From Haloferax gibbonsii ATCC 33959 (GTDB taxonomy: Archaea > Halobacteriota > Halobacteria > Halobacteriales > Haloferacaceae): DNA of 64,000 bases. Made by a program: the position numbers and the translations under genes. The DNA lies in assembly GCF_000336775.1 (NCBI RefSeq), contig NZ_AOLJ01000019.1, forward strand, positions 104,836 to 168,835, given 5' to 3'. Below, piece by piece: positions 1-64,000 of this stretch (the first letter of the stretch is position 1; each line of letters opens with the position of its first letter). The notes below the pieces were generated by a model. That model was not told the DNA's origin and did not search any database. It saw only the letters and a program-made list of their open reading frames with translations.

Positions 1-72
1 AGCCTAGGCCGGGATTTGAACCCGGGCTCTCGTCCTTACCAAGGACGCGCTTTACCGCTAAGCTACCCAGGC
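1..72 (-). tRNA. tRNA-Thr (anticodon GGT)
   Basis: Read on the minus strand this folds as a full cloverleaf. Acceptor GCCTGGG pairs with CCTAGGC with one G-U pair, anticodon stem CGTCC/GGACG closes loop TTGGTAA (anticodon GGT), and the T arm is CCGGG-TTCAAAT-CCCGG. The discriminator base is U and no CCA is encoded. No intron is seen. A CCTAAA promoter-like box lies about 30 nt upstream (101-106). Confidence 0.97.
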
Positions 73-150
73 AGGCATTCCTTGGTTGTCCGGGTTACTC
101 TTTAGGGGTTTCGATTCGAACCGACCCGGAACCGTGGTAGCGTATGTCGA

Positions 151-828
151 TTAGCGGTCCGCCGCGGAGGTGACCGCGTCGTCGCCACCGCCGCCCTGAT
201 AGAGGGCCGCGATGCGCTCGACGGTCCCCTCGGAGACGGTCTCGTCGGCCGGGGGGAAATCGCCGTCGTGGGTGTCGGCCAGTCCGGCGGCGTACTCCAC
301 GAGGGCGGTCGGCGGGGCCGAGCCGACGGCCGTGGTGCCGGCGACGACGGCGAGCGTGCAGATGTTCACTTCGAGTTCGCCGTCGAGGTCCGGGCGTGCC
401 GCTTCGTCTGCCGAGCGGCGGCGAGTCTGGTCGCGGCCGAAGGCGCGGACCGTCTCGACGGCGTGGTCGGCGGCCTCGGTTCGGGCGAGGAGGTAGAAGC
501 CGCGCGAGACGAGCACGTCCGCCGCGAGGATGTCGAGGTCCGCGTCGGTGTCCTCCTCGGGGCTATCGAGATGCGTCCACGGCTCGTCGTGGGCGAGCGA
601 CCGGGTGAGCCGGAGGCCCTCGTAGATGAGTTGCACTCCGGCCGCGCGGGAGGCCATCCCGTTCAGGTCGACCTTCGGTTCGACGGCCCGCGCGCTCACG
701 AACGTGAGCACTGCCGGCGTCAGGGAGGCGGCGTCGAGGCGTTCGTCCAGCGCCGCACGGAGGGCCTCGGGCTCGATATCGGAGAGGGCCTCGCGCGCGG
801 CCTCGCGGGCTCGCACGGCGTCGTCCAT
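151..828 (-). CDS. Haloarchaeal hypothetical protein, possibly isoprenoid-synthase-like helical fold
   Basis: This is a 225-aa, mostly helical, acidic soluble protein with no signal peptide or membrane segment. The ATG at 828 is chosen because coding character starts there, 60 nt from the divergent crotonase gene. Two central stretches resemble parts of trans-polyprenyl diphosphate synthases: one around 'GVQLIYEGLRLTR', and 'DILAADVLVSRGFYLLA', which recalls the 'AGDYLLARAFELLA' helix. I see no DDxxD metal-binding motif, so the similarity may be structural only. The gene lies downstream of, and antiparallel to, nothing it obviously cooperates with; tRNA-Thr follows it. Conserved haloarchaeal protein of unknown function; the fold comparison is inference. 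Confidence 0.85.
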   Translation of the reverse strand: MDDAVRAREAAREALSDIEPEALRAALDERLDAASLTPAVLTFVSARAVEPKVDLNGMASRAAGVQLIYEGLRLTRSLAHDEPWTHLDSPEEDTDADLDILAADVLVSRGFYLLARTEAADHAVETVRAFGRDQTRRRSADEAARPDLDGELEVNICTLAVVAGTTAVGSAPPTALVEYAAGLADTHDGDFPPADETVSEGTVERIAALYQGGGGDDAVTSAADR

Positions 829-888
829 CGGCCGAGACTTACGGTTGGGAGGGCAAAGACCTTTGGAAAACCACGGCACAACGGGCGT

Positions 889-1584
889 ATGATACGGACG
901 ACGGACGACGGCGACCTCCGGGTCGTGACCATCGACCGCCCGGCGCGACGGAACGCGCTCAGACCGACCGACCTCGACGCCCTCGAAGCCGCGGTCGTCG
1001 AGGCCGACGCGCCGGTGGTCCTCCTCCGGGGGAACGGCCCGGCGTTCTGCGCCGGCGCGGACCTCGACAGCGTCGCCGACCTCGACGATCCGGAAGCGTT
1101 CGCAAAACACGGCCAGCGCGTCGCCGACGCCATCGAAGCCGCCGAATCGGTCGTCGTCGCCGGCATCGACGGAGCGGCCCGCGGCGGCGGCGTCGAACTC
1201 GCGCTCGCCTGCGACGTGCGGGTGGCCACCCCGCGGGCGACCCTCGGCGAACCGGGCGTCCGACTCGGCCTGTTCGGCGCGTGGGGCGGGACCGTCCGCC
1301 TCCCGCGCGTCGTCGGCGAGGGTCACGCCCTCGAATTCTCGCTTTCGGGCCGCGTCGTCGACGCCGACGAGGCGCTCCGGATGGGCCTCGTCTCCCGAAT
1401 CGTCGACGACCCGCGCGCGGTCGCGGCCTCGATGGCCGACAACGACCACCGGTCGCTCCGAATCATCAAGGAGCGACTGCGCGACCGCGACGGGCGGGAA
1501 GCGCGACTCGAACGGGAAGCCGCCGGCTTCGCCGAACTTCATCGGGCGAACGTCGACGACATCGCGGCGTCGCGCGAAAAGTGA
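889..1584 (+). CDS. Enoyl-CoA hydratase/isomerase (crotonase) family protein
   Basis: A 231-aa crotonase-fold protein, shorter than the usual 250-260 aa. Oxyanion-hole motifs are visible: 'GNGPAFCAGADL' (49-59) and 'ARGGGVELALACDV' (97-110). The first catalytic Glu of classical hydratases is kept as Glu103 in GGGVEL. The second, in the usual 'PEIxLG' motif, is replaced: here the motif is 'EPGVRLG' with Gly123. Loss of that Glu argues against a standard hydratase and suggests an isomerase, hydrolase or other acyl-CoA activity. The ATG at 889 is divergent from the upstream hypothetical gene. No beta-oxidation partners are nearby. Confidence 0.93.
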   Translation: MIRTTDDGDLRVVTIDRPARRNALRPTDLDALEAAVVEADAPVVLLRGNGPAFCAGADLDSVADLDDPEAFAKHGQRVADAIEAAESVVVAGIDGAARGGGVELALACDVRVATPRATLGEPGVRLGLFGAWGGTVRLPRVVGEGHALEFSLSGRVVDADEALRMGLVSRIVDDPRAVAASMADNDHRSLRIIKERLRDRDGREARLEREAAGFAELHRANVDDIAASREK

Positions 1585-1614
1585 GTGCTGCGAACGGAGC
1601 GGTTCGACGGCTGG

Positions 1615-2445
1615 TTACACGTCCAGCGCCGACGGCGCGGGGGGCATCGACCGCTTGTGGGCGCTGCCCGCGACGAGGCCGACCACGCGGTCGACCTGTT
1701 CTTCGGTCACGCCGAGGTGGCGGACCGTCGCGGACTTCGAGAGCGGGCCGTCCACGTGGAGCGCGAGAATCGCGTCGAGCGCGTCGTAGGTGAGCCCCAG
1801 TTCGCCCTCGTCGGTCTGGCCGGACCACATCTCGGCCGAGGGGGTCTGTAACACGAGTTCTTCCGGCACGCCGACGTGGGCGGCCAGCTGGCGGACCTGC
1901 TGTTTGTAGAGGTTCCCGATGGGGTTGCAGTCGACCGCCTGGTCGCCGTACTTCGTGAAGTAGCCGGTCATCGCCTCGGCGCGGTTGCCCGTCCCGAGCA
2001 CGATGCGGTTCTCGTGGTTGGCGACGAAGTAGTTGAGCACCGCCCGCGTGCGGACGTAGACGTTCCCGGCGGCCATGCGGTCGTCGGCCGCCTCGGGGAA
2101 CGTGTCGAAGAACGTCTCGGCGATGGGCTGAATCTCGACCACGTCGTACTCGATTCCCAGCATCTCGGCGACCCCCTCGGCGTCGCTCATCATGTCCTCG
2201 GCGTTCGCCACGCTCGGCATGACGAGCCCGTGGAGGTTCTCCTCCCCGAGCGCCTCGACGGCGAGGAAGGCGGTGAGCGTCGAGTCAATCCCCCCGGAGA
2301 GGCCGAGGACGGCCCCGTCGGCTCCGGCGGCTTCGACGGTGTCTTCGATGAAGGTCGTGATGTGTTCGCGATGCGCTTCGAGTTCCGCTTCGGAGAACAG
2401 GAGGTCGAACGGGGCGTCCTCCGAGAGAACGTCGACGGATGTCAT
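1615..2445 (-). CDS. nadE: NH3-dependent NAD(+) synthetase
   Basis: Catalyses the last step of NAD synthesis, amidating nicotinate adenine dinucleotide with ATP. The 276-aa protein carries the PP-loop 'GLSGGIDST' (48-56) and a 'GTGNRAEAMTGYFTKYGD' block typical of the NadE core, and lacks the N-terminal glutaminase domain, so it should use free ammonia. The ATG at 2445 is preferred over an in-frame upstream ATG at 2487 because the extra residues (TRDYLGPRFQPAP) are not family-like and overlap the putative promoter. It converges with the crotonase gene across a 30-nt gap. Nicotinate phosphoribosyltransferase and a nicotinamidase-like gene elsewhere in the window supply earlier salvage steps. 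Confidence 0.97.
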   Translation of the reverse strand: MTSVDVLSEDAPFDLLFSEAELEAHREHITTFIEDTVEAAGADGAVLGLSGGIDSTLTAFLAVEALGEENLHGLVMPSVANAEDMMSDAEGVAEMLGIEYDVVEIQPIAETFFDTFPEAADDRMAAGNVYVRTRAVLNYFVANHENRIVLGTGNRAEAMTGYFTKYGDQAVDCNPIGNLYKQQVRQLAAHVGVPEELVLQTPSAEMWSGQTDEGELGLTYDALDAILALHVDGPLSKSATVRHLGVTEEQVDRVVGLVAGSAHKRSMPPAPSALDV

Positions 2446-2603
2446 GGGCGCCGGTTGGAACCGGGGGCCCAAATAGTCACGTGTCACGCGAAAACAATGG
2501 ACGGCCGTCCAGTTTTCGCGGGGGTTCGATGGGGTGAAGCGCTACGTTCAAGTGCCCCCGCGGTCTACGGATTTTTGCTTCGGAACGCGGTTCGAAGCGC
2601 AGC

Positions 2604-2768
2604 GCGCCGATGTGTTGTCGAACGAAGTGAGACAACGCGCGGGGCGAACGAATGTGAGCGCCGATGGGTGACTGAACGAAGTGAAGTCAGCCACGGGGTG
2701 AATGCAATGAGCGCCGATGGTCGACCGAGCGGAGCGAGGTCGAGTCAGGGGCGCAAGCAAAGCGTAGC
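2604..2768 (+). repeat. Three divergent 53-58 bp repeats upstream of tRNA-Gly
   Basis: Three head-to-tail units begin at 2604, 2658 and 2711, and the tRNA gene at 2769 starts as a fourth. Each begins with the tRNA 5' end GCGCCGATG. Each then carries a hairpin with an 11-nt loop: GTTGTC/GACAAC (2614-2636), TGACT/AGTCA (2669-2689), TCGACC/GGTCGA (2721-2743). Loops are GAACGAAGTGA twice and GAGCGGAGCGA once. Stem sequences differ but remain paired. Each unit ends with a related GGGGYGMAxGMAA-type tail. No convincing protein is encoded. Function unknown. Confidence 0.85.
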
Positions 2769-2839
2769 GCGCCGATGGTCCAGTGGTAGGACACGAGCTT
2801 CCCAAGCTCGGAGCCCGGGTTCAATTCCCGGTCGGCGCA
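2769..2839 (+). tRNA. tRNA-Gly (anticodon CCC)
   Basis: Acceptor GCGCCGA pairs with TCGGCGC (2832-2838), discriminator A at 2839. The anticodon stem CGAGC/GCTCG closes loop TTCCCAA (anticodon CCC), and the T arm is CCGGG-TTCAATT-CCCGG. No CCA and no intron. The gene sits inside an array of partial copies of its own ends (see flanking repeats), the usual footprint of integrative elements using a tRNA gene as attachment site. Confidence 0.97.
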
Positions 2840-2946
2840 TCTTCTGAACGGAGCCAGACGAGGAGCCGAGAGGCTCCGAGTCCATGGAGTGAAGAGATGC
2901 GACCTGAGGGAATTGAAGCAGCGAGCAACGCGAAGCGTTGCGAGTG

Positions 2947-2969
2947 GGGTTCAATTCCCGGTCGGCGCA
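2947..2969 (+). repeat. 23-bp copy of the tRNA-Gly 3' end (attachment-site-like)
   Basis: Positions 2947-2969 repeat exactly the tRNA-Gly 3' segment at 2817-2839, that is the T-loop strand through the discriminator base. A shorter degenerate copy, ACTCCCGGTCGGCG, is at 3121-3134. The 107 bp between the tRNA and the copy contain two hairpins, GGAGCC-GAGA-GGCTCC (2862-2877) and GCAACGC-GAA-GCGTTGC (2925-2941). No integrase gene is present, so if this is an att scar the element is gone. Confidence 0.8.
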
Positions 2970-3126
2970 CTTCCGGTGAGACGCTGTCTCACCGACGTAC
3001 CGCTCGTTTCACTCGCGGTACTCCCTTCGGTCGTTTGCCGACCGACCTTCGCAAACCTTCGGTTTGCTCAGTTCTGGCGAGATGCTATCTCGCCAACGTG
3101 CCGCTCGTTTCACTCGCGGCACTCCC
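2970..3126 (+). repeat. Pair of 56-bp double-hairpin units with covarying stems
   Basis: Unit 1 is 2970-3025 and unit 2 is 3071-3126, exactly 101 bp apart. Each holds hairpin A, then hairpin B with a constant 11-nt loop TCGTTTCACTC. Hairpin A is GGTGAGAC-GCT-GTCTCACC (2975-2993) in unit 1 and GGCGAGAT-GCT-ATCTCGCC (3076-3094) in unit 2. Hairpin B has stem GTACCGC/GCGGTAC (2997-3021) or GTGCCGC/GCGGCAC (3098-3122). Every stem difference is matched by its partner. The spacer adds two more hairpins (around 3028-3044 and 3053-3069). Confidence 0.88.
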
Positions 3127-3172
3127 GGTCGGCGTACAGCCGGCTTTATTGACAGTTGTCCGAACGGGGCAT

Positions 3173-3367
3173 ATGGACACCGAGACGTCCCTCCTGTCGA
3201 TTCGGCGGTGGCTGATGGTCCTCTCGCTGTTGCTCACGGTCCAAGTGTACGCCAGCGTCACCGACACCGGCGCACTCGACGCCCCCGGCCAGCCAGTGAG
3301 ACTCGCACTGATAGGTGCGGGAGTCTACGTCGTCATCGCGTTGCTTCTCACCTTCTTCGAAGAATAG
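3173..3367 (+). CDS. Small membrane protein, 64 aa
   Basis: A 64-aa protein with two predicted membrane segments, about residues 12-30 ('WLMVLSLLLTVQVYASV') and 43-60 ('LALIGAGVYVVIALLLTFF'), and an acidic C-terminus. The start at ATG 3173 is supported by a CTTTATT box at 3144-3150, about 26 nt upstream, which would give a leaderless transcript. I do not recognise the family and cannot assign a function. It lies immediately after the tRNA-Gly hairpin array and faces a small acidic gene on the other strand. Confidence 0.8.
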   Translation: MDTETSLLSIRRWLMVLSLLLTVQVYASVTDTGALDAPGQPVRLALIGAGVYVVIALLLTFFEE

Positions 3368-3381
3368 CACGCGTCACCGAC

Positions 3382-3561
3382 TCAGAAAAACAGGTTCTGC
3401 ACGTCGTCGAGCTCCGGCGATTCGGAGCGAAACACCGGCTCGCGGGCGGTCTGCCGAAGCATCGCGTGGCGTTCGAGGGCCGAGTCGAATTCGAGAATCG
3501 CCCGCTCGATATCGCGGGCCAGCGCGTCGATTTCGCCGTGGAGTTCGTCGTCGTCGGCCAT
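3382..3561 (-). CDS. Small acidic coiled-coil protein, 59 aa
   Basis: A 59-aa acidic, helical protein with a heptad-like stretch 'EIDALARDIERAILEFDSAL' (about 9-28). It has no Cys, signal peptide or membrane segment. The ATG at 3561 is chosen over an upstream in-frame start at 3615 because the extra residues are basic and unlike the rest. It ends 14 nt from the convergent small membrane-protein gene. Function unknown. Confidence 0.7.
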   Translation of the reverse strand: MADDDELHGEIDALARDIERAILEFDSALERHAMLRQTAREPVFRSESPELDDVQNLFF

Positions 3562-3611
3562 GATACGCGTAGTTAGTCGAGGGCTGGTAAAACGGGCTCG
3601 GCCGCGAGTCG

Positions 3612-3908
3612 TCACCGGAGCCGTCGGGTGCAGTTCCAGCAGAGGTCGAAGGTGGTGTCGGCCTCGTTTTCGACCCCGCAGTTCGGGCAGATGCGCTCGC
3701 CCGTCGGCGTCGTCTGCACGCCGGCCTGCGAGCCGTCGTCGAACGACGCCGCGATTTCGGGGTGGGCGTAGCGGTCCGTCCGGGCGGAGTCCCGACCGGT
3801 CCCCTCGCCCATCGTCGGCTCACCGCCGTTGACGAGGTACCGATAGACCAGGAGCTGGAGCAGGGTCAACCCGAGGGCGTAGACGACGATCCAACCCCAG
3901 ATGTCCAT
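3612..3908 (-). CDS. Membrane-anchored zinc-ribbon protein
   Basis: This 98-aa protein has one N-terminal membrane helix ('WIVVYALGLTLLQLLVYRYLV', about 6-26), a polar linker, and a C-terminal zinc ribbon made of 'CPNCG' and, 15 residues on, 'CWNC'. The four cysteines should bind one Zn. Such anchored ribbons are common and uncharacterised in haloarchaea. The ATG at 3908 is preferred over the GTG immediately before it. It precedes the small acidic gene at 3382-3561 on the same strand with a 50-nt gap, so the two may be cotranscribed. Confidence 0.82.
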   Translation of the reverse strand: MDIWGWIVVYALGLTLLQLLVYRYLVNGGEPTMGEGTGRDSARTDRYAHPEIAASFDDGSQAGVQTTPTGERICPNCGVENEADTTFDLCWNCTRRLR

Positions 3909-4024
3909 CACACATTGACTTACGTTAGCATGCTATATCGGTTCTTCGGTCGAACGGGTCTGCTGACGCTCTCGACGGTGGTCGCGGGCGATGCCGGCGC
4001 GGCGGTCTGGCACCGAAAAGGGAG

Positions 4025-4942
4025 TTACTCGCGTCGGTGGGAATTCACCGGTCCGTCGAGTTCGCGGTCGAACTCGTCGAAGGCGTCGAGGTCGTCGGGG
4101 AGCTCGTAAGGAATCTCGCGCTCGTCGGCGCGGCGCTCGCCGCCGGCGTCGAGCGGTTCGGCCGCGTCCTCGAAGCCGGGCTTTACTTTCACGCTCTTGG
4201 CGGGCGAGCCGACAGCGATGTGGTGGGCGGGCACGTCGCCCTGCACGACCGACCGGGCCCCGACGATGGCGTTCTCGCCGACCGAAACGCCGGCGTTCAC
4301 CATCGCGTCGTAGGTGATGCGCGCGTCGTCGCCGACGGTCGTGTGGTAGTTTCTGACCTCGGTCTGGTCGACGGTGTCGTGGGAGTGGCTGTAGATGTGG
4401 GCGCTGTCGGAGATGGAGACGCGGTCGCCGATGGTGAGTTTCCCGCGGTCGTCGAGGTGCACGTCGTCGTGGATGACCGTGTTGTCGCCGACGGAGATGT
4501 TGTGGCCGTACGAGAAGGTGACGCCCTTGAAGATGCGGAGGTTGTCCCCGGCCTCCTCGAAGAGGTGGTTGGCGAGCATCTGTCGGAACCGGAGGGCGAA
4601 CGCGACGTTGTCGGCCATCGGCGTCGCGTCGAACTGCCGCCAGAGCCACTGGAGATGCTTCGAGCGCTTGAACTTCTCGTCGTCCTTCTCGGCGTAGTAC
4701 TCGGCTTCGAGCGTCGCGTTGCAGGGGTCGTACCCCTGCAGTCGGACCCGCGTCGCGGGCGAGACGGGCTTGCCGTTCTGCCAGCGCTCCCACGCCTCGC
4801 GGTCGCCGAACAGGTCGATGAGGGTGTCCCGAACGACCGTGCAGGTGTCTTCGTCCGAGGCCAGACGAGCGTCGACCTCGTCGATAAACGCCTGTAAGCC
4901 GTCTTCGGCGTCTTCCGGAAGCGAAACGCGGACCTTTGTCAT
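4025..4942 (-). CDS. Left-handed beta-helix (hexapeptide) acyltransferase
   Basis: A 305-aa protein. The N-terminal ~110 residues are helical and include a CopG/plasmid-stability-like opening ('KVRVSLPEDAEDGLQAFID'). Residues ~135-235 contain the hexapeptide repeats of a left-handed beta-helix: 'GHNISVGDNTVIHDDVHL', 'IGDRVSISDSAHIYSHSHDT', 'VGENAIVGARSVVQGDVPAH'. The His-rich turn and the 'AVGSPAKSVKVK' ending are typical of maltose/galactoside/xenobiotic O-acetyltransferases. The C-terminal 60 residues are an acidic tail. The acceptor cannot be told from sequence; neighbours give no clue. Cytoplasmic, probably trimeric by family. Confidence 0.88.
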   Translation of the reverse strand: MTKVRVSLPEDAEDGLQAFIDEVDARLASDEDTCTVVRDTLIDLFGDREAWERWQNGKPVSPATRVRLQGYDPCNATLEAEYYAEKDDEKFKRSKHLQWLWRQFDATPMADNVAFALRFRQMLANHLFEEAGDNLRIFKGVTFSYGHNISVGDNTVIHDDVHLDDRGKLTIGDRVSISDSAHIYSHSHDTVDQTEVRNYHTTVGDDARITYDAMVNAGVSVGENAIVGARSVVQGDVPAHHIAVGSPAKSVKVKPGFEDAAEPLDAGGERRADEREIPYELPDDLDAFDEFDRELDGPVNSHRRE

Positions 4943-5170
4943 TGCACCGTCGTAAGCCGTCGAGATTCAAAGGGATTCGGTTGTGCGAACCGCGCGTCAG
5001 GCCTCCTCCGGGCAATATTAGCTGGTTTCGGGGGTCGGGCGCGTGTCTGATGGAACAAGTTCGACCCGTCGCTAGCGCCGAACGGAACCCGAAACGGACC
5101 GAGTGGGGTGTCTCTCCGATGGGTGATACGAATGGTGAAACCTATCACAGTCGCCCGAGTTTACACGATA

Positions 5171-6460
5171 ATGAGTGAAAAATTCAGAGAAGGGATTCCG
5201 GCGTGGACGCGGGAACACGCCGCTGGCCTCCGCCGCGACGACTCGAACGTCGCGCCGGTCATCTATCCCCCGGACGAGCGACTTGACGACGACCTGCACA
5301 TCTGGGACACGTGGTTCCTCCGGAACCGCGACGGCTCCGTCGCCGAAATCGACGGCTATCGCGTCATCTTCTCGCTGACGTCGTCGTCGGACCTCCTCCC
5401 CGGCAAGCGCCACGACGTGGCGACGATTCGCTACTTCTACTCCCGAGACGGCGAGGAGTGGACCACCGGCGGCGTCGTCTTCGACGGCGGCGCGCTCGGC
5501 CAGCGTCAGTGGGCCGGGTCGGCGATGTACGACCCGGACGGCGACGGCGACGACGTCTATCTCTACTACACCGCGGCCGGAGAGGACGGCGCCGAGGAGC
5601 TGACCTACACCCAGCGCATCGCAGTCGCCACCGGGGGGACCGTCCGCACCGACGACGCCGGATTCAGCATCGAGGGGTCGTGGAACCACCGAATCATCCT
5701 CACGCCGGACGGCGACTGGTACGAGCGCGAGGACCAGTCGCGCGGGATGATATACACCTTCCGCGACCCGTGGTTCTTCGAGGACCCCGCGTCGGGCGAG
5801 ACGTACCTCCTCTTCGAGGCGAACACGCCCGTCCCCGAGGGGACCGGCGAGTGCGACGACCCCGTCTGGGAGGAGTTCAACGGGAGCGTCGGCATCGCCC
5901 ACTCGCCGACCGGCGACCCGACCGACTTCGAACTCCGGCCGCCGCTTCTCGACGCCGTCTGCGTCAATCAGGAACTGGAGCGCCCGCACCTCGTCGTCCG
6001 CGACGGGACGTACCACCTGTTCGTCTCCAGCCACGTCCACACGTTCGCGCCCGGCCTGACGGGCTACGATGCCCTCTACGGGTTCGTCGCCGACGACCTC
6101 GCGGGCGACTACGAACCCCTGAACGGCCACGGGATGGTTCTCACGAACCCGAAAGGCGCGCCCTTCCAGGCGTACTCGTGGCTCGTCTACGACCACGGCG
6201 ACGACCTCCTCGTCTCGTCGTTCTTCAACTACTTCGACTACGACCGACCGAGCCTCGACGACGTGGGACTCCTCCCGCCCGAAGAACAGCAGCGCCGCTT
6301 CGGCGGCACGCTCGCGCCGACCGTCCGGGTCGCTCTCGACGGCGACGAGACCGACCTCGTCGACACCCTCGGCCACGGACACCTGCCGCTGCCGCGCGAG
6401 GAACTGCCGACGCCGTGGTGGGAGCGAGACGGGGACGCCACCCGCGGCGGCGACTACTGA
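5171..6460 (+). CDS. GH68 family transfructosylase (levansucrase/inulosucrase/invertase)
   Basis: A 429-aa glycoside hydrolase family 68 enzyme acting on sucrose. Catalytic motifs are all present: nucleophile Asp46 in 'IWDTWFL', 'WAGS' (114-117), transition-state stabiliser Asp199 in 'FRDPWFF', and acid/base Glu270 in 'QELERPH'. No Sec or Tat signal peptide is visible, so the protein looks cytoplasmic, unlike bacterial levansucrases. Whether it mainly transfers or hydrolyses fructose cannot be decided. The ATG at 5171 directly follows a TTTACACGATA stretch. It converges with the GH32 gene with a 13-nt gap, and the pair forms a sucrose/fructan locus. Confidence 0.93.
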   Translation: MSEKFREGIPAWTREHAAGLRRDDSNVAPVIYPPDERLDDDLHIWDTWFLRNRDGSVAEIDGYRVIFSLTSSSDLLPGKRHDVATIRYFYSRDGEEWTTGGVVFDGGALGQRQWAGSAMYDPDGDGDDVYLYYTAAGEDGAEELTYTQRIAVATGGTVRTDDAGFSIEGSWNHRIILTPDGDWYEREDQSRGMIYTFRDPWFFEDPASGETYLLFEANTPVPEGTGECDDPVWEEFNGSVGIAHSPTGDPTDFELRPPLLDAVCVNQELERPHLVVRDGTYHLFVSSHVHTFAPGLTGYDALYGFVADDLAGDYEPLNGHGMVLTNPKGAPFQAYSWLVYDHGDDLLVSSFFNYFDYDRPSLDDVGLLPPEEQQRRFGGTLAPTVRVALDGDETDLVDTLGHGHLPLPREELPTPWWERDGDATRGGDY

Positions 6461-6473
6461 ACGAACGCGGCGG

Positions 6474-8669
<2,196 letters not shown>

Positions 8670-8824
8670 TCACCGTGCATGAATCTGCGGATTCACTCGG
8701 TAGCGAGCAAATACACACAGCGCCCGGAGCCGAGCGCGGGCCGCGAGCGCCGCTCACGCCGGGGATTCCCACGAGACGGAAACAAAACACACCCAATAAG
8801 TCGCCCCAATTCGTAGGGCCGGCC

Positions 8825-9898
8825 ATGCACTACCGCGAACTCGGCACCTCCGGAATCGAAGTCAGCGAGGTCGGCTTCGGTGCGTGGGTCGTCGGGACCG
8901 ACTGGTGGGGCGACCGCTCGGACGAAGACTCCATCGAGATGCTCCACCACGCCATCGACCGGGGTATCGACTTCTTCGACACGGGTGACGTGTACGGCCA
9001 CGGCCACTCCGAGGAGGTCGTCGGCGAGGCCCTCGCCGACTACCGCGACGAGGTCACCGTCGCCACCAAAATCGGCTACGACTTCTACAACAACCCGCAG
9101 GCCGGCCACGGCGAACTCCCCAAGGAGATAACCGGCGAGTGGGTCCGCGAGGCGACCGAAAAGAGCCTCGAACGCCTCGACATGGAGTACGTGGACCTCC
9201 TGCAACTCCACAACGCGAACGTCGACGAGGTCACGCCCGACGTGCTCGAAGCCCTCGACGAACTGAAAGAGGAGGGCCTCATCAAGGCCACCGGCTGGGC
9301 GCTCGGCCCCTCCATCGGCTGGCTGGCCGAAGGCGACATGGCCATCGAAGAGGAGTTCGACGCGCTCCAAATCGTCTGGAACGCCTTCGAACAGGACGTG
9401 GGCAACCACTTCCTCGACACCATCCGCGAGACCGGTTCCTCGACGAGCCTCATCGCCCGCGTGCCGCACTCCTCGGGCCTCCTGAACGAGCAGGTCCGCC
9501 CCGAGACCGAACTCGGCTCCGGCGACCACCGCGGCTTCCGCCCCGACGAGTGGTACGAGACGGGCTGGGAGAAGCTCGAACAACTCCGCTTCCTCGAACG
9601 CGACGGCGAGCGCACCATGGCACAGGCGTCCATCGCCTACCTCCTCGGCTACGACGAGACCGCGGCCGTCACGCCGACGTTCCGCACGAAAGACGACATC
9701 GACGAGTGGGCGAAGGCCTCCGACGTGCCGAAGCTCACCGACGAGGAGCTAACCCGCGTCGAGGACCTGTACGCGGACAACTTCGGCATCGACCGCTTCG
9801 ATGGCATGGACGCGCTCCGCTCGTCGGTCGACGGCGACGACATCCGCGCGGCCGGCCTCGACAAGCGCGTCGCGAAGGGCGCGCGCAACGAAGCCTGA
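8825..9898 (+). CDS. Aldo/keto reductase
   Basis: A 357-aa NAD(P)H-dependent TIM-barrel oxidoreductase. 'GFGAWVVG' and 'FFDTGDVYGHGHSEEVVGEAL' supply the catalytic Asp and Tyr, 'VATKIGYDFY' holds the Lys, and 'LLQLHNA' the His-containing strand. The C-terminal 'IDRFDGMDALRSS' region is the usual cofactor-side tail. The substrate is not evident. The ATG at 8825 is chosen because the upstream in-frame extension lies in the divergent promoter region and is not protein-like. Its stop overlaps the next gene's ATG (TGATG), so the two are translationally coupled. Next to the fructan locus, a role with sugars is possible but not shown. Confidence 0.93.
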   Translation: MHYRELGTSGIEVSEVGFGAWVVGTDWWGDRSDEDSIEMLHHAIDRGIDFFDTGDVYGHGHSEEVVGEALADYRDEVTVATKIGYDFYNNPQAGHGELPKEITGEWVREATEKSLERLDMEYVDLLQLHNANVDEVTPDVLEALDELKEEGLIKATGWALGPSIGWLAEGDMAIEEEFDALQIVWNAFEQDVGNHFLDTIRETGSSTSLIARVPHSSGLLNEQVRPETELGSGDHRGFRPDEWYETGWEKLEQLRFLERDGERTMAQASIAYLLGYDETAAVTPTFRTKDDIDEWAKASDVPKLTDEELTRVEDLYADNFGIDRFDGMDALRSSVDGDDIRAAGLDKRVAKGARNEA

Positions 9899-10068
9899 TG
9901 GGTCGCCTGAAGACCCTCCTCGGCGTCACCGCGGTTGCCCACGTCGCGCTCGCGTGGCTGGTCAGCCTCGACGCCAAGAAGCGCGGCGACGACGCCGGTC
10001 GCTGGATAGCGCTGACGCTCCTCACCGGCGTCGTCGGCGCCGTGGACTACGTCCGAAACGGGCGCTGA
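9898..10068 (+). CDS. Small membrane protein, 56 aa
   Basis: The ATG overlaps the stop of the aldo/keto reductase (TGATG), a sign of coupled translation. The 56-aa product has two hydrophobic segments ('LLGVTAVAHVALAWLVSL' and 'WIALTLLTGVVGAVDYV') joined by a charged loop 'DAKKRGDDAGR'. The layout resembles the small two-helix integral proteins common in haloarchaea. No function can be assigned. Confidence 0.75.
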   Translation: MGRLKTLLGVTAVAHVALAWLVSLDAKKRGDDAGRWIALTLLTGVVGAVDYVRNGR

Positions 10069-10165
10069 CGGCGCGTCCGCGGTCGACCCCGGCTGTTTTC
10101 CGTTCTGTCCGTTCGGTCACCGACGCTCACGAGGGCTCCCCTTCGATATATATCGCACTTAGCAG

Positions 10166-10466
10166 CCTACTACACCGCCGCCGCCGAACTCAACGACGAC
10201 ATGTCGAACGCCACCGGCGGCTCCAGCTCCAGCGGGTCGACGACGCGCTCATCAACGTCGACAACCTCGCCGTGATGGACGACGGTCGCGTGCTCTGTTG
10301 CGAGGACGCCGACCAGTTCGGCCGCTCGTACAAGAACGACTGCCTGTACGTCTACACGCCGGAGGACGACGACCGCGGCCACGGGAACGACCCCGACGGC
10401 GACGACGCCGATAACCCGGGACGAAGCGACGACGCTCCGGGTCGCGGGAACGGCGACGGAAACTAA
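10166..10466 (+). pseudogene. Degraded C-terminal remnant of a PhoX/DUF839-like protein
   Basis: From 10166 one frame reads 'HLAAYYTAAAELNDDMSNATGG'; at about 10215-10230 the homologous reading shifts to another frame and continues 'RLQLQRVDDALINVDNLAVM', 'RVLCCEDADQFGRSYKND' and 'LYVYTPED', then an acidic Gly/Asp-rich tail to the stop at 10464-10466. The pieces resemble the C-terminal part of PhoX-type beta-propeller phosphatases, as far as I can judge from memory. The 5' end is missing: upstream is only intergenic sequence with a TATATAT run (10147-10153). A frameshift plus truncation indicates a dead gene. A poly-T run (10486-10491) follows. Confidence 0.68.
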
Positions 10467-10515
10467 CCCGACCCGCTCACGCAGTTTTTTGTATTTCGAG
10501 AGACACGTTCGACCA

Positions 10516-10983
10516 ATGGTCCTCGAACGATTCGGTTCGGCGCTCTCCCGTGAGGCCCGCGCCGTCGCCCGAAGCCCACCGCTCTTAGGCGTGGTTACCG
10601 GGGTGTGGATGATGCTCATCGCGCTGATGATGGGCCTCGAAGTGCATCTCGCAGTCGTCTGGTTCCTCGCCGTCGCTCCGTCGACGGCGGTGGTGGCCTA
10701 CGGCGGGCGGCGCGTCCTGCGTCGCTTCCGCGGTGACCGCGGCGAGTCCGACGGCGAAGACGAGTGGGCGCGGAGGGCGGACCGAGGGACCTACGACCCC
10801 GTGGACGACGAGTCGGCCATCGAGCGGCTGCGAGAGCGCTACGCGGCCGGCGACCTCTCCGACGAGGAGTTCGAACGCCGCCTCGACAAGCTAGTCGAAA
10901 CCGAGAGCTACGTCGCCGGGTCGCAATCGCGGTCGCAGTCGCCCTCCGGAAACGCGAGAGAGCGAGCCTTCGAGCAGAACTGA
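10516..10983 (+). CDS. Membrane protein with C-terminal SHOCT domain
   Basis: A 155-aa protein. Two membrane helices (about residues 21-60, 'LLGVVTGVWMMLIALMMGL' and 'AVVWFLAVAPSTAVVAYGG') are followed by a basic, then acidic linker. The SHOCT motif is 'AIERLRERYAAGDLSDEEFERRL' (split over about 99-121), a short helical module usually found at protein C-termini and thought to mediate oligomerisation. The ATG at 10516 fits better than an upstream one. A second gene of the same layout is at 46639-47013. Function unknown. Confidence 0.85.
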   Translation: MVLERFGSALSREARAVARSPPLLGVVTGVWMMLIALMMGLEVHLAVVWFLAVAPSTAVVAYGGRRVLRRFRGDRGESDGEDEWARRADRGTYDPVDDESAIERLRERYAAGDLSDEEFERRLDKLVETESYVAGSQSRSQSPSGNARERAFEQN

Positions 10984-11122
10984 CGGAACGGGAGTCGGCC
11001 GGACGCAGGGACGGCCGCGGCGACCGGTGACCGAGTCGGAGTCGGAGTCGGAGCGCGCCTCGCGGGCGACCCGCGTGCCGGGACCAAAAGAGACACAACG
11101 CTCGACCGAGTCCGGGACGACC

Positions 11123-11371
11123 ATGCGTAGTTCACTCGTCGACCTGCTTCCGGACCTCCTCGAACTTCTCGTCTTCAGTCTCGGGAGTGCGGGGCTTTCG
11201 CTCGCCGGCGCGTACATCGAGCGCTTCGCGCTCATCACCTTCGAACAGGGCAACGTCGAAATCGCCGCGTGGGCGGTCGTGATGGGCGCGGTGGCGCTGT
11301 ACTTCGCGTACAACGTCGGAACCGACAAGGTCCGCCCGAAGCTCCGGGACGTTCGCGCCGCGCTCGCGTAG
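11123..11371 (+). CDS. Small two-helix membrane protein, 82 aa
   Basis: An 82-aa protein. Hydrophobic segments are 'LLELLVFSLGSAGLSLAGAY' (about 10-29) and 'IAAWAVVMGAVALYFAYNVG' (about 46-65), with a charged C-terminus 'KVRPKLRDVRAAL'. An in-frame ATG-like start lies far upstream, but the intervening Ser/Glu-rich residues are not convincing, so the ATG at 11123 is chosen. No recognised domain. It is convergent with pitA and its duplicated tail. Confidence 0.75.
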   Translation: MRSSLVDLLPDLLELLVFSLGSAGLSLAGAYIERFALITFEQGNVEIAAWAVVMGAVALYFAYNVGTDKVRPKLRDVRAALA

Positions 11372-11407
11372 AAAAAGCTGCAGTCTGATTTTGGGCGTTC
11401 GACCGCG

Positions 11408-11448
11408 TTAGGCGAGGAAGACGTGTCGCGGCCGGTCCGCGAGCACGT
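11408..11448 (-). repeat. Detached duplicate of the pitA 3' end
   Basis: On the minus strand this stretch reads in frame '(GGVY)VLADRPRHVFLA' then TAA, the same last twelve residues as PitA, whose own stop is at 11555-11557. The 28 nt at 11421-11448 are identical to 11568-11595. The last codons differ synonymously (TTCCTCGCC-TAA against TTCTTAGCG-TAG). The upstream residues differ, so only the tail is duplicated. Between the copies lie about 106 bp of sequence containing a Haloferax-style CGCTCGCTCCGCTC motif. Confidence 0.85.
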
Positions 11449-11554
11449 ACACGCCACCTTTTCCTGCGCTCGCTCCGCTCACTGGCAAAACCTGGACAAA
11501 AAGGTTCGTCACCCCCGATGGGGATTCCTCACCCCGCTCCCGATGGTCGCGGAG

Positions 11555-13114
11555 CTACGCTAAGAACACGTGTCGCGGCCGGTCCGCGAGCACGTCGCGA
11601 CCCCACTGGACCGTGTCGCGGAACGCGTCGGAGCGGAAGAACTCCATGGCGTCGTCCTGCGAGCGCCACTGGCTGGCGATGAACATGTCGTCTTCGTCTT
11701 CGACGTTGACCATCAGGTCCGTGTCGAAGTGGCCGTCCATCTCTTCGAGGAGGCCGCCGACGGTGCCGAACTTCTCGACGAAGTCGCCGCGGTGTTCGGA
11801 CTTGACGGTGTAGAACATCCCCATCGTGCCGAAGCCGGACTCCTCGCCGGCGCGCTCGACGATGCCGGGGAGTTCCGAGAGGAATCCCGCGGCGGTCTCG
11901 GCCGCCGACGCCGTCTCCCAGATGGAGACGACGGCGACCCGACCGCGCTCGTTTGCCTCGTAGACGGCCGTCTTGACGTGCGTCGGGTAGTGGTCGAAGT
12001 TGCCGCGGAGGCCCTCGACCTCGTCGAACAGCTCGTCGGCGTCGGCCTCGGAGTAGAGGACCGTCGCGTACACGTCCTCGCCGTGGGGCTTGCCGGCGTA
12101 GATGTTCAGGTCTTCGAGCTGCCCGCGGATGTCCTCGTCGCCGGCTTCGTCGCCGCCGTCGTCACCGTGGTGGTGGCCGCCGTCGTCGCTCTCGCCGCCG
12201 TGATGGTGGCCGTCGCCACCCTCACCGTGGTGCTGTCCGCCTTCGCCGCCGTGATGGTGGCCGTCGCCGCCGTGGTGGTGGCCACCCTCGCCGTGCGCGT
12301 GCGCGCCGTGGTGGGACTCGTCTTCGAACTCGCTGGTCGGGACGCCGTCGCCCGCGAGGAACGCGCCGAGGTCCGACGGCGGGAAGCGCCGGCCGACGTA
12401 GAACTGGCCGAACTCGCCGTACTTCGAGGAGACCTCGTCGAAGCGCATCTCGTAGACGATGTCCTTGATGTCGGTCGGGTCGTCGCCGAAGAGCGTGACG
12501 CCCCACTCGTAGTCGTCGAAGCCGACCGAGGAGGCGATGACCTGCTTGATTTTCCCGGCGTACTTCCGGCCGGTGTCGCCGTGGGTGGACATCAGGTCGC
12601 GGCGCTCGTCGAACGAGAGGTCGTACCAGTTGTGCTCCTCGCCGCGGCGCTTCGACATCGGGTAGAAGGACATGTAGGTGTCCGCCGGGATGTCGGGCTT
12701 GAGCTTGCCCTCGATGTAGCGGAGCAGCCCGGTGTCGATGTCCTCCTCGTTACCCTCGAAGTAGTCGTCCGAGACGTAGCCGGACACCTCGGTGACGGAG
12801 ACGTAGGAGGTCGGCTGCTCGGTGAAGGCCGCGAGCGCGGTCCGCTCGAACTGCCGCTCGGCGCGGGAGATGTCGTCGAGCGTCGGCCGGAAGTGGACGA
12901 CCACGAAGTCCGCCTTGTGGCCGAGCACGGAGAAGACGGCGGACGCGCCCGCCTCGGCGTCCTCGACCGCCTCGTGGGCGTCGAGGTATGCGACGCCCTC
13001 CTCGATTGCGCGGCGGCGCTCGCGGTCGGGCGCGTCACGCCACGCGTCCCAGTCGACGGTTCGGAAGTCGTGCAGCGCGAACCAGCCCTCGTCGGTCTGT
13101 GGGGCCTCTACCAT
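11555..13114 (-). CDS. pitA: Heme-binding protein PitA (chlorite dismutase-like/monooxygenase fusion)
   Basis: A 519-aa fusion described in Haloferax volcanii. Residues ~10-255 are the chlorite dismutase/HemQ domain; the probable heme-ligand His178 lies in 'LMSTHGDTGRKYAGKI'. A His/Gly-rich linker (268-316) carries 18 His in HHHG-type clusters. Residues ~340-515 are an antibiotic-biosynthesis monooxygenase-like domain ('VAVVSIWETASAAETAAGFL'). By homology to HemQ it may act in coproheme decarboxylation or heme handling; the linker could bind Ni, Cu or Zn. ATG at 13114. The 3' tail is duplicated just downstream (11408-11448). No other heme genes adjoin. Confidence 0.95.
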   Translation of the reverse strand: MVEAPQTDEGWFALHDFRTVDWDAWRDAPDRERRRAIEEGVAYLDAHEAVEDAEAGASAVFSVLGHKADFVVVHFRPTLDDISRAERQFERTALAAFTEQPTSYVSVTEVSGYVSDDYFEGNEEDIDTGLLRYIEGKLKPDIPADTYMSFYPMSKRRGEEHNWYDLSFDERRDLMSTHGDTGRKYAGKIKQVIASSVGFDDYEWGVTLFGDDPTDIKDIVYEMRFDEVSSKYGEFGQFYVGRRFPPSDLGAFLAGDGVPTSEFEDESHHGAHAHGEGGHHHGGDGHHHGGEGGQHHGEGGDGHHHGGESDDGGHHHGDDGGDEAGDEDIRGQLEDLNIYAGKPHGEDVYATVLYSEADADELFDEVEGLRGNFDHYPTHVKTAVYEANERGRVAVVSIWETASAAETAAGFLSELPGIVERAGEESGFGTMGMFYTVKSEHRGDFVEKFGTVGGLLEEMDGHFDTDLMVNVEDEDDMFIASQWRSQDDAMEFFRSDAFRDTVQWGRDVLADRPRHVFLA

Positions 13115-13219
13115 ACGGGGGCCTAGGGAGTCATCCGGTATTGAAGTTGCGAGTCGTTTTCGCGGTTCGAGAACCGTCGAAGGCAGGCGAGTCGACCCCG
13201 ACAGGGGCGGCCGAGGCGC

Positions 13220-15007
13220 TCAGCCGAGGAGCGTCGGCCCGAATATCATGAGCACGAGCGACGCGAGCATCGTGAGCCCGATCGAGGTCGTGATGGTCCG
13301 GACGACGGTGTGGGGGTCGTCGACCGGGAGCCGCGAGACCACGGCCTCGGTCGAGGTCCGGAGGATGCGACCGCCGTCGAGCGGGTAGCCGGGGATGCAG
13401 TTGAAAAGCCCCAGCTGGAGGTTTATCCACGCCGTCCAGAACAGGACGTTGGCGACGATGAAGACGCCGCCGCCGAGGAAGCCGAGCGGGCCGCCGACCT
13501 GGTAGAAGTTGATGACCTCGCCGGTGAAGCCGGGGAAGTTCGGAATCCCGAGGACGACCGACGCGAGGGGCAACAGGAGCGACACGTAGACGAGCTGGAG
13601 GGGCGACCCGGCGAAGGCGCTGCCGAGGCCGCCGCCGTCGCCGCCGTCACCGCCGAGAAGCGAGAGGTACGTCCCCGCGGGGTACTCCTGCGTGCCGAAG
13701 TCCGTCAGGAGCAGGCCGCTCGTCCCCTGGAAGATGTTGACGCCGAGGAACCCGTTTCCGTCCTGCGGGTTCTCGCCGAGCGTCACCTGCACCGTCTCGA
13801 AGCCGCCGTCGCGGTAGACTTCGACGGCGACGGTCTGGTCGGGCGCTGTCCGGTCGAGCGCCTCCTGAAGTCCCGTCGATGAGGTGATGCGCTCGCCGTT
13901 GAACGACGAGACGATGAGGGGTTGCGTCGTCCCCGTGGCGTTGTACAGCGGGCCGTCTTCTGCGACGTTCGTGATGTAGGCACCGACCGGGATGGTGCGC
14001 TCGCCGGCGGAGGTGTCGAGGCGGGCGAACCGCGAGTCGCCGACGGCCGACTCGAAGCCGGCGCGCGTCGAGACGGCGGTCCCGTTGACCGCGGTCACGC
14101 GAATCGGGTCGGTCCCGGACTCGACGGTGAGGTTCGCGGGGTTGCCTTCGACGGAGCCGGCGACGACGAGTTCGCGCGTGACCGAGACGGTCCGTTCGCC
14201 GTCGAGTTCGACCGACACCGTTCCCGCGTCGGTCGCGAGGAGCGCGGCGTCGAGTTCCTGCGTCGTGTTGACCGGCGTGCCCTCGATGGCGGTCACGCGG
14301 TCGCCGCCCGAGATGCCCGCCGCGTCGGCAGGTGAACCGGCGTACGCGCCGGAGACGGCGACGCCCGGCGCGACGGTGATAGAGCCGATGACCGGGCCGA
14401 AAAGCAGGGCGAACGCGACCAGCGTGACGGCGAAGTTGTTCGTCACGCCGGCGGCGAACATCCGCGACTTGCCGCCGCGGTCGGCGCGGCGCTGGCTCTC
14501 CTCGGAGGGTTCGACGAACGCTCCGATGGGGAGTATCGTCAGGAGGACGATGCCCATCGACTCCACGTCGATGCCCTCGACGCGGCTGAGGATGCCGTGG
14601 CCGCCCTCGTGGACGACGAGACCGACGAGGAGGCCGAAGAGGATTTCCGGAGCGACCGAAAGCGGGAGGAAGTCGTTGACGCCGGGGATGACGAGGAAGT
14701 TCTGCGGCTGGTTCACCTGCGTCGGCGCGGGCGGGTTCTGGAGGATGACGACCGCCTGGTAGACGAGGAGGACGAACGTCCCCGCCATGATGACGAGGGC
14801 GATGCCGAGGCCGACGTTGCTCCACGCCCGCCAGAACCGCTTGGGGGCGGCGAGCCTGTCGAGGAGTTCGCGGCCGCGACGGGTGTGGACCGTCGTGAGC
14901 GGACCTTGGACGCGGACGTACTCGGGGAGAATCCCGCGAGCACGCAACAGCGCCGCGAGGAGAGAGTAGGCGATGAAACCGGCGAGAACCCAAAGCAGCG
15001 TGTTCAT
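13220..15007 (-). CDS. Site-2-type membrane metalloprotease with PDZ domains
   Basis: A 595-aa M50 intramembrane protease. The zinc motif HEGGH is at 133-137 in 'VGLVVHEGGHGIL'; the third ligand motif is 'PLDGGRIL' near 545. Between them is a large extracytoplasmic region with one clear PDZ-like block ('GAYAGSPADAAGISGGDRV') and a second related block, then several C-terminal helices. This is the long RseP/S2P-like form that cleaves membrane-bound substrates. ATG at 15007 (nine codons after another in-frame start) is followed at once by a membrane helix. A second, shorter S2P protease is at 21565-22704. Substrate unknown. Confidence 0.93.
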   Translation of the reverse strand: MNTLLWVLAGFIAYSLLAALLRARGILPEYVRVQGPLTTVHTRRGRELLDRLAAPKRFWRAWSNVGLGIALVIMAGTFVLLVYQAVVILQNPPAPTQVNQPQNFLVIPGVNDFLPLSVAPEILFGLLVGLVVHEGGHGILSRVEGIDVESMGIVLLTILPIGAFVEPSEESQRRADRGGKSRMFAAGVTNNFAVTLVAFALLFGPVIGSITVAPGVAVSGAYAGSPADAAGISGGDRVTAIEGTPVNTTQELDAALLATDAGTVSVELDGERTVSVTRELVVAGSVEGNPANLTVESGTDPIRVTAVNGTAVSTRAGFESAVGDSRFARLDTSAGERTIPVGAYITNVAEDGPLYNATGTTQPLIVSSFNGERITSSTGLQEALDRTAPDQTVAVEVYRDGGFETVQVTLGENPQDGNGFLGVNIFQGTSGLLLTDFGTQEYPAGTYLSLLGGDGGDGGGLGSAFAGSPLQLVYVSLLLPLASVVLGIPNFPGFTGEVINFYQVGGPLGFLGGGVFIVANVLFWTAWINLQLGLFNCIPGYPLDGGRILRTSTEAVVSRLPVDDPHTVVRTITTSIGLTMLASLVLMIFGPTLLG

Positions 15008-15146
15008 CGCCCGAAGGGAAGCGGCGCGGGCCAAAAGGCGTTCGGGTTACGGTACCACCGTTCGGGTCACGGTACCGCTGTTCGACGACCGCGGGCGGGC
15101 GTCGGCGGCCGCGAGCGCCGCCGCCAGCCGGCCGTCACGAATGGGA

Positions 15147-15599
15147 TTACTCGTCTTCGTCGCCGTCGTCGCCGGGCGACTCGATTTCGACTTCGACCGC
15201 GCCGTCGTCGTCCGCATCGGCCGCTTCGTCGCCGTCGGCCTCGTCAGTTTCGTCGTCGGACGCCGCGTCTTCCGTCTCGTCTTCGGGGTCGTGTTCGACG
15301 GTGACCGTGGCGTCTTCGTCGTCGGCCGCGTCGTCGTCGGTCGCCGTCTCGCTCTCGGCGTCGTCGTCGGCGAGCGCGATGTCGGTAAAGGAGTCGCCGG
15401 ACGACGAGCGAAGCCGGGAGACGGCGTAGGCGACGCCCACGAGGAGCAAGGCGACGAGGAACAGCCGGCCGTACGAGCGGCCGCCCGAGGACTCGTCGTC
15501 GACGGCTTCCTGTTCGGAGTCGGCGTCGAACTCCTCCAGTTCGACGTCGAATTCGTCTTGCGATTCCTCCACGGACCGGATGAAGTCGATGAGAGACAT
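15147..15599 (-). CDS. Single-pass membrane protein with long acidic tail
   Basis: A 150-aa protein: an acidic N-terminal segment ('VEESQDEFDVELEEFDAD'), one membrane helix ('LFLVALLLVGVAYAVSRL', about 50-67), then ~80 residues that are almost entirely Asp, Glu, Ala, Thr and Ser. The ATG at 15599 is chosen because the upstream in-frame residues are basic and unlike the rest. It lies between the S2P protease (same strand) and the LURP-one-like gene (divergent). No family recognised; low-complexity tail makes homology unreliable. Confidence 0.8.
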   Translation of the reverse strand: MSLIDFIRSVEESQDEFDVELEEFDADSEQEAVDDESSGGRSYGRLFLVALLLVGVAYAVSRLRSSSGDSFTDIALADDDAESETATDDDAADDEDATVTVEHDPEDETEDAASDDETDEADGDEAADADDDGAVEVEIESPGDDGDEDE

Positions 15600-15730
15600 G
15601 TGAAGTGTGGTGCGGCGAGGCCGCGGTAGGCGTCGTTCGCGGGGGAACGAGCCCGTCCATCTGTACGCGCGTCGGGGACATAAGTCGTCCCCCAGAAGGG
15701 TTTTAGCCACCCCGGCGACCATCGAGTACC

Positions 15731-16270
15731 GTGTTCGACAGTTCCCGCTACGAGGTCCGACAGAAGGTGTCCATCGGCAACAAGTACGTCGTCTACGAGG
15801 GCGACGACCCCATCCTCTCGGCGAAGCAAAAGAAGTTCAAGCTGAAAGAGGACTTCCGGCTGGACGACCACGACACCGGCGAGGAGCGCTTCCGCGTCAA
15901 GGCCGACAGCGTCCTCGACGTGTCGACCGCCTACGACATCGTCGACAGCCGGACCGGCGAGCGCGTCGGCGCGGTCAAACGCGGCGCGTTCTCGTTCGCC
16001 AAACACACCTACCAACTGCTCGGCCCCGACGGCTCCGTCGTGGGGCGAATCGTCGAGGACAACGTCCCGATGGCGGTCGCCAGACGGCTCCTCACGACGC
16101 TCATTCCCTTCTCGTACCGCATCGAGGACGCGGCCGGCGAGCCGGTCGGCGCGGTGGACGAGCGGTTCTCCTTCCGGGACAAGTACACTATCGACGTGGA
16201 CCGCGAGCGTCTCGACCCGCGACTCGCCGTCGTCGGTGCGGTCGTGATAGACGCCATCGAGGAGAACTGA
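15731..16270 (+). CDS. LURP-one-related/tubby-like family protein
   Basis: A 179-aa protein with GTG start at 15731. It alternates short beta strands in the pattern of LURP-one/tubby-like C-terminal folds: 'YEVRQKVSIGNKYVVYEG', 'RFRVKADSVLDVSTAYDI', 'RVGAVKRGAFSFAKHTYQL', 'GRIVEDNVP', 'YRIEDAAGEPVGAVDERF'. Such proteins may bind phospholipids or act as membrane-associated scaffolds; in archaea the role is unknown. No signal peptide. GTG is used because no in-frame ATG precedes the first conserved residues. Confidence 0.85.
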   Translation: MFDSSRYEVRQKVSIGNKYVVYEGDDPILSAKQKKFKLKEDFRLDDHDTGEERFRVKADSVLDVSTAYDIVDSRTGERVGAVKRGAFSFAKHTYQLLGPDGSVVGRIVEDNVPMAVARRLLTTLIPFSYRIEDAAGEPVGAVDERFSFRDKYTIDVDRERLDPRLAVVGAVVIDAIEEN

Positions 16271-16367
16271 GACCGACCGAGTCATCGCCCCCGCGCCGCC
16301 GGTAACTCAAAGAGCTATTTGACATTTGAGTATCTATTTCTCCCGAATTCGAGTAGTGTCGGATGGC

Positions 16368-16895
16368 ATGTTCGAACGAATCCGACTCCGTTGGTTCGTC
16401 GTCGCCGCCGTCGTCTGCGCCGCGCTCGTCGGCGGGGCGACCGCGGCCGCAGCACAGGACGCCCCGTCGGTGAGCCTCGCGACGACCGGCGGGAACGTGA
16501 CCGTCACGCAGGCCGAAGACGCGACGATTCGGGGGACGAGCGACCTCGAAGCGGGGACGACGGTCTCGGTCCGCGTCCAGTCGGCCAGCGACACGAGCCC
16601 GCGGTTCCTCAAGACGAGCGAGGCCGTCGTCGGCGATGACGGGAACTTCTCGGCGACCCTCGACTTCTCGGATATTCCGCCGGGCTCGACGTTCTCCGTC
16701 TCGGTCCGCAACGAGTCGAGCGCGCTCGCGGAGGCCGAGGGCGTCGTCGTCGAGGACGCAGCGACGACGACCGCGTCGACGACCACCTCGGCATCGACGA
16801 CCGACACCGGAATCCCCGGCTTCGGCGCGGGTCTCGGCGCGCTCGCGGTCGCGGGGCTCGGCGCGGCGGCGTTGCTCGCGGGTCGTCGGGCGTGA
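16368..16895 (+). CDS. Secreted surface protein with PGF-CTERM anchor
   Basis: A 175-aa exported protein with a signal peptide ('WFVVAAVVCAALVGGATAAAAQ', cut here into its hydrophobic core at about 8-27). It has a beta-sandwich domain resembling the haloarchaeal BGTF surface domain ('EDATIRGTSDLEAGTTVSVR', 'NFSATLDFSDIPPGSTF'), a Thr/Ser/Ala linker likely O-glycosylated, and the tripartite C-terminal signal 'PGFGAG' + hydrophobic helix + 'GRR'. That signal marks substrates of archaeosortase A, which removes the tail and anchors the protein to lipid. ATG at 16368; an earlier in-frame start would precede the signal peptide. Confidence 0.88.
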   Translation: MFERIRLRWFVVAAVVCAALVGGATAAAAQDAPSVSLATTGGNVTVTQAEDATIRGTSDLEAGTTVSVRVQSASDTSPRFLKTSEAVVGDDGNFSATLDFSDIPPGSTFSVSVRNESSALAEAEGVVVEDAATTTASTTTSASTTDTGIPGFGAGLGALAVAGLGAAALLAGRRA

Positions 16896-16937
16896 GAATC
16901 GAAGTAAACAGCGAACCGCGCCCTGCGAGGCGCGAGG

Positions 16938-18611
16938 TCAGTCCTCGCGGCGGAGCCGCGTGACGACGAAGTCGCGCTCTAGCTCGCCGAGGAACTCGCC
17001 GAGCCGCGGGCCCTGTTCGGCGTCGAAGAACAGGCGGTAGCCGGCGGCGAAGAAGTCGCCCATCTCGATGTCGTGGCGGCGCGCCGTCTCGTAGATTTCG
17101 CCCTGAATCGCCTCGCCGTCGTGGCCCTCGGCGACGAAGTCAGCGAGGTCGTCGAGCGCGGCCTCGACCGCGGGCTCGAAGTCGAACTCGGGGAGGTCGA
17201 CCTGCAGGCGGTAGTTGTACTGGTTGTCCATCTTCTCGGCCCAGCGGCGGGCGCGTTCGACCCGAGCGAGCGCCTCGTCGACCACCTCGTCGGGCGTGTC
17301 CTCGTCGAAGAAGCCCTCGTTGCGGGCCATCTTGACGCGCAGGTCCTCGTCGTCGGTCATGCCGAGGACGGCCGCGAACGTGTACGGGAGCCGAACCCGG
17401 TCCTCGCGGACCTCGTCGACGACGAACGGGTAGGCGCGCTCGGCGAAGCGGGTCAGACTCTCGTCGTCGACCTCGCCGAAGTAGGCGCGCTCGAAGCGGT
17501 CGAAGTCGTCGACGAGCTGGTCGAGCCGCGTGAGGTCGAGGTCGCGGGCCTTCCGCGGGTTGAGCGCGAAGAAGTACCGGAGCACCTCGGGTTCGAGCAG
17601 GTCGAGCATCTCCGCGACGGTGACGATGTTGCCGGCGGACGACGACAGCGCCTCGCCGTTGAGCGTGAACCACTCGTACACCATCGGCACCGGCGGCTCG
17701 ATTCCGAGGACGTTCTCGGCGATGTCCGTGCCGGAGGGCCACGAGCCCTCGGCGTGGTCCTTCCCGAACGGCTCGAAGTCGACGCCGAGGACCTGCCACT
17801 GGCCGGGCCACTCGAAGCGCCACGGGAGCTTCCCCTCGCGGAACGTCGCGGTCCCCTCGTGGCCGCAGCCGTCGATGGTGTTGTCGCCGACGGTCATGTC
17901 GGTGCAGACGTAGTCGACGGTGCCGGCGTCGAGGTCGATGTCCGTGACCGTCTCCGTGATTTTGCCGCACTCGGCGCAGACGGGGTTGAACGGGACGTAG
18001 TCCTCGTCGACCTTCGACTGGTACTCGCTCAGCACCTCGCGCGCGGTGTCGGCGTGTTCGAGGACGTGTTCGACCACGGGGTCGAAGTCGCCGTTTTCGT
18101 ACAGCTCGGTGTTGGAAATCATCTCCACCGGGACGCCGAGGCGGTCGGCGTCGGCCTTCAGGAGCGCCGCGAAGTGCGCCGCGTACGACTCGGCCTCGCC
18201 GAACGGGTCCGGAATCGACGTGTACGGCTTGCCGAGGTTGCGGCCGAGCGCGCCGGCGTCGACCTCGCCGAGACCGACGATGTTGCCGTCGGCGTCCGCG
18301 AGCTTCCGCGGGAGCTTTCGGAGCGGGTCCTTGTCGTCGCTGGTGAACACCTGCCGGACCTCGTGGCCGCGCTCGCGGAGCACCTCGGCGACGAAGTAGC
18401 CGCGCATAATCTCGTTGAAGTTGCCGAGGTGGGCCACGCCGGACGGCGAGACGCCGCCCTTGATTACGACCGGCTCGTCGGGGTCGCGGGCCTCGATTTC
18501 GTCGGCGACCTCGTCGGCCCAGAAGCCGTGGTGATTGGCGGCCGCGTCGCCGTCGCCGTCGGTCGCGTCCGCGGCGGGAGCGTCGCCGCGGGAGGGGTCG
18601 TCGGTCGTCAT
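16938..18611 (-). CDS. lysS: Lysyl-tRNA synthetase, class I
   Basis: A 557-aa class I LysRS, the archaeal form unrelated to bacterial class II. The HIGH signature is 'SGVAHLGN' (57-64) and the KMSKS equivalent is 'LSSSAGN'. A zinc site is formed by 'CAECG' and downstream Cys pairs ('VCTDMT', 'CGHEG'). A disordered acidic N-terminus of ~28 residues precedes the catalytic domain. It is cotranscribed with pyrH, whose stop lies 1 nt before this ATG. tRNA-Lys(UUU) is elsewhere in the window. Confidence 0.97.
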   Translation of the reverse strand: MTTDDPSRGDAPAADATDGDGDAAANHHGFWADEVADEIEARDPDEPVVIKGGVSPSGVAHLGNFNEIMRGYFVAEVLRERGHEVRQVFTSDDKDPLRKLPRKLADADGNIVGLGEVDAGALGRNLGKPYTSIPDPFGEAESYAAHFAALLKADADRLGVPVEMISNTELYENGDFDPVVEHVLEHADTAREVLSEYQSKVDEDYVPFNPVCAECGKITETVTDIDLDAGTVDYVCTDMTVGDNTIDGCGHEGTATFREGKLPWRFEWPGQWQVLGVDFEPFGKDHAEGSWPSGTDIAENVLGIEPPVPMVYEWFTLNGEALSSSAGNIVTVAEMLDLLEPEVLRYFFALNPRKARDLDLTRLDQLVDDFDRFERAYFGEVDDESLTRFAERAYPFVVDEVREDRVRLPYTFAAVLGMTDDEDLRVKMARNEGFFDEDTPDEVVDEALARVERARRWAEKMDNQYNYRLQVDLPEFDFEPAVEAALDDLADFVAEGHDGEAIQGEIYETARRHDIEMGDFFAAGYRLFFDAEQGPRLGEFLGELERDFVVTRLRRED

Positions 18612-18612
18612 C

Positions 18613-19326
18613 TCAGGGGGCCCAGTAGGTCGGTTCGTCGCCGCCCTCCGGGATGATGTCGGTGCCCGTGTGCTCGCCGCGGAGGACCGCCGGCGTGATG
18701 CGGTCGGGGTCCGTGCCGTCGAGGACGATGGTGCGCATCTTCGCGCGCTCGATGAGCTTCGCGGCGAGGAGGTCGACCGGGGCGGACGAGCCGGCGTTCA
18801 TCTCGATGTCGCCGATGACGTCGACGAGTTCCGCGGCGGTCATCTCCTCGAACTTCGTCGCGTCGGGGTCGGTGTTCGGGTCGGCGCTGAAGACGCCGTC
18901 GACGCTGGTCGCGTAGACGAGCAGGTCGGCGTCGACGTACTCGGCGAGCGCGGCCGCGACGGCGTCGGTGGTCTGGCCGGGCATGACGCCGCCCATCACC
19001 GAGATGTCGCCGCGTCGGATGGCGTCGCCGGCGTCCTCGTAGTCGTGGGCGACCTTGGGGTCGACCTGTGAGCCGAGCGCCGCGATGAGCAGGCGGGCGT
19101 TGATTCTGGTCACGTCGATGCCGATCTGGTCGAGTTGAACCTCGTTCGCGCCGAGGTCGCGGGCGGCACCGATGTAGTCGCGGGCGACGCCGCCGCCGCC
19201 GACGACCGCACCGATTTCGCACCCGTCTCGCGCGAGCGTTTCGACGACGGAGGCGTGACCCTCCACGCGTCGGGCGTCGAGGTCCGGCGCGAGCACGCTT
19301 CCGCCGATGGAGATGACGACTCTCAT
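18613..19326 (-). CDS. pyrH: Uridylate (UMP) kinase
   Basis: A 237-aa amino-acid-kinase-fold enzyme phosphorylating UMP to UDP with ATP. Seen: 'ISIGGSVLAPD' (5-15), 'GAVVGGGGVARDYI', 'LDQIGIDVTRINARLL', 'GQTTDAVAAALAEYVDADLLVYATSVDGVFSADP' (in segments), and 'DLLAAKLIERAKMRTIVLDG'. It is the archaeal hexameric-type PyrH length. It heads the pyrH-lysS operon. A CTTAAG box at 19352-19357 is about 27 nt before the ATG, implying a leaderless message, and a perfect palindrome lies between box and start (19331-19344). Confidence 0.97.
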   Translation of the reverse strand: MRVVISIGGSVLAPDLDARRVEGHASVVETLARDGCEIGAVVGGGGVARDYIGAARDLGANEVQLDQIGIDVTRINARLLIAALGSQVDPKVAHDYEDAGDAIRRGDISVMGGVMPGQTTDAVAAALAEYVDADLLVYATSVDGVFSADPNTDPDATKFEEMTAAELVDVIGDIEMNAGSSAPVDLLAAKLIERAKMRTIVLDGTDPDRITPAVLRGEHTGTDIIPEGGDEPTYWAP

Positions 19327-19330
19327 TGCA

Positions 19331-19344
19331 CACGGATATCCGTG
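19331..19344. promoter_or_regulatory. 14-nt perfect palindrome at the pyrH-lysS promoter
   Basis: CACGGATATCCGTG is self-complementary over all 14 nt and sits between the CTTAAG box (19352-19357) and the pyrH ATG (19326), where a bound protein would block a leaderless promoter. The divergent gene starting at 19420 has its own TTTAAA box at 19391-19396. The operator role is inference from position and symmetry; no regulator is known to me. Confidence 0.5.
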
Positions 19345-19419
19345 AGCGCATCTTAAGGGTTATCAAGTGCGAGACGCCCGTGTCGGGGGGTTTAAACCAC
19401 TCTCGCGGCGACTACCGGT

Positions 19420-19764
19420 ATGCGACTCGTCACCGTGGAGACGGTCACGCTCATCGTCGTCGGCTGGGTGCTCGCCCTCGGGGCGATCCTCGCCCGCCAC
19501 CGACGCGGCGAGTTCGACCGGCGGACCGTCTTCAACTGGGCGTTGGTGGCCTGTTTTTCGGTCGGCTGGGCGCTCTGGCAGTTCGACACGCTGCCCGCGA
19601 CGGCAGACACGCCCGTCGGCGCGGCGGCCCCGTGGCTGGCGACGCTCCTCAGTCTGGCCGGCGTGGCCCTCGCCGTCCACCTCTATCGGACCCGCCCGCG
19701 CCCCGAGGCGGACGAGGCGGAGCCGCCGGCCGAGTCTGACGAGACCGGCACGGAGCAATCTTAA
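19420..19764 (+). CDS. Membrane protein, three predicted helices
   Basis: A 114-aa protein with hydrophobic segments at about 6-24 ('VETVTLIVVGWVLALGAIL'), 38-56 ('VFNWALVACFSVGWALWQF') and 70-87 ('APWLATLLSLAGVALAVHL'), ending in an acidic cytoplasmic tail. TTTAAA at 19391-19396 lies 27 nt from the ATG, a leaderless promoter. It is 24 nt upstream of moaE on the same strand and may be cotranscribed with it. No recognised family. Confidence 0.8.
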   Translation: MRLVTVETVTLIVVGWVLALGAILARHRRGEFDRRTVFNWALVACFSVGWALWQFDTLPATADTPVGAAAPWLATLLSLAGVALAVHLYRTRPRPEADEAEPPAESDETGTEQS

Positions 19765-19788
19765 ACCGCCGCGGGCCGTCCTTCGGGT

Positions 19789-20574
19789 ATGCACGTCCTC
19801 GGAATCGTCGGCGCGGGCGCGACGACGCTCTGCGACCGACTCGCCGCGCAGTTGGACGGCCGCGTCGCCACCGTCGAATCGCTCCCCGAGAGCGCGACCG
19901 AACCGAAGTCGACAGACGGTGCCGCCGCCGCGTACGGGCTCTCGCCGGACGGCAACTGGGTCGGAACCGGCGACGACCGCGACCTCGACGACCTCCTAGA
20001 CGACCTCTCGGCGGAGTACGACTACGCGCTCCTGTCGGGATTCCCCGACGCGCGCGTCCCGACCGTCGCGCTCGCGGGTGCCGACGCGGCGAACGTCGTC
20101 GCGGAGGCCGAAACGGCCGACGCGGCGGACGTGGGGTCTCTCGCCGCCGAAGTCGACTCGCACGAACCGCACGTCACGCTCGAAACGCTGGTCGAGCGCG
20201 CGAAGGCGGACCCGCTCGAAGTGTACGCCGGAGCGATTGCGACGTTCACCGGACGGGTGCGCGCGAAGGAGTCCGAGGACGACGACCCGACGCTCAGCCT
20301 CGAATTCGAGAAGTACGACGGCGTCGCGGAGTCGAAGATGGCCGCGATTTCGGAGGAACTGGAGGCGCGCGACGGCGTCCTCCGCGTCCTCATGCACCAC
20401 CGGGTGGGCGTCGTCGGCGACGGCGAGGACATCGTGTTCGTCGTCGTCCTCGCCGGCCACCGGCGAGAGGCGTTCAGAACGGTCGAAGACGGCATCGACC
20501 GCCTGAAAGACGAGGTGCCGATATTCAAGAAGGAGACGACCACCGACGAGGAGTTCTGGGTCCACGACCGCTGA
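19789..20574 (+). CDS. moaE: Molybdopterin synthase large subunit MoaE with degenerate MobB-like N-terminal domain
   Basis: A 261-aa protein. The C-terminal ~130 residues are MoaE, which with a MoaD/SAMP1 thiocarboxylate inserts sulfur into precursor Z to make molybdopterin. 'GAIATFTGRVRAKESEDDD', 'LEFEKYDGVAESKM', 'VLMHHRVGVVGDGED' and 'PIFKKE' are the MoaE landmarks. Lys240 and Lys247 coincide with the H. volcanii residues I recall as SAMP1 conjugation sites. The N-terminal ~110 residues resemble MobB, but the P-loop reads 'GIVGAGATT' (5-13) with Ala11 in place of the Lys, so GTP binding is doubtful. The start at ATG 19789 follows the small membrane gene by 24 nt. Confidence 0.95.
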   Translation: MHVLGIVGAGATTLCDRLAAQLDGRVATVESLPESATEPKSTDGAAAAYGLSPDGNWVGTGDDRDLDDLLDDLSAEYDYALLSGFPDARVPTVALAGADAANVVAEAETADAADVGSLAAEVDSHEPHVTLETLVERAKADPLEVYAGAIATFTGRVRAKESEDDDPTLSLEFEKYDGVAESKMAAISEELEARDGVLRVLMHHRVGVVGDGEDIVFVVVLAGHRREAFRTVEDGIDRLKDEVPIFKKETTTDEEFWVHDR

Positions 20575-20836
20575 GGCGGGGCGGATTATTCAGAATACGC
20601 GGATAGTCGCGAAGGCGCGAAAATCGGCCGATATTGCGGAGGTTGTTGCCGCAAAATGCGGCGTCTGACGGCGCAAAACGGGGCGTATTTGCCCCTATAT
20701 ATTCAAAATATGATTTGCAGAAAGGATTCCTCAAAACCGGTTCTAAAAAATCTAAGCCGATTTCGAAGATTCCTAAAATGTACCATTTGAGTCGATTCAG
20801 GCTGAAAGCGGCCGAACTAATTCTAACGGACCTTCC
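20575..20836. other. AT-rich non-coding stretch between moaE and the winged-helix gene
   Basis: No convincing gene. The sequence becomes markedly AT-rich, most strongly at about 20690-20835. It carries several inverted repeats: palindrome ATCGGCCGAT (20623-20632), GCCGCA-AAA-TGCGGC (20648-20662) and GGGGC-GTATTT-GCCCC (20680-20695), followed by a CTATATATTC run. It could hold a long leader, a transcription terminator for moaE or a small RNA. Confidence 0.6.
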
Positions 20837-20875
20837 TTTATAACAGGTGATGGGCCATTAGGTGGAAGTGAGGTG
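20837..20875 (+). promoter_or_regulatory. Promoter and ribosome-binding site of the 20882 gene
   Basis: TTTATAA at 20837-20843 is a textbook archaeal TATA box. Transcription would start near 20866, giving a leader of about 16 nt. GAGGTG at 20870-20875 is complementary to the haloarchaeal 16S rRNA 3' end and lies 6 nt before ATG 20882. This selects that ATG over the GTG embedded in the SD itself (20873). Most other genes here look leaderless, so a clear SD is unusual. Confidence 0.75.
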
Positions 20876-20881
20876 TACCAG

Positions 20882-21127
20882 ATGAGCGCAACAGTATCCC
20901 CCTCCACCGACAGTGGCTCCAAGGAAGACCGCCTCAAGCAGTACCTGCTCGACCGTGCGAAGGACGGCGAGATGTACTTCAAGAGCAAATTCATCGCCGA
21001 CGACGTCGGCCTGTCTCCCAAGGAAATCGGCGCACTGATGGTCAAGCTCCGCGACTCCGCGACGGACCTGACCATCGAGAAGTGGTCGTACACGAGCGCG
21101 ACCACGTGGCGCGTCGAGACCGCCTGA
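20882..21127 (+). CDS. Small winged-helix-like protein (DUF7123-type)
   Basis: An 81-aa basic-to-neutral protein: a Ser/Thr-rich N-terminus, then 'DRLKQYLLDRAKDGEMYFKS', 'KFIADDVGLSPKEIGALMVK' and a beta-hairpin 'IEKWSYTSATTWRVET'. The helix-helix-helix-wing order suggests a DNA-binding winged helix, and I recall this as a conserved haloarchaeal family of unknown function. The strong TATA box, true SD and long AT-rich upstream region suggest high or regulated expression. Confidence 0.88.
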   Translation: MSATVSPSTDSGSKEDRLKQYLLDRAKDGEMYFKSKFIADDVGLSPKEIGALMVKLRDSATDLTIEKWSYTSATTWRVETA

Positions 21128-21564
21128 AACCCGCATTGCCCGCCCCGGCCCCGACCGACGCCAGCGCCAACACCGCGCACCGCCCGGACGGTCCCCGGAC
21201 GAACTGAACGCGACCCCGAAGCGACCCACAGCCCCACAGCCCACACCGAGTGCGCTCGGAACCCAAGCCGAGACGTGACTCGACTGCCCGACTGCCCCGC
21301 TCGGTTCGTGACGCCGACGAACCGATGTCCCTCCCACGGCGCAGCGTAACCGAACCCCCGCGTAAGCCCGCTGGAACGGCCTCCACCACACTCCCCCGGT
21401 GACGGCCCGCCCGCTCCGCGGTGACGACCGCACGTTTTCGCCGACGCTCCGGATTCTCAAGTTGGTCGCAGACGCCCGGAGCGAGAGCCGTCTCGATCGC
21501 CGCCGTCGGCTCAGAGACGGGACCGTCACGGGGTTTATCAACGTCCCGCGCCTACCTGCCGTCG
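21128..21564. other. Non-coding, strongly C-skewed stretch
   Basis: 437 bp with no believable gene on either strand. The top strand is C-rich and G-poor: I count 32 C and 14 G in 21121-21180 and 28 C and 16 G in 21181-21240. The region near 21530-21537 holds a GTTTATCA box about 30 nt before the protease ATG at 21565 and is probably its promoter. The rest has no assigned role. Confidence 0.6.
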
Positions 21565-22704
21565 ATGGAGCAGCCCGAATCGGCGGACGGACCGCCGGTG
21601 GAAGCACTTCGCGCCGTCTTCGACGTTCACGAAGTGCGGTCAGACGGTCGCCGACGAATCTACTACGGCGAGTCGCTCGTCCCCGAGCAGATGCTCGTCC
21701 GCGAAATCTGGCCGTCGTTCCGGGGGGCCGGCTACGACGTGCAGGCGCAGGTCGGCGACCTCGGACAGACTGACGTGGTCATCGTCGAACCGGCCTCGCA
21801 GGGCGTCGAGGGCATCCCGTGGAAGAACATCGCGCTGTTCGCGCTGACGGTCCTCTCGACGCTTTTCGTCGGCGCGTACGCGTGGTACTACATCCCCCTG
21901 TCCGACATCGTCGCGAACCCGCTCGTGTTGCTTCGGGCGTGGCCGTTCACCGCCGCCGTGCTCGGCGTCCTCTCGGTCCACGAACTCGGCCACTACGCGG
22001 TCGGCCGGTACCACGGCGTCAACGTCTCGCTGCCCTACCTCATCCCGTTTATCTTCCCGTTCGGCACGCTCGGTGCCATCATCCGCATGCGCGGCCAGAT
22101 GCCCGACCGGAAAACGCTGTTCGACATCGGCGTCGCCGGCCCGCTCGCCGGGCTCGCGGCGACCGTCGTCGTCACCGTCATCGGCCTCTCGCTCGAACCG
22201 ATGACCGTCCCGAGCCGGGTCCTCGCGGGGTCGGGCGACGTCATCGTGTTCAACAATCCGCCGCTCCTCGACGCCATCGCGACCGTGCTCGGTCGGCCGA
22301 CGGAGTACGCCGACCCCCGGACCGTCGTCCACCCGGTCGTCATCGGCGGCTGGGTCGGGATGTTCTTCACCGTCCTCAACCTGCTCCCCGTCGGCCAACT
22401 CGACGGGGGCCACATGGTCCGGGCGATGCTCGGCGAGCGCCAGGAGTCGCTCGCGGCGGCCGTGCCGCTCGTCCTGTTCGGCATCGCCGGCTACCTCCAC
22501 TACGTTCGCGGCCTCGGCCTCAACCAGTCCGTCGGCCTGTGGTTCTTCTGGGGACTGATGTCGACGTTCATCGCCTACAACGGCCCGGCGAAACCGATAG
22601 ACGAGACGCCGCTCGGACCGGCACGGATGGCCGTCGGCCTGTTCACGTTCGCCCTCGGTGCGGCGTGTTTCCTTCTCGTGCCGGTGCAGGTCATTCCGGG
22701 CTGA
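21565..22704 (+). CDS. Site-2-type membrane metalloprotease (M50, EGY1-like)
   Basis: A 379-aa protein. An ~85-residue soluble N-terminal domain ('VFDVHEVRSDGRRRIYYGES') is followed by six to eight membrane helices. The zinc-binding HELGH is at 139-143 in 'LSVHELGHYAVGRYHGV', and LDGGH at 279-283 supplies the third ligand. 'FDIGVAGPLAGL' is also typical of M50 proteases. There is no PDZ domain, unlike the long S2P protease at 13220-15007. It would cleave within membranes, substrate unknown. ATG 21565 is chosen because residues upstream in frame are not family-like and fall in the promoter. Confidence 0.93.
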   Translation: MEQPESADGPPVEALRAVFDVHEVRSDGRRRIYYGESLVPEQMLVREIWPSFRGAGYDVQAQVGDLGQTDVVIVEPASQGVEGIPWKNIALFALTVLSTLFVGAYAWYYIPLSDIVANPLVLLRAWPFTAAVLGVLSVHELGHYAVGRYHGVNVSLPYLIPFIFPFGTLGAIIRMRGQMPDRKTLFDIGVAGPLAGLAATVVVTVIGLSLEPMTVPSRVLAGSGDVIVFNNPPLLDAIATVLGRPTEYADPRTVVHPVVIGGWVGMFFTVLNLLPVGQLDGGHMVRAMLGERQESLAAAVPLVLFGIAGYLHYVRGLGLNQSVGLWFFWGLMSTFIAYNGPAKPIDETPLGPARMAVGLFTFALGAACFLLVPVQVIPG

Positions 22705-22731
22705 GGCGCGACGGCGGAGAAAACGGCGACG

Positions 22732-23622
22732 CTATCCGTCGCCGTGGGTGTAACCGCGGTCCGGTACGGGCTCGCCGTCGGCGACGACGGCGGCCTCGGC
22801 GGATTCCTCGACGACGCTCCCGACGACCGTGAGCGGCACGTCAGTCGCGGCTCGGGCGTCCGCGAGCGCCGACTCGGGGAGCGTGAACACGAGTTCGAAG
22901 TCCTCGCCGAAGAACGCCGCGAGGTCGCGTCTGTCGTCGGAATCGGTCGCCACCTCGGCGACGCCGTCGTGGACCGGGAGCGCGTCGAAGTCGAGTTCGA
23001 AGCCGCAGTCGCTGGCCTCCGCGAGCTGGTGGACCGAGCGGGCGAGGCCGTCGCTCGAGTCCATCATCGCCGTGGCCGACCCGCGGAGGGCGACGCCGGC
23101 GGCGACGCGGGGCGTGAACCGAAAGAGGTCGTTAGCGCGGTCGGTCTCGCCCGCCTCGAACAGGCGGACGGCGGCGGCAGACCTGCCGAGTTCGCCCGTG
23201 ACGCAGAGCAGGTCGCCCGGCTCCGCGCCCGAGCGGCGAACCGGGTCGTCGGTGCGGCCGATGGCCGTCGTCGCCGTCGTGAACTCCCGGTGGGTGTCGA
23301 GGTCGCCGCCGACGTACGCCGCGCCGACCGCCTCGCACACGTCCCGCGCGCCCCGGACGAAGTCGCCGAGCTCCGTCTCGTCGAGTTCGACGGCGGCGTA
23401 GGCGGCGACGGCGCAGGTGGCGCTCGCGCCCATCGCGGCCACGTCAGAGAGGGACGCGCCGACGGCGCGCCAGCCGGCGGTGTAGCGGGTCGTCCCCGCG
23501 GGGAAGTCCGTCGTCTCGTGGAGCATGTCGGTCGTGACGACGAGGTCGTCGACGACGGCGGCGTCGTCGCCGGCGTCCGGCAGGTCCGCGGCGAGCAGTC
23601 TGAGGGCGGCGCGCTCGTCCAT
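22732..23622 (-). CDS. thiL: Thiamine-monophosphate kinase
   Basis: A 296-aa AIR-synthase/ThiL-fold kinase converting thiamine phosphate to thiamine diphosphate with ATP. Landmarks are 'DAGDDAAVVDDLVVTTDML', 'GWRAVGASLSDVAAMGA', 'GGDLDTHREFTTATTAIG', 'LLCVTGELGRSAAAVRL' and 'ATAMMDSSDGLARSVHQL'. The protein lacks a few N-terminal residues of bacterial ThiL but has all Mg/ATP-binding Asp positions I can identify. ATG at 23622. It faces the S2P protease at its 3' end (27-nt gap) and is divergent from the flippase-like gene. No other thiamine genes are in the window. Confidence 0.95.
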   Translation of the reverse strand: MDERAALRLLAADLPDAGDDAAVVDDLVVTTDMLHETTDFPAGTTRYTAGWRAVGASLSDVAAMGASATCAVAAYAAVELDETELGDFVRGARDVCEAVGAAYVGGDLDTHREFTTATTAIGRTDDPVRRSGAEPGDLLCVTGELGRSAAAVRLFEAGETDRANDLFRFTPRVAAGVALRGSATAMMDSSDGLARSVHQLAEASDCGFELDFDALPVHDGVAEVATDSDDRRDLAAFFGEDFELVFTLPESALADARAATDVPLTVVGSVVEESAEAAVVADGEPVPDRGYTHGDG

Positions 23623-23787
23623 ATGCGGACGTGTCGGGCGGAGCGGAAATGTCCATCTATCCGAAAGTGAGCAGCGGTGTCGCGGACCGGGGAGCGCAAC
23701 CGAATCCGCGACGGCGGCGACGCGAGACCTGTTTCTCGGCCGTCGAATCCGGTGACTTAATGCCCGTCGTAGACGCATCCCCAGCAA

Positions 23788-24816
23788 ATGGCCCGCGAGA
23801 ACCTCCGCGCGACGGTGCTCGGTTTCGCAGCGGCGGTCGTCGTCTTCGCCGTCCTGTTCTACTTCGCGGGCGTGGACGAACTCGTCGACAGGGTGACGAT
23901 GGCCGAGCCGACCTATCTGGTCGCCATCCTCGCCATCACGCTCGTCTGGCTCGTCGCGTGGGGCGCGTCGCTGAAGACCGTCCTCGGCGTGCTCGGCGTG
24001 AACGTCTCGACCGTCCGCTCGTTTCTCATCTTCACGGGCGCGACGTTCTCGAACAACATCACCCCGTTCGGACAGGCGGGCGGCGAGCCCGTGACGGCGC
24101 TCCTCATCTCCCGGAGCGCCGACACCGAGTACGAGACCGGACTGGCCGCCATCGCCAGCGTCGACACCATCAACTTCGTCCCCTCGATCACCATCGCGCT
24201 CATCGGCGCGGGCTACTACGCCACCGAAGTGACGCTCGGCCGCAACCTCGAAATCGCGCTCGTCGCCGTCATCGCCCTCGCCGTCGGCGTTCCGGCGGCC
24301 GTCTACACCGCGTGGAAGCGCCGCTACGGTCTCGAACGCCGGCTCATCGGTGCCCTGACGCCGTTCATCCGAACCATCGCGCGATACGTCCCGCGGGTGT
24401 CGGTGCCCACGAACGACGGCATCGAGCGCCGCATCAACGGCTTCTTCCGCTCTATCGAACGCGTCGGCCGGAACCCGCGGGGACTGGCGGTCGCACTCGG
24501 CCTGTCGGGGTTCGGCTGGTTCTGCCAGATGGTCGCGCTCTGGGTGGCGTTTCACGCCATCGGCGCGCCCATCGCCTTCTCCATCGCGCTGTTCGTCGTC
24601 CCCATCGGGGCGATAGCCGGCGTCACGCCGCTTCCCGGCGGCGCGGGCGGCATCGAGTGGACGCTCGCCATCCTCGTCGCCGCCGCGAGCTCCGCCGTCT
24701 CGTTCGACGTGGCGACCGCGGGCGTCGTCGTCTTCCGGGGGTTCGTCTACTGGGTGCCCGTCGTCCTCGGCGGCCTCGTGATGAGCACGGAGAGCGCGCG
24801 CGGGTGGCGGTCCTGA
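23788..24816 (+). CDS. Lysylphosphatidylglycerol-synthase-TM/UPF0104 family membrane protein
   Basis: A 342-aa integral membrane protein with seven to eight predicted helices. Family landmarks are 'FSNNITPFGQAGGEPVTALL' near 90-110 and 'TPLPGGAGGIEWTLA' near 285-300, both characteristic of the UPF0104/YbhN/AglD-type integral domain. Family members are implicated in lipid flipping or transferring glycosyl/aminoacyl groups onto lipids. A CTTAAT box at 23756-23761 is about 29 nt before the ATG. No glycosyltransferase domain is attached, so a transporter or accessory role is likely; substrate unknown. Confidence 0.9.
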   Translation: MARENLRATVLGFAAAVVVFAVLFYFAGVDELVDRVTMAEPTYLVAILAITLVWLVAWGASLKTVLGVLGVNVSTVRSFLIFTGATFSNNITPFGQAGGEPVTALLISRSADTEYETGLAAIASVDTINFVPSITIALIGAGYYATEVTLGRNLEIALVAVIALAVGVPAAVYTAWKRRYGLERRLIGALTPFIRTIARYVPRVSVPTNDGIERRINGFFRSIERVGRNPRGLAVALGLSGFGWFCQMVALWVAFHAIGAPIAFSIALFVVPIGAIAGVTPLPGGAGGIEWTLAILVAAASSAVSFDVATAGVVVFRGFVYWVPVVLGGLVMSTESARGWRS

Positions 24817-24901
24817 CGGCGCGGACGCGGGCTGTCGGCCCGGCAGACGCCGGTCGGGGCGCAGGAGCCTCCAACCGCCCGTATCGGGCGAATACGATGC
24901 C

Positions 24902-24907
24902 TTTAAA
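24902..24907 (+). promoter_or_regulatory. TATA box of the rps19e cluster
   Basis: TTTAAA lies 25-30 nt before the rps19e ATG at 24932 with no intervening SD, so the message is predicted to be leaderless. Confidence 0.65.
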
Positions 24908-24931
24908 CGCCGCGATTATGAACCAATAGCC

Positions 24932-25387
24932 ATGGTAACCATCTATGACGTCCCGGCGGACGCCCTCATCGAAGAGGTCGCCGGACGACTCGAGGACCGT
25001 ATCGAGCAACCCGACTGGATGGCCTTCGCGAAGAGCGGCCAGACCCGCGAACTCCCGCCCCAGCAGGACAACTTCTGGTTCGTCCGCGGCGCGAGCCTGC
25101 TCCGCAAGGTCGCCATGAACGGCCCCGTCGGTGTCGACCGCCTCTCCACCGAGTACGGCGGCCTCAAGCGCGGCTCCAACCGCTACAGCGTCTCCGGTGC
25201 GCACAGCGACGCCGGCAGCAAGAACATCATCCGCACGCTCCTCCAGCAGCTCGAAGAGGAAGGCCTCGTCGAGACCGCCAAGGGCGAGGGTCGCCGCATC
25301 ACCGCCGAGGGGACGAGCTTCCTCGACAACGCCGCGTCCGACGTGCTCTCCGACCTCGACCGTCCGGAACTCGAACGCTACGCGTAG
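24932..25387 (+). CDS. rps19e: 30S ribosomal protein eS19
   Basis: A 151-aa archaeal/eukaryotic-type small-subunit protein. 'YDVPADALIEEVAGRLED', 'FWFVRGASLLRKVAMNGPVG' and 'SVSGAHSDAGSKNIIRTLLQ' match the eS19 winged-helix core. eS19 helps build the 30S head. ATG at 24932, leaderless (TTTAAA at 24902-24907). It is followed by the PDCD5 homologue and a PP-loop ATPase, a grouping kept in archaea and suggesting a link to ribosome or RNA metabolism. Confidence 0.97.
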   Translation: MVTIYDVPADALIEEVAGRLEDRIEQPDWMAFAKSGQTRELPPQQDNFWFVRGASLLRKVAMNGPVGVDRLSTEYGGLKRGSNRYSVSGAHSDAGSKNIIRTLLQQLEEEGLVETAKGEGRRITAEGTSFLDNAASDVLSDLDRPELERYA

Positions 25388-25492
25388 AGCCGCCGACACA
25401 CACCGAGAGTTCTTCTTCGACGGCGGATTCCCCGAGAGCCGTCTGTATGCGGGTCCGTAATGGTTTTCAGACATCGGACCGTGCGCTAGGGT

Positions 25493-25858
25493 ATGAGTGG
25501 CAGTCCCGACGATGAGCGACTGGAGGAGCTTCGAAAGAAGAAGATGCAGGAACTCCAAGAACAGCGGGGCGGCGGCGGACAGGGCTCCGCCGAGCAACAG
25601 CAGGCCGAGGAGGCCGCCCAACAGCGCGCCGAACAGCAGAAACAGGCGCTTCTCAAACAGCACCTGACCGACGAGGCCCGCCAGCGCCTCAACGCGGTGC
25701 AGATGTCCAAGCCGGACTTCGCAGAGCAGGTCGAGCGCCAAATCGTCGCCCTCGCCCAGAGCGGACGCATCCAGGGCCGCATCGACGACGACAAGATGAA
25801 GGCGCTCCTGAAAGAGCTGCAGCCCGAGTCGAAGAGCTTCAACATCCGACGCCGGTAA
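25493..25858 (+). CDS. PDCD5/TFAR19-family DNA-binding protein
   Basis: A 121-aa, mostly helical protein. The N-terminal half is a charged Gln/Glu-rich helix ('[19 protein letters not shown]', then a Gly/Gln linker), and the C-terminal half is the compact triple helix '[20 protein letters not shown]', '[17 protein letters not shown]', '[16 protein letters not shown]', ending in basic 'NIRRR'. Archaeal members bind DNA non-specifically in vitro. It follows rps19e and is 3 nt from the next GTG start, so all three are likely one operon. Confidence 0.95.
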
Positions 25859-25861
25859 CAC

Positions 25862-26452
25862 GTGGAACTCGCGCTCCTCTACAGCGGCGGCAAGGACTCC
25901 TCGCTCGCCGCGCTGCTTCTCGATACCTTCTATGACGTGACGCTCGTGACCGCCCACTTCGGGGTCACGGAAGACTGGACGCACGCCCGCGACGCGGCGG
26001 CCGAACTCGGCTACGCCTTCGAGACGCTGGAACTCGACCGCGAGGTCGCGGCGCAGGCCACCGCCCGCATGGTCGAAGACGGTTACCCCCGCGGCGGCAT
26101 CCAGCGCGTCCACGAACACGCTCTCGAAGCGGTCTGCGGCCTCGATTTCGACGCCGTCGCCGACGGCACCCGCCGCGACGACCGCGTCCCGTCCATCTCC
26201 CGGGCGCAGGCCCAGAGCCTCGAAGACCGCCACGGCGTCGATTATCTCTCGCCGCTTTCGGGCTTCGGCCGCGGTGCGGTCGACCGCCTCGTGGAGTCGC
26301 ATCTCGACGTGGAAACCGGTCCGTCCGAGGAGATTCCGAAGGCCGACTACGAGGGCGAACTCCGTCGACTCATCGCCGCCGAACACGGGCAGGCGGCGGT
26401 CGACGAGGTGTTCCCGGACCACGTCCAGAGCTACGTCCACGGTCGGCGCTGA
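25862..26452 (+). CDS. PP-loop (alpha-hydrolase N-type) ATPase
   Basis: A 196-aa protein with GTG start at 25862, 3 nt after the PDCD5 stop. The N-terminus has the PP-loop 'LYSGGKDSSLAALL' (5-18) that binds ATP pyrophosphate in adenylating enzymes such as tRNA-thiolation and tRNA-lysidine synthetases. 'DAVADGTRRDDRVPSISRAQ' follows. It has no zinc-finger or THUMP domain, so it resembles a stand-alone PP-loop protein, conserved in haloarchaea and without known substrate. tRNA modification is the reasonable guess given the eS19/hisS surroundings, but that is inference. Confidence 0.88.
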   Translation: MELALLYSGGKDSSLAALLLDTFYDVTLVTAHFGVTEDWTHARDAAAELGYAFETLELDREVAAQATARMVEDGYPRGGIQRVHEHALEAVCGLDFDAVADGTRRDDRVPSISRAQAQSLEDRHGVDYLSPLSGFGRGAVDRLVESHLDVETGPSEEIPKADYEGELRRLIAAEHGQAAVDEVFPDHVQSYVHGRR

Positions 26453-26526
26453 GGACGCCCCGGCCGGGACTCGCCGGCTCGCTCCGTATCGCGTCGTTTT
26501 TCACCCCGCCGCGCGCCGGATGAATC

Positions 26527-27432
26527 ATGGACCCCGGCATCGCCTACTCCGTTCTCGCCGCGTTCGTCTGGGGCGTCTACATCTTCGCCCTGAAGCGGTA
26601 CTTTCCGGGGTACTCCGGCGCGGTCATCACGGTCGTCGTCAACGCCTTCGCCGTCCTCCTGTACCTCCCGGTCACGGCGGTGACGTACGACCCCGCGGCC
26701 GTGCCCTCGCTGGCCGAACTCGGCGCGACCGGCGTGCTGATCGTCGCCGGCACGGCCGTTCTGGTCGGCGTCGCGTTCATCCTGTTCGTCGACGCGCTCG
26801 CCGCCGGTGACGTGTCCTACGTCGCGCCCATCAACAAGCTCGTCCCGGTGTTCGTCCTCCCCATCGAAATCCTGTTTCTGAACCAGTTTCTGACCGGATT
26901 ACAGGTCCTCGGCGTCGCGGTCGCCACCGTCGCCGTCTACGTGGCGAACTACGAGGGTGGGGCGTTCCTCGACCCGCTGCGGCGCGCGGTCCGCTCGCGG
27001 CCCGCCCAACTCGCGCTGGCGAGCGCGGCCTGTTACGCCGCCAGCGACGTGGGAAAGCGCGTCGCCCTGCAGGAACTCGGCATCCCGACGAGCGTGTTCG
27101 TCCCGGTGCTGTTCACCGGTGCGGCGCTCGCCGTTCTGCCCGTCGCGGCCCGCAACTGGACGAGCGTTCGCGGCGACGTTCCGAAGTTCGTCGCGGCGGG
27201 CGCGCTGGTCGCCGTCGGCGAGCACGTCACCTCGACCGCCTTCGGACTGGTGCCGGCGAGCATCGCCTCGCCCATCGTCAACACGCAGGCCATCGTCGCC
27301 GTCGTCCTCGGCGGGGTCGTCCTCAAGGAGTCCCAGTTCGGCCTCCGCCTCGCCGCGGCCGTCCTCGCGGTCGCGGGCGTCTCGCTCATCGCCCTCGGCG
27401 ACCTCTCGGCGCTCGCGGCGCTGGTCGGGTGA
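26527..27432 (+). CDS. EamA/DMT-superfamily transporter
   Basis: A 301-aa protein with ten predicted helices in two homologous EamA halves ('SVLAAFVWGVYIFALKRYF' opens the first, 'LALASAACYAASDVGKRVAL' the second). Glutamates and Pro-Ile motifs such as 'APINKLVPVFVLPIEILFL' and 'ASPIVNTQAIVAVVLGG' match metabolite exporters. Substrate unknown. It is on the same strand as the preceding operon with a 74-nt gap containing a T-rich run (26495-26499), so a separate transcript is likely. Confidence 0.92.
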   Translation: MDPGIAYSVLAAFVWGVYIFALKRYFPGYSGAVITVVVNAFAVLLYLPVTAVTYDPAAVPSLAELGATGVLIVAGTAVLVGVAFILFVDALAAGDVSYVAPINKLVPVFVLPIEILFLNQFLTGLQVLGVAVATVAVYVANYEGGAFLDPLRRAVRSRPAQLALASAACYAASDVGKRVALQELGIPTSVFVPVLFTGAALAVLPVAARNWTSVRGDVPKFVAAGALVAVGEHVTSTAFGLVPASIASPIVNTQAIVAVVLGGVVLKESQFGLRLAAAVLAVAGVSLIALGDLSALAALVG

Positions 27433-27553
27433 TCGGTCGCGGCTCGACGAACCGCACCGCGCCGGCGACTCGACAGCGAACCGACGGCGAACCGACGACC
27501 GCTCGCCGCCCCGAACAACAGGTTTCAAGCGCGACCTTCGCCAACCAACGCGC

Positions 27554-28849
27554 ATGTACGACCGACTCAAGGGGTTTCGTGACTTCTATCCCGGCGAGAT
27601 GTCGGCCCGGCGCGAGGTCGTCGACACCGTCGAGACCGCCGCCGCCCGCTACGGCTTCCGCGAAATCGGGACGCCCCACCTCGAACGGACCCAGATGTAC
27701 GTCGACAAGTCCGGCGAGGAAATCGTCGAGGAGCTGTACGCCTTCGAGGACAAGGGCGGCCGCGAGGTCACCCTCACGCCCGAACTGACGCCGACGGTCG
27801 CCCGGATGGTCGTCGCCAAACAGCAGGCGCTGTCGAAGCCCATCAAGTGGGTCTCGACCCGACCGTTCTGGCGCTACGAACAGGTCCAACAGGGCCGCTT
27901 CCGCGAGTTCTACCAGACCAACGCCGACATCTTCGGCTCCTCGGAGCCGGAGGCCGACGCCGAGATTCTGGCCTTCTGTGCAGACGCGCTGACGGACCTC
28001 GGCCTCACCGCCGACGACTTCGAGTTCCGCGTCTCCCACCGCGACATCCTCGGCGGTCTGCTCCGGTCGTTCGACGCCGACGTGGACGTGGCCGACGCGG
28101 TCCGCGCCGTCGACAAGTCCGAGAAGGTCGAACGCGAGGAGTACCTCGGCCTGCTTTCGGACGCCGGGCTCTCGTACGACCAGGCCGGCGAGTTCGCCGA
28201 CCTCATCGATCGCGGCGACCTCGACGAAATCGCCGAGTTCGGCGGCGACAACGTCGAGGCTGCGGTCGAGAACCTCCGGAACGTCCTCGCCGCCGCCGAC
28301 GACTTCGGCGCGGGCGAGTTCTGCGAGGTGTCGCTTTCGACCGCCCGCGGGCTGGACTACTACACTGGCGTCGTCTTCGAGTGCTTCGACTCCACGGGCG
28401 ACGTGTCGCGGGCGACCTTCGGCGGCGGCCGCTACGACGACCTCATCGAGTCGTTCGGCGGCCAGCCCACCCCCGCCGTCGGCGTCGGCATCGGCGGCGC
28501 GACGCTCCAACTGCTCTGCCAGCGCGCCGGCGTCTGGCCCGAGGAGGAACTGGCGACCGACTACTACCTCCTCACCGTCGGCGACACCCGCGCGGTCGCC
28601 TCCGACATCGCCCGCGACCTCCGCGCCGCGGGCAACGTCGTCGAGGCCGACGTGTCCGACCGGAGCTTCGGCGCGCAGATGTCCTACGCCGACTCCGTCA
28701 ACGCCGACACGGTCGTCATCGTCGGTGAACGCGACCTCGAAAACGGCGAGGTGACGGTCAAGGACATGGCGAGCGGCGACCAGACCACCGTCCCCGTCGA
28801 CGACTTCCCCGGCGACCGCGACGCGCCGACCTACGAGGACTACGAGTAG
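27554..28849 (+). CDS. hisS: Histidyl-tRNA synthetase
   Basis: A 431-aa class II aminoacyl-tRNA synthetase. Motif 2 is in 'RPFWRYEQVQQGRFREFYQT', the His-specific signature is 'ARGLDYYTGVVFE', and motif 3 is 'GGGRYDDLIESFGG' with 'GVGIGGATL'. The C-terminal ~95 residues form the anticodon-binding domain ('TDYYLLTVGDTRAVASDIA'). Length and order match archaeal HisRS. ATG at 27554; an in-frame extension further upstream is not protein-like. No histidine-biosynthesis genes (hisZ context) are near, so this is the genuine synthetase. Confidence 0.97.
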   Translation: MYDRLKGFRDFYPGEMSARREVVDTVETAAARYGFREIGTPHLERTQMYVDKSGEEIVEELYAFEDKGGREVTLTPELTPTVARMVVAKQQALSKPIKWVSTRPFWRYEQVQQGRFREFYQTNADIFGSSEPEADAEILAFCADALTDLGLTADDFEFRVSHRDILGGLLRSFDADVDVADAVRAVDKSEKVEREEYLGLLSDAGLSYDQAGEFADLIDRGDLDEIAEFGGDNVEAAVENLRNVLAAADDFGAGEFCEVSLSTARGLDYYTGVVFECFDSTGDVSRATFGGGRYDDLIESFGGQPTPAVGVGIGGATLQLLCQRAGVWPEEELATDYYLLTVGDTRAVASDIARDLRAAGNVVEADVSDRSFGAQMSYADSVNADTVVIVGERDLENGEVTVKDMASGDQTTVPVDDFPGDRDAPTYEDYE

Positions 28850-28966
28850 CGAACGCCGGCTCGCACCGGGAAGTCCGGTCCTCGTACCGGCCGACTCCCG
28901 CCGGATTCTCGCGACCCGGAACCGGCGCACGCTCTTTTGTTCCCGCCCGTCGTACAGACGAGTGAC

Positions 28967-29434
28967 ATGTACGACAGGATTCTCGTCCCGCTCGACGGGA
29001 GCGCCCCCGCCGACGAGGCGCTCGACCGCGCCATCGACCTCGCCGCGACGGCGGACGCGACGGTGTACGCACTCTACGTCGTCGACGAACGCGTCCTCCA
29101 CGCGACCCAACTCGACGCCGGCGGCCTCGTCCGCGCCTACGAGGAGGAAGGCGAGCGCATCGTCTCCGAGGCCGTGGAGGCGGCCGACCCGGTCGGCGTC
29201 GAGGTCGTCACGGCCGTCGAACACGGCTCGCCGCACCGGGCGATTCTCCAGTACGCCGAGGAGGTCGACGCGGACCTCATCGTGATGGGCACCCACGGCC
29301 GCCGGGGCATCGAGCGCTACCTGCTCGGGAGCGTCACGGAGCGCGTGCTCCGGATGGCCGACGTGCCGGTGCTCACCATCCGAAGCGAGGACTCCCCGGT
29401 CGAAGAGGAGGAGTCGCTGGACGCAGACGCGTAG
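28967..29434 (+). CDS. Universal stress protein (UspA family)
   Basis: A 155-aa single-domain Usp. 'YDRILVPLDGSAPADEAL' opens the alpha/beta fold and 'VMGTHGRRGIERYLLGSVTE' is the ATP-binding G-2X-G-9X-G(S) type loop, so it probably binds ATP. A short acidic tail follows. ATG 28967 is chosen over an in-frame upstream start because conserved residues begin immediately. Solitary gene between hisS and truA; one of many paralogues expected in a haloarchaeal genome. Confidence 0.94.
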   Translation: MYDRILVPLDGSAPADEALDRAIDLAATADATVYALYVVDERVLHATQLDAGGLVRAYEEEGERIVSEAVEAADPVGVEVVTAVEHGSPHRAILQYAEEVDADLIVMGTHGRRGIERYLLGSVTERVLRMADVPVLTIRSEDSPVEEEESLDADA

Positions 29435-29502
29435 TCACAGGACGACCGGAGCCGTCGAACCGGGTGGAGTCGGTTAAGTAGTCCGCCGGGAAATCAGCCG
29501 GC

Positions 29503-30396
29503 ATGCGCGCCTTCCGCGTCGCCTACGACGGACGCCCGTACCACGGGTTCCAGCGACAGCCGGACGTGCCGACCGTCGAGGACGCCCTCTTCGACGCCTG
29601 CCGCGCGCTCGGCGTCTGCGACGACGACGAGGAGCCGACCGACTACGCCGCCGCCGGGCGGACCGACGCGGGCGTCTCCGCGCTCGCCCAGACCGTCGCA
29701 TTCGAGTGTCCCGACTGGTGTACGCCGCGGGCGCTGAACTCGGAGCTACCGGGGACGGTCCGAGCGTGGGCCGCCGCCGACGCCCCCGACGACTTCCACG
29801 CCCGGCACCGACCGACCCGGCGCGAGTACGTCTACGACCTCCACGCCCCGAGCGACGGATTCGACGACGACCGGGCGCGAGACGCGTTCGACGCCTGCCG
29901 CGGCGAACACGACTTCCACAACCTCACCCCCGACGCCCACGGGACGGTCCGGGCCATCGACGGCGACCTGACCCGCGACGGCGACTTCCTCCTCGTCCGC
30001 GTCGAGTCCGGCGGCTTCGCCCGCGAACTCGTCCGCAGACTCGTCTCGCTCGTCCGCGCCGTGGGGTCGGGCGCGGCCCCGCCGTCGAAGGTGGACGACG
30101 TGCTCGGTCCCGACCACCTCGCTGGCCCCGAGGGCGTCCCGGCCGCGCCGCCGACCCCCCTGCTTCTCACGGCGGTCGACTACCCGAACGTCGAGTTCGA
30201 CGTGGACTCGATGGCCGCCGAGAGCACCGCCGCGGCTTTCGGCGAGCAGGCCCTCGCGGACCGCATCGGCTGGCGCGTCGGCTCGCGCATCCGCGACGGG
30301 GTCGAGCGGGCGGGCGACCTCGGTGACGGGAACGCCGACGCCACCGACGACGACGGCGGCGTCGGGGGGAGCCGCGGGGGCACAAGGAGTCAATAG
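29503..30396 (+). CDS. truA: tRNA pseudouridine(38-40) synthase TruA
   Basis: A 297-aa TruA-family enzyme isomerising uridines 38-40 of the tRNA anticodon arm. The catalytic Asp55 lies in 'AAGRTDAGVSAL'; 'AYDGRPYHGFQRQP' (7-20), 'RHRPTRREYVYDL' and 'SGGFARELVRRLVSLVRAVG' are typical. The last ~35 residues ('GDGNADATDDDGG') are a low-complexity acidic extension not needed for the fold. A GGTTAAGTAG box at 29473-29482 precedes the ATG by about 27 nt. Confidence 0.95.
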   Translation: MRAFRVAYDGRPYHGFQRQPDVPTVEDALFDACRALGVCDDDEEPTDYAAAGRTDAGVSALAQTVAFECPDWCTPRALNSELPGTVRAWAAADAPDDFHARHRPTRREYVYDLHAPSDGFDDDRARDAFDACRGEHDFHNLTPDAHGTVRAIDGDLTRDGDFLLVRVESGGFARELVRRLVSLVRAVGSGAAPPSKVDDVLGPDHLAGPEGVPAAPPTPLLLTAVDYPNVEFDVDSMAAESTAAAFGEQALADRIGWRVGSRIRDGVERAGDLGDGNADATDDDGGVGGSRGGTRSQ

Positions 30397-30460
30397 CCCT
30401 CCGGAGCGGTTGGGGTCGCACATAGTAACGTTATCCTGGCCCGGGTGCGAACCCCCGACC

Positions 30461-31108
30461 ATGTGCTACGACGCTGTCATCTTCGACAACGACGGCGTGC
30501 TGACGAAGCCGACGCTCCTCGAAGTCCAGCGGGAGGCGGTCAGACGGGCGTTCGCCGAGTTCGACGTCGAGCCGACGACCGAGACGGTCGACGGCGTCAT
30601 CAACGGCGGGCTCACGCGCCTGCGCCGCATCTGTGCGGTCCACGACGTGCCGGTCGACGACTTCTGGTCGCACCACGAGAGTCACGCCGCGGCGACCCAG
30701 CGGGCGTGTCTGGAAAACGGGACGAAGCCGCTGTACGACGACGTGGTCGCCCTCGATGACATCGACCACCCGCTGGCGGTCGTGAGCAACAACCAGCACG
30801 CGACCATCGAACACATCCTCGACGTGTTCGACATCGACGACCGCTTCGAGGTGGCCTACGGCCGCGACCCGACCGTCGAGGGCGCTCGGGTGAAGAAGCC
30901 GGACCCCCACTACATCGAGCGCGCGATGGGCGAACTCGGCGTCGACTCGGCGCTCTACGTCGGCGACAGCAACGTCGACGTGGTCGCGGCCGACCGCGCC
31001 GGCATCGACTCGGCGTTCATCCGCCGACCCCACCGCGACGGCTACCAGTTGGCCGCCGAGCCGACCTACGAACTCGACTCGCTGGACGAACTGCTCGCGG
31101 TGTGCTGA
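30461..31108 (+). CDS. HAD-superfamily hydrolase (phosphoglycolate-phosphatase-like)
   Basis: A 215-aa HAD enzyme. Motif I 'VIFDNDGVLTK' has nucleophile Asp9 and general acid Asp11; motif II is 'LAVVSNNQHATI'; motif III/IV are 'VKKPDPHYIERAM' and 'ALYVGDSNVDVVAADRAG'. The cap is a small helical type inserted after motif I. It could dephosphorylate phosphoglycolate or a sugar phosphate. ATG 30461 is chosen because upstream in-frame residues overlap the truA tail region and are not conserved. Confidence 0.93.
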   Translation: MCYDAVIFDNDGVLTKPTLLEVQREAVRRAFAEFDVEPTTETVDGVINGGLTRLRRICAVHDVPVDDFWSHHESHAAATQRACLENGTKPLYDDVVALDDIDHPLAVVSNNQHATIEHILDVFDIDDRFEVAYGRDPTVEGARVKKPDPHYIERAMGELGVDSALYVGDSNVDVVAADRAGIDSAFIRRPHRDGYQLAAEPTYELDSLDELLAVC

Positions 31109-31216
31109 CGGCCGGAGGAGCGACCCTCCGCCGCGGCCCCGTGCCACGCGCCCGCCGCAGCCCTACACCGCCTATCGACCAGTAGACACATCACGCGGCT
31201 CGCCGTCGGCTCACGC

Positions 31217-31564
31217 ATGGACCGGTCCGCCGCGTGGGACGCCACCCTCCGCATCGTCTTCGGCCTGTTTATCATCGGAATCGGCAACGCCGTCGGCGGC
31301 TTCCTCGCCAGCACGACGGGCATCGCCGGCCTCGCGCTCTACCTCCTCGTCGCCGTCCCGACGTTCGTCTACGGGATGTACTACGTCGTCATCGGGGCCG
31401 GGATGGTCGTCGAAGCCGCGACGAAAAGCGCGCTGTCGAAGGCTGACCTGACGGTTGAGGTCGCAGACGGCGAGACAAACGGGCGCGACGGCTCGGACGG
31501 CGACCGCGGCGACGACCCCAGCGGCGACCGCGACGGAGGCTCCGACCCCTCCGCAGGCGACTGA
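31217..31564 (+). CDS. Small membrane protein with acidic Gly-rich tail
   Basis: A 115-aa protein with two long hydrophobic segments ('LRIVFGLFIIGIGNAVGGFL', about 11-30, and 'LALYLLVAVPTFVYGMYYVV', about 39-58) and a second half that is Asp/Gly/Ser-rich and probably disordered in the cytoplasm. No recognised domain. It converges with the M28 peptidase (9-nt gap). Confidence 0.78.
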   Translation: MDRSAAWDATLRIVFGLFIIGIGNAVGGFLASTTGIAGLALYLLVAVPTFVYGMYYVVIGAGMVVEAATKSALSKADLTVEVADGETNGRDGSDGDRGDDPSGDRDGGSDPSAGD

Positions 31565-31573
31565 CCGCGCTTT

Positions 31574-32911
31574 TCACTCCCAGCCGTCGGGCCAGATGCC
31601 CGCGGCCTTCATCCCAGTCTCGAAGTCGGCGTCGCGGAACGCCGCGGCGAGTTCGTCGTCGTCGAGCCGCGGTATCTCACCGTCGGCGGCCGCCGCCGCG
31701 AGTTCGCGGACGATGAGCGCGGTCAGCATCCCGTGTTCGCGGACGTTTCTGTCGTCGACCTTGTCGCGGGTGTCGGCGTGGGTGTGGCCCCACCCGCGGC
31801 CGCGCTCGCCGCTCTCGCTCCTGAGTTGGAGCGCCGGAACGCCGGCGCGGACGAACGGCCACTGGTCGCTGAAGGGGTGCGGCTCGGGTTCGATTTCGAC
31901 CGGGTGGCGCGTCTCGTTTCCGACCCGGGTGGCCACCTCGGCGGTCGCCTCGGAGGTGTGGCTGTGGGCGACGAGGTCGCGGAACCGCCCCGCGCCGTCG
32001 ACGTTGACGACGGCGGCGACCCGGTCGAAGTCGAGGCGGTCCGCGAGGTGCTCGGAGCCGGTCAGCCCGAGTTCTTCCGCGCCGACGCCGACGACGCGGA
32101 CGCCGAGGTCGAGGTCCATCTCGGAGAGGAGTCGCGCCGCGGTGACGACGACCGCGATGCCGCAGCCGTTGTCGAGCGCCCCCTCGGCGATGTCGTGGGC
32201 GTCGAAGTGGGCGCACAAGATGAGTTCGCGGTCGGTGTCGGGGCCGACGCGGCCCTCGACGTTCCGACTCTCGCCGGGCGTCGTCTCGGCGTCGACGGCG
32301 AGGGTCGCCTCGCCGCCGCGGGTCGCGTAGTCGGTCAACCACGACCCGGTCTCCGCGCTCACGCCGACCGCGGGAGCGGCGGCCTCCTCGTCGTAGCGGA
32401 GCGCCCCGGTCGGCGGGAGTTGCCCGGGGACGTGGTTGACGAAGACGAAGCCGACCGCCCCGGCGTCGATTGCGTAGTTGAACTTCTCCATCCGGTGGAC
32501 GAACCGGCCGCCGGCGGGGGTCGTCGTGCTGGCGACGGCGAGCGCGCCGTCCACGTCGGCGGCGTCGATTTCGCTGGGCGTGCCGTAGCCGACATCCACG
32601 AGTGGGCCGGAGACGGTCGCCGGCGGGGCGTACGGGAGCGCGACGGCCTCGAAGCGCCGCTCGTCGGGGGCGGTGAGGTCGAGCGCCGTGTCGCCGCGAG
32701 TCCACCGGGCCATCTCGAAGGGGTCGAACTCGACGCGCTCGACGCCCGCGTCGGTCAAAGCGTCGGCGACGAGCGTGCTCGCGCGACGGTCGCCCGGCCC
32801 GCCGGCCATCCGGTCGCCGATGGCGGTCAGGTCGGTGAGGAACGCCCACGGGCGGTCGTCGACCCACGTCCGGGCGAACGCCTCGCGGACTGCGGGGGAG
32901 AGGTCGTCCAT
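31574..32911 (-). CDS. M28-family zinc metallopeptidase
   Basis: A 445-aa aminopeptidase-like protein. The zinc site residues are visible: 'LILCAHFDAHDI' (His, then Asp in 'GALDNGCGIAV'), 'VGVGAEELGLTGS' (Glu pair) and 'GWGHTHADTRDKVDD' (His). A PA-domain-like insertion ('GALAVASTTTPAGGRFV', 'DAGAVGFVFVNHVPG') precedes the peptidase core, as in M28 aminopeptidases. No signal peptide, so probably cytoplasmic despite the PA insertion. ATG at 32911. The substrate is unknown. Confidence 0.93.
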   Translation of the reverse strand: MDDLSPAVREAFARTWVDDRPWAFLTDLTAIGDRMAGGPGDRRASTLVADALTDAGVERVEFDPFEMARWTRGDTALDLTAPDERRFEAVALPYAPPATVSGPLVDVGYGTPSEIDAADVDGALAVASTTTPAGGRFVHRMEKFNYAIDAGAVGFVFVNHVPGQLPPTGALRYDEEAAAPAVGVSAETGSWLTDYATRGGEATLAVDAETTPGESRNVEGRVGPDTDRELILCAHFDAHDIAEGALDNGCGIAVVVTAARLLSEMDLDLGVRVVGVGAEELGLTGSEHLADRLDFDRVAAVVNVDGAGRFRDLVAHSHTSEATAEVATRVGNETRHPVEIEPEPHPFSDQWPFVRAGVPALQLRSESGERGRGWGHTHADTRDKVDDRNVREHGMLTALIVRELAAAAADGEIPRLDDDELAAAFRDADFETGMKAAGIWPDGWE

Positions 32912-33049
32912 GGGGCTTCCACACGCCCGCCGGTCAAAGTGGTTTGCGCCGCCGGAACTCGCCGGGCGAGCCTCGCATCCGATTCCGGTGTCGGCTGGCG
33001 AAAATCGCCCATAACATCTAACTCAGTTGACGTGGTACGCACGACCGCC

Positions 33050-33205
33050 ATGCCTACATGTCAGAACTGCAATTCTTTCGTCACGGAAGGCTACGTCAGG
33101 GTGTTCGCCCCGGAGGGCATGGACGCCCCCCGCGTCTGTCCGCACTGCGAGGATTTAGTCCGGGACGGCTCGCAGGTCCGAGAAGCGAGAGCGACCCGAC
33201 ACTAA
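33050..33205 (+). CDS. Small two-CxxC zinc-finger protein (DUF7563-type)
   Basis: A 51-aa protein with two CxxC pairs, 'CQNC' (4-7) and 'CPHC' (30-33), that should fold around one zinc. Between them is 'FVTEGYVRVFAPEGMDAP'. Such haloarchaeal micro-zinc-finger proteins are widespread; some affect motility or biofilm in H. volcanii, but none is biochemically defined to my knowledge. ATG 33050; ATAACAT at 33011-33017 may be the promoter element. Confidence 0.88.
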   Translation: MPTCQNCNSFVTEGYVRVFAPEGMDAPRVCPHCEDLVRDGSQVREARATRH

Positions 33206-33289
33206 CCGCGACGCGACCGCCCTCCTCGACCCCGCTTCGCCCGTCGATTGATAAGGCTTACCACCCGCGCGTGCGTCGAATCACCCGAC

Positions 33290-35089
33290 ATGAGTTCGGT
33301 TCCCGAGCGGAGCGACATCGACGAGGAGTACAAGTGGGACCTCGACAGCATCTACGCCTCCGACGAGGAGTGGGAGGCCGCGTACGAGGACGTCGCAGAG
33401 CGCGTTCCCGAGCTGGCGAGCTACGAGGGCCGCGCCACCGAGGACCCCGAGACCCTCCTCGAACTCCTCGAGACGATGGAGTCGGTGCTCCGCGAGGTGT
33501 CGATGGTCGTCTCCTACGCGAACCTCCGCAGCAGCCAGGACACCCGGAACCAGGAGTACCAGGCGCAGGCCGGCCGCGCCGAGGCGCTGGCGTCGAAGGC
33601 CCGCAGCGCGGTCAGCTACCTCGACCCCGAACTGCAGGAACTCGGCCGCGACGGCGTCGCCGAGTTCGTCGAGGAAGAACCCGAACTCGACGCCTACGAG
33701 CACTACTTCGACGACGTGCTCCGGACGAAAGAACACACCCGCTCCGCGGAGGTCGAAGAGGTCCTCGCCGACCTCTCTGACGTGACCGGCGCGTCCAGCG
33801 ACATCTACTCCATGCTGGCCAACGCCGACCTCGAGTTCCCGACCGTCGAAAAGCCCGACGGGACGTCGGTCGAAATCACGCAGGGCAACTTCACGAAGCT
33901 CCAGAAGCACCCCGACCGCGAGTTCCGCCGGACCGTCCACGAGGAGTTCTACGACCGCTGGGCCGACGTGCGCAACGCCGTCGGCACCTCGCTGAAAAAC
34001 AGCGTCAAGAAGGACGTGAAGACCGCGCGCATCCGCGACTACGAGACCGCCCGCGAGGCCGCCCTCGACGGCCCCAACGTCCCGGTCGAGGTGTACGACA
34101 ACCTGCTCGACACCGTCCGCGACAACCTCGGGCACCTCCACCGCCACGCCGAGTTGAAGCGCGAGGCCATCGGCGCGGACGAACTCCGGATGTGGGACCT
34201 GTACGTGTCTCTCACCGGCGACCACGGCCCCGAGATTCCGTACGAGCAGGCGAAGGAGTACATCGTCGAGGCCGTCGAACCGCTCGGCGAGGCGTATCAA
34301 GAACGGATGGCCGAGGGGCTCGAAGACCGCTGGGTCGACGTGTACGAGAACCGCGGCAAGCGCTCCGGGGCGTACTCCGCGGGCACCTACGACACCCAGC
34401 CGTTCATCATGATGAACTACCAGGACGACGCGGCGTCGATGTTCACGCTCGCCCACGAACTGGGTCACTCGATGCACTCCGAACTCGCCAACGACGCCCA
34501 GCCGTGGCACGACGCGAGCTACGAGATTTTCACCGCCGAGGTCGCCTCCACGGTCAACGAGACGCTCCTGACCGAGTACCTCCTGGAGAACGTCGACGAC
34601 GACGAGCTCCGGACGCACGTCCTCGACGAGTACCTCGAACGGTTCCGCTCGACGCTGTTCCGCCAGACGATGTTCGCCGACTTCGAACTCCAGATTCACG
34701 AGATAATCGAGGACGACGGCGCGCTCACGCCCGACCGCTTCGACGAGCTGTACGGCGACCTGAAGGCGGCGTACTACGAGCCCGCGGCGACCGACGACCG
34801 CATCGCCCGCGAGTGGATGCGTATTCCGCACTTCTACTACAACTACTACGTCTACCAGTACGCGACGGGTATCTCCGCGGCGGCGGCCATCGTCGAGCGC
34901 ATCCGCGAGGAGGGCGAGTCCGCCGCGGCGGACTACCGCGAGGCGCTCGCGCTCGGCGGCAGCGAGTACCCACTCGACGTGCTCCGAACCGCCGGCGTCG
35001 ACATGACCGAGCCCGAACCCATCGAGGACGCGATGTCGGTCTACGCGGAGTTCCTCGACGAGGCCGCGACGCTCCTCGACCTCGAATAA
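33290..35089 (+). CDS. pepF: Oligoendopeptidase F (M3B family)
   Basis: A 599-aa cytoplasmic zinc oligopeptidase. The zinc motif HELGH is at 389-393 in 'TLAHELGHSMHSELA', with the third ligand Glu in 'FTAEVASTVNETLL'. 'PHFYYNYYVYQYATG' near 520-535 is the substrate-binding Tyr-rich signature of PepF. The N-terminal ~200 residues are the usual helical lobe. It degrades peptides of about 6-20 residues by family. ATG at 33290. Confidence 0.97.
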   Translation: MSSVPERSDIDEEYKWDLDSIYASDEEWEAAYEDVAERVPELASYEGRATEDPETLLELLETMESVLREVSMVVSYANLRSSQDTRNQEYQAQAGRAEALASKARSAVSYLDPELQELGRDGVAEFVEEEPELDAYEHYFDDVLRTKEHTRSAEVEEVLADLSDVTGASSDIYSMLANADLEFPTVEKPDGTSVEITQGNFTKLQKHPDREFRRTVHEEFYDRWADVRNAVGTSLKNSVKKDVKTARIRDYETAREAALDGPNVPVEVYDNLLDTVRDNLGHLHRHAELKREAIGADELRMWDLYVSLTGDHGPEIPYEQAKEYIVEAVEPLGEAYQERMAEGLEDRWVDVYENRGKRSGAYSAGTYDTQPFIMMNYQDDAASMFTLAHELGHSMHSELANDAQPWHDASYEIFTAEVASTVNETLLTEYLLENVDDDELRTHVLDEYLERFRSTLFRQTMFADFELQIHEIIEDDGALTPDRFDELYGDLKAAYYEPAATDDRIAREWMRIPHFYYNYYVYQYATGISAAAAIVERIREEGESAAADYREALALGGSEYPLDVLRTAGVDMTEPEPIEDAMSVYAEFLDEAATLLDLE

Positions 35090-35483
35090 CCCCAAGAGCC
35101 GCGGGCGGGCGCAACCGACCTGAGCGAGCGTGGCCTGCCCGGACGCGCTGTCGGTGCGGACGTCGGACTCGCCGGTGCCGTCGCGAACGTCTTCGGGCGC
35201 TCGGTCGCCCCCTGCCACCCGTCGGCGGCTGCCACGGGGCGGAGGGTGTTCGCCGCTTCCGGACTGCGACCGACTGCGCCGACGACGTGAGCGCACAGTG
35301 TCGCCCGCGCGGGGACGCGTCAGCAGTGTGGGCGAACTGCACGTCCCATTCACGAGCTCCGAGGATTCTCGCATGAACACGGGGTGACAGTTATCGGCCG
35401 TGTCCGAATTTCACACGGAACTGTGCGTCTGCCAGAACATTTGTGTGGTTGGATGAGTAACACGTTTCGGGGGGCTACCAGAC
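35090..35483. other. Intergenic stretch with no identified gene
   Basis: 394 bp between pepF and the small GTG gene. Open frames here give low-complexity Arg/Pro/Ser sequences and look like chance. The segment from about 35390 is less GC-rich (TTATCGGC, AACATTTGTGTGG) and probably carries the promoter of the following gene. I see no RNA fold or repeat that I could name. Confidence 0.5.
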
Positions 35484-35657
35484 GTGGCAGAAGAGTATCT
35501 AACGCTAACTTTGGACGAGGCGACGGGGGTCGACGAGGTGGTGCTCGGCTTTCGAAAAGACGGGGAGTTCTACGAGCTCATCAGTCTCGAGCCGCCGGTG
35601 GAGGCGGAAATCAGGCAGCGAGAAGACGACGCGACCGGTGAGGATAGCGAAGCGTAG
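35484..35657 (+). CDS. Small acidic protein, 57 aa (GTG start)
   Basis: From GTG 35484 the frame encodes an amphipathic 57-aa protein: 'AEEYLTLTLDEATGVDEVVL', then 'GFRKDGEFYELISLEPPVEA' and an acidic tail ending '...TGEDSEA', stop TAG 35655-35657. The codon choice (mostly G/C third positions) and the regular beta-like pattern look coding, and no in-frame ATG exists upstream within the reading frame. I do not recognise the family; function unknown. It precedes tRNA-Lys by 78 nt on the opposite strand. Confidence 0.72.
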   Translation: MAEEYLTLTLDEATGVDEVVLGFRKDGEFYELISLEPPVEAEIRQREDDATGEDSEA

Positions 35658-35735
35658 CTTTACGTTCCGCGCGACTCGCCACCAGATTCGACGACTCCAG
35701 AGCCGTTGCACTCCGCACGAAGTCCGTCGCAGAAA

Positions 35736-35809
<74 letters not shown>

Positions 35810-35895
35810 TCGGAGTTTCTTTAAATGGGGATACTGATAAGCGTTTATTTTCACAGCCCCCGCCTGCTTTGTACCCTGTTGCCGTCCCCCATAAT

Positions 35896-37140
35896 ATGGA
35901 CCTGCGCGACTTCGCGGACACCCTGCTCCGGTTCGAGAGCGTCGCCCGCGCCGAGGCCCCGGCCCAGCAGTGGGTCAAAAACCGGCTACACGACTTCGGC
36001 TTCGACACCTACGAGTGGACCGCCGACCCGGCGCGTCTGGCCGAACATCCGTCGTTTCCCGACGACCCCGACGACATCGACGCGGCGAACCGCCCGAGCG
36101 TCGCCGGCGCGTTCGAGTTCGGCGACCCCGACGCGGGCCGGACGCTCGTCCTCAACGGCCACGTCGACGTGGTGCCCGCCGACAGGGAACTGTGGACCCA
36201 CGACCCGTTTTTACCCGACTGGGACGACGACGCGGGCACCGTCAGCGCCCGCGGCGCGGCCGACATGAAAGCGGGGCTCGCGGCGTGCGTCTTCGCCGCG
36301 CTCGACCTCCGAGACGCCGTCGAGGCGGGCGACCTCGACCTCGACGGGCGAGTGGTCGTCGAGAGCGTCGTCGGCGAGGAGGAAGGCGGCATCGGGGCCG
36401 CGGCGGCCGCGCTCGACACCCCCTACCCGTTCGAGCGAGACGCCGCGCTCGTCGCCGAACCGACGCGGCTCAAGCCGGTCGTCGCCACCGAGGGCTCGGT
36501 CATGAAGCGACTCCGCCTGACCGGGCGGACGGCGCACGCGGCCTCGCGCTGGCGCGGAGTGGACGTCATCGAGAAGTTCGAGGCGATTCGCGGAGCGTTC
36601 TTCGACCTCGAATCGGAGCGGACCGACGCGGTCACCCACCCGCTTTTCGACTACCCGATTCCGTGGCCCGTCTGCGTCGGCCGCGTCGAGGCGGGGACGT
36701 GGGCGTCGAGCGTCGCGGGGACGCTCACCGCGGAGTGGCGACTCGGCGTCGCGCCGGGCGAGACGGTCGCCGAGGTCGAAGCCGCATTCGAGGAACGGCT
36801 GGCGCGCGTCGTCGCCGACGACGAATGGCTCTCGGCGCACCCGCCGGTGTTCGAGCGCTTTTCGGTGCAGTTCGAGCCGGCCGAAATCGACGCCGACGAA
36901 CCGGTCGTGGAGTCGTTGCGCGGGGCGCTGCGGGCGGACGGCCGCGACGACGAACCGGTCGGCGTGACCTACGGGGCGGACTCGCGGCACTACGTCGAAG
37001 CGGGCATCCCGACGGTGCTGTTCGGACCGGGCGACATCGACCAGGCGCACTTCCCTGACGAGACCGTCGAGTGGGAAGAAGTCGGGGTCGCGCGGGACGT
37101 GATTCGGGAGACGGCGACGCGCTTTCTTCAGTCGAGGTAG
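35896..37140 (+). CDS. M20-family metallohydrolase (ArgE/DapE/ACY1-like)
   Basis: A 414-aa protein. First zinc-site motifs: 'LVLNGHVDVVPAD' (His, Asp) and 'SARGAADMKAGLAACVFAA' (bridging Asp). 'ESVVGEEEGGIGAAAAAL' supplies the catalytic base and bridging Glu, and 'GADSRHYVEAGIPTVLFGPG' the last Asp/His. A dimerisation domain is inserted in the middle. It probably removes acyl groups from amino acids or peptides; the substrate is not evident. ATG 35896. Its 3' end overlaps the convergent ParB-like gene by 13 nt. Confidence 0.92.
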   Translation: MDLRDFADTLLRFESVARAEAPAQQWVKNRLHDFGFDTYEWTADPARLAEHPSFPDDPDDIDAANRPSVAGAFEFGDPDAGRTLVLNGHVDVVPADRELWTHDPFLPDWDDDAGTVSARGAADMKAGLAACVFAALDLRDAVEAGDLDLDGRVVVESVVGEEEGGIGAAAAALDTPYPFERDAALVAEPTRLKPVVATEGSVMKRLRLTGRTAHAASRWRGVDVIEKFEAIRGAFFDLESERTDAVTHPLFDYPIPWPVCVGRVEAGTWASSVAGTLTAEWRLGVAPGETVAEVEAAFEERLARVVADDEWLSAHPPVFERFSVQFEPAEIDADEPVVESLRGALRADGRDDEPVGVTYGADSRHYVEAGIPTVLFGPGDIDQAHFPDETVEWEEVGVARDVIRETATRFLQSR

Positions 37141-37802
37141 TCGTCGAGGGCGTCCGCGACCACGTCGCCGGGGGCGGCGTCTTCGAGCGAGGCGCGGCGG
37201 CGGAGTTCGAGATAGACGTCGGCCGGGAGCGTCACCTCGAGCGTGCCGATATCGACGCCGTGGGCCGAGAGCGCGTCCACGACGGGCGTGCCGTCGTTGA
37301 CCTCGCTGGCGAGGCGACGGACCTCGCGGACGGTCAACCCGGCGTCGAGCGTGGCCCACGCGAGGTGGAGTCTGGCGTCGCCGGAGACGCGGGCGATGTG
37401 CTTTGCGGCCGTGGGAGCGATTCTACCGCGGGCGACGTGCCGGCGGACCGACTGCGGGAGGTCGTGGACGCGGGCCCACTTGCGGATGAAGGAGACGGAC
37501 ACGTCGCCGCCGGCGCGCTCGGCGGCGCGCTTGTAGGAGCCGACGCCGCGGACGAGCGCGGCGCAGGCGGCCGCGCCGCGGAGCATGAACACGTGGTCGT
37601 CGTCGCCGGCGGTGGACTCCGAAAACGAGCGGACCGTTCTGGCGGCCTCGGCGAGGCTGTCGGGGTCGGTGGGGTCGAAGCCGACGGCCTCGCGGGCGCG
37701 GTCGCCCGTGACGGCGGGGTCGCCGCGGACGACCGGTTCACCGACCGGTTCCCGTCGGTCGGCCGGGACCTCAGTCGTTCGTCGGCGTTCGTCGTTCGTC
37801 AT
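37128..37802 (-). CDS. ParB-like HTH protein with C-terminal RHH-like segment
   Basis: A 224-aa protein. Residues ~75-165 look like the KorB/ParB HTH module: 'GSYKRAAERAGGDVSVSFIR', 'WARVHDLPQSVRRHVARGRI', 'APTAAKHIARVSGDARLHLA', with 'GLTVREVRRLASEV' after it. The C-terminal ~45 residues ('EVTLPADVYLELRRRAS', 'APGDVVADALDDYL') resemble a ribbon-helix-helix. There is no ParB N-terminal CTPase motif, and no ParA neighbour. Likely a DNA-binding regulator; target unknown. A conserved haloarchaeal domain of unknown function. Confidence 0.82.
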   Translation of the reverse strand: MTNDERRRTTEVPADRREPVGEPVVRGDPAVTGDRAREAVGFDPTDPDSLAEAARTVRSFSESTAGDDDHVFMLRGAAACAALVRGVGSYKRAAERAGGDVSVSFIRKWARVHDLPQSVRRHVARGRIAPTAAKHIARVSGDARLHLAWATLDAGLTVREVRRLASEVNDGTPVVDALSAHGVDIGTLEVTLPADVYLELRRRASLEDAAPGDVVADALDDYLD

Positions 37803-37993
37803 CTACGAATCGGTAACGCGTTCTGGCTTAAAAACGTCCCCCCGAGAGGCGAGATTCGCGCGCGACCGGTCGCTGGGCGGAACACGGGCGAGCGGCTGGA
37901 GGCCGGCAAACGAGGGACGGCCGGGGCGGGGATACGCCGACGCCGACCGATTACGGGCGGGCGGTAGATGGTCAGCGGCCGGTCGACGGGCGG

Positions 37994-38164
37994 TTACTCC
38001 TCGCGGGACTCCGAGAGGTGCGACCAGATTTCGGTACAGCCCGCACCGTCTTCGAGGTCTTTGAGGTGAGCCGTGGGGTCTTCTTCGTCTACCTCAGTCG
38101 ACGACTCGACCTCGGCGTCGGCCTCGCGGTCGCGTTCGGGTTCGAGTTCTGCCTCGCCGGTCAT
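37994..38164 (-). CDS. Small acidic protein, 56 aa, second gene of a dicistron
   Basis: ATG 38164 overlaps the stop of the gene before it (ATGA at 38161-38164). The product is very acidic in its first half ('ELEPERDREADAEVESSTEV'), then ends in a conserved-looking 'HLKDLEDGAGCTEIWSHLSE' segment with one Cys. This ending, and the tight overlap, suggest a real protein. Function unknown; the 'GAGCTEIW' patch could be a short interaction motif. Confidence 0.75.
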   Translation of the reverse strand: MTGEAELEPERDREADAEVESSTEVDEEDPTAHLKDLEDGAGCTEIWSHLSESREE

Positions 38165-38250
38165 GCGTCGCCCTCCCGTGACGGTTCGAACAGCTCTGGG
38201 GCGACGTCGGCGGAGGCGTGTTGTCGGACGGCGGTGCGGTGGTCACTCAT
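38161..38250 (-). CDS. 29-aa microprotein, first gene of a dicistron
   Basis: A 29-aa reading frame 'MSDHRTAVRQHASADVAPEL' + 'FEPSREGDA' from ATG 38250 to TGA 38161-38163. A CTTATG box (minus-strand reading of 38276-38281) lies about 27 nt upstream, so it would be leaderless, and its stop overlaps the next ATG. Position, promoter and overlap are the evidence; the size makes homology impossible to judge by eye. Confidence 0.62.
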   Translation of the reverse strand: MSDHRTAVRQHASADVAPELFEPSREGDA

Positions 38251-38468
38251 CACCACCACGTACCGGGCGGACCCGCATAAGGGAATCCGCACCTGTAATG
38301 TGTACCCCCACTCCCGGCTACCGGAACGGGTTGCCCCTACCTCTGACGGCCGATTTCGGCCACAATCGCACGACTACGCCGGAACGACCGCCGGAACGCG
38401 CGTCGCGCTCCCCCGCGGGGATTGCGGGCGTCGCCCCGCATAGGTAGCCGGAGCGCGGAGGGTGAGGT

Positions 38469-38792
38469 ATGAGCGTCTCCCTACGCGTCCTCGACGACGG
38501 GGCGTGGGTCTCCGTGAACGACGCCAGAGAAGTGAGCGTGAGCGAACTCTGGCGGCTCGACGACCCGTCATTCTGTGGGTGCGAGCTTCCCGACTTCGTC
38601 GTCGAGAACGTCCTCGACGTCGGCGCGGACGGCAGAACCGTCTCCGCGAAGGTGTACGGCCAGTGCATCGCCTGCGGCCACGCGGGCGTGCCCGGCTGGG
38701 TTCCGGTCGGGAGGCTCCGCGAGGGCGAATTCGTCGATATCGACCGCGAGCGGGTTGTCCTCCCGGTTCGACGCGGCGACGACGACGAATAG
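38469..38792 (+). CDS. Small Cys-rich (zinc-binding) protein
   Basis: A 107-aa acidic protein with 'FCGCELPDF' (36-44) and 'GQCIACGHAG' (64-73), an arrangement of CxC and CxxC that could bind one zinc or Fe-S. A GGGTGAGGT stretch just before ATG 38469 can pair with 16S rRNA, so it may be a leadered gene. It precedes the nitrite/sulfite reductase gene on the same strand by 88 nt, but a role there is not shown. Confidence 0.82.
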   Translation: MSVSLRVLDDGAWVSVNDAREVSVSELWRLDDPSFCGCELPDFVVENVLDVGADGRTVSAKVYGQCIACGHAGVPGWVPVGRLREGEFVDIDRERVVLPVRRGDDDE

Positions 38793-38880
38793 GCAACATT
38801 CTCCGCTTTTGGGCAGCACCGGGAAGGGTTGACGGTACGCTCGGGGCCTTACGTGGGCACGTATATGGACATTCATACGA

Positions 38881-40659
38881 ATGCCCACGGACGTCGAACG
38901 CTGGAAGTCGGAGGTCTACGGTAACGAGATACGAGAGCACCTGCTCGAATTCGCCGAGCAGGGCTGGGACACCATCCCGGAAGACGAGCGAGACGCCTGG
39001 TTCGAGCGCTTCAAATGGTGGGGCCTGTACCACCAGCGCAACGGCCAAGAGAGCTACTTCATGATGCGCATCGGGACGCCGAACGGCGTGCTGACGCCCG
39101 GCCAGACCGAAGTCGTCGCGGAAGTCGCCGACGAGTACGCCCGCGGCCCGGCCGAGAACCCCATCTTCGGCAACGGCTACGTCGACTGGACGACCCGCCA
39201 GTCGATTCAGCTCCACTGGATCAAACTGGAGGACATCCCGGAAATCTTCGAGAAGCTCGAATCGGTCGGTCTCTCGACGCAGCAGGCCTGCGGTGACTCG
39301 TGGCGGAACATCGTCGGCTGCCCCGTCGCCGGCAAGGACAAACACGAGCACGTCGACGCGCTCCCCGTCGCGATGGAGCTCAACGAGACGTTCAAAGGCA
39401 ACGACGACCACTCGAACCTCCCGCGGAAGTGGAAGGTCTCCATCACCGGCTGCCGCGAGGGCTGCGGACAGGGCGACATCAACGACCTCGCGCTCGAACC
39501 CGCGACCAAGGAGATAGACGGCGAGGAGACGAAGGGCTTCAACATCCGCATCGGCGGCGGCCTCTCGCGGAACGAGCCGCGGCTCGCCCGCGACATCGAC
39601 GTGTTCGTGACGCCCGAGCAGGCCGCCGAGGTCTCGGGAGCCATCTCCGCGCTGTTCCGCGAGAACGGCGACCGCGACAACCGCTACAACGCCCGCATCA
39701 AGTTCCTGATGGACGAGTGGGGCGCGGAGAAGTTCCGCAACGTCCTCCAGGAGGAGTTCGTCGACTTCGAACTGGAGACCGCCGGCGAAGACCTGCGCTC
39801 GGAGTACTCCTACAACTCCGGCTACGCCAACGGCGGCCACGCCGACCACGTCGGCATCCACGAGCAGGCCGACGGCAACTACTACGTCGGGCTCAACGTC
39901 CTCGTCGGCCGCATGGGCGTCGACGAGACGAAAGAGCTCGCCCGCGTCGCCGACGAGTACGGCTCCGGCGAGGTTCGCGTCACGCAGCGCCAGAACGTCA
40001 TCATCACCGACGTGCCCGAAGAGAAGCTCGACGCGCTGCAGGACGAGGAACTCCTCGACCACTACTCGCCCGACCCGCACCCGTTCATGCGCGGCTCTAT
40101 CGCCTGTACGGGCACCGAGTTCTGTTCGCTCTCCATCGTGGAGACGAAGAACCGGCAGGTCCGCTACGCCCGCTGGCTCAAGGAGAACGTCGAACTCCCC
40201 GCGGGCGTCGAGGACTTCCACATCCACCTCTCGGGCTGTACGGCCTCCTGCGCCCAGCCGCAGATTGCGGACATCAGCCTCCGCGGCATGAAGACCCGCA
40301 AGGACGGCGAGCCGGTCGAGGCGCTCGACATCGGTCTCGGCGGCGGTCTCGGTGAGAACCCCAACTTCGCCGAGTGGGTCACCCAGCGCGTCCCCGTCGA
40401 CGAAGTTCCGGGTGCCATCAAGAACCTGCTCGCGAACTTCGAAGCGCGCCGCGAGGGTGACGAGACGTTCCGCGAGTTCGTCGCCCGGACGGACGAGGAG
40501 GACCTCGCCGAACTGGTCGAACCCGAAGAGACCAGCTACGAGGACCCGATGATGCACAACACGAAGCGCACGTGGTACCCCTACGCGGAAGACGACTCGA
40601 TGGACGCGAGTCCCGCGCCGACCCACGCCGACGGCACGCCCATCACGAGCGACGACTGA
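38881..40659 (+). CDS. Ferredoxin-dependent nitrite/sulfite reductase
   Basis: A 592-aa siroheme-[4Fe-4S] reductase. The Fe-S/siroheme ligands are Cys409 and Cys415 ('CTGTEFC', CX5C) and Cys453 and Cys457 ('CTASC', CX3C). Two ferredoxin-like halves ('MMRIGTPNGVLTPGQTEV', 'LNVLVGRMGVDETKELARVA') are the duplicated NIR_SIR half-domains. It reduces nitrite to ammonia or sulfite to sulfide with six electrons; the two cannot be separated by eye, and the haloarchaeal relatives I recall are assimilatory nitrite reductases. No nitrate reductase or transporter genes adjoin. ATG 38881. Confidence 0.94.
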   Translation: MPTDVERWKSEVYGNEIREHLLEFAEQGWDTIPEDERDAWFERFKWWGLYHQRNGQESYFMMRIGTPNGVLTPGQTEVVAEVADEYARGPAENPIFGNGYVDWTTRQSIQLHWIKLEDIPEIFEKLESVGLSTQQACGDSWRNIVGCPVAGKDKHEHVDALPVAMELNETFKGNDDHSNLPRKWKVSITGCREGCGQGDINDLALEPATKEIDGEETKGFNIRIGGGLSRNEPRLARDIDVFVTPEQAAEVSGAISALFRENGDRDNRYNARIKFLMDEWGAEKFRNVLQEEFVDFELETAGEDLRSEYSYNSGYANGGHADHVGIHEQADGNYYVGLNVLVGRMGVDETKELARVADEYGSGEVRVTQRQNVIITDVPEEKLDALQDEELLDHYSPDPHPFMRGSIACTGTEFCSLSIVETKNRQVRYARWLKENVELPAGVEDFHIHLSGCTASCAQPQIADISLRGMKTRKDGEPVEALDIGLGGGLGENPNFAEWVTQRVPVDEVPGAIKNLLANFEARREGDETFREFVARTDEEDLAELVEPEETSYEDPMMHNTKRTWYPYAEDDSMDASPAPTHADGTPITSDD

Positions 40660-40744
40660 GCGGGCCCGTCTCGGGACCGACCCGCGTCGGTGACGACTCG
40701 CCGCCGCGCTACCTATTTACGACGACACCATACACTACTCACAG

Positions 40745-41029
40745 ATGCCAGACCGAATCCTGAAGGTCAACGCCTACACGACGCTGGACCTCGTCGACGC
40801 GTCGGCGACGGGTCACGACTTCGAGGAGTCGGCGTTCGCGGTGTGCAACGTCACCTCGCCGCGGAAGCACCCCGACGAGATTACCCTCGAACTCGAACTC
40901 GACTGGACGCAGCTCGACGCGCTCCCGCCGCACGCCGACAAACTGACGCTGTCGCCCGAGGAGGCTCGAACCCTCGCGGCCGACCTCGAAAAGCACGCCG
41001 ACCGCGTCGAAGCCGAACAGCGCGACTGA
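40745..41029 (+). CDS. Small conserved haloarchaeal protein (DUF6360-like)
   Basis: A 94-aa soluble acidic protein: 'RILKVNAYTTLDLVDASATG', 'FAVCNVTSPRKHPDEITLEL' and an acidic helix ending 'LEKHADRVEAEQRD'. The beta-rich first half plus 'LSPEEARTLAADLEKHA' helix is a pattern I associate with small haloarchaeal proteins of unknown function. ACCTATTTACG at 40711-40721 is likely its box A about 27 nt upstream. Confidence 0.82.
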   Translation: MPDRILKVNAYTTLDLVDASATGHDFEESAFAVCNVTSPRKHPDEITLELELDWTQLDALPPHADKLTLSPEEARTLAADLEKHADRVEAEQRD

Positions 41030-41347
41030 CCGCGGCCCCCCGATTTTCGACGACCGTTCGACGCCCCGAGCGGCGCGACCGCCCGCGCGATCCCGACGGT
41101 TCGTGGCAACACCACCCATGAGAACTTCTATCCCGATTTAGTCAACGAATCGTGTGAATCCGTGTCTCGAATGTTAGAATTGTGTTGCAACAGAGCCAAT
41201 CGTTAGACATATGACTTCGGAACCCGCAGGATGTATTGTGATACAGACGACGCCCTTACGCCGTCCACGCACCGAGCGTCGACCGCACTCCACCTCCCGC
41301 GCTCACCCGGCGAATCGAACGCCGGCCACAGCGCGGGGGGTGGTGGC
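41030..41347. other. Intergenic stretch with no identified gene
   Basis: 318 bp. The first ~100 bp is GC-rich with no feature. From about 41135 to 41230 the DNA is more AT-rich and includes the palindrome TGTTGCAACA near 41180 and a TTAGACATATGA box near 41205. This is likely regulatory sequence of the EamA gene that follows, whose start (41348 or an upstream ATG at 41231) is uncertain. Confidence 0.5.
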
Positions 41348-42268
41348 GTGAGCCGTCACCGGACCCTCGTCCTCTTCGTCGCGGCCGCGGTGCTGTTCGG
41401 CACCTCCTTCGTCGGCATCAAGGCCGCCATCGGCTCGGTCCCGCCGGTGCTCTTTGCGGCCTTCCGCGTCGACGTCGCCGCCGTCGTCCTCCTGACGCTC
41501 GTCGCCGTCCGCGGCGGCTACTGGCTCCCGCGGACCCGCGCGGACGCGCTCGGCATCCTCGCCAGCGCCGCGTTCGTCCTCGGAGCGAACAACGTGTTCC
41601 TCTTCCTCGGCCAGCAGCACGCGACGACGGGCGCGGCCGCCGTCATGTACAGCATCATGCCCGTGGCCTCCCCGGTGTTCGCCGTCTTGCTCCTCGACGA
41701 CGCGCGCATCTCCGCGGTCGACGCCGCCGGCATCCTGCTCGGACTCGTCGGCGTCGTCGTCATCGTCGGCCCCGAGAGCGTCCTCGGCGGCGGGAGCGTC
41801 GGACAGGCGCTCATCGTCTGTTCGGCGCTGTCGGTCGCCTTCGGGACTGTGCTGCTCAAGCGCGTTGGCCCCTCTATCGGAACGCTCCCGCAGACCGCGT
41901 GGGCGATGGCGGCCGCCGCCGTCGGCATCCACGCCGCCAGCCTCGGTCTCGGCGAATCAATCGCGCAGGTCGCGTGGTCGCCGGAACTCGTCGCCGCGAT
42001 TCTCTACGTCGGCATGCCCGCGACCGCCGCGGCCTACCCGGTCTACTTCGCGCTCCTCGCGGAGGCCGGCCCGGTCCGCGGCAACCTCGTCGCCTACGCG
42101 ATGCCTGTCGTCGCCACCGTCACCGGCTGGGCGTTCCTCGGTGAGTCCGTCTCGCCGGCGACCGTCCTCGGCTTCGGGGTCATCCTCTCGGGGTTCATCT
42201 TGGTCCAGCGCGACAGCGTGGCCCGGGTGGTCGGCCTGCGGGGAAGCGTCCCCGCGGAAGCTGAATAA
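41348..42268 (+). CDS. EamA/DMT-superfamily transporter
   Basis: A 306-aa, ten-helix EamA protein from GTG 41348, where conserved residues begin ('RHRTLVLFVAAAVLFGTSFV'). An in-frame ATG at 41231 would add 39 polar residues not seen in the family. Two duplicated halves are clear; 'GIKAAIGSVPPVLFAAFRVD' is the first-half opening signature and 'ATAAAYPVYFALLAEAGPV' the second-half motif. Probably exports amino acids or small metabolites. A second, related transporter follows on the opposite strand with a 44-nt gap. Confidence 0.88.
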   Translation: MSRHRTLVLFVAAAVLFGTSFVGIKAAIGSVPPVLFAAFRVDVAAVVLLTLVAVRGGYWLPRTRADALGILASAAFVLGANNVFLFLGQQHATTGAAAVMYSIMPVASPVFAVLLLDDARISAVDAAGILLGLVGVVVIVGPESVLGGGSVGQALIVCSALSVAFGTVLLKRVGPSIGTLPQTAWAMAAAAVGIHAASLGLGESIAQVAWSPELVAAILYVGMPATAAAYPVYFALLAEAGPVRGNLVAYAMPVVATVTGWAFLGESVSPATVLGFGVILSGFILVQRDSVARVVGLRGSVPAEAE

Positions 42269-42312
42269 GCGAAGAGAACAGCATAGAACAGAACTCGAAA
42301 CGCGGACCGATT

Positions 42313-43260
42313 TCAGGCCGCGACCCGCCGCCGGACCGCGACGGCGACCGACACCAGCGTCTCCTTTTTCATCGCCGCGAAGCCGAAGAAGATGGCTCCG
42401 AAGCCGACGAGCGCCGTCGTGTCGATGACGTGTCCGAGGAGCGCCCAGCTCATGAGCGCCGCGACCACGGGCTCGACGTAGCCGATGAGGTTGAGTTCGG
42501 TCGGCCCGAGGCGGTCTAAGAGTTCGAAGTAGAGGAGGAACGCCACCGCGCCGGAGACGAGCGTCAGGTAGAGGAACGACGCGATGCCGGCGGGGGCGAA
42601 CTCGATGGTCGAAAGCGACTCGCCGCGGACGAGTGCCCAGCCGTGAAGCAGGACACCGCCACCGAGCATCGACCACGCCTGCATCGACTGGACCGGGAGG
42701 TCGCTCCGGAGCGGGCGGGTGAGGACCGCACCGAGCGCGAACGACACCGCCGCGAGGAAGATGAGGACGATGCCGAGTCCCTGCGCCGACCCGGACGACC
42801 CCGAGAACGCCGAGACCGGGTCAGCCACGAGCACGGCACCGGCGAACCCGGCGAGCAGCCCGAGCGTCCCGGTCTTTCCCAGCGACCCCTCGGTGAGGAT
42901 AACGGAGGCGAAGACCGCAGTCAGGATGGGCGAGAGGCTGATGATAATAGAGGCCACCGCGCCGGGGACGTGTTCCTGTCCGAGGTAGAGCAGGCCGTGG
43001 TAGGCGGCGATGATGAACACCGCGCCGATGGCCGTCGCGAGCAGTTCGTCTCTGGCCTCGGGTCGCCAGCGGTCGGTGGAGTAGCAGGCGTACGCCAGCA
43101 TCACGAGCCCCGCGAGTTCGTAGCGGAGCGCGGCGAAAGAGAGCGTCGGGAAGAACTCCAAGCCGACCTCGATAGCGACGAACGAGGTGCCCCACATCGC
43201 CGCGAGCGCGACGAAAAGCAGGGGCGTCGTCGGAATGTTTCTCCAAGTGGTTCGCGTCAT
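42313..43260 (-). CDS. EamA/DMT-superfamily transporter divergent from an Lrp regulator
   Basis: A 315-aa ten-helix transporter. 'LAAMWGTSFVAIEVGLEFFP' starts the first half; 'LSPILTAVFASVILTEGSLG' and 'ELNLIGYVEPVVAALMSWAL' are the EamA motifs. It is divergent from an Lrp/AsnC-type gene across 202 bp of AT-rich DNA with an inverted repeat over its TATA region (43292-43314). That arrangement is typical of regulator-controlled amino acid exporters. The two EamA genes converge. Substrate is inferred only. Confidence 0.92.
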   Translation of the reverse strand: MTRTTWRNIPTTPLLFVALAAMWGTSFVAIEVGLEFFPTLSFAALRYELAGLVMLAYACYSTDRWRPEARDELLATAIGAVFIIAAYHGLLYLGQEHVPGAVASIIISLSPILTAVFASVILTEGSLGKTGTLGLLAGFAGAVLVADPVSAFSGSSGSAQGLGIVLIFLAAVSFALGAVLTRPLRSDLPVQSMQAWSMLGGGVLLHGWALVRGESLSTIEFAPAGIASFLYLTLVSGAVAFLLYFELLDRLGPTELNLIGYVEPVVAALMSWALLGHVIDTTALVGFGAIFFGFAAMKKETLVSVAVAVRRRVAA

Positions 43261-43291
43261 GGTCGAATCTGTTTCAGTTCTCAGAGACGCG

Positions 43292-43314
43292 TCTTGTTAA
43301 ATCCTTCTACAAGA
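43292..43314. promoter_or_regulatory. Inverted repeat in the EamA-Lrp intergenic region
   Basis: TCTTGT (43292-43297) and ACAAGA (43309-43314) are perfect 6-nt inverted arms spaced 11 nt apart; the spacer holds TTAAAT, the likely TATA element of the minus-strand EamA gene. The AT-rich DNA 43296-43385 contrasts with the GC-rich surroundings. The Lrp gene has its own CTTACG box near 43434-43439. Operator role is inferred. Confidence 0.5.
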
Positions 43315-43462
43315 GATTTGTTTTGAATTGAATTTTAGAGGAAGAATTCTGGGTTTTGCTGATCTAAAGTTTCTATAATTCGTGATAGTTCGAGAGCGAG
43401 AGAGAGGTGGCGAAAACGGCGGACAGAACAAGGACTTACGTCACCGACCGCAACGAGAGGGT

Positions 43463-43951
43463 ATGGACGAACGCGACGTGCGCCTGTTGAAGGCCATCGC
43501 GGACCTCGGGACGGGCAGTCCCGAGAAGCTACACGAAGCGACAGACATCCCTGTGTCGACCATCCACTACCGCCTGAACAACCTGAAGGACGACGGCGTC
43601 ATCGAGAACGACCTCTACGACATCGACCTAGAGGCGTTCGGACTCGGCGTCACCGTGGTCGTGGAGGTGCTGGCGGACTACAGCGGGTCGTACGAGGAAG
43701 TCGGGAACAAACTGCTGGAGATAGAGGGCGTCACGCAGCTCTACTTCACCATGGGCGAGACGGACTTCATCGTCGTCGCCCACCTCGCGGACTCCGACCG
43801 CGTGGAGCGCCTCATCAGCGACTTCGAGGCGACGCCGGAGGTCGAGCGGACGAACTCGACGTTCGTCATCTCCGCGATGCGCGACAGCCACCGGGCGCTC
43901 CAGAGCTACACGCTGGAGACGCTCCTCGACGAGCTCGGCATCGAGGACTGA
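43463..43951 (+). CDS. Lrp/AsnC-family transcriptional regulator
   Basis: A 162-aa protein: N-terminal HTH ('KAIADLGTGSPEKLHEATDI', 'VSTIHYRLNNLKDDGVI', about 11-48) and C-terminal RAM/ligand-binding domain ('VVVEVLADYSGSYEEVGNKL', 'YFTMGETDFIVVAHLADSD'). Lrp proteins sense amino acids and act locally. ATG 43463. It is divergent from the EamA exporter, so regulation of that gene is the best guess. A short acidic gene follows on the same strand. Confidence 0.94.
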   Translation: MDERDVRLLKAIADLGTGSPEKLHEATDIPVSTIHYRLNNLKDDGVIENDLYDIDLEAFGLGVTVVVEVLADYSGSYEEVGNKLLEIEGVTQLYFTMGETDFIVVAHLADSDRVERLISDFEATPEVERTNSTFVISAMRDSHRALQSYTLETLLDELGIED

Positions 43952-43995
43952 GAATCGGCCGGGGACGTATCACGGTTCGTCGCGTACTATCGACC

Positions 43996-44271
43996 ATGTC
44001 GAACGACGTGCGAACGTGGCTGGTCGAACGGACCTACTCGGACGACGAACAGAACATCATCATCCTCGTGTACGCGACCACCGACGGGACGCGCTACCAC
44101 CGCAAAGAGCGCTCGCTGACGAGTTTCGAGTCCGACGTGCGCGACACCTACGCCGCCGTCGACGTGCCCGAGGACGAACTGGGCCGCGTCTCCGACGAGG
44201 AGACGAGAGCGGCGTACGCGGCCGCCGCGACCGAGATGGCCGAGTCGCACGAGCCGACCGACACGGTCTGA
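43996..44271 (+). CDS. Small conserved hypothetical protein
   Basis: A 91-aa soluble acidic protein: a beta-rich half ('VRTWLVERTYSDDEQNIIIL', 'YATTDGTRYHRKERSLTSF') followed by an acidic helix ('DEETRAAYAAAATEMAES'). I recall it as haloarchaea-restricted with no known function. It ends 16 nt from the convergent histidine kinase. Confidence 0.8.
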   Translation: MSNDVRTWLVERTYSDDEQNIIILVYATTDGTRYHRKERSLTSFESDVRDTYAAVDVPEDELGRVSDEETRAAYAAAATEMAESHEPTDTV

Positions 44272-44287
44272 GAGCGTCGCGGTCGGC

Positions 44288-46396
44288 TCAGTCCGCCGAC
44301 GCGAGCGGGAGCGAGACGACGACGACCGTGCCGGTCGGCTCGTTGTCCTCGAAGTGAATCTCGCCGCCGAACGAGTCGACCAGTTGGTGGACGAGGTAGA
44401 GTCCGAGGCCGGTGCCGGTACTCTCCAGTCCCTTTTCGCCCTTCCCGAAGACGACCGACTTCCGCGCGTCGGGGATACCCGAACCGTCGTCGGCGATGCG
44501 GATGACCGCCATGTCGGCGTCGTCGTCCACGGTCGCCGAGACGGTGACGACGGTGCTGCCGTCGTTGTGCTGGACGGCGTTGTTGAAGAGGTTACCGAGC
44601 ACCGACGCGATGAGCGGGTTCGCGCGCACCGCCACGTCGGGTATCTCGCCGTCGACCTCGAACGTCGCGTGCGGGAACGCCTCGCGGCGGACCGCGAGTT
44701 CGCGCTCGACGGCGTTCACGAGCGACATCGGGCGCGTCTCGACGCCGCCGCCGCTCATCGTCTCCATCAGGTCGCGGGCGACCTCGGTTATCTCGATGGT
44801 GTGGCGACCCGTCGAGAGGATGCGCGAGAGGATGTCCGCGCCCTCTCCGTCGACGTGTTCTCGGAGTAGCTCCGCCCAGCCGACGACGACGGCCATGTCG
44901 TTTCGGATGTCGTGGCGGACGATTCGGTTGAGCGCCTCCAGTTCGGCGTTCGTCCGTTCGAGTTCGCGCTCGCGGGTGCGGCGGGCGGTCACGTCCTGAA
45001 TCGTCCCTCTGAGCGCCGCCACGCGCCCGTCGCGGATGACGGGCTCGCCGCGGGTGCGGACCCACAGCTCAGACCCCTCCGCGGTCACCAGTCGGTACTC
45101 GTCTTCCCACGGGATGCCCTCGGACCGACAGCGGTCCAACAGCTCGCGGACCCGGTCTCGCTCCTCGGCGGCGTAGAACTCGATGGCGTCGTCGACGTTC
45201 GGCTCGTAGTCGAGCGGCACCTCGTGGATGCGCTTGGTCTGGTCGGTCCACGCCAGCGTGTCGGTCGTGAGGTCGAGCTCCCAGCCGCCGACCTTCGAGA
45301 TGCGCTGGGTGCGTTCGAGGAAGTCACGGCTCCGTTCGAGTTCGTCCTCGCGCGCCTTCTGCTCGGAGAGGCTCTGGAAGACGATGACGTTGCGGTCGCC
45401 TTCGAGGGACGTGATGGAGAACCGAACCGGGACGAGCTCGTCGTCGGGCCGGCGAATCGCCACCTCGCCCTGCCACTTGCCGTCGGCTTCGAGCGCGGGC
45501 GGAATCGTCTCTCTGAGCCGTTCGAGCTCCGACTCGTCGTGGAGGTGATTCCAGCCCGTCCCGAGCATCGACTCGGGGTCCGAGTAGCCGCAGATGTCGG
45601 CCGCGGTCTCGTTGACGTACGTGTGCCGGTCGTTCTCGGTGATGGTGACGCCGGCGTCGACGGCGTCGACCGCGCCCTTGAACGCCTCGAGGTCGCGTTC
45701 GCGCCGGCGCTCTTCGGTCACGTCCTCGACCGTCGAGATGAGTCGGTCCCGCCCCGATATCTCGGCGACGGTGAGGCTGACGCGAATCCAGACGGTGTCG
45801 CCCGACGCGTTCTCGATGGGCCACGTGAAGACGGACCCGCCCTCCTCGCGGGCGGTCTCGACCTCGTCGAGGGCGCGTTCGTCGTCGTAGCCGGGGAGGT
45901 CCGCGGTCACGTGCGTCGGACTCGTGTCGATGACCGCCGCGCGGCCGACGCCGAGGATGTCCAGGTAGTGCTGATTGATGTCGACGAGTTCGAGCGTTTC
46001 GAGGTTTCGAACCGCGAGACCGACGTTGACGGCCTCGAAGAGCGCGCGGTGGTCGAGCGAGCCGACGGTGTTCCGGGCGGCGTCGTAGACGACGCGGCCG
46101 AGGTTGTCGAGGTCGTGTTCGTCGGGGGCGGGCCGCTCGAACGAGACGAGCGGAACGCCGTCGACCCGCAGCTTCGAGACGAGCGGCTGACCCTCCGAGT
46201 CCGTGATCCCAGTGGAGACGACGAGACAGTCGATACGAGCGCGTTCGAGTTCCGCGTGGACCGCGTCGAGGTCGTCGACGGCCGAGACGCGGACGTCGGT
46301 CGTCGCGTCGCCGATCGAATCGGGGAGCTCGGTCGCGAGACGCTCGCGAACGGCGGCGTCCTCGCTGACGACGAGGACAGTCAACCGACCAGGCAT
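44288..46396 (-). CDS. Sensor histidine kinase with degenerate receiver and three PAS domains
   Basis: A 702-aa soluble kinase. Residues 1-~110 have a receiver-like fold, but the phospho-acceptor strand reads 'IDCLVVSTGI' with no Asp. Three PAS domains follow ('ALFEAVNVGLAVRNLETLEL', 'AVDAVDAGVTITENDRHTYV', 'ISKVGGWELDLTTDTLAWTD'), then HisKA with the phospho-His in 'RIVRHDIRNDMAVVVGWAE' and HATPase ('NLFNNAVQHNDGS', 'IADDGSGIP', 'GTGLGLYLV'). No membrane helix, so it senses something cytoplasmic. Orphan: no response regulator adjoins. A 20-nt palindrome lies just upstream of its promoter. Confidence 0.94.
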   Translation of the reverse strand: MPGRLTVLVVSEDAAVRERLATELPDSIGDATTDVRVSAVDDLDAVHAELERARIDCLVVSTGITDSEGQPLVSKLRVDGVPLVSFERPAPDEHDLDNLGRVVYDAARNTVGSLDHRALFEAVNVGLAVRNLETLELVDINQHYLDILGVGRAAVIDTSPTHVTADLPGYDDERALDEVETAREEGGSVFTWPIENASGDTVWIRVSLTVAEISGRDRLISTVEDVTEERRRERDLEAFKGAVDAVDAGVTITENDRHTYVNETAADICGYSDPESMLGTGWNHLHDESELERLRETIPPALEADGKWQGEVAIRRPDDELVPVRFSITSLEGDRNVIVFQSLSEQKAREDELERSRDFLERTQRISKVGGWELDLTTDTLAWTDQTKRIHEVPLDYEPNVDDAIEFYAAEERDRVRELLDRCRSEGIPWEDEYRLVTAEGSELWVRTRGEPVIRDGRVAALRGTIQDVTARRTRERELERTNAELEALNRIVRHDIRNDMAVVVGWAELLREHVDGEGADILSRILSTGRHTIEITEVARDLMETMSGGGVETRPMSLVNAVERELAVRREAFPHATFEVDGEIPDVAVRANPLIASVLGNLFNNAVQHNDGSTVVTVSATVDDDADMAVIRIADDGSGIPDARKSVVFGKGEKGLESTGTGLGLYLVHQLVDSFGGEIHFEDNEPTGTVVVVSLPLASAD

Positions 46397-46426
46397 ACCG
46401 GCGAGAAGAGAGCGAGGTTCAAGTAT

Positions 46427-46446
46427 GAACCGACAGCTGTCGGTTC
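46427..46446. promoter_or_regulatory. 20-nt perfect palindrome upstream of the histidine kinase
   Basis: GAACCGACAGCTGTCGGTTC is fully self-complementary. On the minus strand it directly precedes a CATACTTG box (about 46420-46426), about 25 nt from the kinase ATG (46396). This places it at the BRE/upstream activator position. Operator role is inference. Confidence 0.6.
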
Positions 46447-46638
46447 GGAATCACGAGCCGCGGTCCGACCGACCGTCGGACTCGCCCGCGTCGAAGATTC
46501 CAAAGTTCGGGCGAGGAGAAACCGACGAAATCGAACCTTCATCCCCCATCGGACCCGAAGCGTCGAAGCGACAATCGACCTAAACGTGGAGCGCGTACTG
46601 ACACCTGTGGGGCGGACACCACCGCCTCGGTGAACACC

Positions 46639-47013
46639 ATGACGACGACAAACGACTCGACGCGACTCGCGGGCATCGTCCTGCTCGCGCTGGCCGCGCT
46701 GTTCGCGCTCCCCGTCCTCTTCGGGATGGCCGGCCTCGGCGGCGGCATGCCGATGGGGTGGGGCGGCGGCTGGATGCACGACACGTGGATGCACGGCGGA
46801 ACCGGCGGGACCGTCCCGTGGTGGATGTGGGGGATGGGACTGTTCGGCCAACTGCTCGTCCTCGCGGCCGTCGTCGGCGGCGGCGTCCTCCTGTTCCGCG
46901 CCCTGCGCGGCGGGAGCGACGACGCGCTCGACGAACTCCGCCGGGCCTACGCCCGCGGTGACATCGACGACGAGGAGTTCGACCGCCGCCGCGAGCGACT
47001 CGAACGCGACTGA
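46639..47013 (+). CDS. Membrane protein with C-terminal SHOCT domain
   Basis: A 124-aa protein with two helices ('LAGIVLLALAALFALPVLFG' and 'LFGQLLVLAAVVGGGVLLF') separated by a Gly/Trp/Met/His-rich loop ('GGGMPMGWGGGWMHDTWMHG') that could bind metal, then SHOCT 'DELRRAYARGDIDDEEFDRR'. ATG 46639 is chosen over GTG 46630, nine nt earlier. The layout parallels the SHOCT gene at 10516-10983. The His/Met/Trp loop is reminiscent of copper-handling proteins, but that is speculation. Confidence 0.84.
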   Translation: MTTTNDSTRLAGIVLLALAALFALPVLFGMAGLGGGMPMGWGGGWMHDTWMHGGTGGTVPWWMWGMGLFGQLLVLAAVVGGGVLLFRALRGGSDDALDELRRAYARGDIDDEEFDRRRERLERD

Positions 47014-47073
47014 CGCGTCGAAACTCGGGACAGTCGCCGCGTTGCAGGCGAAACGAAGGGGTTCGGCCGGATA

Positions 47074-47121
47074 GCGGTCGGCGAAAGGCGGTCGGCGAAA
47101 GGCGGTCGGCGAGAAGCGGTC
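47074..47121. repeat. 14-bp tandem repeat, about 3.4 copies
   Basis: Unit GCGGTCGGCGAAAG occurs at 47074-47087, 47088-47101 and, with changes in the last bases, 47102-47115, then a partial GCGGTC. It lies between the SHOCT gene and the iron-box gene and has no coding content that I believe. Confidence 0.8.
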
Positions 47122-47189
47122 CCGGGGAGTCGGCGCGCGGCCGCCTCCGTCGGAGAGAGTGCGCACGCCGACCGCAACGACTATAATTA

Positions 47190-47205
47190 TTTAGGCCAAC
47201 CTAAA
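47190..47205 (+). promoter_or_regulatory. DtxR/IdeR-type (metal-dependent repressor) operator-like site
   Basis: TTTAGG-CCAA-CCTAAA is a perfect inverted repeat like the TTAGG...CCTAA boxes bound by DtxR/IdeR/SirR-family repressors, used for iron control in haloarchaea. It overlaps the 3' part of a TATAATTATTTA promoter block (47182-47193) and ends 3 nt before ATG 47209, so binding would block a leaderless transcript. Confidence 0.68.
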
Positions 47206-47208
47206 ACC

Positions 47209-47349
47209 ATGAGTTCGGATTCATCCGATGGGTCGTTCGGTTCGTTCCTCGGTCGCTTTCGGTCGCGGCGAACGCGACTTCGCGTTTCCGCGTGCGTCGC
47301 CGCGAGCCGGTCGATAGCGGTCCCGGAGACGGACGACGAGCGCGACTGA
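47209..47349 (+). CDS. 46-aa protein under a DtxR-like operator
   Basis: ATG 47209 to TGA 47347-47349, reading 'MSSDSSDGSFGSFLGRFRSR', 'RTRLRVSACVAASRSIAV' and 'PETDDERD'. It has a Ser/Gly N-terminus, a basic middle and an acidic end; one Cys. The strong AT-rich promoter with an iron-box palindrome right at the start is the main evidence that it is expressed. Codon use is less biased than in large genes, so it may be a short functional peptide or a remnant of a longer iron-regulated gene. Function unknown. Confidence 0.55.
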   Translation: MSSDSSDGSFGSFLGRFRSRRTRLRVSACVAASRSIAVPETDDERD

Positions 47350-47398
47350 GCGCCGGAGACGGAGACGTCGGGTCGCTCCGCGCTGGTCGCCGCGCGCC

Positions 47399-48631
47399 TC
47401 AGACCTCGACCGTCGCTCCGATTTCTGGAGCCGCGGCCTCGTAGCCGTCGGCCCGGAGTTCCTCGGCGAACGTCGCACAGCGGTCGCCGTGGTTCACGAA
47501 CACCGGCGCGCCGCGGTAGTCGTCGAGAAACGACAGGAGCCCGTGCCGGTCGGCGTGGGCGGAGAAGTCGTACATCTCGGCGCGGGCGGCCACGGGGACG
47601 ACCCCGCCGTTGAGTTCGCACCGGCCGCGCTCGACCAGTTCTCTGCCCGGCGTCCCCTCGACCTGATAGCCGGTGAGACAGATTTTGTTCGTCGGGTCTC
47701 GCCGAATCTCGGGGATGTACGTCATCGCCGGCCCGCCCGAGAGCATCCCGCTCGTCGTCACGATGACCGAGTTCTGCCGGGCGATGCGCTTTCGCTGACC
47801 GTCTCGACCCGAGACGATTCGCGCGTTCGACTTCGCTCGCTTGAGCGCCGCGGCGTCGCGGACGTAGTCGGGGTGGTTCCGGAGCATCCGCAGCACGCGC
47901 GTCCCCATGCCGTCGACGTAGCAGTCGATGTCGTGGGCGTCGAGCACCATGAGAATCTCCTGGGTCCGGCCGATGGCGAACGCGGGGACGACGACGGTGC
48001 CGCCCTCCCAGACGGTCGTCCGCACCGACTCCACGAAGCGCTCTTCGACGGTCGCGCGGTCGTCGTGTTCCACGTCGGAGTAGGTGGACTCGCAGATGAC
48101 CACGTCGGCGTCCGGGCGGTCGGTCGTGCCCGAGACCAACCGCTGGTCGTCGGTGTGGAAGTCGGCGCTGTAGAGCAGACGCGTCTCCCCGTCGTCGACG
48201 AGGACGTGGGCGCTGCCGGGGATGTGCCCCGCGTTGTAGAACGTGACCTCGTGGCCGGCGGCCTCGAACGGCTCGCCGTAGTCGTGGTGTTCCGACTGCT
48301 GGGTCATCCGCCGGACGTGCGTCTCGGTGAACGGGCAGTTGTAGCTCCCGCCGTGGAGTTTGAGCGTGTCGCGCGCGAGCGTCCGGGCGAGTTCGTCGGT
48401 CGGCGGCGTCCAATGGACCGCCGGCCAGTCGTCGCCAGAGAGGAGCGAGGGGACCGTCCCGACGTGGTCGAGGTGGCCGTGCGAGACGACGACGGCGTCG
48501 GGGTCGACGGAGCCGACGGGGAACTGCGGGGGGTTCCCGGTCAGCATCCCGTAATCGAGCAGCAGCGAGTCGTTGACGAGAATCGCGCTGCGCCCGACCT
48601 CCTCGGCCCCGCCGAGGAACTGGAGTTTCAT
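47399..48631 (-). CDS. Beta-CASP metallo-beta-lactamase ribonuclease (CPSF2/RNase J-like)
   Basis: A 410-aa beta-CASP nuclease of the archaeal CPSF2 type. MBL metal motifs are 'VVVSHGHLDHVG' (HxHxDH), 'YNAGHIPGSAHVLVDDG' and 'LLYSADFHT'; beta-CASP motifs include 'VVVPAFAIGRTQEILMVL', 'VIVTTSGMLSGGPAM' and 'MYDFSAHADRHGLLSFL'. There is no KH domain at the N-terminus, unlike archaeal CPSF1. Such enzymes process or degrade RNA by endo- or 5'-3' exo-activity. ATG 48631; divergent from the helical acidic gene at 48717. Confidence 0.94.
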   Translation of the reverse strand: MKLQFLGGAEEVGRSAILVNDSLLLDYGMLTGNPPQFPVGSVDPDAVVVSHGHLDHVGTVPSLLSGDDWPAVHWTPPTDELARTLARDTLKLHGGSYNCPFTETHVRRMTQQSEHHDYGEPFEAAGHEVTFYNAGHIPGSAHVLVDDGETRLLYSADFHTDDQRLVSGTTDRPDADVVICESTYSDVEHDDRATVEERFVESVRTTVWEGGTVVVPAFAIGRTQEILMVLDAHDIDCYVDGMGTRVLRMLRNHPDYVRDAAALKRAKSNARIVSGRDGQRKRIARQNSVIVTTSGMLSGGPAMTYIPEIRRDPTNKICLTGYQVEGTPGRELVERGRCELNGGVVPVAARAEMYDFSAHADRHGLLSFLDDYRGAPVFVNHGDRCATFAEELRADGYEAAAPEIGATVEV

Positions 48632-48716
48632 TGCCGGCAGTACCGACCGGAGGGGCTTTTGCTCGTCGGTCCCGCCGCACTCGACGCTTTTCACGCCGGC
48701 CGTCGTCTCCCGAGGT

Positions 48717-49079
48717 GTGACCGGCTCCGACCCCGAATCCGACCGCGGTGGCGACGACCTCGAACCAGACACCGAGGCCGACCGCGACGACCTCGACCGA
48801 CTGGTGACGACGCTCCACGACCGACTCGCCGCGACGGCGACCCGGCCCGTCCGCGAGGAGGCGAGCCGGTGGCTCGGCGAGGCGGAGGCCGTCGCGGGCG
48901 ACCTCGCGGTCGGCCCGCTCCCGGACGACGAGGTGGTTCGGAGGCGACTCGGCCACGTCGAACACCTGCTGTCGAACGTCGGCGAAACCGAAGACGAGGC
49001 GGCGGACGAACACGTCGCGTCGGCGCGGGCGGCGCTGGCCGACGCGCTGGCGACGCTCGGTGACGGCGGCGGCGAGTGA
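48717..49079 (+). CDS. Small acidic helical protein (GTG start)
   Basis: A 120-aa highly acidic, helix-rich protein with a disordered start ('TGSDPESDRGGDDLEPDTEA') followed by 'DDLDRLVTTLHDRLAATATR', 'EASRWLGEAEAVAGDLAVGP' and a final helix pair. GTG 48717 is the start: no in-frame ATG is near and earlier residues are basic. It is 85 nt divergent from the CPSF2-type nuclease. Recalled as a haloarchaeal family of unknown function. Confidence 0.75.
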   Translation: MTGSDPESDRGGDDLEPDTEADRDDLDRLVTTLHDRLAATATRPVREEASRWLGEAEAVAGDLAVGPLPDDEVVRRRLGHVEHLLSNVGETEDEAADEHVASARAALADALATLGDGGGE

Positions 49080-49170
49080 GTTTGGGGAGACAAAGAGAGG
49101 CGAGACGGGAACCGCGAGAGATACACAGCGAAGCGCGGGGACCGAAAGAAACGCGCGCGCTTCCCGGCGC

Positions 49171-50403
49171 TCAGTTCGAGAACCACTCCCTCGCGGTCGA
49201 CGCGAGGATGGAGAGGTCTTCGAACTTGAGCATGCGGAACATGGCGAGGGGACTGCCGCCGTTGGCGGCGTCCAACTGCTCGTTGGGGAGGCGATGGAGG
49301 TCTTCGAGCAGTTTGTCGTAGCGCTCGTTGGAGGCGCGGTAGAGCATCTCCGTCATGAACAGACGGTTTTTGACCTTCGGCGCGACGCGCTCGTGCCACA
49401 GTTGGTCGTAGATGGCGAGTTCGGACGCGGAGGTGTCGCGCTCGGAGTTCGTGAGCGCGCGGTCGGCGGTCGCCGCCGCGACCCGGCCCGAGCGCATGCA
49501 CTTGTCGATGCCCTCGCCCCACAGCGGGTCGACGGTCGGCACCGTGTCGCCGATGGCCATGAAGTTGTCCGTGCTCATGCGGCCCGGAAGCTGGATGTGC
49601 GCGGAGCCGCGGTGCTGTTTGCCCGCGATGCGCTCCGCGTTCGCGAAGCGCGGGTCGGTGTCGAGCCAGTACTGGAGGTAGTCGTCGATGGTGTAGCCCG
49701 ACTTGGCGTTGTGGCGGTGTCCCTCGTTTTGGATGTAGCAGACGCCGACCTTCGCGGTGTCGCCGCCGGTGTGGAATATCCACGAGTAGCCGCCGGGCGC
49801 GATGTCGTGGTCGAGCCGAAGCATCATCGCGTCGGTGAGGTCGCCGTAGCCCTCGGGCGCGAGGTCCATGCCCTCGAACTCGAACTCGATGCCGATAGCC
49901 TGCTTCTGTCGGTTGAGATCGCACACGTCGAGGGCCTTGGCGAGCGGCGCGCTCGGTCCGGTCGCGTCGATGACGATGTCGGCGTACACTTCTTTGTCGC
50001 CGTTGTACCGGACGCCGACGATTTCGCCGCCCTCCATGATCGGCTTGGAGACGCGCGCGTCGAAGCGGTACTCCGCGCCGTCGGCTTCCGCCTCGTCGAC
50101 GAGCCAGTTCTTGAAGTCCGCGAACTCGAGGACCGCACCGGGCTGGTGCCGGTAGTAATGGTGGTTCGGGGACTCCAAGACGACATCGTCGGTGAAGTTC
50201 ATCACGACCTCGTCGGGGATGTTGAACGAGGCCATCGCCGACGGGAACGTCCCGGCGGTCGACTTGTTGCTTCTGGAGGGGAACTCGTCTTCGGACTCGG
50301 TTTCGAGGACGCACACGTCGTAGCCTCGGGCGGCGAGGTCTCGTGCCGCCTGTCCACCTGCAGGGCCCGCGCCTGCGATAATCACGTCGTAGTTGTCTGT
50401 CAT
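49171..50403 (-). CDS. Geranylgeranyl reductase family flavoprotein
   Basis: A 410-aa FAD-dependent reductase. 'YDVIIAGAGPAGGQAARDLA' (5-24) is the Rossmann FAD motif, 'FMAIGDTVPTVDPLWGEGI' the GD motif that contacts the flavin, and 'NKSTAGTFPSAMASFN' and 'YYRHQPGAVLEFADFKNWLV' typify the archaeal family that saturates isoprenoid chains. Archaeal members reduce double bonds of digeranylgeranyl lipids, or of dolichol phosphate in a Haloferax homologue as I recall. Which of these applies here cannot be told. A long 5' region with AT-rich sequence precedes ATG 50403. Confidence 0.92.
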   Translation of the reverse strand: MTDNYDVIIAGAGPAGGQAARDLAARGYDVCVLETESEDEFPSRSNKSTAGTFPSAMASFNIPDEVVMNFTDDVVLESPNHHYYRHQPGAVLEFADFKNWLVDEAEADGAEYRFDARVSKPIMEGGEIVGVRYNGDKEVYADIVIDATGPSAPLAKALDVCDLNRQKQAIGIEFEFEGMDLAPEGYGDLTDAMMLRLDHDIAPGGYSWIFHTGGDTAKVGVCYIQNEGHRHNAKSGYTIDDYLQYWLDTDPRFANAERIAGKQHRGSAHIQLPGRMSTDNFMAIGDTVPTVDPLWGEGIDKCMRSGRVAAATADRALTNSERDTSASELAIYDQLWHERVAPKVKNRLFMTEMLYRASNERYDKLLEDLHRLPNEQLDAANGGSPLAMFRMLKFEDLSILASTAREWFSN

Positions 50404-50638
50404 TGTAGAGTAGGCATCACCGGTAGGGTTGGTCGTACGCGTTACACACCCTTTCTGTAACAAGCGTGTAATCTGCTTTGGTTTTGAACGGTCGGAAATA
50501 CGGGGGCGTTCGGCGTATTCCGACCGCTCAAAGGCGACAGATACGGCGGAGAGACGGCGGACGATGGAGGGCGCGACACGTCGCTCGACACGGGGAGAGA
50601 CGGTGGCAAACGCGGCCACGGCGCGGCTAAAACTCGGG

Positions 50639-50950
50639 TCAGGCTTTCGGGATGCGGCGGACTTGGAACTCGCGGTAGCCGCCGTAGGCGGCTTCGAGCG
50701 CCCCGAGCCACCAGTTCCAGCGCGTCGCGGGGCCGCCCTCCGGCGCGTCGCGCATGTTCCGCACGATTTCGTCGCCCGTGAGCGCCGCGCCGCGGTCGGC
50801 TTCGGCCTGCCCCGAGTCGGCGAGGTCGCGGGCTTGACGCGCGACGACCCGACGCTCCGCATCGGTGCCGCCGAACTCGGCGAGCGCGTCGCGGAACGAC
50901 TCCTCGTCGAAGGCGGCGTGGGCGTCACCGTGCCTATCGGTGGGAATCAC
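50639..50950 (-). CDS. Small hypothetical protein (GTG start)
   Basis: A 103-aa protein, GTG 50950. It is helical and acidic: 'DEESFRDALAEFGGTDAERR', 'VVARQARDLADSGQAEADRG', and a Trp-rich end 'RWNWWLGALEAAYGGYREFQ'. The C-terminal aromatic cluster looks like a structured module. I do not recognise the family. It lies between the reductase and the matrixin gene on the same strand, spaced over 100 nt from each. Confidence 0.75.
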   Translation of the reverse strand: MIPTDRHGDAHAAFDEESFRDALAEFGGTDAERRVVARQARDLADSGQAEADRGAALTGDEIVRNMRDAPEGGPATRWNWWLGALEAAYGGYREFQVRRIPKA

Positions 50951-51050
50951 GACTGCTCCTACGGGGGCCGTCCCAAAGAAGGACTCGGCCGATTCGACCG
51001 GGCGAGAACCGTCGTTTTCGGCGCGAAGCGCGCCGGCGCGGGCGACGGCG

Positions 51051-52169
51051 CTACGTCCACCACTCGCTCCGGCGCTCGTTGTACGTCGCGTTCCGGAACG
51101 GCTCTGGCTTTTCGTCGTCGGCCTCCGCGCCGAGGTAGTGTGCGGTCCAGTAGCCGACGTGCCAGCCGACGGCTTCGGTGTCGAGGTCGACGAGGATGAC
51201 CCGATAGCTACCGTACGTCTCTAACGCGCCGTCGCCGTCCGGGTCGTAGCCGCTGACGGCGGCACAGGAGACCGCGCCCGGGGCGCACGGCGAGGAGTCA
51301 GCAAAGGAGATGCGAACCTCGGCGTCCGCCGGGTCGTCCACGTAGGTGTAGGTGAGGTTGTCGGGCATCCCCGGCGCGCCGTCGGCGAAGTAATCGAGGG
51401 CGTGACGGACCTGCTCGCGGGCCGCGTCGGGGTCCGAGGCGTTCGCGTCGTCGACGTAGACCGTGAAGTTCGGGTCGTCCCACGGGAACGCCTTCTCGGT
51501 CGCGTTCGTCCGCGGGAGCGTGTAGAGGATGCCCGTGGCGTTCATCAGGGCCGCGGGCTCGTCGCCGTGGGCGAGACCGAGCGTGTGGCCCAGTTCGTGT
51601 TCGATGATTTCGACCGTCGAGTCGTCGCTGAACCCGGTTCGGATGTAGACGGTCTCGGGGCGGTCAATCTGCCGGGCGTCGGTGATGTGCGGCGCGCAGC
51701 CGACCGCGTCGGCCTGTCCGCTACACTCGGGGATGGTGTCGGAAAAGCGGACCACCATGTCCGGGTCGCGGGCGTCGGCGTCGACCTCGTAGTCGACCTC
51801 GTAGCCGAGGTACCGCGCGTCGTTCGCCTCCCAGAACGTCGTCGCCTCGCTCACGAGCGCGGCGTAGTCGCGGTCGTTGGCGGCGGCCTCGACGGCGACG
51901 ACGACCGGCTCGGAGCCCCACGGACCGTAGCCGGAGGCGGGCGTGAACGTCTCTGTCGGCTCGGCTGTCGGCTCGGGCGTCGGCGACGCGGTGGGCGTTG
52001 CAGTCGCGGTCGCTGACGGAGCCGTAGTCGAGACTGCGGTCGACGGCGTTTCGGTGGTCGCCGCGGTCGGAGCGGTCGTCGAAGTCGTCGCGTCGTCTCC
52101 CGGCGACACCGGCGCGGCACAGCCGGCGAGGACGACGAGCGCCGCGACGAGGAGGGTCGAACCGCGCAT
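51051..52169 (-). CDS. Secreted lipoprotein, matrixin-like metalloprotease
   Basis: A 372-aa exported lipoprotein. The signal peptide ends in lipobox 'LAGC' (Cys16), and a long Thr/Ala/Pro-rich linker (about 27-80), probably glycosylated, follows. The zinc site is 'IIEHELGHTLGLAHGDE', the HExxHxxGxxH metzincin motif, with 'AALMNATGILY' near the Met-turn. C-terminal domain has a further 'EVRISFADSSPCAPG' and 'CAAVSGYDPDGDG' part. It would degrade proteins outside the cell. It precedes, and is transcribed in the same direction as, rnpB upstream. Confidence 0.92.
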   Translation of the reverse strand: MRGSTLLVAALVVLAGCAAPVSPGDDATTSTTAPTAATTETPSTAVSTTAPSATATATPTASPTPEPTAEPTETFTPASGYGPWGSEPVVVAVEAAANDRDYAALVSEATTFWEANDARYLGYEVDYEVDADARDPDMVVRFSDTIPECSGQADAVGCAPHITDARQIDRPETVYIRTGFSDDSTVEIIEHELGHTLGLAHGDEPAALMNATGILYTLPRTNATEKAFPWDDPNFTVYVDDANASDPDAAREQVRHALDYFADGAPGMPDNLTYTYVDDPADAEVRISFADSSPCAPGAVSCAAVSGYDPDGDGALETYGSYRVILVDLDTEAVGWHVGYWTAHYLGAEADDEKPEPFRNATYNERRSEWWT

Positions 52170-52257
52170 ACCGAGACTGCGGTGGCGAACGGTCAAGAGC
52201 GTTTCCCGACGCCGCGACCCGACCGACGGCGCGGCCGCTCGGGCGTTCGAAAGCGGC

Positions 52258-52702
52258 TGAGAGGAGTAAGCCCCCTTCTGTTCGTCCCAGCATTCGGCTC
52301 AGCGTCCGCGTCCTTCTCGGGGCGAGCCCCGAGGGCGCGACGGGCGAACCCGACGCGCCGTCCGAACTACCTTCGCGGCGCGGACTTGCACCGGTGAGGA
52401 TTCGCCGTTCCATCCGTTCTCGACCGTCAGAGATGGCGACGCCATCTCACTCCCTCTGCGGGTTAACTCCCTTCCCTTACGGGTCGGTTCGCACGCGGAC
52501 GGGTCTCCCGTCCGCGCCGGCGACGGCGGAGCCGTCGCGCGCGCATCATCGGTCAAGTCGAGCGGTCTCGTTTCTGTTCCAGCGCCAGCCGTCTCCGACT
52601 CCGGGCTTGCGCCCGGTCACCCGTTCGGACGGTGGGGGGACTTTCCTCATGCCCGTCTCGGGCACGGGAACTGGGCTCTCTCTGCCGACCTACCCTAGTC
52701 CG
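52258..52702 (-). ncRNA. rnpB: RNase P RNA (archaeal type A)
   Basis: On the minus strand the hallmark universal motifs occur in order: GAGGAAAGTCCCCCC (around 52633-52648), the ACAGAAACGAGACC block (about 52560-52577), GGTGCAAGTCCGCGCC (about 52378-52393) and AGAAGGGGGCTTACTC (about 52263-52281). The specificity- and catalytic-domain helices between them are GC-rich with UUCG/GCAA-type loops. The length of about 440 nt suits haloarchaeal RNase P RNAs. The ends are estimated to within ~15 nt. A CGCTTATCC element at about 52709-52716 is a plausible promoter. It cleaves tRNA 5' leaders. Confidence 0.93.
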
Positions 52703-52836
52703 GTCGGTCGGATAAGCGGTTCGATTAACGGGGTCATACGCGGGTTTAGTCGCCCGTTATGTGGCACCGATTCTACATAACAACCCGATAACATTCGAGG
52801 GAAGCGTTGAAGTCACCACAGGACTTGAATGATAAT

Positions 52837-53439
52837 ATGTCCGAGGCGCAGACCGTACACCTCACCTACGAGGATGGGGCGCGGGCGGTCGAACTAGCGC
52901 GGGAATCGGTCGAATCGTACGTTCTTCACGGACAGAGAGAGCAACCGGGCAGCATGCGCGACGCATTTTACGCCCGAACCGGGGCGTTCGTCCGCATCAA
53001 GTCGACACGTGGGCGCGGTCGACTGCGGGGCTGTGCGGGCGCGTATCGGGGGAAAGACCAGCTCGGTCACGCCATCGTCGACGCGGCCATCAAGGCCGCG
53101 TCGGGCGACTCGTGCCAAACCGAAATCGAAGCACCCGAACTCCCGAATCTGAACATCTCTGTTTGTATCGTCAACAATTACACGCTGACTAACGACCCAG
53201 TCGCCGACATCGAACTCGGCACGCACGGGGTCGCCATCGACGCCGGCGGCACCCACGGCTGGATGTACCCGACCCTGCCCATCGAGCTCGGCTGGTCGAA
53301 AGAGGAGTTCCTCACGAACGCCTGTCGCAAGGCCGGCCTGTCGCCGCTGGCGTGGCAGGACGACGACACCATGATCACCCTGTTCGAAGGGCAGGTCTTC
53401 CGCGAGCGCGACGACGGCGGGAGCGTCGAAGCGCTGTAA
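52837..53439 (+). CDS. AMMECR1-domain protein (TIGR00296 family)
   Basis: A 200-aa protein with the AMMECR1 fold: 'GAFVRIKSTRGRGRLRGCAG' near the N-terminus (the conserved LRGCIG-type motif), 'SGDSCQTEIEAPELPNLNIS', 'IELGTHGVAIDAGGTHGWMY' and 'LPIELGWSKEEFLTNACRKA'. Family members are found in archaea and eukaryotes; in archaea they are often next to MEMO or radical SAM genes, but none is here. ATG 52837 is chosen over one ten codons upstream. Function unknown. Confidence 0.93.
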   Translation: MSEAQTVHLTYEDGARAVELARESVESYVLHGQREQPGSMRDAFYARTGAFVRIKSTRGRGRLRGCAGAYRGKDQLGHAIVDAAIKAASGDSCQTEIEAPELPNLNISVCIVNNYTLTNDPVADIELGTHGVAIDAGGTHGWMYPTLPIELGWSKEEFLTNACRKAGLSPLAWQDDDTMITLFEGQVFRERDDGGSVEAL

Positions 53440-53527
53440 GTCGTCGCGGCGACGACTCGACTCCTTGGGGGGAGAACCGAACTGGCGAGCGACGGCTTCG
53501 AGCGTCGCCGCAAAACGAGAACGCGTC

Positions 53528-54685
53528 TTACTCGTCGCCGAAGCCGACCAACTCGGCGTCCTCTCTGGCCCGCGTCGCGGCCGCGTCGATGTCGAACTCG
53601 AACTCCGAGACGACCTCGCCGTCGCGGATGAGCGGTTCGAGGAGCGCCTCGCCGTCGGTCGGGCCGGGGCGTCCGCGGAGGCCGACGTGGTGGCCGCCGT
53701 CGGCCGTGCGGTAGACCTCCTTCACGCCGGAGAGCTTGCCCCGCTTGGCCGCGGGTTCGCCGTCGACTTCGACGATGTCGAGCGCGAAGTCCACCGGGTT
53801 GGCGTTCGAGATGTAGCCGCCGACGCCGAACCCCTCGACCACGTCGCGGAGGTGCCGGAGTTCCGCCGGGCCGAGGCCGCCGCTCACGAAGATGCCCACG
53901 TCCTCGTGGCCGCGGGCGTCGAGTTCCCAGCGGACCTCCCGGACGATGTGTCGGAAGTCCCCCCGCCGCGAGGACGTGGTGTCGAGGCGGACGCTGTCGA
54001 GGTCGTCGCCGAGCGTCTCGACCGCCTGCAGCACCTCCTCGGTCTCGTCGCCGTAGGTGTCGCAGAGAGCGACCCGCGGCACGTCCTCGTCGACGGCCTC
54101 GTCGAAGGCGCGGAACGCCTCCGCCTGGTTGCCGCGACCGAAGGCGATGAGGAGCGCGTGGGGCATCGTCCCCGACGCCTCCTTCCCGAGAATCTCGCCG
54201 GCGGCGACGTGCGAGAAGCCGTCGAGGCCGGCGACGAGGGCGCTCCGCTCGACCATCGCGGCGATGGAGGGGTGGACGTGGCGCGCGCCGAACGAGAGAA
54301 CCGTCGAGTCGGGGGCCGCCGTGCGGGCTTCGAGGGCGGCCGTCGCACAGCCCGAGGCGTGCGAGAGGAAACCGAGCAGCGAGGTTTCGAGCCGAGCGAA
54401 CTCGAGGTAGTCGCCCTCGATTCGCATCACCGGACCGCCGTCGAACAGCAGGCCCTCGGGCATGGCGTCGACGTCGATATCGCGGTCGGAGAGCAGTTCG
54501 GCGGCGTCTTTCACGCCGGCGAACAGCTCGAAGTCGCCGTCGGGGAACTGGTCGGCCGTCACCTCGGCGACGACGCGGGGGTTCTTGCCCGCGTGTCGGA
54601 GGGTCGCCTCGGTCCGCTCGAAGTAGGCGTCGGTCGCGACGCCCTCGCGGATGGCCTCGGGACCGACGATATCGAAGTCACTCAT
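53528..54685 (-). CDS. Nicotinate phosphoribosyltransferase
   Basis: A 385-aa NAPRT converting nicotinate and PRPP to nicotinate mononucleotide in NAD salvage. 'MSDFDIVGPEAIREGVATDA' opens; 'LGFLSHASGCATAALEARTA', 'LSFGARHVHPSIAAMVERSA' and 'FVSGGLGPAELRHLRDVVEG' are family motifs, the phosphate/PRPP-binding loop lying in 'IFVSGGLGP'. ATG 54685, with a MESAP extension five codons earlier considered less likely. Supplies substrate for NadE at 1615; nicotinamidase-like gene 58151-58723 supplies nicotinate. Confidence 0.92.
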   Translation of the reverse strand: MSDFDIVGPEAIREGVATDAYFERTEATLRHAGKNPRVVAEVTADQFPDGDFELFAGVKDAAELLSDRDIDVDAMPEGLLFDGGPVMRIEGDYLEFARLETSLLGFLSHASGCATAALEARTAAPDSTVLSFGARHVHPSIAAMVERSALVAGLDGFSHVAAGEILGKEASGTMPHALLIAFGRGNQAEAFRAFDEAVDEDVPRVALCDTYGDETEEVLQAVETLGDDLDSVRLDTTSSRRGDFRHIVREVRWELDARGHEDVGIFVSGGLGPAELRHLRDVVEGFGVGGYISNANPVDFALDIVEVDGEPAAKRGKLSGVKEVYRTADGGHHVGLRGRPGPTDGEALLEPLIRDGEVVSEFEFDIDAAATRAREDAELVGFGDE

Positions 54686-54775
54686 TGGCGCGGATTCCAC
54701 CCGGCCGATGAAAAAGGTGTATAATCGGTCACGTGCGTCGAAGAGGAATTTTCTTCACCGCGATGGACGGGCCGA

Positions 54776-55093
54776 TCAGCAAACGAGGATGCTCGTGCGG
54801 TAGGTGGTGTCGTCTTTTTTCACGTATCCATTGCCGACACTCCACCGACGGTCGTCAAAGCCCGCGGGAGACTCGGAAAGCGCGTCGTCGAACAGCGCTT
54901 GCTCCTCTGGCGAAAGCGAGTCGTACGGAACGACGTCAGCGTCCGCAGGAACGTCGTCGGCTGGGTCGACTCCCAGAGACTGACCGCAACTGTTCGACCA
55001 CGGAACGAGCGTTCCGGTGGCGAAGAGGAAGACGACGACGAACAGGACGAGCGAGAGGGAGACGATAGCGAACAGACCGAGCCGACGGGGCAT
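54776..55093 (-). CDS. Small membrane or secreted protein with two Cys
   Basis: A 105-aa protein with an N-terminal helix ('LFAIVSLSLVLFVVVFLFAT', about 6-25) that could be a signal anchor, then an acidic extracytoplasmic domain 'DVVPYDSLSPEEQALFDDAL' and a C-terminal 'TTYRTSILVC'. Cys36 ('SNSCGQSL') and the final Cys could form a disulfide. No recognised domain. It lies 36 nt from the Hvo_1808-type gene on the same strand. Confidence 0.78.
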   Translation of the reverse strand: MPRRLGLFAIVSLSLVLFVVVFLFATGTLVPWSNSCGQSLGVDPADDVPADADVVPYDSLSPEEQALFDDALSESPAGFDDRRWSVGNGYVKKDDTTYRTSILVC

Positions 55094-55129
55094 ACAACCT
55101 AATGTCAGTTATGACACAAGTGCTTTCTC

Positions 55130-56560
55130 CTACCTCTGACGGTGAACCTCGTCTAACCGCTCCACCGTCGGCGCGTTGACGACGGTGACGGTGTCGCCGT
55201 CTCTCGTCACCCGGTAGGCGTCCGCGAAGGGGCCGTCGTCGACGAGGTAGGTGTTCTCGCCCGCGTACGACCCGCCGAGGCGGAGCTTCAGCGTGTAGGT
55301 CACGTAGGCCCGCTCGAACTGCTCGGCGTCCGCCTCGGAATCCCAGACCGTCTTCCAGACGTAGCCGCGCTCGTGCGGGTTCGCCTCGTAGGTCTCGTCC
55401 GACGCCGGGCGGTAGGGAACCACCGCGTCGCCGGCCCAGCCCTCGGAGGGACCGGCCGTGTAGTTGTACGGCGAGTACGCGCCGGTGTCCTGTTGGAGTC
55501 GCCCCCGGTCGATGGCGCGGTGCTTCCAGAACGTCGCGAAGATGGACGCCTCGCCGACCGTGTCGGCGACGGGGTCGGTGTCGTAGCGCGTCCACGCGGC
55601 CGACGAGCGGTCTTCGACCGTCACCTCGACGGGGCGCTCGTCGGGGTATCGCTTCGGGTGGAGCACCTGCTCGGTCGAGGCGGGGCGGTCGGCGTAGGCG
55701 TCGTCGACGGCCGCCCAGCCGCCGCGCTCGCGCAGGTCGGCGACGAACGTCGGACCCTCGCTGTAGGGCGCGTAGATGGTCAAGAAGACCGGGTAGTCGT
55801 ACGACCCGCTTCCCGAGCCGCTGGCCGGCGGCCGGGGGACGCACTCCCAGTCGGTCTCACAGCGCTCCTCGTACAGTCGGTCGACGTAGCGGGCGTCGCC
55901 TTCGACCAGTCCGTTCTCGGCGAGTTGGGCGTCCTGCGTCGGCGGCGAGCCGTCCAGCCCGAAGTGCTGGTCCTGCAGGGCGTGGTGGAGTTCGTGAGCG
56001 AGCGTCCGCCGGTCGATGGTCGGTCGGTCGTCGTCGCTCACGAGGACGATGCGGTCCTCCGAGGGCGAGTAGTAGCCGAGCACCGCGCCGCCGTACAGCT
56101 CGTCGAACACCTCGTCGATGGTCCGGTCCTCGCCGACCAGCAGGAGCGCCTCCCACACCTGGTCGTTCCAGTCGCTGTGGACCGGGTCTGCGGGCTCCTC
56201 GGACTGGTTTCGGTACTCGGCGCGCGAGATGACCTCGACCGGCACGGACTCCTCGAACTCCAGTTCGCGCACGACCTCGACGCGGGCCATCGTCCGGGCG
56301 ACGAACGCCTCGCGCTCCGTCGCGTTCAGGCCGTCGGACTGGTTGACCGCGATGGACTCGTTGTACCAGTAGCCGGCCTCCCAACCCAGCCGGTCGGTCG
56401 GCGGGTCGTCGGGCCACGCCCAGTCCTCGGCCGGGTCCGCGGTCCCGTCCGCGTCGTTGGACGCGTCTCCCGCGGCGTTCGGGTCGGAGACGGGGGCGGC
56501 ACAGCCCGCGACGACGAGGAGAAGGGCGGAGAGAACGGCGGCGAGGCGGCGGCGATTCAT
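55130..56560 (-). CDS. Hvo_1808-family surface lipoprotein with HExxH (zinc protease-like)
   Basis: A 476-aa exported lipoprotein: signal peptide, lipobox 'VAGC' (Cys20), and a domain with 'LAHELHHALQDQHFGL' (HELHH, 189-193) and a later 'NGLVEGDARYVDRLY' (Glu220), an arrangement like gluzincin zinc proteases. Paired 'LGWEAGYWYNESI' and 'DQVWEALLLVGEDR' segments match the Hvo_1808 family first named in H. volcanii. It is followed on the same strand by a paralogue 46 nt upstream in transcription. Substrate unknown; the protease role is inferred from HExxH. Confidence 0.9.
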   Translation of the reverse strand: MNRRRLAAVLSALLLVVAGCAAPVSDPNAAGDASNDADGTADPAEDWAWPDDPPTDRLGWEAGYWYNESIAVNQSDGLNATEREAFVARTMARVEVVRELEFEESVPVEVISRAEYRNQSEEPADPVHSDWNDQVWEALLLVGEDRTIDEVFDELYGGAVLGYYSPSEDRIVLVSDDDRPTIDRRTLAHELHHALQDQHFGLDGSPPTQDAQLAENGLVEGDARYVDRLYEERCETDWECVPRPPASGSGSGSYDYPVFLTIYAPYSEGPTFVADLRERGGWAAVDDAYADRPASTEQVLHPKRYPDERPVEVTVEDRSSAAWTRYDTDPVADTVGEASIFATFWKHRAIDRGRLQQDTGAYSPYNYTAGPSEGWAGDAVVPYRPASDETYEANPHERGYVWKTVWDSEADAEQFERAYVTYTLKLRLGGSYAGENTYLVDDGPFADAYRVTRDGDTVTVVNAPTVERLDEVHRQR

Positions 56561-56605
56561 AGCGGATGCAGGGGCGGGAGACGAAAAAGCGTCTCGGCGC
56601 GGGGG

Positions 56606-58051
56606 TTACGACGCGAGTCCCGGCCGAATCTCGTCCACGTCGGCGGGTGCCGGCCCGTTGACGATGACGACGCGGTCGCCGGTCCGGACGACCCGGAAGG
56701 CGTCGTTGAACGAGCCGTCCTCGATGACGTAGATGCCGTCGTCCCGCTGGGTGGCGTCGTTGGCGCTGAGGATGTTCAGGTAGGCGTCGTGGAACTCCTG
56801 TGCGTCGCCGTCGGTGTCCCACTCGGTCACCCAGACGTAGCCGTACTCGGTCTCAGCGCCGGCCTCGTTGCGGTAGGGGAACAGGCGGTCGTTCGCCCAC
56901 CCGTTCGACGGCGCGGCGTCGTAGTTGTACGTGTCGTACCGCGAGTTCGTGTCGAGGATGGACTGGACGCGGACGGTCTGCGCGCCGGACGTGCGGGCCT
57001 GATACCAGAACATCGAGAACATCGACGCCTCGCCGACCGTGTCGGAGCCCTCGACGCCCTGTTCGGGGAAGGTGGTCCAGCCGTTCGTCCCCTCGTCGGC
57101 GAAGGAGATGGGACGGGGCGACTCGTCGGTCACGTGGATGGTCTGTTCGGTGGACGCCGGCGGGTTGCGCAGGGCGTCGTTGACGGCCTCCCAGCCGCCC
57201 CGTTCGTACAGGTCGTGGACGTAGACCGGACCGTCGGAGTACGGCTGGTAGATGGTGAGCAGGATGCCGAGGTTCGGACCGCCGCCGCCCGACCCGCCGC
57301 CGGAGCCGCCCGCGGCGGGCGTGACGACGCAGTCCCACGCGCCGGCGTCGCACTGCTCGACGTACTGCCGTTCGACGTACTTGGCGTCGCCCTCGACGAT
57401 GCCGTCGATGGCGAGGTCGCCGTCCTGCGTCTCGCCGCGGAAGCGGGCGTCGGTCAGGTCGAAGTGCTGGTCCTGCAGGGCGTGGACCAGTTCGTGGACG
57501 AGCGTGGCGTTGTCGATGGTGGGCTCGTCGGTCGAGTCGGTGACGATTTTGATTTCGTCGTCGGACGGCGAGTAGAAGCCGAGGACCGAGCTCCCGGTCG
57601 TCTCGGAGATGGCGCTCGCGCTCCCGGTCGACTCGCCAGTGATAAACAGCGCCTCCCACACCTGGTCGTTCCAGCGGTTGAACTCGGAGTCGGCCGAGCC
57701 GGAGCCGCCGGCGTTGCCGCTGCGGTAGTCGGCGCGGGAGATGACGTCCACGGGGACGCGTTCGTCGAACTCCAACTGTCGGATGTGCTCGACGCGGGCC
57801 ATCCCGCGGGCGACGTACGCCTCCATCTCGGACTCGTTGAGGCCGTCGGACTGGTCGACGTCGATGGCCTCGTCGTACCAGTAGCCGTCCTCCCAGCCGA
57901 GCACGTCCCGGTCGGGGTCGGCGAATCCGTCTCTGTCCGGGTCGGGCGTCGCGGGCGGCGCGTCGCCGCCGGGCGCGGCCGTGGGGGCGGCACAGCCGGC
58001 GAGAACCAAGAGTAGGGCGGCGAAAACGGCGCGGAGACCGGTCGTTCGCAT
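56606..58051 (-). CDS. Hvo_1808-family surface lipoprotein with HExxH (paralogue)
   Basis: A 481-aa paralogue of the next gene. Lipobox 'LAGC' (Cys20), 'LVHELVHALQDQHFDLTD' (HELVH, 186-190) and 'DGIVEGDAKYVERQY' (Glu220) line up with the sister protein. Regions 'LGWEDGYWYDEAIDVDQSDG' and 'DQVWEALFITGE' also correspond. A Gly-rich insert near residue 250 ('AAGGSGGGSGGGGPN') is unique to this copy. ATG 58051; the sister gene begins 46 nt further, so the pair is likely one transcript from tandem duplication. Confidence 0.9.
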   Translation of the reverse strand: MRTTGLRAVFAALLLVLAGCAAPTAAPGGDAPPATPDPDRDGFADPDRDVLGWEDGYWYDEAIDVDQSDGLNESEMEAYVARGMARVEHIRQLEFDERVPVDVISRADYRSGNAGGSGSADSEFNRWNDQVWEALFITGESTGSASAISETTGSSVLGFYSPSDDEIKIVTDSTDEPTIDNATLVHELVHALQDQHFDLTDARFRGETQDGDLAIDGIVEGDAKYVERQYVEQCDAGAWDCVVTPAAGGSGGGSGGGGPNLGILLTIYQPYSDGPVYVHDLYERGGWEAVNDALRNPPASTEQTIHVTDESPRPISFADEGTNGWTTFPEQGVEGSDTVGEASMFSMFWYQARTSGAQTVRVQSILDTNSRYDTYNYDAAPSNGWANDRLFPYRNEAGAETEYGYVWVTEWDTDGDAQEFHDAYLNILSANDATQRDDGIYVIEDGSFNDAFRVVRTGDRVVIVNGPAPADVDEIRPGLAS

Positions 58052-58150
58052 ATCGTACCCTTGGACTCCGGAGTGAAGTACCTTGTCGGGTTCGGGCGTC
58101 GAAACGGGCCGGCGCGTACTGTTTTGGTCGTCCCGGCGCAACCGACGCGT

Positions 58151-58723
58151 ATGGCACTCGACCCGAACCGAACCGCGGTGGTCGTCGTCGACATGCAGAA
58201 CGGCTTTTGTCACCCCGACGGGAGCCTGTTCGCGCCGGGGAGCGAATCAGCAATCGAACCCGTCACGGACCTCGTCGACGCCGCCCGCGACGCCGGCGCG
58301 CGCGTCGTCTACACCCGCGACGTGCACCCGCCGGAGCAGTTCGACGGCAATCACTACTACGACGAGTTCGAGCGCTGGGGCGAACACGTCGTCGAGGGGA
58401 CGTGGGACGCCGACCTCCACGGCGACCTCGACGTCCGCGACGAGGACCTCGTCGTCGAGAAGCACACCTACGACGCGTTCTACCGGACGCAACTGGAGGG
58501 GTGGCTCGACAGCCACGGCGTGGACGACCTGCTCATCTGCGGCACGCTGGCGAACGTCTGCGTCCTCCACACCGCCGGGAGCGCCGGCCTGCGGGACTAC
58601 CGGCCGATTCTCGTCACCGACGCGCTCGGCTACATCGAGAAGGAACACAAGGAGTACGCCGTCGACCACGCCGACTGGCTGTTCGGCGAGACGGCGACGC
58701 TCGCGGACGTGGCGTTCGAGTAG
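58151..58723 (+). CDS. Isochorismatase-family hydrolase, probably nicotinamidase
   Basis: A 190-aa cysteine hydrolase. The catalytic triad is visible: Asp15 in 'VVVDMQNGF', Lys101 in 'VVEKHTYDAFY' and Cys136 in 'LANVCVLHTA'. 'YTRDVHPPEQFDGNHYYDE' and the 'EGTWDADLH' stretch match the metal-binding residues of nicotinamidases (Asp/His/His), which favours nicotinamide to nicotinate over isochorismate. A NAPRT at 53528-54685 would use the product. ATG 58151; no in-frame upstream start is convincing. Confidence 0.9.
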   Translation: MALDPNRTAVVVVDMQNGFCHPDGSLFAPGSESAIEPVTDLVDAARDAGARVVYTRDVHPPEQFDGNHYYDEFERWGEHVVEGTWDADLHGDLDVRDEDLVVEKHTYDAFYRTQLEGWLDSHGVDDLLICGTLANVCVLHTAGSAGLRDYRPILVTDALGYIEKEHKEYAVDHADWLFGETATLADVAFE

Positions 58724-58771
58724 GCCGACGGCCTCGCCGGGCACGACTGCAGCCGCGACCTGAGCCGCTCC

Positions 58772-59284
58772 TCACTCCCGAAAGAGCCGGTACGCGCCCT
58801 GTCCGGTGGCGACGGCGTCGTTCCAGTCGCTCGACGGCGACTGCCGGGCGGCCACGTCCGAGTCCTCCTCGGGGTCGGTGCTGACGACGGTGATGGTGCT
58901 CACGCCGACCGACCCGCCGGCGCGGACGACCTCGGCGACCGCGGTCAGGTCGCCCGACGCCCGCCGCAGGTAGTTCACGTTGAGGTTGATGGTGGCGACG
59001 CCGCCGGCGAGCGGGTCGTCGAGCATCGTCCGCAGGGCGATGCCGCCCGCGGTGTCGATGAGCGTCGCCGCGATGCCGCCGTGGATAGTCGGCGGCGACA
59101 CGGTGTTGGTGAGCTTCTCGTCGTACGGGATGGTCATCACGATGCGACCGCGCTCGATGGCGTCGACGCGGGTGTTGAGCCACGACAGGTAGCCGTGTTC
59201 GTCCTCGATGTGCCGCTGGACGATTGCCGCGGCCTCGGCGGGAAAGTCGTCGGTCATGTCACGAACGAGTGTGTCAAATGGCAT
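58772..59284 (-). CDS. PaaI-family hotdog thioesterase
   Basis: A 170-aa hotdog-fold acyl-CoA thioesterase. 'SPPTIHGGIAATLIDTAGGI' is the PaaI signature with catalytic Asp and the His-Gly-Gly turn; 'VATINLNVNYLRRASGDL' and 'VRAGGSVGVSTITVVSTD' complete the hotdog. It hydrolyses hydroxyphenylacetyl- or other acyl-CoA in the family. The start may be ATG 59284 or ATG 59257 (MTDDF); no promoter distinguishes them. It faces a convergent nicotinamidase-like gene. Confidence 0.9.
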   Translation of the reverse strand: MPFDTLVRDMTDDFPAEAAAIVQRHIEDEHGYLSWLNTRVDAIERGRIVMTIPYDEKLTNTVSPPTIHGGIAATLIDTAGGIALRTMLDDPLAGGVATINLNVNYLRRASGDLTAVAEVVRAGGSVGVSTITVVSTDPEEDSDVAARQSPSSDWNDAVATGQGAYRLFRE

Positions 59285-59371
59285 GTAACCGACGGTCGGG
59301 GACGGTCTCGTCGGACACTCGTCAGGTCGGTATCACGTGAGATATATACAGTTTCCCGGACTGATAGGCGT

Positions 59372-61960
59372 ATGAGCGATTCCCGCGTCGTCTTCGTCGA
59401 CGAGTGCCCCGACGGTCTCGTCGAGGCCGTCGAGCGACGCGGTTTCACGACCGAGACGTGCGCGGACCTCGACGCGGTGGTCGAGGGCCTCGACGCCGTC
59501 GACGGCGTCGTCTTCTGCGGCGACATCGACACCGAACTCGTCTCGCGCGTCCGGAACCGAATCGGCGTGATACCGGTCTTTTTTCTCGCCCGTGACGGAC
59601 CCCAAGGCTCCGCCAAGTCCGCCCACGGGAACGGAGCCATCGTCATCGACTACCCGAAGACGGAGAAGGCGGTTGCCGCGGTCGCCGCGCGAATCGAGCG
59701 CGCCATCGAGTTCTCCCGGTGGGCGTCGAGCGAGCGGGACTCGGACTCGCTGTACCGGACGGTCGTCGAGCAGAGCCACGACGCCATCTTCATCGCGCAG
59801 GACGGCGACTTCCGGTTTTGGAACCGCCGGCTGACCGAACTCACCGGCCGGAGCGACGACGAACTCGCCGAGACCGCGCTCTTGGACGTCATCCACCCCG
59901 ACGACCGGGAGAAAGTCAGGCGCATCTCCGAGACGCGGCGGCGGGGCGGCGACGCGCCCGTGAGCTACGAGGTCCGCCTCGTCGACGCCGACGGCGACGT
60001 CCGCGAGTGCGCGGCGAACGTCAAGGACATCGAGTACCACGGCTCGTACGGCGTGCTCGTCTCGATGCGCGACGTGACCGAACAGCGCGCCACGGAGGCG
60101 CAGTTCCGCGGCCTCGTGGAGCTGGCGCGCGACCTCGTGACCCTCGTCGGGACCGACGGGCGAATCAAGTACCAGAGCCCCTCGATCACCGACGTGCTCG
60201 GGTTCGAGCCCGGCGAACTGGTCGGCAGACGCGTCTCCGACCTGATTCACCCCGACGACTGGGAGCGCGTGGAGGCCGTCTTCGAACGCGCCCTCCGGAC
60301 GGGGGCCGACGGGACCGAGGCCGTCCGGTACCGCCACCGCAACACCGAGGGGTCGTGGACGTGGCTCGAATCCATCGGAAGCAACCAGGCGGACACCTCG
60401 GTCGGCGGGTTCGTCGTCACCTCGCGGAACGTGACCGAGCAGCGGAGCTACGAACAGCGGCTCAAACGGTACGAAACCATCGTCGAGAGCATCGGGCAGG
60501 GCGCGTACGTGGTCGACGACGAAGGCGTCGTCCAGTTCATCAACGAGGCGGCGCTGTCGCGGACGACCATCCCCATGTCGGCGTTCGTCGGCCGGCACAT
60601 CTCTGCGCTCCGCGACGCCGGGTATCTGGCCGCCGACCAGTACGAGCGCGCCCGGGCGGCCCTCGACGCCATCCTCGACGGCGAGAGCGACCGCGAGCGG
60701 TTCGAAATCGAGCTGTCGCTTCCGTCGGTGAACTACGTGGTCGAGTTCACCGTCTCGCCCATCCTCGGCGACGACGGCGCCGTCGAAGGCGCGGTGGGTA
60801 TCTCGACGGACGTCACGGCGCGAAAGCGGTACGAACAGCGGCTCAACGCGCTCCACGCCTCGACCCGGCGGCTGACGGGCGCGACGAGCCGCGAGGAGGT
60901 CGCCGAAATCGTCCGCGAGGCCGCCACCGAGGTCCTCGACTACGGGATTAGCGGCGTCCTCCTGTACGACGAGTCGCGTGACGCGCTCGTCCCCGCGGCG
61001 TTCACCGACGAGGCGTGGGAGGTGTTCGGCGACGTGCCGCCGATTCCGCGGGGGACCGGCCTGACGTGGGAGGTGTTCGAGCGCGGCGAGCACAACCTCT
61101 ACCGGGACGTGGAGTCGAACCCGAAGCGGTTCATCGTCGACGCCGGGGTCACAGAGGAACTCATCGTCCCGATTCCGGACCACGGCGTGTTCTTCGTCGC
61201 CTCCCTCGACGAGGGGTCGCTGGCCGACCAGCGCATCGCGCTGGCGAAGGTGCTGGCCGCCAACACCCGCGCGGTCTTGGACCGGGTCGAGCGCGAACAG
61301 CTGCTGCGTCGGCGCGAGCGCGAACTCGCCAGCCAGAACGAGCAGCTCGAATCGTTCGCGTCGGTCGTCTCCCACGACCTCAAGAACCCGCTGAACGCGG
61401 CGATGGGCTACCTCGAACTCGCCCGCGAGCGGTACGACGGCGACGAGTTGGACCGCGTCTCCGACGCCCACGAGCGGATGGCGGGCATCGTCGAGGACGT
61501 GCTGGCGCTCGCGCGAAACGGCCAGACGGTCGAGGAGGCCGAGCGGCTGTCGCTCGGGGCCGTCGCCGAGGAAGCGTGGACGACCGCCGCGAGCGACGCG
61601 CCGGAAGCGACGCTCACCGTGGAGGGCGACGTCGCGGTCGACGCCCACCGCGGGCGGCTCAGACAGCTCCTCGAAAACCTCTTTTCGAACGCCATCCGCC
61701 ACGGCGGCGACGACGTGACCGTCGGCGTCGGCCCCCTCGCCGACCGCGACGGGTTCTACGTCGAAGACGACGGCCCGGGGATTCCGCCGGACGACCGCCC
61801 CCGCATCTTCGAGGCGGGCTACACCACGAGTTCGGAGGGGACCGGCTTCGGACTCAGCGTCGTCATGAGCGTCGTGAACGCCCACGGCTGGAGCGTCTGG
61901 TTCGTCGAGAGCGACGCCGGCGGCGCGCGGTTCGAAATCACGACGGAGAGCGACCGTTGA
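59372..61960 (+). CDS. Multi-PAS/GAF sensor histidine kinase
   Basis: An 862-aa soluble kinase. Residues 1-~120 are a receiver-like domain ('VVFVDECPDGLVEAVERRGF', 'VDGVVFCGDI') lacking a clear phospho-acceptor Asp. Then three PAS domains ('QDGDFRFWNRRLTELTGRSD', 'GTDGRIKYQSPSITDVLGFE', 'VDDEGVVQFINEAALSRTT'), a GAF ('ATEVLDYGISGVLLYDESRD'), HisKA with phospho-His in 'VVSHDLKNPLNAAMGYLELA', and HATPase ('NLFSNAIRHGGDD', 'DDGPGIPPDDRP', 'GTGFGLSVVMS'). TATATA at 59343-59348 is about 27 nt from the ATG, leaderless. Orphan kinase; no response regulator nearby. Confidence 0.95.
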   Translation: MSDSRVVFVDECPDGLVEAVERRGFTTETCADLDAVVEGLDAVDGVVFCGDIDTELVSRVRNRIGVIPVFFLARDGPQGSAKSAHGNGAIVIDYPKTEKAVAAVAARIERAIEFSRWASSERDSDSLYRTVVEQSHDAIFIAQDGDFRFWNRRLTELTGRSDDELAETALLDVIHPDDREKVRRISETRRRGGDAPVSYEVRLVDADGDVRECAANVKDIEYHGSYGVLVSMRDVTEQRATEAQFRGLVELARDLVTLVGTDGRIKYQSPSITDVLGFEPGELVGRRVSDLIHPDDWERVEAVFERALRTGADGTEAVRYRHRNTEGSWTWLESIGSNQADTSVGGFVVTSRNVTEQRSYEQRLKRYETIVESIGQGAYVVDDEGVVQFINEAALSRTTIPMSAFVGRHISALRDAGYLAADQYERARAALDAILDGESDRERFEIELSLPSVNYVVEFTVSPILGDDGAVEGAVGISTDVTARKRYEQRLNALHASTRRLTGATSREEVAEIVREAATEVLDYGISGVLLYDESRDALVPAAFTDEAWEVFGDVPPIPRGTGLTWEVFERGEHNLYRDVESNPKRFIVDAGVTEELIVPIPDHGVFFVASLDEGSLADQRIALAKVLAANTRAVLDRVEREQLLRRRERELASQNEQLESFASVVSHDLKNPLNAAMGYLELARERYDGDELDRVSDAHERMAGIVEDVLALARNGQTVEEAERLSLGAVAEEAWTTAASDAPEATLTVEGDVAVDAHRGRLRQLLENLFSNAIRHGGDDVTVGVGPLADRDGFYVEDDGPGIPPDDRPRIFEAGYTTSSEGTGFGLSVVMSVVNAHGWSVWFVESDAGGARFEITTESDR

Positions 61961-62043
61961 CGGCCTCCGAAAGCGACCGCTGACGCCGCGAGAGTGTCGC
62001 CGCCGGCGGCAACACTAATTGGCGGTCGTCCGAACGGAGCGCC

Positions 62044-63171
62044 ATGGAAACCCCAGACGAGACGACGGTCCGCGCGGTAGAGTCGTGTCGGGACGCGCTC
62101 CCGGAGACCGTCGACGGCGGGCGGGTGCTGTTCGGGTTCGACGGCTACATCGACCGCGTTCGGGAGTTCGTCTCCGAGCGGCAGTCGGCCGACGCCTACG
62201 AGCGGGTGCCGACGCTCGAAGCGTTCGCCGACCGCGTGAACGACTCGGTCGAAGCCGAGAGTTCGCTCTCGTTCGAGTGGATTCAGTCGAACGTCCGAAC
62301 CGGCGGACACGTGAGTCACCTCGCCCGCGCGTTCGACCGAATCGGGTTCGAGCCCGGGGTCGTCGGCTGTCTCGGCGAGCCGGTCGAAGAGCCGTTCGTC
62401 GAGGAGTTCGGCCACCTCCCGCTGGAGACGCTCGGGTCGCCCGGCTACACCGACGCCGTCGAGTTCGACGACGGGAAGCTGATGCTCACCGAAATCGGCG
62501 CGCTGATGACGCTCGACTGGGCCGGAATCGAGTCGCGGGTCGGCCTCGACCGACTGGCCGAGCTGGTCGACGGGACCGAGCTCGTCGGGATGGGTTACTG
62601 GTCGGAGATGCCCGAGCTACCGGACGTGGCCCGCGGCCTCCGCGAGGAGTTGTGGCCGACGCTGTCGGACCCGCCGGAGACGCTGCTTTTGGACCCCGGC
62701 GACCTCAGAAAGCGGGAGCCCGAGGTGGTCGCCGCGGGCGTCGAACAGGTGTCCGCGCTGGACGACGCGGTGCGCGTCGTCGCGTCGGCGAACCGCTACG
62801 AGACGCGCTATCTCGCGCGGTTGGCGGGCGTCGAGAGCGACGACTTCGGCCGCGAGTCGCAGGCGGCGTTCGAGCACCTCGGCGTCAGTCGCTTCGCGGG
62901 CCACGGCATCGAAGCGGCCCACCTCATCGACGACGAGGGGGCCGCGACCGTCGGCGTTCCCCGGACGGACGACCCGGTGTTGACGACGAGTTCCGGCGAC
63001 CACTTCAACGCCGGACTCGCGCTCGCGCACGTCCTCGACCTCGGCCGCGCGGAGTCGCTCGTCGTCGGCAACGCCGTCGCGGGACACTTCGTCCGAAACG
63101 GGTCGCCGCCGACGTACGACGAGGTCCGTGCGTTCGCCTCGGAGTACCTCGATTACTTCGACGCCGCTTAA
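62044..63171 (+). CDS. PfkB-family carbohydrate kinase-like protein
   Basis: A 375-aa ribokinase-fold protein. The family C-terminal signature is near the end: 'LTTSSGDHFNAGLALAHVLD', with the catalytic Asp in GDHFNAG. 'RVLFGFDGYIDRVREFVSER' near residue 30 corresponds to the usual N-terminal sugar-binding DGYID motif. Long insertions relative to typical PfkB proteins make it about 60 residues longer. Sugar or nucleoside substrate is unknown. ATG 62044. Confidence 0.88.
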   Translation: METPDETTVRAVESCRDALPETVDGGRVLFGFDGYIDRVREFVSERQSADAYERVPTLEAFADRVNDSVEAESSLSFEWIQSNVRTGGHVSHLARAFDRIGFEPGVVGCLGEPVEEPFVEEFGHLPLETLGSPGYTDAVEFDDGKLMLTEIGALMTLDWAGIESRVGLDRLAELVDGTELVGMGYWSEMPELPDVARGLREELWPTLSDPPETLLLDPGDLRKREPEVVAAGVEQVSALDDAVRVVASANRYETRYLARLAGVESDDFGRESQAAFEHLGVSRFAGHGIEAAHLIDDEGAATVGVPRTDDPVLTTSSGDHFNAGLALAHVLDLGRAESLVVGNAVAGHFVRNGSPPTYDEVRAFASEYLDYFDAA

Positions 63172-63371
63172 ATACCGATTGTCCACACAAGGGTCAGATA
63201 TATTACTAGAATCAGCGTACCGATATGCGTCGGTGGCACCCCCCACACGGGCGCACCGCCGGAGAGACCGCAGGTCGCCTCCGTCGCGGTCCACTTTCGA
63301 CACCACCGTGGCAATCCGCGCCCGGTTGCCACATCCCCACCACGGTCCCGTTCTGACGCGTCGTCGGCTCT

Positions 63372-64000
63372 TCACTCGGACCGCGAGTCGCGGTCGATGT
63401 CGTCGATATCGTCTATCGCCGAGCCGACGAGGTGTCGGAGCGCTCGCCGGAGTCGCTGTGAGAGCGCCTGTTCGGTGATGCCCAATCGGCTCGCGATGTC
63501 GTCGAGGCCGGTCTCTTTCGGCGTCTCGAAGTAACCCCGTTCGAAGGCGAGCCGAAGCGCCGCGAGTTGCTTTTCCGAGAGGTCGCTGTCGGGCGGGTGG
63601 CGCTCGTCGAGGCGGGCCGGTTCGACCCGGCGCACGTCGATATCGATGTCGCGGGAGAGACACGCGTCGTGGAACCGGGTCGTCAGCTCGTTCGACGCGA
63701 AGTACACCGACAGCGACCAGCCGTACCTCGTGCCGACCATCCGCCGGACGATGCCGTCGCACTCGCGAATCGCCGAGATGATGTCGCCCTCGTGAGTCGC
63801 CCACTCACAGCGGTAGAGCCGTCCCTCGGGGCCGTCGGAGACCGGCTCGAAACACTCGATGTTCACGTGGTCGTCGAGGAAGTCGTCGAGCTCCTCGCGG
63901 TCTCTCCCGCGGGCGACGAAGTAGGGAACCGGCTCGCCCGACACCGGGATACCGCCGACGAACGTGAGTTCGAATTCGGGGTCTTCGAGCGTCGCATCGG
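63372..64000 (-). CDS. HTH-10 family (Bat-type) transcription activator, 5' end cut by window
   Basis: This minus-strand frame stays open to the right edge, so the true start lies beyond 64000. The visible ~208 residues end in 'DSDLSEKQLAALRLAFERGY', 'FETPKETGLDDIASRLGITE' and 'QALSQRLRRALRHLVGSAID', the HTH-10 DNA-binding module of haloarchaeal Bat-type activators. The upstream half ('ECFEPVSDGPEGRLYRCEWA') is the usual sensory BAT domain. A GTG-start reading at 63944 would ignore in-frame coding sequence upstream. Target unknown. Confidence 0.9.
   Translation of the reverse strand, partial: DATLEDPEFELTFVGGIPVSGEPVPYFVARGRDREELDDFLDDHVNIECFEPVSDGPEGRLYRCEWATHEGDIISAIRECDGIVRRMVGTRYGWSLSVYFASNELTTRFHDACLSRDIDIDVRRVEPARLDERHPPDSDLSEKQLAALRLAFERGYFETPKETGLDDIASRLGITEQALSQRLRRALRHLVGSAIDDIDDIDRDSRSE

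Follow-up and report, generated by a model that had tools for sequence, protein, structure and literature searches.

The two double-hairpin units at positions 2970-3126 of the window (the whole 64,000-nucleotide stretch of Haloferax gibbonsii ATCC 33959 analysed here) are best explained as copies of one small non-coding palindromic cassette, which combines a hairpin carrying a GNA-type tip with a companion hairpin. On the same explanation the cassettes form a haloarchaeal family that stands in tandem beside tRNA genes and is bounded by the ends of the very tRNA that it flanks. Our preferred reading, to which we assign a probability of roughly 55%, is that these are palindromic cassettes acting at the DNA level, with arms made and corrected by template switching and with growth and shrinkage via the tRNA-end repeats. 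The tips obey a common rule, the boundary copies match the local tRNA, the units covary by Watson-Crick exchanges only, and the arrays vary among species; the tips also occur in frame in the protein gene birA, where their arms are complementary to host codons.

The units and their array

The initial annotation had placed two collinear double-hairpin units here, and sequence reading together with self-comparison upheld their positions and their start-to-start distance of 101 bp; unit 1 and unit 2 share 82% identity over 67 nt. Their B loops are identical and the differing stem positions do change in both arms, as had been reported: 4 of the 16 stem pairs differ, with pairing kept in 4 of 4. The A stems were correctly described except for their length, which is one pair greater than had been given (9 bp, as against 7 bp in hairpin B), and this additional pair also differs on both sides between the units (C-G to T-A). 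None of 200 dinucleotide shuffles folded as well as the stretch itself: z is -8.8 when the plus strand is treated as DNA and -9.0 when the minus strand is treated as RNA. A fold z near -9, together with the tip-rule controls given below, rules out chance palindromes. The att-like tRNA copy that had been noted beside the units was also confirmed, positions 2947-2969 being an exact repeat of 2817-2839, and with it the link between the units and a tRNA-end copy. The array comprises the following features.

2604-2657, plus strand: upstream cassette 1, beginning with the tRNA 5'-end copy GCGCCGATG; GNA-tip hairpin with tip GAACGAAGTGA at 2620-2630 and a 6-bp stem; companion hairpin-like GAACGAATGTGA
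2658-2710, plus strand: upstream cassette 2, beginning with GCGCCGATGG; tip GAACGAAGTGA at 2674-2684 with a 5-bp stem; second tip GAATGCAATGA at 2700-2710, without a perfect stem
2711-2768, plus strand: upstream cassette 3, beginning with GCGCCGATGG; tip GAGCGGAGCGA at 2727-2737 with a 6-bp stem
2769-2839, plus strand: tRNA-Gly (CCC), the anchor of the array
2840-2969, plus strand: downstream cassette, with inverted T-arm GGGAATTGAA (2908-2917), inner hairpin GCAACGC-GAA-GCGTTGC (2925-2941) and direct T-arm TTCAATTCCC (2950-2959); ends with a 23-nt tRNA 3'-end copy (2947-2969)
2971-3025, plus strand: unit 1, composed of A1 (2974-2994) and B1 (2997-3021), the GNA-type tip lying on the minus strand
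Hairpin A1: CGGTGAGAC (2974-2982) and GTCTCACCG (2986-2994), loop GCT
Hairpin B1: GTACCGC (2997-3003) and GCGGTAC (3015-3021), loop TCGTTTCACTC
3027-3067, plus strand: hairpin pair between the units, TCGGTCG-TTTGC-CGACCGA (3027-3045) and GCAAACC-TTC-GGTTTGC (3051-3067), both perfect
3072-3126, plus strand: unit 2, composed of A2 (3075-3095) and B2 (3098-3122)
Hairpin A2: TGGCGAGAT (3075-3083) and ATCTCGCCA (3087-3095), loop GCT
Hairpin B2: GTGCCGC (3098-3104) and GCGGCAC (3116-3122), loop TCGTTTCACTC, identical to that of B1
3123-3136, plus strand: last, shorter tRNA 3'-end copy, TCCCGGTCGGCGTA, the right edge of the array

The tRNA-Gly 3' end, comprising T-stem, acceptor strand and discriminator base, is copied at the close of the downstream cassettes, and upstream cassettes open with the 5' end of this tRNA, GCGCCGATG(G). 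When loci of named Haloferax species were located by way of the NAD synthase gene close by (Pfam PF02540), the array was seen to range from 0 to 545 bp among 11 species, with 1 to 4 tails downstream in 10 of the 11 loci, 1 to 3 five-prime copies upstream in 8 of 11, and cassette types that differ between loci in set and order. The H. mucosum locus has neither downstream tails nor upstream five-prime copies. At the H. massiliensis locus (L037) the right flank of the window array directly adjoins an earlier tail, and the 2970-3136 block is thus present or absent between tails.

At window positions 1-72 with the stretch just before (L110), and at L104, L136 and L137, identical tRNA copies stand in tandem with an N between them. 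Some of these are likely assembly-gap repeats, and the tRNA counts of the window's assembly may be inflated.

A common tip geometry

The minus-strand B loop, GAGTGAAACGA, and the upstream loops GAACGAAGTGA, GAGCGGAGCGA and GAATGCAATGA all fit the scheme GA-RY-GNA-RY'-GA, in which RY is complementary to RY'. The scheme yields a loop of three bases (GNA) on two base pairs and a GA/GA step, the last of which could, we presume, form sheared pairs. A resemblance of the B loop to the complement of an upstream loop had been pointed out from the sequence, and it holds: the minus-strand B loop follows the same scheme as the plus-strand GAACGAAGTGA and GAGCGGAGCGA. At least 5 of the 6 flanking bases were paired in 52 of 126 unique rule-obeying sites, homologous sites of related species being counted separately, against 11/680, 1/60 and 7/64 in the control classes. 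For the window's genome alone, 15 of 54 tip sites were paired outside the tip compared with 6 of 472 controls (Fisher p = 7e-12). The pair that closes the tip outside GA was C-G in 83 of 105 paired sites.

Three-base loops led the paired counts (73/637, against 17/244 for four-base and 6/223 for five-base loops), and GNA made up 52 of the 73. This lead agrees better with the known GNA mini-hairpin of DNA than with the GNRA tetraloop of RNA. When RY is GC, the RY-GNA-RY core of the tip is the d(GCGNAGC) DNA mini-hairpin itself; the tips described here differ from it in carrying GA/GA and a variable stem on the outside and in forming a genomic family. Mismatches on the GNA strand of a wider tip set (14 G.T versus 18 A.C) were neutral and point neither way.

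A 400-kb stretch taken without selection held 17 complementary sites, of which 4 had a stem of at least 3 pairs; three of these four lay at most 110 bp from a tRNA and the other one 22 kb away. At L254:1075-1110 (contig C11 of the window's genome, G000, about 530880) a perfect tip hairpin with a 7-bp stem stands alone, 22 kb from any tRNA; a T run follows it, and it could be a terminator. Perfect hairpins numbered 3.5 per kb in the downstream flanks of tRNAs, compared with 2.4 in the upstream flanks and 2.0 in C11:200001-400000; density by itself constitutes weak evidence.

Tips within birA and in a dispersed repeat

Four tips on contig C15 of the window's genome lie in the biotin-protein ligase gene birA (PF03099, PF02237), in an array at L253:1088-1320 (G000:C15, about 41387-41620; orthologues L273-L292). 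In this gene, the one in which in-frame coding insertion was examined, an open insert, 69-279 bp long, separates KWPND from a GILTE-like motif in 15 of 15 Haloferax genomes, 12 of which have in-frame tips. The inserts contain 32 complementary tip sites, 24 of them with at least 5 paired bases. The first arm consists of the host codons GTTATCGT or their synonymous forms GTGATTGT and GTCATCGT, and the second arm follows them: among the first hairpins whose tip is located 8 nt after KWPND (n = 11), seven are paired with the host codons at 8 of 8 positions and the other four deviate by T.G only, which amounts to 5 T.G and 0 A.C on the coding strand. Some inserts begin again with host sequence (L278, L279). 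Hairpins in birA cannot serve tRNA maturation.

The same tip occurs in a dispersed repeat of another genus (genome G086, L255-L272), where the tip word was detected in 17 of 18 stretches and a shared 20-mer, GGCTGGGGAGGCGTGAGGTG, in 16 of 18, with a tRNA in only 1 of 18.

Covariation without wobble

Covariation was tested across 14 homologous Haloferax units, and it is real: 96.4% of 252 cells are paired, 34 cells hold double changes, and 11 of the 18 pairs have double changes, compared with at most 2 pairs in slid controls. None of 500 shuffles scored as high on four of the five measures, and 458 of 500 did so on the fifth, the number of further pair types. The units showed no one-sided change, with 0 G.U and 4 A.C on the plus strand (equal to G.U on the minus strand). 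Hairpins formed with the T-arm (n = 84) had 808 Watson-Crick, 2 G.U, 4 A.C and 4 other pairs, whereas the 155 tRNA acceptor stems used as a control had 1000 Watson-Crick, 51 G.U, 2 A.C and 32 other pairs (G.U:A.C, Fisher p = 0.0005). Both the unit finder and the helix finder penalised G.U and A.C alike as mismatches. As G.U is absent from the units and scarce in the T-arm hairpins, the usual RNA intermediate is missing while double changes are common.

Template switching during DNA replication can make and repair perfect stems in one step, and loop inversion is one of its described footprints (both from the available text of PMC8794818). The same stem with the same flanks, AGCGA-GCAAATC, carries the loop GAA at one locus and its inverse, TTC, at another, a pair that looks like such an inversion. 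The initial annotation took compensatory change between duplicates as direct evidence that the fold is selected. This does not follow, given exchanges that run from Watson-Crick to Watson-Crick only, template switching as an alternative source, and tips inside birA.

A structured RNA, in which the hairpins would belong to a pre-tRNA trailer or leader or to a separate small RNA and pairing would be under RNA selection, could account for the strong fold, for the covariation across homologues, for a core conserved between genera and for the birA deviations, all T.G. It would also suit the strand bias of the tip: of 85 paired sites, 68 have it on the tRNA-sense strand (28/28 upstream, 40/57 downstream, orthologues counted repeatedly). 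This bias could otherwise reflect a displaced non-template strand at highly transcribed genes. We nevertheless consider such an RNA unlikely: wobble pairs are lacking in the 14 units and stand at 2 G.U to 4 A.C in the T-arm hairpins against 51 to 2 in the acceptor stems, the B tips are antisense to the tRNA, and the same tips lie inside a protein-coding gene. Rfam gave no match in the window outside the tRNAs and RNase P and none over cassettes in five test loci. Of the two possibilities left side by side by the initial annotation, a structured RNA or a substrate for recombination or a mobile element, the second fits better and the first is not supported.

tRNA-end copies across haloarchaea

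Similar copies were sought at other tRNA genes using 13-mers of each tRNA's own 3' end with one mismatch allowed in the 400 bp downstream, tRNA genes masked. They were present downstream of 83 of 173 sampled haloarchaeal tRNA records, including 27/52 records with at least one copy in the window's genome, where the 40 copies counted include a few tails beside an N (L104, L107, L110). Three other haloarchaea gave 8/20, 9/21 and 13/23 records and the sets of NAD-synthase loci 11/23, 4/14 and 11/20; one genome from elsewhere in the phylum gave 0 of 25. Control tails of a different isotype averaged at most 0.17 per set (maximum 1). The word CGAACGAAGTGAG was found in 22 of the 24 genomes that belong to the window's order and in 22 of the phylum's 124 others, its reversed control in 0/24 and 4/124. 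Among the genomes compared, arrays of this density were seen in haloarchaea only.

The copies match the local tRNA and keep to their side of it. Own-tail copies numbered 123 versus 4 that matched the tail of another tRNA; one of these four adjoins a neighbouring tRNA-Met and is at most the only real foreign tail, the other three looking like chance words. Own 5' ends were copied 18 times upstream, and the wrong side held 1 three-prime copy upstream and 0 five-prime copies downstream, one exception in 142 copies. Just before 81 of the 123 tail copies an inverted own T-arm (at least 9 nt in 57) forms a hairpin around a small core. The inverted arm does not single out its own tRNA, because T-loops are alike (own arm better than those of other tRNAs in 10, tied in 40 and worse in 73 of 123). 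The longest own-T-arm match was uninformative as a test of local arms for the same reason, and the acceptor-specific tail took its place.

The same core types appear beside tRNAs of different isotypes, and cores from different isotypes are slightly more alike within than between genomes (0.62 vs 0.56; 0 of 1000 permutations). One inner core is recognisable across several genera. The core CCTGG-AAGTCGC...GAGCA..GTCTTCC recurs downstream of tRNAs across haloarchaeal genera (L215, L220, L173, L199, L210 and others), with a covarying outer stem (GGAAG/CTTCC, CCAG/CTGG, ATCAG/CTGAT) and no Rfam match. By-eye inspection of conserved core II against known RNAs and the kink-turn gave no fit.

Exact boundaries at tRNA 3' ends, tandem arrays, species-specific cassette sets and the restriction to own tails would be consistent with integrative cassettes of miniature size, present as small circles or as folded single strands with the tRNA 3' end as attP, moved by the tRNA-targeting tyrosine integrases of haloarchaeal viruses or plasmids, their hairpins being binding or folding signals as in integrons. 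The 13-bp att of the haloarchaeal SNJ2, as given in the available part of PMC8371274, is comparable with the matches of about 13-24 nt of many tails here. However, upstream cassettes bounded by the tRNA 5' end would be unexpected, the birA copies lie away from any tRNA, and the cassettes measure only about 65-150 bp, a spacing between tRNA-end copies (window, L034-L044) that leaves no room for an integrase gene or element, of which there is none between them. Nor was an integrase noticed beside the array among the ORFs of window positions 1-9000 and in Pfam searches of three window proteins. Integration of this kind appears improbable.

Ordinary non-autonomous transposable repeats (MITE, REP, SMR or RPE-like) with a preference for tRNA flanks and target duplication on insertion could draw on the dispersed repeat of G086, on cores more alike within genomes, on the transposase-free small mobile repeats reported for Haloquadratum (PMC3119063, in the text available) and on in-frame gene insertions that recall Rickettsia palindromic elements (available text of PMC10969869), but they are very unlikely here, as the cassettes have no fixed terminal (inverted) repeat, their arms vary with host sequence, and 5'-end copies upstream with 3'-end copies downstream (one exception in 142) are not predicted by simple target duplication.

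A proposed template-switching mechanism

The reading that we prefer, of DNA cassettes shaped by template switching, would operate as follows. In exposed single-stranded DNA the tip GA-RY-GNA-RY'-GA would fold back on itself, its 3' end would snap back and copy neighbouring host sequence into the second arm, and copying from the fold or from the opposite arm would correct mismatches in both arms together. With the tRNA ends repeated, cassettes could then be gained, lost and shuffled by homologous recombination. We infer snap-back copying, single-stranded DNA as the active form and no dedicated enzyme.

Several observations weigh against this reading. The GA/GA mismatches in the tip persist, and since plain copying would erase them, something preserves the tip; the GA/GA step may be needed for the fold that primes copying. 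The tRNA-sense bias of the tip would suit an RNA as well. The T.G-only deviations in birA are the pattern expected if folding of the coding strand mattered, and an inner core shared across genera needs either selection or real mobility. A bolder proposal, which we hold tentatively and consider somewhat doubtful, is a self-propagating, enzyme-free repeat, whose tip primes the copying of its neighbour into its own arms and which has spread beside haloarchaeal tRNA genes and into birA. If this is true, such repeats would constitute a class set apart by the geometry of their tip, not by sequence, and their perfect covariation would be a product of mutation.

Relation to known elements

There are separate precedents for palindromic repeats, for att duplications and for template-switch palindromes. 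Like the cassettes, Rickettsia palindromic elements are small palindromic repeats, some of them in frame in protein genes (PMC10969869, available text), as birA is here. However, they form families of about 150 bp in unrelated genes with a conserved encoded peptide, whereas the units here are about 45-66 bp, are concentrated at tRNA genes and have arms that follow host sequence; only the tip and some cores were shared between unrelated loci, with no conserved element of about 100-150 bp of the Rickettsia kind. Template-switch (quasipalindrome) mutations likewise make or mend perfect stems at a single stroke and leave double changes and loop inversions (PMC8794818, as far as its available text describes them), but as scattered single events, unlike a conserved tip at many loci over a whole archaeal order.

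Copies of tRNA 3' ends downstream of the gene are also left as attL/attR duplications by tRNA-targeting tyrosine integrases (available passages of PMC8371274 and PMC3119063). The Haloquadratum example GI3 spans about 53 kb and includes an integrase (PMC3119063, in part), in contrast to the spacing of about 65-150 bp and the upstream 5'-end copies found here. The SMRs and PATEs of Haloquadratum share with the cassettes that they are short, transposase-free, palindrome-bearing haloarchaeal repeats, and the mobilisation of SMRs has been called enigmatic; SMRs differ in their fixed terminal repeats, identity commonly above 95% and use of other mobile elements as targets, features that the cassettes are without (all from the available text of PMC3119063). 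No description of the cassette family was found in the literature searched, a search that most subscription journals fall outside; what appears to be new is a family whose defining trait is the geometry of the tip, whose arms are templated by the host and whose anchors are tRNA ends.

Implications

Stem covariation is usually taken as the proof of a functional RNA. In this family, which flanks about half of the sampled haloarchaeal tRNA records, it is abundant, yet wobble pairs are lacking and the stems track the adjoining DNA, even in a protein gene. The family would provide a test bed for asking whether template switching can imitate RNA selection, and it calls for care when RNAs are sought by covariation. 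For the haloarchaea themselves, a well-studied archaeal group, this flanking structure of tRNA genes is quickly gained and lost from one species to the next; it could account for local instability and provide sites where mobile elements land.
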